Shown in pieces: positions 1 through 10,345 of a stretch of DNA of 10,345 nt. The position numbers were made by a program, and so were the translations under genes. The notes below the pieces were generated by a model. The model was not told the origin of the DNA, searched no databases, and saw only the letters and a list, made by a program, of their open reading frames with translations. This stretch comes from Hyphomicrobiales bacterium (GTDB lineage Bacteria; Pseudomonadota; Alphaproteobacteria; Rhizobiales; Aestuariivirgaceae): contig JALSNA010000296.1 of NCBI GenBank assembly GCA_026987255.1, forward strand, positions 1 through 10,345, read 5' to 3'. Within the stretch, counting starts at the first letter, position 1; every line of letters begins with the position of its first letter.

Positions 1-1
1 G

Positions 2-35
2 AAAGCCGCCGGGGGGTGTTTTCAAGCGGCTTTTT
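2..35 (-). terminator. Rho-independent terminator-like hairpin at the end of the yeiH-like operon
   Basis: An 8-bp perfect stem (2-9 with 26-33, AAAGCCGC / GCGGCTTT) encloses a 16-nt loop. It has A/T tracts on both outer sides, so it could work in both directions. On the minus strand the right arm covers the last codons of the 72-residue gene, whose stop codon is at 22-24 inside the loop. The minus-strand T tract is cut by the window edge, so its full strength cannot be judged. On the plus strand the T run is five bases (31-35). Confidence 0.5.
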
Positions 36-240
36 CGTCCGCCGGGGTGAAATCCTCGCAGGCATAGTATCCGGCCAGATAGATGTCATGCTTGCCGCAC
101 AGGCCGTCGGAAGCGCGCACCGAGGCCCAGCCGGAGCCCATGACCTGCAACCCGGGGATTTCATCCTCCATGAGCGCGGGCGCATTGCAAAAATGCGCGC
201 AATCGAGACATTTGCGTTTTCTGGCGTAAGGCCGCGTCAT
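22..240 (-). CDS. Small cysteine-rich hypothetical protein (72 aa)
   Basis: I do not recognise a named family for this protein. It has five cysteines at residues 11, 14, 18, 48 and 61, with His16 and His51 nearby. The N-terminal CxxCxxxC cluster plus the later C...C pair looks like a small metal-binding or zinc-ribbon-like fold; that is inference from pattern only. There is no signal peptide or membrane segment, so it is probably cytoplasmic. The start is supported by GAAAGGGAG (251-259 on the minus strand) 10 nt upstream. The gene lies 77 bp downstream of the putative sulfate exporter on the same strand, with a strong hairpin in the gap and a terminator-like hairpin overlapping its stop. It is therefore probably the second gene of a two-gene operon. 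A role linked to sulfur compounds is possible but unproven. An overlapping plus-strand frame (16-342) is of poor composition and is treated as a shadow. Confidence 0.7.
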   Translation of the reverse strand: MTRPYARKRKCLDCAHFCNAPALMEDEIPGLQVMGSGWASVRASDGLCGKHDIYLAGYYACEDFTPADEKAA

Positions 241-265
241 GATCCGCTAGCTCCCTTTCATCTTT

Positions 266-291
266 CCCTCCCCGGACGATTCCGGGGAGGG
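266..291 (-). other. Intercistronic hairpin between the exporter gene and the small Cys-rich gene
   Basis: An 11-bp perfect inverted repeat (266-276 with 281-291, CCCTCCCCGGA / TCCGGGGAGGG) encloses a 4-nt CGAT loop. On the minus strand no U run follows (the next bases are AAAGATG), so it is unlikely to be an efficient intrinsic terminator in the operon direction. A 3'-end stabiliser or partial attenuator that lowers expression of the downstream small gene fits better. That reading is inference; the hairpin itself is plain in the sequence. Confidence 0.6.
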
Positions 292-317
292 TCTTTGGTG
301 GGCGGGGCCGGGCGTCC

Positions 318-1748
318 TCAATGGCTGAGGTTCGACCAGTAGCTGGCGAAGACCACCGCCGAGAGGATGAAGCCCAGGATCACGTTGACCACCACGCCGG
401 TGGTAAAGGCCTGGAAGGGCTTCATGCCCACCGAGGCCAGCTCGCGGAAGCGCGTGGTCAGGCCGATGGAGAAGAAGCAGAAGATGAAGGCCCAGGTGCG
501 CAGGGTCTTGATCGGGCCCACCAGCTCCGGCTTGACGATCTTGCCATAGTCGGCGAAGGAGTAGCCCTGCGAAATGGCGGTGATGATCAGGGAGGCGAGG
601 ATGAAGCCGATGACGAATTTCGGGAACCGCCACCAGATTTCCGCCGCGTCCGGCTTCTGACCGGCCTTGCGCTCCCACTTCATGGTGGAGATGAGCGCCA
701 GGACGAAGGCCCAGATGCCGATCCAGATATCGCGGCCCACCACCTTCATCAGGGTGAAGGCCCACACCGCGTCATCCTGCTTGCCGGGGATGTCCTTCAG
801 GTTCTCCGCCAGCGCGCCATAGGCCTGGGCGGCGGCGAATCCGGCGGCATCGGCGAACTCCGAGGTGCCCACCCAGGCGCCGGCAACGCCCGCATGCAGC
901 CCCATGGCGCGCGACACCAGCGGCAGGAAGAAGATCATGACGATGGCCCACAGGATCACCATGGTGATGGCGATGGGCGCGTGCTCCTTCTTCGCCCCCA
1001 CCGCGCCGGCGATGGCGATGGCCCCGGAGACGCCGCACACCGCGCCACCGGCGCCCAGGGTGGCGCCCAGACGCCGGTCGAGCCCCAGCTTCTTGGCCAC
1101 GAAATAGATGGTCATGAAGGTGACGATGGAGACGATGGAGGCCTGCACGATGGCCACCGGACCGGCCCAGATGATGAGGGTGAAGGGCAAGGTCGCGCCC
1201 AGCAGCACGATGCCGATCTTGATGTAGTATTCCACCCTGAAGCCGGTATCCATCCATTTGGGCAGGCCGATGATGTTGGATATGAGCATGCCCAGGACGA
1301 GCGCCACCAGCGGCGGCTCAAGATTGTAGTGATGGGCGTGTTCCCATGCGCCGATGACGAAGATGATGATGGAGAACACGAAGACGAAGATGAAGGACGG
1401 AATGAATTCCGACAACTTGTGCCCCATGATCCGGACCGAAACCGTGAACACGGCCAGCCAGAGCACGAACATGGCGATATATTGCGGCAGATGGGCGGTG
1501 AAATGCCCCACCGCCTCGCCAAGCGTGGACCAGCGGCCCGGCTTGATGGCGATCCACTTGATGGAGCCGCCATTGAGGAAGAACAGCACCGCGACGATGA
1601 CGATGCCAAGGCCGACCCAGATGGCCCACCAGTCCTCCTTCAGCCACAGCTCCTTCCAGCCCACCCCCTTGATGCGGATATCGTCCGCTTCCTCATCCCA
1701 CGCCTCTTCCGTCGGCGTAAGGTTGGGATCCTTGCCGTTGCTGGTCAT
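318..1748 (-). CDS. Putative sulfate exporter (PSE/YeiH-type) membrane protein, long form
   Basis: This 476-residue polytopic inner-membrane protein belongs to the YeiH/Cons_hypoth698 group annotated as putative sulfate exporters. No transport assay that I know of fixes the substrate, so the substrate is uncertain. Family hallmarks are the glycine/alanine-rich segment GAGGAVCGVSGAIAIAGAV (about 232-250) and the later GTSEFADAAGFAAA segment (about 294-307), which matches the family's GTS..D.A. motif. Many hydrophobic stretches are visible (about 41-59, 88-106, 116-134, 145-160, 178-215, 260-277, 341-355, 377-393, 418-432, 448-470). Typical YeiH proteins are about 340 residues. This one has roughly 130 extra N-terminal residues: an acidic cytoplasmic-looking start with TPTEEAWDEEADD, then extra membrane segments. 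The start at 1748 is backed by GGGAGGAAA (1754-1762, minus strand) 5 nt upstream. It is transcribed away from htpX, out of an AT-rich intergenic region. No LysR regulator, often found beside yeiH, is present in the window. Confidence 0.85.
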   Translation of the reverse strand: MTSNGKDPNLTPTEEAWDEEADDIRIKGVGWKELWLKEDWWAIWVGLGIVIVAVLFFLNGGSIKWIAIKPGRWSTLGEAVGHFTAHLPQYIAMFVLWLAVFTVSVRIMGHKLSEFIPSFIFVFVFSIIIFVIGAWEHAHHYNLEPPLVALVLGMLISNIIGLPKWMDTGFRVEYYIKIGIVLLGATLPFTLIIWAGPVAIVQASIVSIVTFMTIYFVAKKLGLDRRLGATLGAGGAVCGVSGAIAIAGAVGAKKEHAPIAITMVILWAIVMIFFLPLVSRAMGLHAGVAGAWVGTSEFADAAGFAAAQAYGALAENLKDIPGKQDDAVWAFTLMKVVGRDIWIGIWAFVLALISTMKWERKAGQKPDAAEIWWRFPKFVIGFILASLIITAISQGYSFADYGKIVKPELVGPIKTLRTWAFIFCFFSIGLTTRFRELASVGMKPFQAFTTGVVVNVILGFILSAVVFASYWSNLSH

Positions 1749-1819
1749 GCCAGTTTCCTCCCTGTTGTTCTGTTGTCATGCCGGAACCTTCCCCCTCGGA
1801 TTAGCTCCGGCACTTTTTC

Positions 1820-1950
1820 AGAATATAAAAGACAGAGACAAAATCAAGTAATTATTGATTATTATCCAAAAAGGCCTCATTTATACATAATATCAGAATA
1901 TGATGATATTATTTATTATGACATTATTATATAAGAATATTTCCAATTAC
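1820..1950. promoter_or_regulatory. AT-rich intergenic control region upstream of the exporter gene
   Basis: By direct count about 79% of 1821-1950 is A or T, in a window that is otherwise strongly GC-rich. It contains a 9-bp perfect inverted repeat with an 8-nt spacer (1887-1895 ATAATATCA with 1904-1912 TGATATTAT) and a 6-bp inverted repeat with a 7-nt spacer (1842-1847 AATCAA with 1855-1860 TTGATT). Read on the minus strand, TATATT (1822-1827) is a plausible -10 for the exporter gene, giving a leader of roughly 65 nt. No convincing -35 with normal spacing is seen: TTGATT is only 14 nt away. I read this as promoter plus operator DNA for the exporter operon. The binding protein is unknown. 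Confidence 0.5.
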
Positions 1951-1984
1951 TCATGATATGGGGCCATGAAAAACGCTTGCGCGC

Positions 1985-2053
1985 CCATCCTCACCTCCTG
2001 CCATCCACCCCGGTCATGGGACGCTGCGGGTGGTTGGCAGGAGGTGAGGATGG
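1985..2053. repeat. Long near-perfect inverted repeat (19-bp arms) between the exporter gene and htpX
   Basis: Arms 1985-2003 and 2035-2053 are perfect 19-bp reverse complements (CCATCCTCACCTCCTGCCA / its complement). After one T-T mismatch (2004/2034) the pairing continues for six more pairs (2005-2010 with 2028-2033). The tip can pair again as GTC-ATGG-GAC (2013-2022). As RNA this would be a hairpin of about 25 bp. On the minus strand it is followed by a small CGC-GCAA-GCG stem (1974-1983) and TTTTT (1969-1973). No real gene covers it; the 70-codon minus-strand frame across it (1947-2159) is probably chance. It could be a terminator-like insulator between divergent units, a small hairpin RNA, or a remnant of a MITE-like repeat. 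Confidence 0.75.
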
Positions 2054-2101
2054 TCTTTGAGACCGCTGAGGGAGATGCCCAAATGCCCCGCCGCTTTCCA
2101 T

Positions 2102-2130
2102 CTTGCGCTTTGACCGCCGCCACCACATAT
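2102..2130 (+). promoter_or_regulatory. Candidate heat-shock (sigma-32/RpoH) promoter for htpX
   Basis: CTTGCGC (2102-2108) and CCACATAT (2123-2130) are 14 nt apart. They resemble the RpoH consensus CTTGAAA, 13-15 nt, CCCCATNT: the -35 keeps CTTG and the -10 differs at one base. Transcription would start near 2137, leaving a 5' leader of about 28 nt before htpX. In E. coli htpX is heat-shock induced, so the family role agrees. The start site is inferred and not shown. Confidence 0.55.
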
Positions 2131-2164
2131 TGAACCCAATGCAGGCAATGATGGATCATTTCCC

Positions 2165-3160
2165 ATGAACTATCTCAAGACGACCCTTCTGCTCGCCGCG
2201 CTGACGGCGCTTTTCGGCGCCATGGGCTATCTGCTGGGCGGCACCGGCGGCATGGTCATGGCGCTGATCTTCGCCGCCGGGATGAACATCTTCTCGTGGT
2301 GGAACTCCGACAAGCTGGTCTTGCGCATGAATGGCGCCGAGCCGGTGGACGAGGCCTCCGCGCCTGAGCTTTACGCCCTGGTGCGCACCCTGGCCGAGCG
2401 CGCCGGGCTGCCCATGCCCAAGGTCTATATCATGCACACCGATCAGCCCAACGCCTTCGCCACCGGGCGCGATCCGAACCATGCCGCGGTGGCCGTGACC
2501 ACCGGCATCATGCAGGTGCTCGACAAGGAAGAACTGGCCGGCGTGCTGGCCCATGAGCTGGCCCACATCAAGCACCGCGACACCCTCATCATGACCATCA
2601 CCGCCACCATCGCCGGGGCCATCTCCATGCTGGCCAATTTCGCCATGTTCTTCGGCGGCGGCCGCGATCGCAACAACCCGCTGGGCATCATCGGCGTGCT
2701 GCTCATGGCCATTCTCGCGCCTTTGGCGGCCATGCTGGTGCAGATGGCCATTTCGCGCACCCGCGAATATGCCGCCGACCGCGAGGGCGCCATGATCGCC
2801 GGCAATCCCCTGTGGCTGGCCTCGGCGCTGGAGAAGATTTCCGCCGCCGCCCACGCCATTCCCAACCCGCGCGCCGAGGCGCACCCGGAAATGGCCCATC
2901 TGTTCATCGTCAACCCGCTGACCGGCAAGGGCATGGACAACCTGTTCTCAACCCACCCCGATACCGAAAACCGCATCGCCGCCCTCATGGAGCTGGCGCG
3001 CGAAATGGGCTCCGGCCCGGACGGCATGAAGGCGGATGAAAGACCCCGTTTCGGCAATGCGGGCCGCTACCGCAGGCCGGATGACTATTATGCCTCCAAG
3101 GGCCGCCCCGGGCCGTGGTCGAAAGCCGCAAGGCCGCCCCGCCGTGGCCCCTGGGGCTGA
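2165..3160 (+). CDS. htpX: Protease HtpX, membrane zinc metalloprotease (M48B)
   Basis: A 331-residue inner-membrane zinc endopeptidase that in E. coli works beside FtsH in membrane protein quality control. Two hydrophobic segments open the protein (about 5-19 and 21-40), with a second pair around 145-168 and 174-197. The zinc site is HELAH (His130, Glu131, His134), and the third ligand lies in EYAADREG (Glu201). The N-terminal pattern [17 protein letters not shown] and the NAFATGRDP segment are typical of alphaproteobacterial HtpX, which fixes the start at 2165 even though no good Shine-Dalgarno is visible (only a GGA about 10 nt upstream). The catalytic residues are complete. The C-terminal 40 residues are charged, Arg/Pro-rich and probably disordered. 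Its TGA overlaps the likely rsmB start by one base, so the two genes are very likely co-transcribed. A candidate sigma-32 promoter lies just upstream. Confidence 0.97.
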
Positions 3161-4629
3161 TGAACATGGCCCGCCGCCCCCGGCCGGAGAAATCCGCAGC
3201 CAAGGACACGGAGCGAAAAGCCCGGCGCGGCAAGAGCGCCAAGGGCGGGCGCGCCATCCCCTCCGGGCTGGCGGCGCGGCAGGTGGCGGCGGCCCTGGTG
3301 CGGCGCATCCTGCACGAGGGAACACCATTGGGCGAGGCGCTGGCGCGCGAAAGCGGCGCTCTTGAAGCCTTGAGCGCGCCGGACCGGGCGCTGGCGCAGA
3401 ACATCGCGCGCACCACCTTGCGCCGCAGCGGACAGCTGGACGAGGCCATCGGCCGCTTCGTGAAGAAACCCCTGGCGAAAAGGGCCGCCCTTGCGCGCGC
3501 CATCTTGCGCATCGGCGCCGCCCAGGTGCTGTTCATGCGCATCCCGGCCCACGCCGCCATCGACACCGCCGTGCGCCTTGCCAAGGCCGATGCCGCCGCC
3601 CGCCCGCTTGCCGGATTGATCAATGCCGTGCTGCGCAACATCTCCCGGCAGTCTGACGGCATTCTGAAGTCCCAGGATGCCTTCGCCTGCAACATTCCCG
3701 CTTGGCTGCGCCGCAACTGGATCGCCGCATATGGCGAGCACACGGCCCGGCGCATCGCATCCTCCCTGCTCAAGGAGCCCGCCCTCGATGTCACGGTCAA
3801 GGACCCCGCCCAGGCCGCCCGGTGGGCCAAGGCCCTGGATGCCCATGTTCTGCCCACCGGCAGCTTGCGGCTGGACAGGGGCGGGCGCGCCATCCCCTCC
3901 CTGCCCGGTTTTGCGCAAGGGGCCTGGTGGGCCCAGGATGCGGCCGCCGCCCTGCCGGTGCGGCTGCTGGGCGATATCGCGGGCAAAAGGGTGCTCGATA
4001 TGTGCGCCGCACCGGGCGGCAAGACGGCGCAACTGGCCGCCGCCGGGGCCCATGTCACCGCCCTGGACATGTCCGCAAGGCGCCTTGAGCGGCTGCGCGA
4101 GAACCTCGCCAGGCTGAATCTGGAGGCGGACATCGTATGTGCCGATGCCCTGACATGGCAACCGGAAACGCCCTTCGACGCCATCGTGCTCGATGCGCCC
4201 TGCACCGCCACCGGCACCGCGCGGCGCCACCCGGAGGTCTTGCATTTGAAAACCCCTGGGCAGATGACGCAGCTGATGGCGTTGCAAGGAGCCATGCTGG
4301 AGCGGGCCCTGGGCATGCTCCAGCCGGGCGGAAAGCTCATCTATTGCGTGTGCTCCCTGCAGCCGCAGGAGGGCGAAATGCGCATCGCGCAAGTCTTGCA
4401 AGACCATGCAGACCAGGTAAGGCGCCTGCCCATTGCCGCGCAAGAGCTGGCCGGGCAGGCACAGATGATCACCCCGCAAGGCGATCTGCGCACCCTGCCC
4501 TGCATGGCCATCGGCGAGGAGACCGGCCTCGATGGCTTTTTCGCCGCCCGCCTGACGCGCCTGCAAGGGCGGCTCGCGACCGCGCCATCCTGGAGCAGAC
4601 CGTTTCAGGACACGAAGCGCGCCCCATGA
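3160..4629 (+). CDS. rsmB: RsmB/NOP family 16S rRNA m5C methyltransferase
   Basis: A SAM-dependent rRNA cytosine-C5 methyltransferase of the RsmB (Fmu/Sun) family; the E. coli enzyme modifies C967 of 16S rRNA. Numbering from the chosen start (489 aa), a basic tail (1-35) precedes a NusB-like RNA-binding domain (about 38-165), then a linker and the Rossmann methyltransferase domain (about 250-489). Motif I is VLDMCAAPGGKTAQ from residue 278. Motif IV is DAPCTATGTARRHPE from 345, with Cys348. Motif VI is YCVCSLQPQEGE from 395, with the probable nucleophile Cys398. Both catalytic cysteines are therefore present. I chose ATG at 3160 because it overlaps the htpX stop (TGATG) and drops 15 residues that would lie inside htpX. 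ATG 3166 is an alternative, and the frame is open back to 3115. An exact 22-bp repeat (3243-3264 and 3879-3900) encodes GGRAIPS in both places. Coupling to htpX is recalled as common in alphaproteobacteria. Confidence 0.93.
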   Translation: MNMARRPRPEKSAAKDTERKARRGKSAKGGRAIPSGLAARQVAAALVRRILHEGTPLGEALARESGALEALSAPDRALAQNIARTTLRRSGQLDEAIGRFVKKPLAKRAALARAILRIGAAQVLFMRIPAHAAIDTAVRLAKADAAARPLAGLINAVLRNISRQSDGILKSQDAFACNIPAWLRRNWIAAYGEHTARRIASSLLKEPALDVTVKDPAQAARWAKALDAHVLPTGSLRLDRGGRAIPSLPGFAQGAWWAQDAAAALPVRLLGDIAGKRVLDMCAAPGGKTAQLAAAGAHVTALDMSARRLERLRENLARLNLEADIVCADALTWQPETPFDAIVLDAPCTATGTARRHPEVLHLKTPGQMTQLMALQGAMLERALGMLQPGGKLIYCVCSLQPQEGEMRIAQVLQDHADQVRRLPIAAQELAGQAQMITPQGDLRTLPCMAIGEETGLDGFFAARLTRLQGRLATAPSWSRPFQDTKRAP

Positions 4630-4760
4630 CGGTGCTGGGCGACGGCATTTCGGGGTGGCGCAGCGAGAGGCGGAATCAACGAGATATTCAAGTAAAACAT
4701 GTCCCGGTTTGTGCCTCAGACGCTTGCATAATGCATTTTTTTGAAAATTTCGTGTTTTTG

Positions 4761-4799
4761 TTAACCTTCTGGTAATCATGTTTGCGTCAATATGGTTAA
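4761..4799. promoter_or_regulatory. CtrA-like TTAA motifs upstream of the small RNA and rcdA
   Basis: TTAA-CCTTCTG-GTAA (4761-4775) is one base from the CtrA consensus TTAA-N7-TTAA. ATGGTTAA (4792-4799) is exactly the reverse complement of the TTAACCAT half-site. The motifs straddle the likely promoter of the small RNA at about 4801. A weak sigma-70-like pair, CTTCTG (4766-4771) and CAATAT (4788-4793) with a 16-nt spacer, would start transcription near 4800. In Caulobacter, rcdA is part of the CtrA circuit, so the setting is suggestive. Short AT-rich motifs also occur by chance in such regions. Confidence 0.4.
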
Positions 4800-4800
4800 C

Positions 4801-4901
4801 GTAATCCAGACATCTGGATTCCTCCCGAGTGGCTCCTGTCCACTCTGTTTGACGCCTCCTAAAATGACTTCGAGCCGCGCTTTTCGTGCGGCTCTTTTTT
4901 T
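4801..4901 (+). ncRNA. Candidate small RNA of suhB/MmgR (alpha-r8) type
   Basis: About 100 nt with three hairpins. The first is 4803-4809 with 4814-4820 (AATCCAG / CTGGATT). The second is 4827-4832 with 4840-4845 (GAGTGG / CCACTC, loop CTCCTGT). The third is a terminator (4872-4894) with a seven-T tail. Single-stranded stretches carry TTCCTCCC (4819-4826) before the second hairpin and TGTTTGACGCCTCCTAAAA (4846-4864) after it. From memory, the pattern TTCCTCCC, hairpin, TTTGACGCCTCC, GC-rich terminator is that of the Rfam suhB family. This includes Sinorhizobium MmgR, which affects polyhydroxybutyrate granule formation. The repeated CCUCC motifs can pair with Shine-Dalgarno sequences, so it likely acts on mRNAs in trans. 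The 5' end near 4801 is inferred. No ORF with a ribosome site was found here. Confidence 0.7.
4872..4901 (+). terminator. Strong Rho-independent terminator of the small RNA
   Basis: GAGCCGC (4872-4878) pairs perfectly with GCGGCTC (4888-4894). Two inner pairs (4879/4887 as G-U, 4880/4886) leave a TTTTC loop, and seven T residues follow (4895-4901). It ends the small RNA and should also separate rcdA from the htpX-rsmB transcript upstream. Confidence 0.9.
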
Positions 4902-5021
4902 GTCTGGCCCGATGCTTGCAGATGGCTCTGCGTGACATCGCCGCGCTGGCTCATATTGACCTGAGCCTTTGCGCATATCATCATGATTGAAAATTCCGGG
5001 GTGTAAAGGAAGGGTTGGACT
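4902..5021 (+). promoter_or_regulatory. Leader and promoter region of rcdA
   Basis: Because a strong terminator ends at 4901, rcdA probably has its own promoter in these 120 bp. TTGACC (4956-4961) is a good -35. The best -10 candidates are TATCAT (4976-4981, spacer 14, short) and CATCAT (4979-4984, spacer 17, weaker match), so the exact promoter is unsettled. AAGGAAGGG (5006-5014), 7 nt before the ATG, is a strong ribosome binding site. No TTAA-type CtrA site is seen in this stretch. Confidence 0.45.
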
Positions 5022-5549
5022 ATGACGCATCAGGGACAGGCCGGACAGGGAGAGGGTGAAAATCTGGTGGACTTCATGACCCGGTTCACCGGGTCACAGC
5101 AGTTCAACCGGGTATTCCAGGAAGGCATGAGCCTGGTCGAGGAGACAGCCGACTATCTCGATGGCCCCGGCCGCGCCGAGGCCCGCGAACTGCCGCGTCC
5201 GGCGGCCCTGGCCTATGCCAGCGAGAGCATGCGCCTGACCACCCGGCTGATGCAGCTGGCCTCCTGGCTTTTGCTGCAAAGGGCCATCAGCAGCGGCGAG
5301 ATCTCTGCTGGCAGCGCCGCCGAAGAACAGGAGCGCATCAACCTGGAGGAAGCAGGCCTAGGCAGCGATGGGCCGCACCACGAGAACCTGCCCCATGGCC
5401 TGCTGGATCTCATTGCCCGCTCGCGCCTTTTGCATGCCCGCATCGTCAAGCTCGACGCCAGACTGAAGGCCCGCGCAACCCCACCGGCCCACAACCCCGT
5501 GGCCAGCCATCTGGACATGCTCAGCCAGGCTTTCGGCAACAAGCGTTAG
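5022..5549 (+). CDS. rcdA: RcdA, regulator of CtrA degradation (DUF1465)
   Basis: A 175-residue cytoplasmic, mostly helical protein. In Caulobacter RcdA is a ClpXP adaptor that, with CpdR and PopA, delivers CtrA for degradation at the G1-S transition. Family signatures are FQEGMSLVEETADYLDGPGR (32-51) followed by LAYASESMRLTTRLMQLASW (62-81) and LLLQRAISSGE. The later segment LPHGLLDLIARSRLLHARIV (123-142) is the conserved third helix. The C-terminal 30 residues are probably flexible, as known for RcdA tails. The start is supported by AAGGAAGGG seven bases upstream. It stands alone: a strong terminator and small RNA lie upstream, and a convergent puuB follows 99 bp downstream. The family is essentially alphaproteobacterial. 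It implies that the organism has CtrA-type cell-cycle control, although the precise adaptor role varies between species. Confidence 0.93.
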   Translation: MTHQGQAGQGEGENLVDFMTRFTGSQQFNRVFQEGMSLVEETADYLDGPGRAEARELPRPAALAYASESMRLTTRLMQLASWLLLQRAISSGEISAGSAAEEQERINLEEAGLGSDGPHHENLPHGLLDLIARSRLLHARIVKLDARLKARATPPAHNPVASHLDMLSQAFGNKR

Positions 5550-5556
5550 GACAAGA

Positions 5557-5598
5557 CAAGGCCGCCGGCATCTTGCGCATCTGCCTTTGGCGGTCTTG
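5557..5598. terminator. Imperfect hairpin between the convergent rcdA and puuB genes
   Basis: CAAGGCCGCC (5557-5566) pairs with GGCGGTCTTG (5589-5598), one pair being G-U on the plus strand. GGCA/TGCC (5567-5570 with 5582-5585) can extend the stem. No T run follows on the plus strand (AAAA follows) and only TTGTCTTGTCC on the minus strand. It is a plausible but weak terminator in the 99-bp gap of two convergent genes. Confidence 0.35.
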
Positions 5599-5648
5599 AA
5601 AAAGGCGTGCGCGGCCATCCCGGCGCGGGCGGTTATGCCCCCTGGATT

Positions 5649-6941
5649 TCAGCCCAGCAGGTCGCGGGCGCGGTAATAGAGCATCCCCAGGGTATGCGCC
5701 GGGCGCGCCAGAACACCGCCGGGGAAGGGCATGTGGGGGATGCGGGCAAAGAGCTCGAAACGCTCGTCCGTTCCCAGGATGCTGCCTGCCATGAGCTTGC
5801 CCATCATGCCGGAAAGCGCCACCCCGTGGCCGGAATAGCCCTGGGCATGCCAGATATTGCCCGCCTCGCCCGTGATCCCGGCATCGGGCAGGCGGTTGAA
5901 GGTAATGCCGATATGCCCGCCCCAGGCATGCTCGATGGCCACATCGGCCAGTTGCGGATAGACCTTGAGCATGCGCGGACGCATGTAGGCGGCCAGATTC
6001 TGTGGATGCCAGCCGGAATAGGAGCACCGCCCGCCGAACAGCAGCCGGTGATCGGCGGAAAGGCGGAAATAGTCGACCACGAAGTTTTCATCCGCCACCG
6101 CCTCGTCATGGCGGATCAGTTCGCGGGCGCGCTCTTTGCCCAGCGGCTCGGTGGCGATGATATAGCTGGCCACCGGCATGATGCGCCGCGAAATGGGCGG
6201 ATAAAGCCCATCGATATAGGCATTTGTGGCAAGGATCAGCCTGTCCGCCGTCAGCGTGCCCGCATCGCAGCGCAGGCGGATTTTCTTCCCCTGCTCCAGG
6301 GCCCGCACCGGAGTGTGGATGAAGATCCGCGCTCCCTCTTTCAGCGCCGCCGCCGCCAGGCCGTGAACATATTTCAGCGGATGCAGATGCCCCGCGCCCG
6401 GATCGCGCAGACCGCCGTGATAGATGCGCGTGCCCAGATAATCGCTCTCCAGCCTCTCTTTCGGCAACAGTTCACAGCCGCCATAGCCGAAACTTTCCAG
6501 CTCATCGATATAGGCCTTGAGCTCATCCATGTGGGCAGGCTTGTTGGCGCAGATGAGGTATCCCCACTTGATCTCGCAATCGAAACCGTAAGCCTCGGCG
6601 CGCTGCGTGATCAGCCTCTTGCCCTCCTCGGAAATGTCGAAGGCCGCTTGCGCCCCCTCCCGGCCGAGGGCGGAGACGAACTTCGCCATGCCGGGCGAAT
6701 AGCTGGTGCAGATCTGCCCGCCGGTGCGCCCCGAGGCCCCCCAGCCCAGCGGCCCGGCCTCCACCACGGCGGTCCTGACCCCCGCCGCGGCCAGTTCGAT
6801 GGCCGCCGAAAGACCGGTGAAACCCGCCCCGATGATGGCCACGTCCACATCCATATCGGTGGAAAGCTGCCCGCAGCGGGGAGGATCGCCCGCCGAGGCG
6901 CGGTAATAGGTCAGAGCATCGAGAACACCGAGTTTGCGCAT
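5649..6941 (-). CDS. puuB: Gamma-glutamylputrescine oxidase-like FAD oxidoreductase (PuuB)
   Basis: A 430-residue FAD-dependent amine oxidase of the DAO (glycine oxidase-like) superfamily. PuuB oxidises gamma-glutamylputrescine to gamma-glutamyl-aminobutyraldehyde with release of ammonia and H2O2. The FAD-binding dinucleotide motif is IIGAGFTGLSAA (36-47), with the ribose-binding acid Glu61 in VVEAG. GASGRTGGQ (68-76) matches the GASGRNGGQ segment of E. coli PuuB. The C-terminal HAQGYSGHGVALSG flavin segment also matches E. coli MQGYSGHGV, as do PFPGG and the last residues Y-x-x-RDLLG. Length is about the same as E. coli PuuB (426). An N-terminal TYYRASAG piece corresponds to the family's SYYAASA start. 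It begins 13 bp after the puuA stop on the same strand, with AAGGGGATGCAGG upstream, so the two form an operon. Related oxidases of other gamma-glutamyl amines cannot be excluded. Confidence 0.88.
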   Translation of the reverse strand: MRKLGVLDALTYYRASAGDPPRCGQLSTDMDVDVAIIGAGFTGLSAAIELAAAGVRTAVVEAGPLGWGASGRTGGQICTSYSPGMAKFVSALGREGAQAAFDISEEGKRLITQRAEAYGFDCEIKWGYLICANKPAHMDELKAYIDELESFGYGGCELLPKERLESDYLGTRIYHGGLRDPGAGHLHPLKYVHGLAAAALKEGARIFIHTPVRALEQGKKIRLRCDAGTLTADRLILATNAYIDGLYPPISRRIMPVASYIIATEPLGKERARELIRHDEAVADENFVVDYFRLSADHRLLFGGRCSYSGWHPQNLAAYMRPRMLKVYPQLADVAIEHAWGGHIGITFNRLPDAGITGEAGNIWHAQGYSGHGVALSGMMGKLMAGSILGTDERFELFARIPHMPFPGGVLARPAHTLGMLYYRARDLLG

Positions 6942-6954
6942 CCTGCATCCCCTT

Positions 6955-8355
6955 TCAGGCGGTTGTCAGATACCAGTCGTAATCCAGTTGCGGAATGGTG
7001 AAATGGTGCTCCTGCAGCTCCTGCCAGCGGGCGGCCAGATAGGCGCGCCTCCATTCGGCATCGAAGTAGCCCCCTAAGATGCCGCCGCCGGCAAAGGCCT
7101 TCAAGGCTTCCGGCCAGAACAGCGGCAAGGGCGCTCCGCCCTGTTCATAGCCATCTCCCGCCACCGGCGCGGGCGGCTCCAGTTCATGAACCAGCCCGTG
7201 ATGAATGCCGGCCAGCACCGCCGCCGCCACCAGATAGGGCGAGGCATCGGCGCCCGCCACCCGGTGCTCGATGCGCGTATCGGCGTCATCCCCGCCGGGA
7301 ATGCGGATGGGCAAGGTGCGGTTGTCTCCGCCCCAGATGGCCGAAACCGGCGCATAGGTGCCGGGCCGCAGGCGGCGGTAGGAATTGGCATTGGGAGCGA
7401 AAATGGCCATGCCCTCGCCCATGGTGGCCACCAGCCCGGCAATGGCCTGTTTCATGCGCGCTGAAATGGCCCGGCCGATGCGCCCATCCTGATCCTGCCC
7501 GGAAAAAATGTTGGCCCCCGCCTCGTCCACCAGCGAGACATGCACATGCAGCCCGTTTCCGGCCCGCTCGGCGAAGGGCTTGGCCATGAAGGTGGCGATG
7601 GCCCCGTGGCGCAGGGCGCAGGCCTTGATGGCGCGCTTGAGCAAGACCGCCTGGTCGCAGGCAGCCAGGGCATCCGCGCGATGCAGCAGGTTGATCTCGT
7701 ATTGACCGGGGCCATATTCGCTCACCGCCGTTTCCGCATCCAGCCCCTGGGCGGCACAGGTTTGCGCGATATCGGCAAAAAGGGCGGAAAACTCGCCCAG
7801 ATCGTCCAGTCCATAGACATTGACCGTGCCCGGCCTGCGTCCGGAAAGCGGCAGCCGCGCAGGCTCTATCCTGCCTTCGCGCATGGCCTTTGCATCGATG
7901 AGATGAAACTCCAGCTCGATGGCCATGACGGCCCGCAGCCCCAGCTTGTCCAGCCTGTCCATGACGCAAGCCAGCACATGGCGCGGATCGGCGAAATGGG
8001 GCCGCCCTGCGGCATCAGCCATGGAGGCCAGCACCTGCCCGGCGCTTTCGGCCGCCCAGGGCACGGGAGCCAGGGAACCGGGCACGGCATGGCAGAAGAA
8101 ATCCGGATCGCCGTCGGCCCCGCCATATTCCAGCCCGTCAATATTGCGCCCGGTGGCATCCAGCAGGTAGTTGGAGCCGGGCAGGCGCACCCCTTCCGCA
8201 TCCTCGCCGAAGAGCTTGCGCGCCGCCTTGGGCGACAGCCGCTTGCCGCGCAGCTGGCCGCTCATGTCCGGCACCATGAGCTCGATGTAGGTGCAGCCGG
8301 GATGCTCCCGGATGAAGCGCTCCAGTTCATCCATGCCGGCGTAAAAAGTGGTCAT
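6955..8355 (-). CDS. puuA: Gamma-glutamylputrescine synthetase (PuuA/PauA-type glutamine synthetase family)
   Basis: A 466-residue ATP-dependent ligase of the glutamine synthetase fold that joins glutamate to putrescine (or another polyamine). The N-terminal beta-grasp region has IELMVPDMSGQLRGKRL (24-40), as in PuuA and Pseudomonas PauA proteins. Catalytic-domain residues are all present: ELE (147-149), Glu213 and Glu220 in SEYGPGQYE, His270 in NGLHVHVSL, NSYRRL (324-329) and RIEHR (361-365). The VAGADASPYLVAAAVLAGI stretch and the LDYDWYL ending are close to PauA-type enzymes. The ATG at 8355 was chosen because homology starts there. Upstream the frame stays open to 9834, but only antisense to the divergent ligase gene. 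A CAGGGGG tract lies about 14 nt upstream, and ATG eight codons in (MDELERF) is an alternative. It is first in an operon with puuB. It could prefer spermidine, cadaverine or a diamine analogue instead of putrescine. Confidence 0.86.
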   Translation of the reverse strand: MTTFYAGMDELERFIREHPGCTYIELMVPDMSGQLRGKRLSPKAARKLFGEDAEGVRLPGSNYLLDATGRNIDGLEYGGADGDPDFFCHAVPGSLAPVPWAAESAGQVLASMADAAGRPHFADPRHVLACVMDRLDKLGLRAVMAIELEFHLIDAKAMREGRIEPARLPLSGRRPGTVNVYGLDDLGEFSALFADIAQTCAAQGLDAETAVSEYGPGQYEINLLHRADALAACDQAVLLKRAIKACALRHGAIATFMAKPFAERAGNGLHVHVSLVDEAGANIFSGQDQDGRIGRAISARMKQAIAGLVATMGEGMAIFAPNANSYRRLRPGTYAPVSAIWGGDNRTLPIRIPGGDDADTRIEHRVAGADASPYLVAAAVLAGIHHGLVHELEPPAPVAGDGYEQGGAPLPLFWPEALKAFAGGGILGGYFDAEWRRAYLAARWQELQEHHFTIPQLDYDWYLTTA

Positions 8356-8469
8356 GTGGCCTGCCGCCCCCTGGTTCTTGCGCCCCCTGGGCAAAAAATG
8401 CGATACATCCGGGCATCTTAGAACCAATCGCCGCCATGGTGAAGCGGCCAAAAGACGAAAAGAGGCTCC
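8356..8469. promoter_or_regulatory. Shared divergent promoter region of the polyamine locus
   Basis: This 114-bp gap between puuA (minus) and the second ligase (plus) must hold promoters for both operons. It contains a direct repeat CGCCCCCTGG (8365-8374 and 8381-8390, 16-bp period) and a 7-bp inverted repeat TGGTTCT / AGAACCA (8372-8378 and 8420-8426). The first direct repeat overlaps the G-rich tract upstream of puuA. These are operator candidates only. No regulator gene is in the window and no clear -35/-10 pair stands out. Confidence 0.4.
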
Positions 8470-9819
8470 GTGCCCGATACAAAACCCAAGGACTGGATCG
8501 CCAGCCGCGGCATCGACGAGGTGGAATGCCTGGTGCCCGACATGGCCGGCGTGCCGCGCGGCAAGATCCTGCCGGCGCAGAAATTCCTCAAGGGCATGCA
8601 CAACGGCACCTTGCGCATCCCCGAGGAGCTGTTCATTCTCACCGTCACCGGGCGCTACTGGACGGACGCCACGACCACCAATGACGCCTCCATCGACATC
8701 AGGCTCATCCCCCAGATGGATACCCTGCGCCCCGTGCCCTGGCACGACAACCCCACCGCGGAGGTCATCTGCGATACCGCCTATGCCGATGGCGCGGTGG
8801 TGGACATCGCCCCGCGCGCCGTTCTCAAGAGGGTGCTGGCCGAATACGGCAAGCGCAACCTTGCGCCCGTCATCGCCCCGGAGCTGGAGTTCTATCTGGT
8901 CAAGCGCAACCTCGATCCGGATTATCCCCTGGAGCCCGCCGTCGGCCGCACCGGCCGCCAGGAGGCCTCCGGCCAGGCCTACGGGATCGACGCCGCCAAC
9001 GACTTCGACGACGTGGTGGAGGACATCTACGACTGGTGCGAGGCACAAGGGGTGGACATCGACACCATCTCCCACGAATCGGGCCCGGCGCAACTGGAGA
9101 TCAACTTCAACCACGGCGACCCGCTGGATCTGGCCGACCAGGTCTTCCTGTTCAAGCGCACGGTGCGCCAGGCGGCCCTCAAGCACGGCATCTACGCCAC
9201 CTTCATGGCCAAGCCGCACCAGGACGAGCCGGGCTCGGCCATGCACATTCACCAATCGGTGCTGGACAGGGAGACGGGCAAGAACATCTTCGTCACCGCG
9301 CGCGGGCGCTTTTCGGCCAGGTTCCTGCACTTCATCGGCGGCCTGCAACGCTACATGGGCGCGGCCATGCCCTTCTATGCCCCCAATGTCAATTCCTACC
9401 GCCGCCTGGTGCCCCATTCCGACGCCCCCACCACCACCCACTGGGGGGTGGACAACCGCACCGCGCCGCTGCGCGCGCCCATTTCCGCGCCGCAGAACAC
9501 CCGCATCGAGAACCGCGTGCCGGGCGCCGACGCCAACCCCTATCTGGCCATCGCCGCCTCCCTGGCCTGCGGCCTGCTGGGCATGAAGGAGCGCATCCGG
9601 CCCTCCGACCCCATCGAGGGCTCCGCCTACCGCTATGTGCACACCCTGCCGCTGACCATGGAGGAGGCCCTGGGCAAGCTGCATTACGCCAGGCCCCTGA
9701 AACAGCTCCTCGGCGAGCGCTTCGTGGAAACCCATGCGGGCGTCAAGGAGGCCGAAATGGAGCAATGGCGGCGCGTCATCTCCTCCTGGGAGCGCGAACA
9801 TTTGCTTCTCAATGTCTGA
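8470..9819 (+). CDS. Second glutamine-synthetase-family gamma-glutamyl-amine ligase
   Basis: A 449-residue protein of the same fold as PuuA but of a clearly different subgroup. The N-terminal part reads VECLVPDMAGVPRGKILPAQ (18-37) and is followed by segments unlike its neighbour. The active site is complete: ELE (138-140), Glu203 and Glu210 in HESGPAQLE, His259/His261 in SAMHIHQSV, NSYRRL (308-313) and RIENR (345-349). The usual adenylylation tyrosine segment of true GlnA was not seen, so it is unlikely to be the housekeeping enzyme. The start is GTG 8470 with AGAGG at 8461-8465; an in-frame TGA at 8440 and the lack of any other start codon leave little choice. It leads an operon with agmatinase (13-bp gap). 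It is probably a gamma-glutamyl-polyamine or related amine ligase; the substrate cannot be told from sequence. Confidence 0.85.
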   Translation: MPDTKPKDWIASRGIDEVECLVPDMAGVPRGKILPAQKFLKGMHNGTLRIPEELFILTVTGRYWTDATTTNDASIDIRLIPQMDTLRPVPWHDNPTAEVICDTAYADGAVVDIAPRAVLKRVLAEYGKRNLAPVIAPELEFYLVKRNLDPDYPLEPAVGRTGRQEASGQAYGIDAANDFDDVVEDIYDWCEAQGVDIDTISHESGPAQLEINFNHGDPLDLADQVFLFKRTVRQAALKHGIYATFMAKPHQDEPGSAMHIHQSVLDRETGKNIFVTARGRFSARFLHFIGGLQRYMGAAMPFYAPNVNSYRRLVPHSDAPTTTHWGVDNRTAPLRAPISAPQNTRIENRVPGADANPYLAIAASLACGLLGMKERIRPSDPIEGSAYRYVHTLPLTMEEALGKLHYARPLKQLLGERFVETHAGVKEAEMEQWRRVISSWEREHLLLNV

Positions 9820-9832
9820 CGGGGAGCCCTCC

Positions 9833-10345
9833 ATGCCGGATCAGCGCGCCTCCTACAGCGGCCTCGTGACCTTCATGCGCCGTCCCGTCACGGCGGATTT
9901 CAGCCATGCGGACGTGGTGATCACCGGCGTGCCCTTCGACCTTGCCACCACCAACCGGCCCGGGGCGCGTTTCGGCCCCAGGGCCATCCGCGAACAGTCC
10001 CTGCAACTGGACTGGGGCCCCATATGGCCCTGGGGCTTCGATCCCTTCGAAAGGCTCAAGGTGGTGGATTTCGGCGACGTTGCCTTCGACTGGGGCCGCC
10101 CGCAGGAGATGCCCGGAGCCGTCAGCGCACACATCGAACGGGTTCTGGAAGCCGGAGCCATTCCCATTACCTTGGGCGGCGATCATTTCGTCACTCTGCC
10201 CATCCTGCGCGCCATCGCCGCCCAGCATGGCCCCGTGGCCCTGATCCATTTCGACGCCCACCGGGACGTGGAAAGCGCCGCACGGGACGGCCGCCTCGAT
10301 CATGGCATCGTTTTCTCCCGCGCCCTGCACGAGGGCCTCATCGCG
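9833..10345 (+). CDS. speB: Agmatinase/ureohydrolase, 5' part (runs off the window)
   Basis: The first 171 residues of a manganese ureohydrolase (arginase/agmatinase family), which is normally just over 300 residues. Agmatinase converts agmatine to putrescine and urea. Early family features are TGVPFD (31-36), GARFGPRAIRE (44-54) and VVDFGDV (77-83). The metal-site motifs are GGDH (115-118, His118) and DAHRD (141-145, Asp141, His143, Asp145); the commoner form is DAHTD. HG at 157-158 in LDHGIVFSRALHEGLI agrees with agmatinases. The second metal motif (DxD) lies beyond the window end. ATG 9833 follows GGGGAG (9821-9826) by six bases and sits 13 bp after the ligase stop, so the two genes are one operon. 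Guanidinobutyrase or another guanidino-acid hydrolase is possible. The ligase next door favours a polyamine role. Confidence 0.88.
   Translation, partial: MPDQRASYSGLVTFMRRPVTADFSHADVVITGVPFDLATTNRPGARFGPRAIREQSLQLDWGPIWPWGFDPFERLKVVDFGDVAFDWGRPQEMPGAVSAHIERVLEAGAIPITLGGDHFVTLPILRAIAAQHGPVALIHFDAHRDVESAARDGRLDHGIVFSRALHEGLIA

Follow-up and report, generated by a model that had tools for sequence, protein, structure and literature searches.

What lies between rsmB and rcdA in this genome? The window that we analysed is a 10,345-nt stretch of DNA from a Hyphomicrobiales bacterium, and a part of it that holds no open reading frame had been read in a first-pass annotation as a small RNA (sRNA) of the suhB/MmgR family, set between rsmB and rcdA. 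The locus raises the question of what this RNA is, what drives it, and whether it is a gene in its own right or a part of rcdA.

Results

The two flanking genes had been named correctly. The upstream neighbour is RsmB/F (PF01189 and NusB domains). The downstream neighbour (5022..5549, plus strand) encodes a DUF1465 protein (PF07323, E 1.1e-53); among solved structures it matches RcdA alone (PDB 3ctw, E 1.2e-38). Farther along, at 5649-9819, the window carries genes for an FAD-dependent oxidoreductase (PF01266) and a glutamine synthetase (PF00120), with a second glutamine-synthetase-like frame nearby on the minus strand (by eye); this is perhaps a catabolic cluster of the gamma-glutamyl-polyamine type.

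The element between rsmB and rcdA is an sRNA gene, as judged by structure and conservation. The sequence from 4801 to 4901 (101 nt) folds at -35.4 kcal/mol, compared with -19.7 ± 2.8 for 200 dinucleotide shuffles (z = -5.5), none of which folds as well. All three hairpins described by the first-pass annotation are present on the plus strand: hairpin 1 at 4803-4820 (AATCCAG and CTGGATT around an ACAT loop), hairpin 2 at 4827-4845 (GAGTGG paired with CCACTC, and CUCC in the loop) and hairpin 3 at 4872-4894, followed by the seven-T tail that it had also described (4895-4901). Hairpin 3, with its GAGCCGCGC stem, and the tail make up an intrinsic terminator (4872..4901, plus strand) that is seen both in the fold and in a terminator scan, and that ends about 120 nt before rcdA. 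It was the single site returned by that scan for 4600-5100, a count that is weak proof by itself because shuffles of the region already average 0.6.

The family, however, is not the one first proposed. At Rfam gathering thresholds the sole match in the whole window is BjrC1505 (RF02356), which covers 4760-4901 with model positions 1-140 of 140 and scores 63.5 bits against a cut-off of 50 (E 2.3e-10). A genome-wide search with RF02356 reported one BjrC1505 match, at this rcdA-adjacent locus. By contrast, the suhB (mmgR) model RF00519, which the first-pass annotation had suggested running, gave 26.2 bits at 4831-4908 under relaxed thresholds, below its cut-off of 41 (E 0.0015 in a 301-base search). 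The genome's own suhB/MmgR gene is on another contig (G000:C180:3922-4004), where it scores 63.2 bits (one match; 150 of 306 candidates scored). The suhB/MmgR label fails because RF00519 stays below threshold, RF02356 is over its cut-off and suhB is found at another locus. That the locus is a suhB/MmgR (alpha-r8) sRNA after all is highly improbable, for all that it shares a 3' module with that family and draws a sub-threshold match. Indeed, the shared module accounts for the likeness: comparison with the genome's suhB shows that CCUCC, GACUU and a GCCGC terminator stem are common to both families, for which a common origin is possible. Thus a covariance hit exists and the sRNA itself is upheld, but under another family name: the window locus is a new member of Rfam BjrC1505, wrongly named suhB earlier. 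The family is said to go back to experimental evidence of expression as an sRNA.

How widespread is this RNA? RF02356 matched 53 of the 60 genomes in our set of relatives (50 over cut-off) and 40 of 385 genomes across the class (17 over cut-off), this genome being included in both counts, and 0 of 14 control genomes, Caulobacter vibrioides among them. We examined 96 of the 97 matches (G210:C15:29-175, at a contig end, was left out); those below 40 bits include some that on reading are doubtful, such as L093 (tRNA-like) and L094 (suhB-like). The RF02356 match takes in the promoter as well as the transcript, and we also used a transcript-only model, R2, made from 79 aligned sequences with the promoter excluded and the window included. 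R2 finds the window at 4799-4901 (E 6.5e-18, the window itself being one of its 79 sequences), and we take these positions on the plus strand as the putative ends of the transcript. Within the order it finds a match in 346 of 397 genomes. Across the class it matches 117 of 385 genomes, unsorted, and many of the weak matches there may be suhB-like because the 3' module is common to both families. Moreover, the family extends past the present Rfam threshold, because in an Rfam scan of ten named loci six that bear the RNA (from Rhizobium, Agrobacterium, Sinorhizobium, Neorhizobium, Shinella and Hoeflea) scored under every cut-off. RcsR1 was considered and rejected as a name for the RNA in Rhizobiaceae: ten loci scanned gave no RF02552 match at cut-off. 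RcsR1 is located at the trpL attenuator (PMC7143759, in the text available).

All three stems covary. Among the 79 sequences, 18 of the 22 pairs show changes on both sides, including 7 of 7 in hairpin 1 and 6 of 6 in hairpin 2, so that the conserved stem pairs expected among relatives by the first-pass annotation are there. Double changes occupy 143 cells, against 41.5 ± 5.3 in shuffles, and on none of five measures of covariation did any of 500 shuffles reach the observed value. The proportion of paired cells is 90.7% (93.8% in helix 3) and drops to 41.7% or 48.9% after a shift of the partners by one column. On alignment A1, RNAalifold recovered the terminator alone and model R1 was set aside; the three-hairpin structure of R2 was named by hand from these same sequences, so the covariation test rests on a structure taken from the sequences tested. 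Related loci are not independent events, here or in the counts that follow.

The RNA is closely linked to rcdA. An RcdA frame lies downstream on the same strand in 69 of the 96 RF02356 loci: 57 of 67 over the cut-off, 9 of 15 at 40-50 bits and 3 of 14 below 40. The highest-scoring RF02356 member that we found (L003, 125.9 bits) is also upstream of rcdA. Of 59 loci that R2 found outside its own alignment, all have RcdA downstream in the same orientation, with 140-535 nt between the sRNA and the start of RcdA as aligned; this set was picked by hand, roughly one per genus with some genera several times, and weak members are under-represented in it because the picks came from the best R2 matches. 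Two further loci (L108 and L117) have RcdA downstream and the promoter box described below with one mismatch. Comparison of the region upstream of rcdA in related genomes, advised by the first-pass annotation, gave the same picture: starting from RcdA proteins in named genomes (the best 80 of 539 confirmed), we found the RNA directly upstream in 79 of 80. In the lone exception, L219, the sequence ahead of rcdA is just 123 nt long. Rhizobium leguminosarum, Agrobacterium, Sinorhizobium fredii, Shinella, Hoeflea, Brucella endophytica and Stappia are among the organisms in which rcdA has the RNA. Two tandem copies of the sRNA stand upstream of rcdA at L026/L086 (G378:C6) and at L027 (G210:C10). 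Literature on rcdA and sRNAs, at the level of search listings, holds no mention of "upstream of rcdA".

What would drive the sRNA? No feature upstream of the RNA is better conserved in relatives than a CtrA-type site, TTAA-N7-TTAA. The window has it at the -35 position as TTAACCTTCTGGTAA (4761..4775, plus strand), with one mismatch, and it is predicted to bind CtrA. A -10-like CAATAT follows at 4788..4793 (plus strand), placing a putative transcription start near 4797-4801. PMC3616915 gives the CtrA site as TAA-N7-TTAAC and looked for N7 alone, because CtrA sites with another spacing bound weakly. With at most one mismatch, the N7 box precedes the RNA in 87 of the 96 RF02356 loci, whereas other spacers from 2 to 13 give 6-24 and shuffles about 6. 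Because the RF02356 model overlaps the promoter region, we repeated the test with the transcript-only model. The box is present in 56 of 58 R2-found loci outside the R2 alignment (L133, the remaining one of the 59, has no upstream sequence), against 8-24 for other spacers from 2 to 13 and about 5 for shuffles; as for control regions, none of the 58 has the box at -200..-140, and 1 of 58 has it within the 60 nt that follow the terminator. With the 56 loci lined up by the box, a -10-like block rich in A/T appears about 12 nt downstream. Box and -10-like element keep a near-constant distance, as they would in a promoter that CtrA activates.

Model positions 1 to about 20 of RF02356 overlie this conserved box, and the paired 5' region of the Rfam model is therefore probably a DNA signal and not an RNA structure. 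A second GTTAAC half-site at 4796-4801, at the putative transcription start, may be an extra CtrA contact or a repression site; GGTTAACG or ATTAACG recurs ahead of the first hairpin in several BjrC1505-family relatives. A scan for the sigma-70 consensus found no promoter at the sRNA start, and one promoter-like site at 4956-4984 on the plus strand, between the sRNA and rcdA.

Is the RNA simply the beginning of the rcdA message? As a 5' leader or attenuator, it would be transcribed from the CtrA-type site on into rcdA, with the terminator as a regulated stop. The placement on the same strand directly upstream of rcdA, without exception in the R2-found set, speaks for this arrangement, as does the fact that CtrA control of rcdA has been described or predicted (PMC2877005 and PMC4433202). 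Nevertheless, we consider it unlikely, on several counts. In 27 of the 96 RF02356 loci RcdA is not next door, and 23 of these 27 keep the N7 box (0-10 of 27 for six other spacers), as do 64 of the 69 loci with RcdA next door; the 27 include four weak matches (30.6-31.7 bits) that are also without the box, and L020, where the contig runs on for only 165 nt downstream. It is because RNA and box persist without RcdA next door that we favour an sRNA gene of its own over an rcdA leader. The distance from sRNA to RcdA is not fixed. In addition, 77 of the 79 RNA-bearing named loci (L163-L242; mostly Rhizobiaceae by name) have a second, exact TTAA-N7-TTAA between terminator and rcdA, presumably rcdA's own, and in the window the promoter-like site at 4956-4984 occupies the same interval. 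The terminator stem, finally, is paired almost throughout. Of the same 79 named loci, nearly all from Rhizobiaceae to judge by their names, 75 have a box before the RNA. Few loci of the R2-found set have the second box (9 of 59, against 3-6 for four other spacers). Among 14 RcdA-less loci looked at, a quinone-oxidoreductase-like gene lies divergently upstream in five (L008, L010, L012, L036 and L092; by reading translations).

A conserved CtrA-type site could also be there chiefly for CtrA to bind or repress, or to serve rcdA, with the sRNA expressed by other means. ChIP-seq in S. meliloti showed CtrA at the rcdA promoter region, but rcdA was unresponsive to CtrA depletion (PMC4433202), an observation that fits this alternative in that binding need not mean activation. 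Against it stands the box itself, which keeps a near-constant distance to the -10-like element and to the RNA, and we regard the alternative as improbable. For rcdA of agrobacteria (atu3742), several transcription starts and a possible upstream CtrA site are described (PMC10469942), and the S. meliloti and agrobacterial results are both consistent with two adjacent promoters, one of them for the sRNA. The available parts of PMC4433202 and PMC10469942 speak of no sRNA at rcdA. A point against the CtrA reading comes from Hyphomonas neptunium, in which rcdA is reported not to be regulated by CtrA (PMC7200025).

Does the organism possess CtrA? We found no ortholog in its assembly (529 contigs, 98.8% complete), in which the response regulator that comes closest shares 39% identity with the Caulobacter CtrA sequence used as query. 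The missing ctrA is likely a gap in the draft assembly, because all 10 other genomes of the genus have CtrA. These ten are among the 55 of 60 genomes in the set of relatives in which CtrA was found, three of them only in part. Also counting against CtrA as the driver, the RNA is present, and no CtrA was found, in G414 (91% complete), G428 (84%) and G435 (88%); G427 is without both.

The window RNA carries three CCUCC-type motifs, as the first-pass annotation had counted: TTCCTCCC in the linker (4819-4826, plus strand), CTCC in loop 2 and GCCTCC at 4854-4859. However, its proposal that they offer three mRNA-pairing sites describes a mostly local feature, because conservation is so uneven. Only the last motif (GACGCCUCC) is widespread: GACGCCTCC (4851..4859, plus strand), an anti-Shine-Dalgarno motif in the unpaired stretch before the terminator, occurs in 73 of the 79 aligned sequences, window included, and CCTCCCTGTT in 64, compared with 35 of 79 for the loop CTCC and 17 of 79 for the linker CTCC. 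On these counts one anti-Shine-Dalgarno site looks ancestral and the other two, including the extra anti-Shine-Dalgarno-like stretch of the linker, look local. After CCTCC, the window reads TAAAA where CTGTT is usual in BjrC1505. In the named set the pairing stretch is mostly CTCCCTGTT (77 of 79), with GACGCCTCC in 5.

Which messages might this motif address? One answer is feedback on CtrA turnover, in which the RNA would pair with the translation start of rcdA or of ctrA. Several observations lend it some colour: CAGGGA is found in 47 of 80 named rcdA upstream regions and ACAGGGA in 29 of 80, these being the complement of UCCCUG(U); GGAGGCGTC is present in one ctrA leader (G409); and CcnA and GspR are precedents for sRNAs acting on ctrA. 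The pairing energies tell against it. Across 133 loci, with start codons set by rule and some possibly wrong, native sRNA-rcdA pairs gave -16.65 and were no stronger than swapped pairs (-16.45 ± 0.19), 27 of 200 permutations being as strong. The native pairs do beat shuffled rcdA starts (-15.91 ± 0.27), because any Shine-Dalgarno would. For ctrA, 11 of 12 leaders were scored (one has no clear start), giving z from -2.8 to +1.4 and no common site. Such feedback is thus, in our judgement, quite improbable.

A wider search for the pattern CAGGGAGGCG-N0-9-ATG in 121 genomes gave a match in 100. Seven of 30 loci examined open a frame of at least 80 codons at the ATG, and no recurrent gene was apparent among these by eye. 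Neither the pairing energies nor this pattern search gave support for any target. The CCUCC motif could also be there for another purpose, for example chaperone binding.

Discussion

The reading that we favour, and hold to be probable, is that the locus is an independent, trans-acting BjrC1505 sRNA gene with a CtrA-driven promoter of its own, a terminator of its own and an anti-Shine-Dalgarno mode of action. Transcription would begin at this promoter, which has a full CtrA-type site as its -35 region, and end at the sRNA's own terminator, and the sRNA would accumulate in the cell cycle as active CtrA does. Lying between hairpin 2 and the terminator, the unpaired GACGCCUCC would pair with the Shine-Dalgarno regions of target mRNAs and block their translation, probably with the help of an RNA chaperone bound at the U-rich 3' end.

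More tentatively, and with somewhat less than even confidence, we suggest that BjrC1505 is an RNA arm of the CtrA circuit that spans nearly the whole order and has been overlooked. CtrA would turn on the sRNA and, at least where there is a second box, rcdA, so that proteolysis and translational repression would go in step in the same cell-cycle phase. If so, the CtrA binding reported "at the rcdA promoter" of S. meliloti would in part be binding at the sRNA's promoter. This offers a testable reading of the puzzle posed by that organism, in which CtrA is bound at the rcdA promoter and rcdA mRNA is unaffected (PMC4433202).

BjrC1505 is named in the literature that we searched, outside which most subscription papers lay, only in a single paper, among predicted RNAs of Herbaspirillum, with no function. 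What this analysis adds is its linkage to rcdA and a conserved CtrA-type promoter, which together make a place in the cell cycle likely for the family in most sampled genomes of the order. That an sRNA family belongs to the CtrA circuit is a hypothesis that can now be tested.

How does this RNA compare with known systems? It shares with the BjrC1505 family of RF02356 its hairpins, its motif and its terminator, in a full-length match over the cut-off. The suhB/MmgR/alpha-r8 RNAs (RF00519) and SisA-D of Caulobacter, which form a single family with MmgR according to the available text of PMC12559287, have the same module of CCUCC, GACUU and GCCGC terminator; they differ from the window sRNA in the 5' part, in the sub-threshold score and in the separate locus within the same genome.

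Other sRNAs act on the cell cycle in Sinorhizobium meliloti. EcpR1 acts on the mRNAs of dnaA and gcrA, but its locus differs, being downstream of divK-pleD. GspR acts on ctrA; it lies between SMc03844 and SMc03845, a location by which we rejected it as the identity of our RNA, and in the text available it has no known promoter signatures ahead of it. SmelC671/sm84 of S. meliloti, with ReC71 of R. etli, is a single-copy sRNA of 100 nt that has a terminator and whose relatives occur in Rhizobiaceae, Brucellaceae, Phyllobacteriaceae, Bradyrhizobiaceae and Methylobacteriaceae; the published table as available to us lists no promoter motif for it. Length, copy number and taxonomic spread match, and our guess is that SmelC671/sm84 is the S. 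meliloti copy of the BjrC1505 gene.

CcnA of Caulobacter crescentus is an ncRNA that has a predicted CtrA site in its promoter, a C-rich loop and a place in the cell-cycle circuit (PMC8959179). The likeness to BjrC1505 is one of description; the control genomes that RF02356 left unmatched include that of Caulobacter vibrioides.
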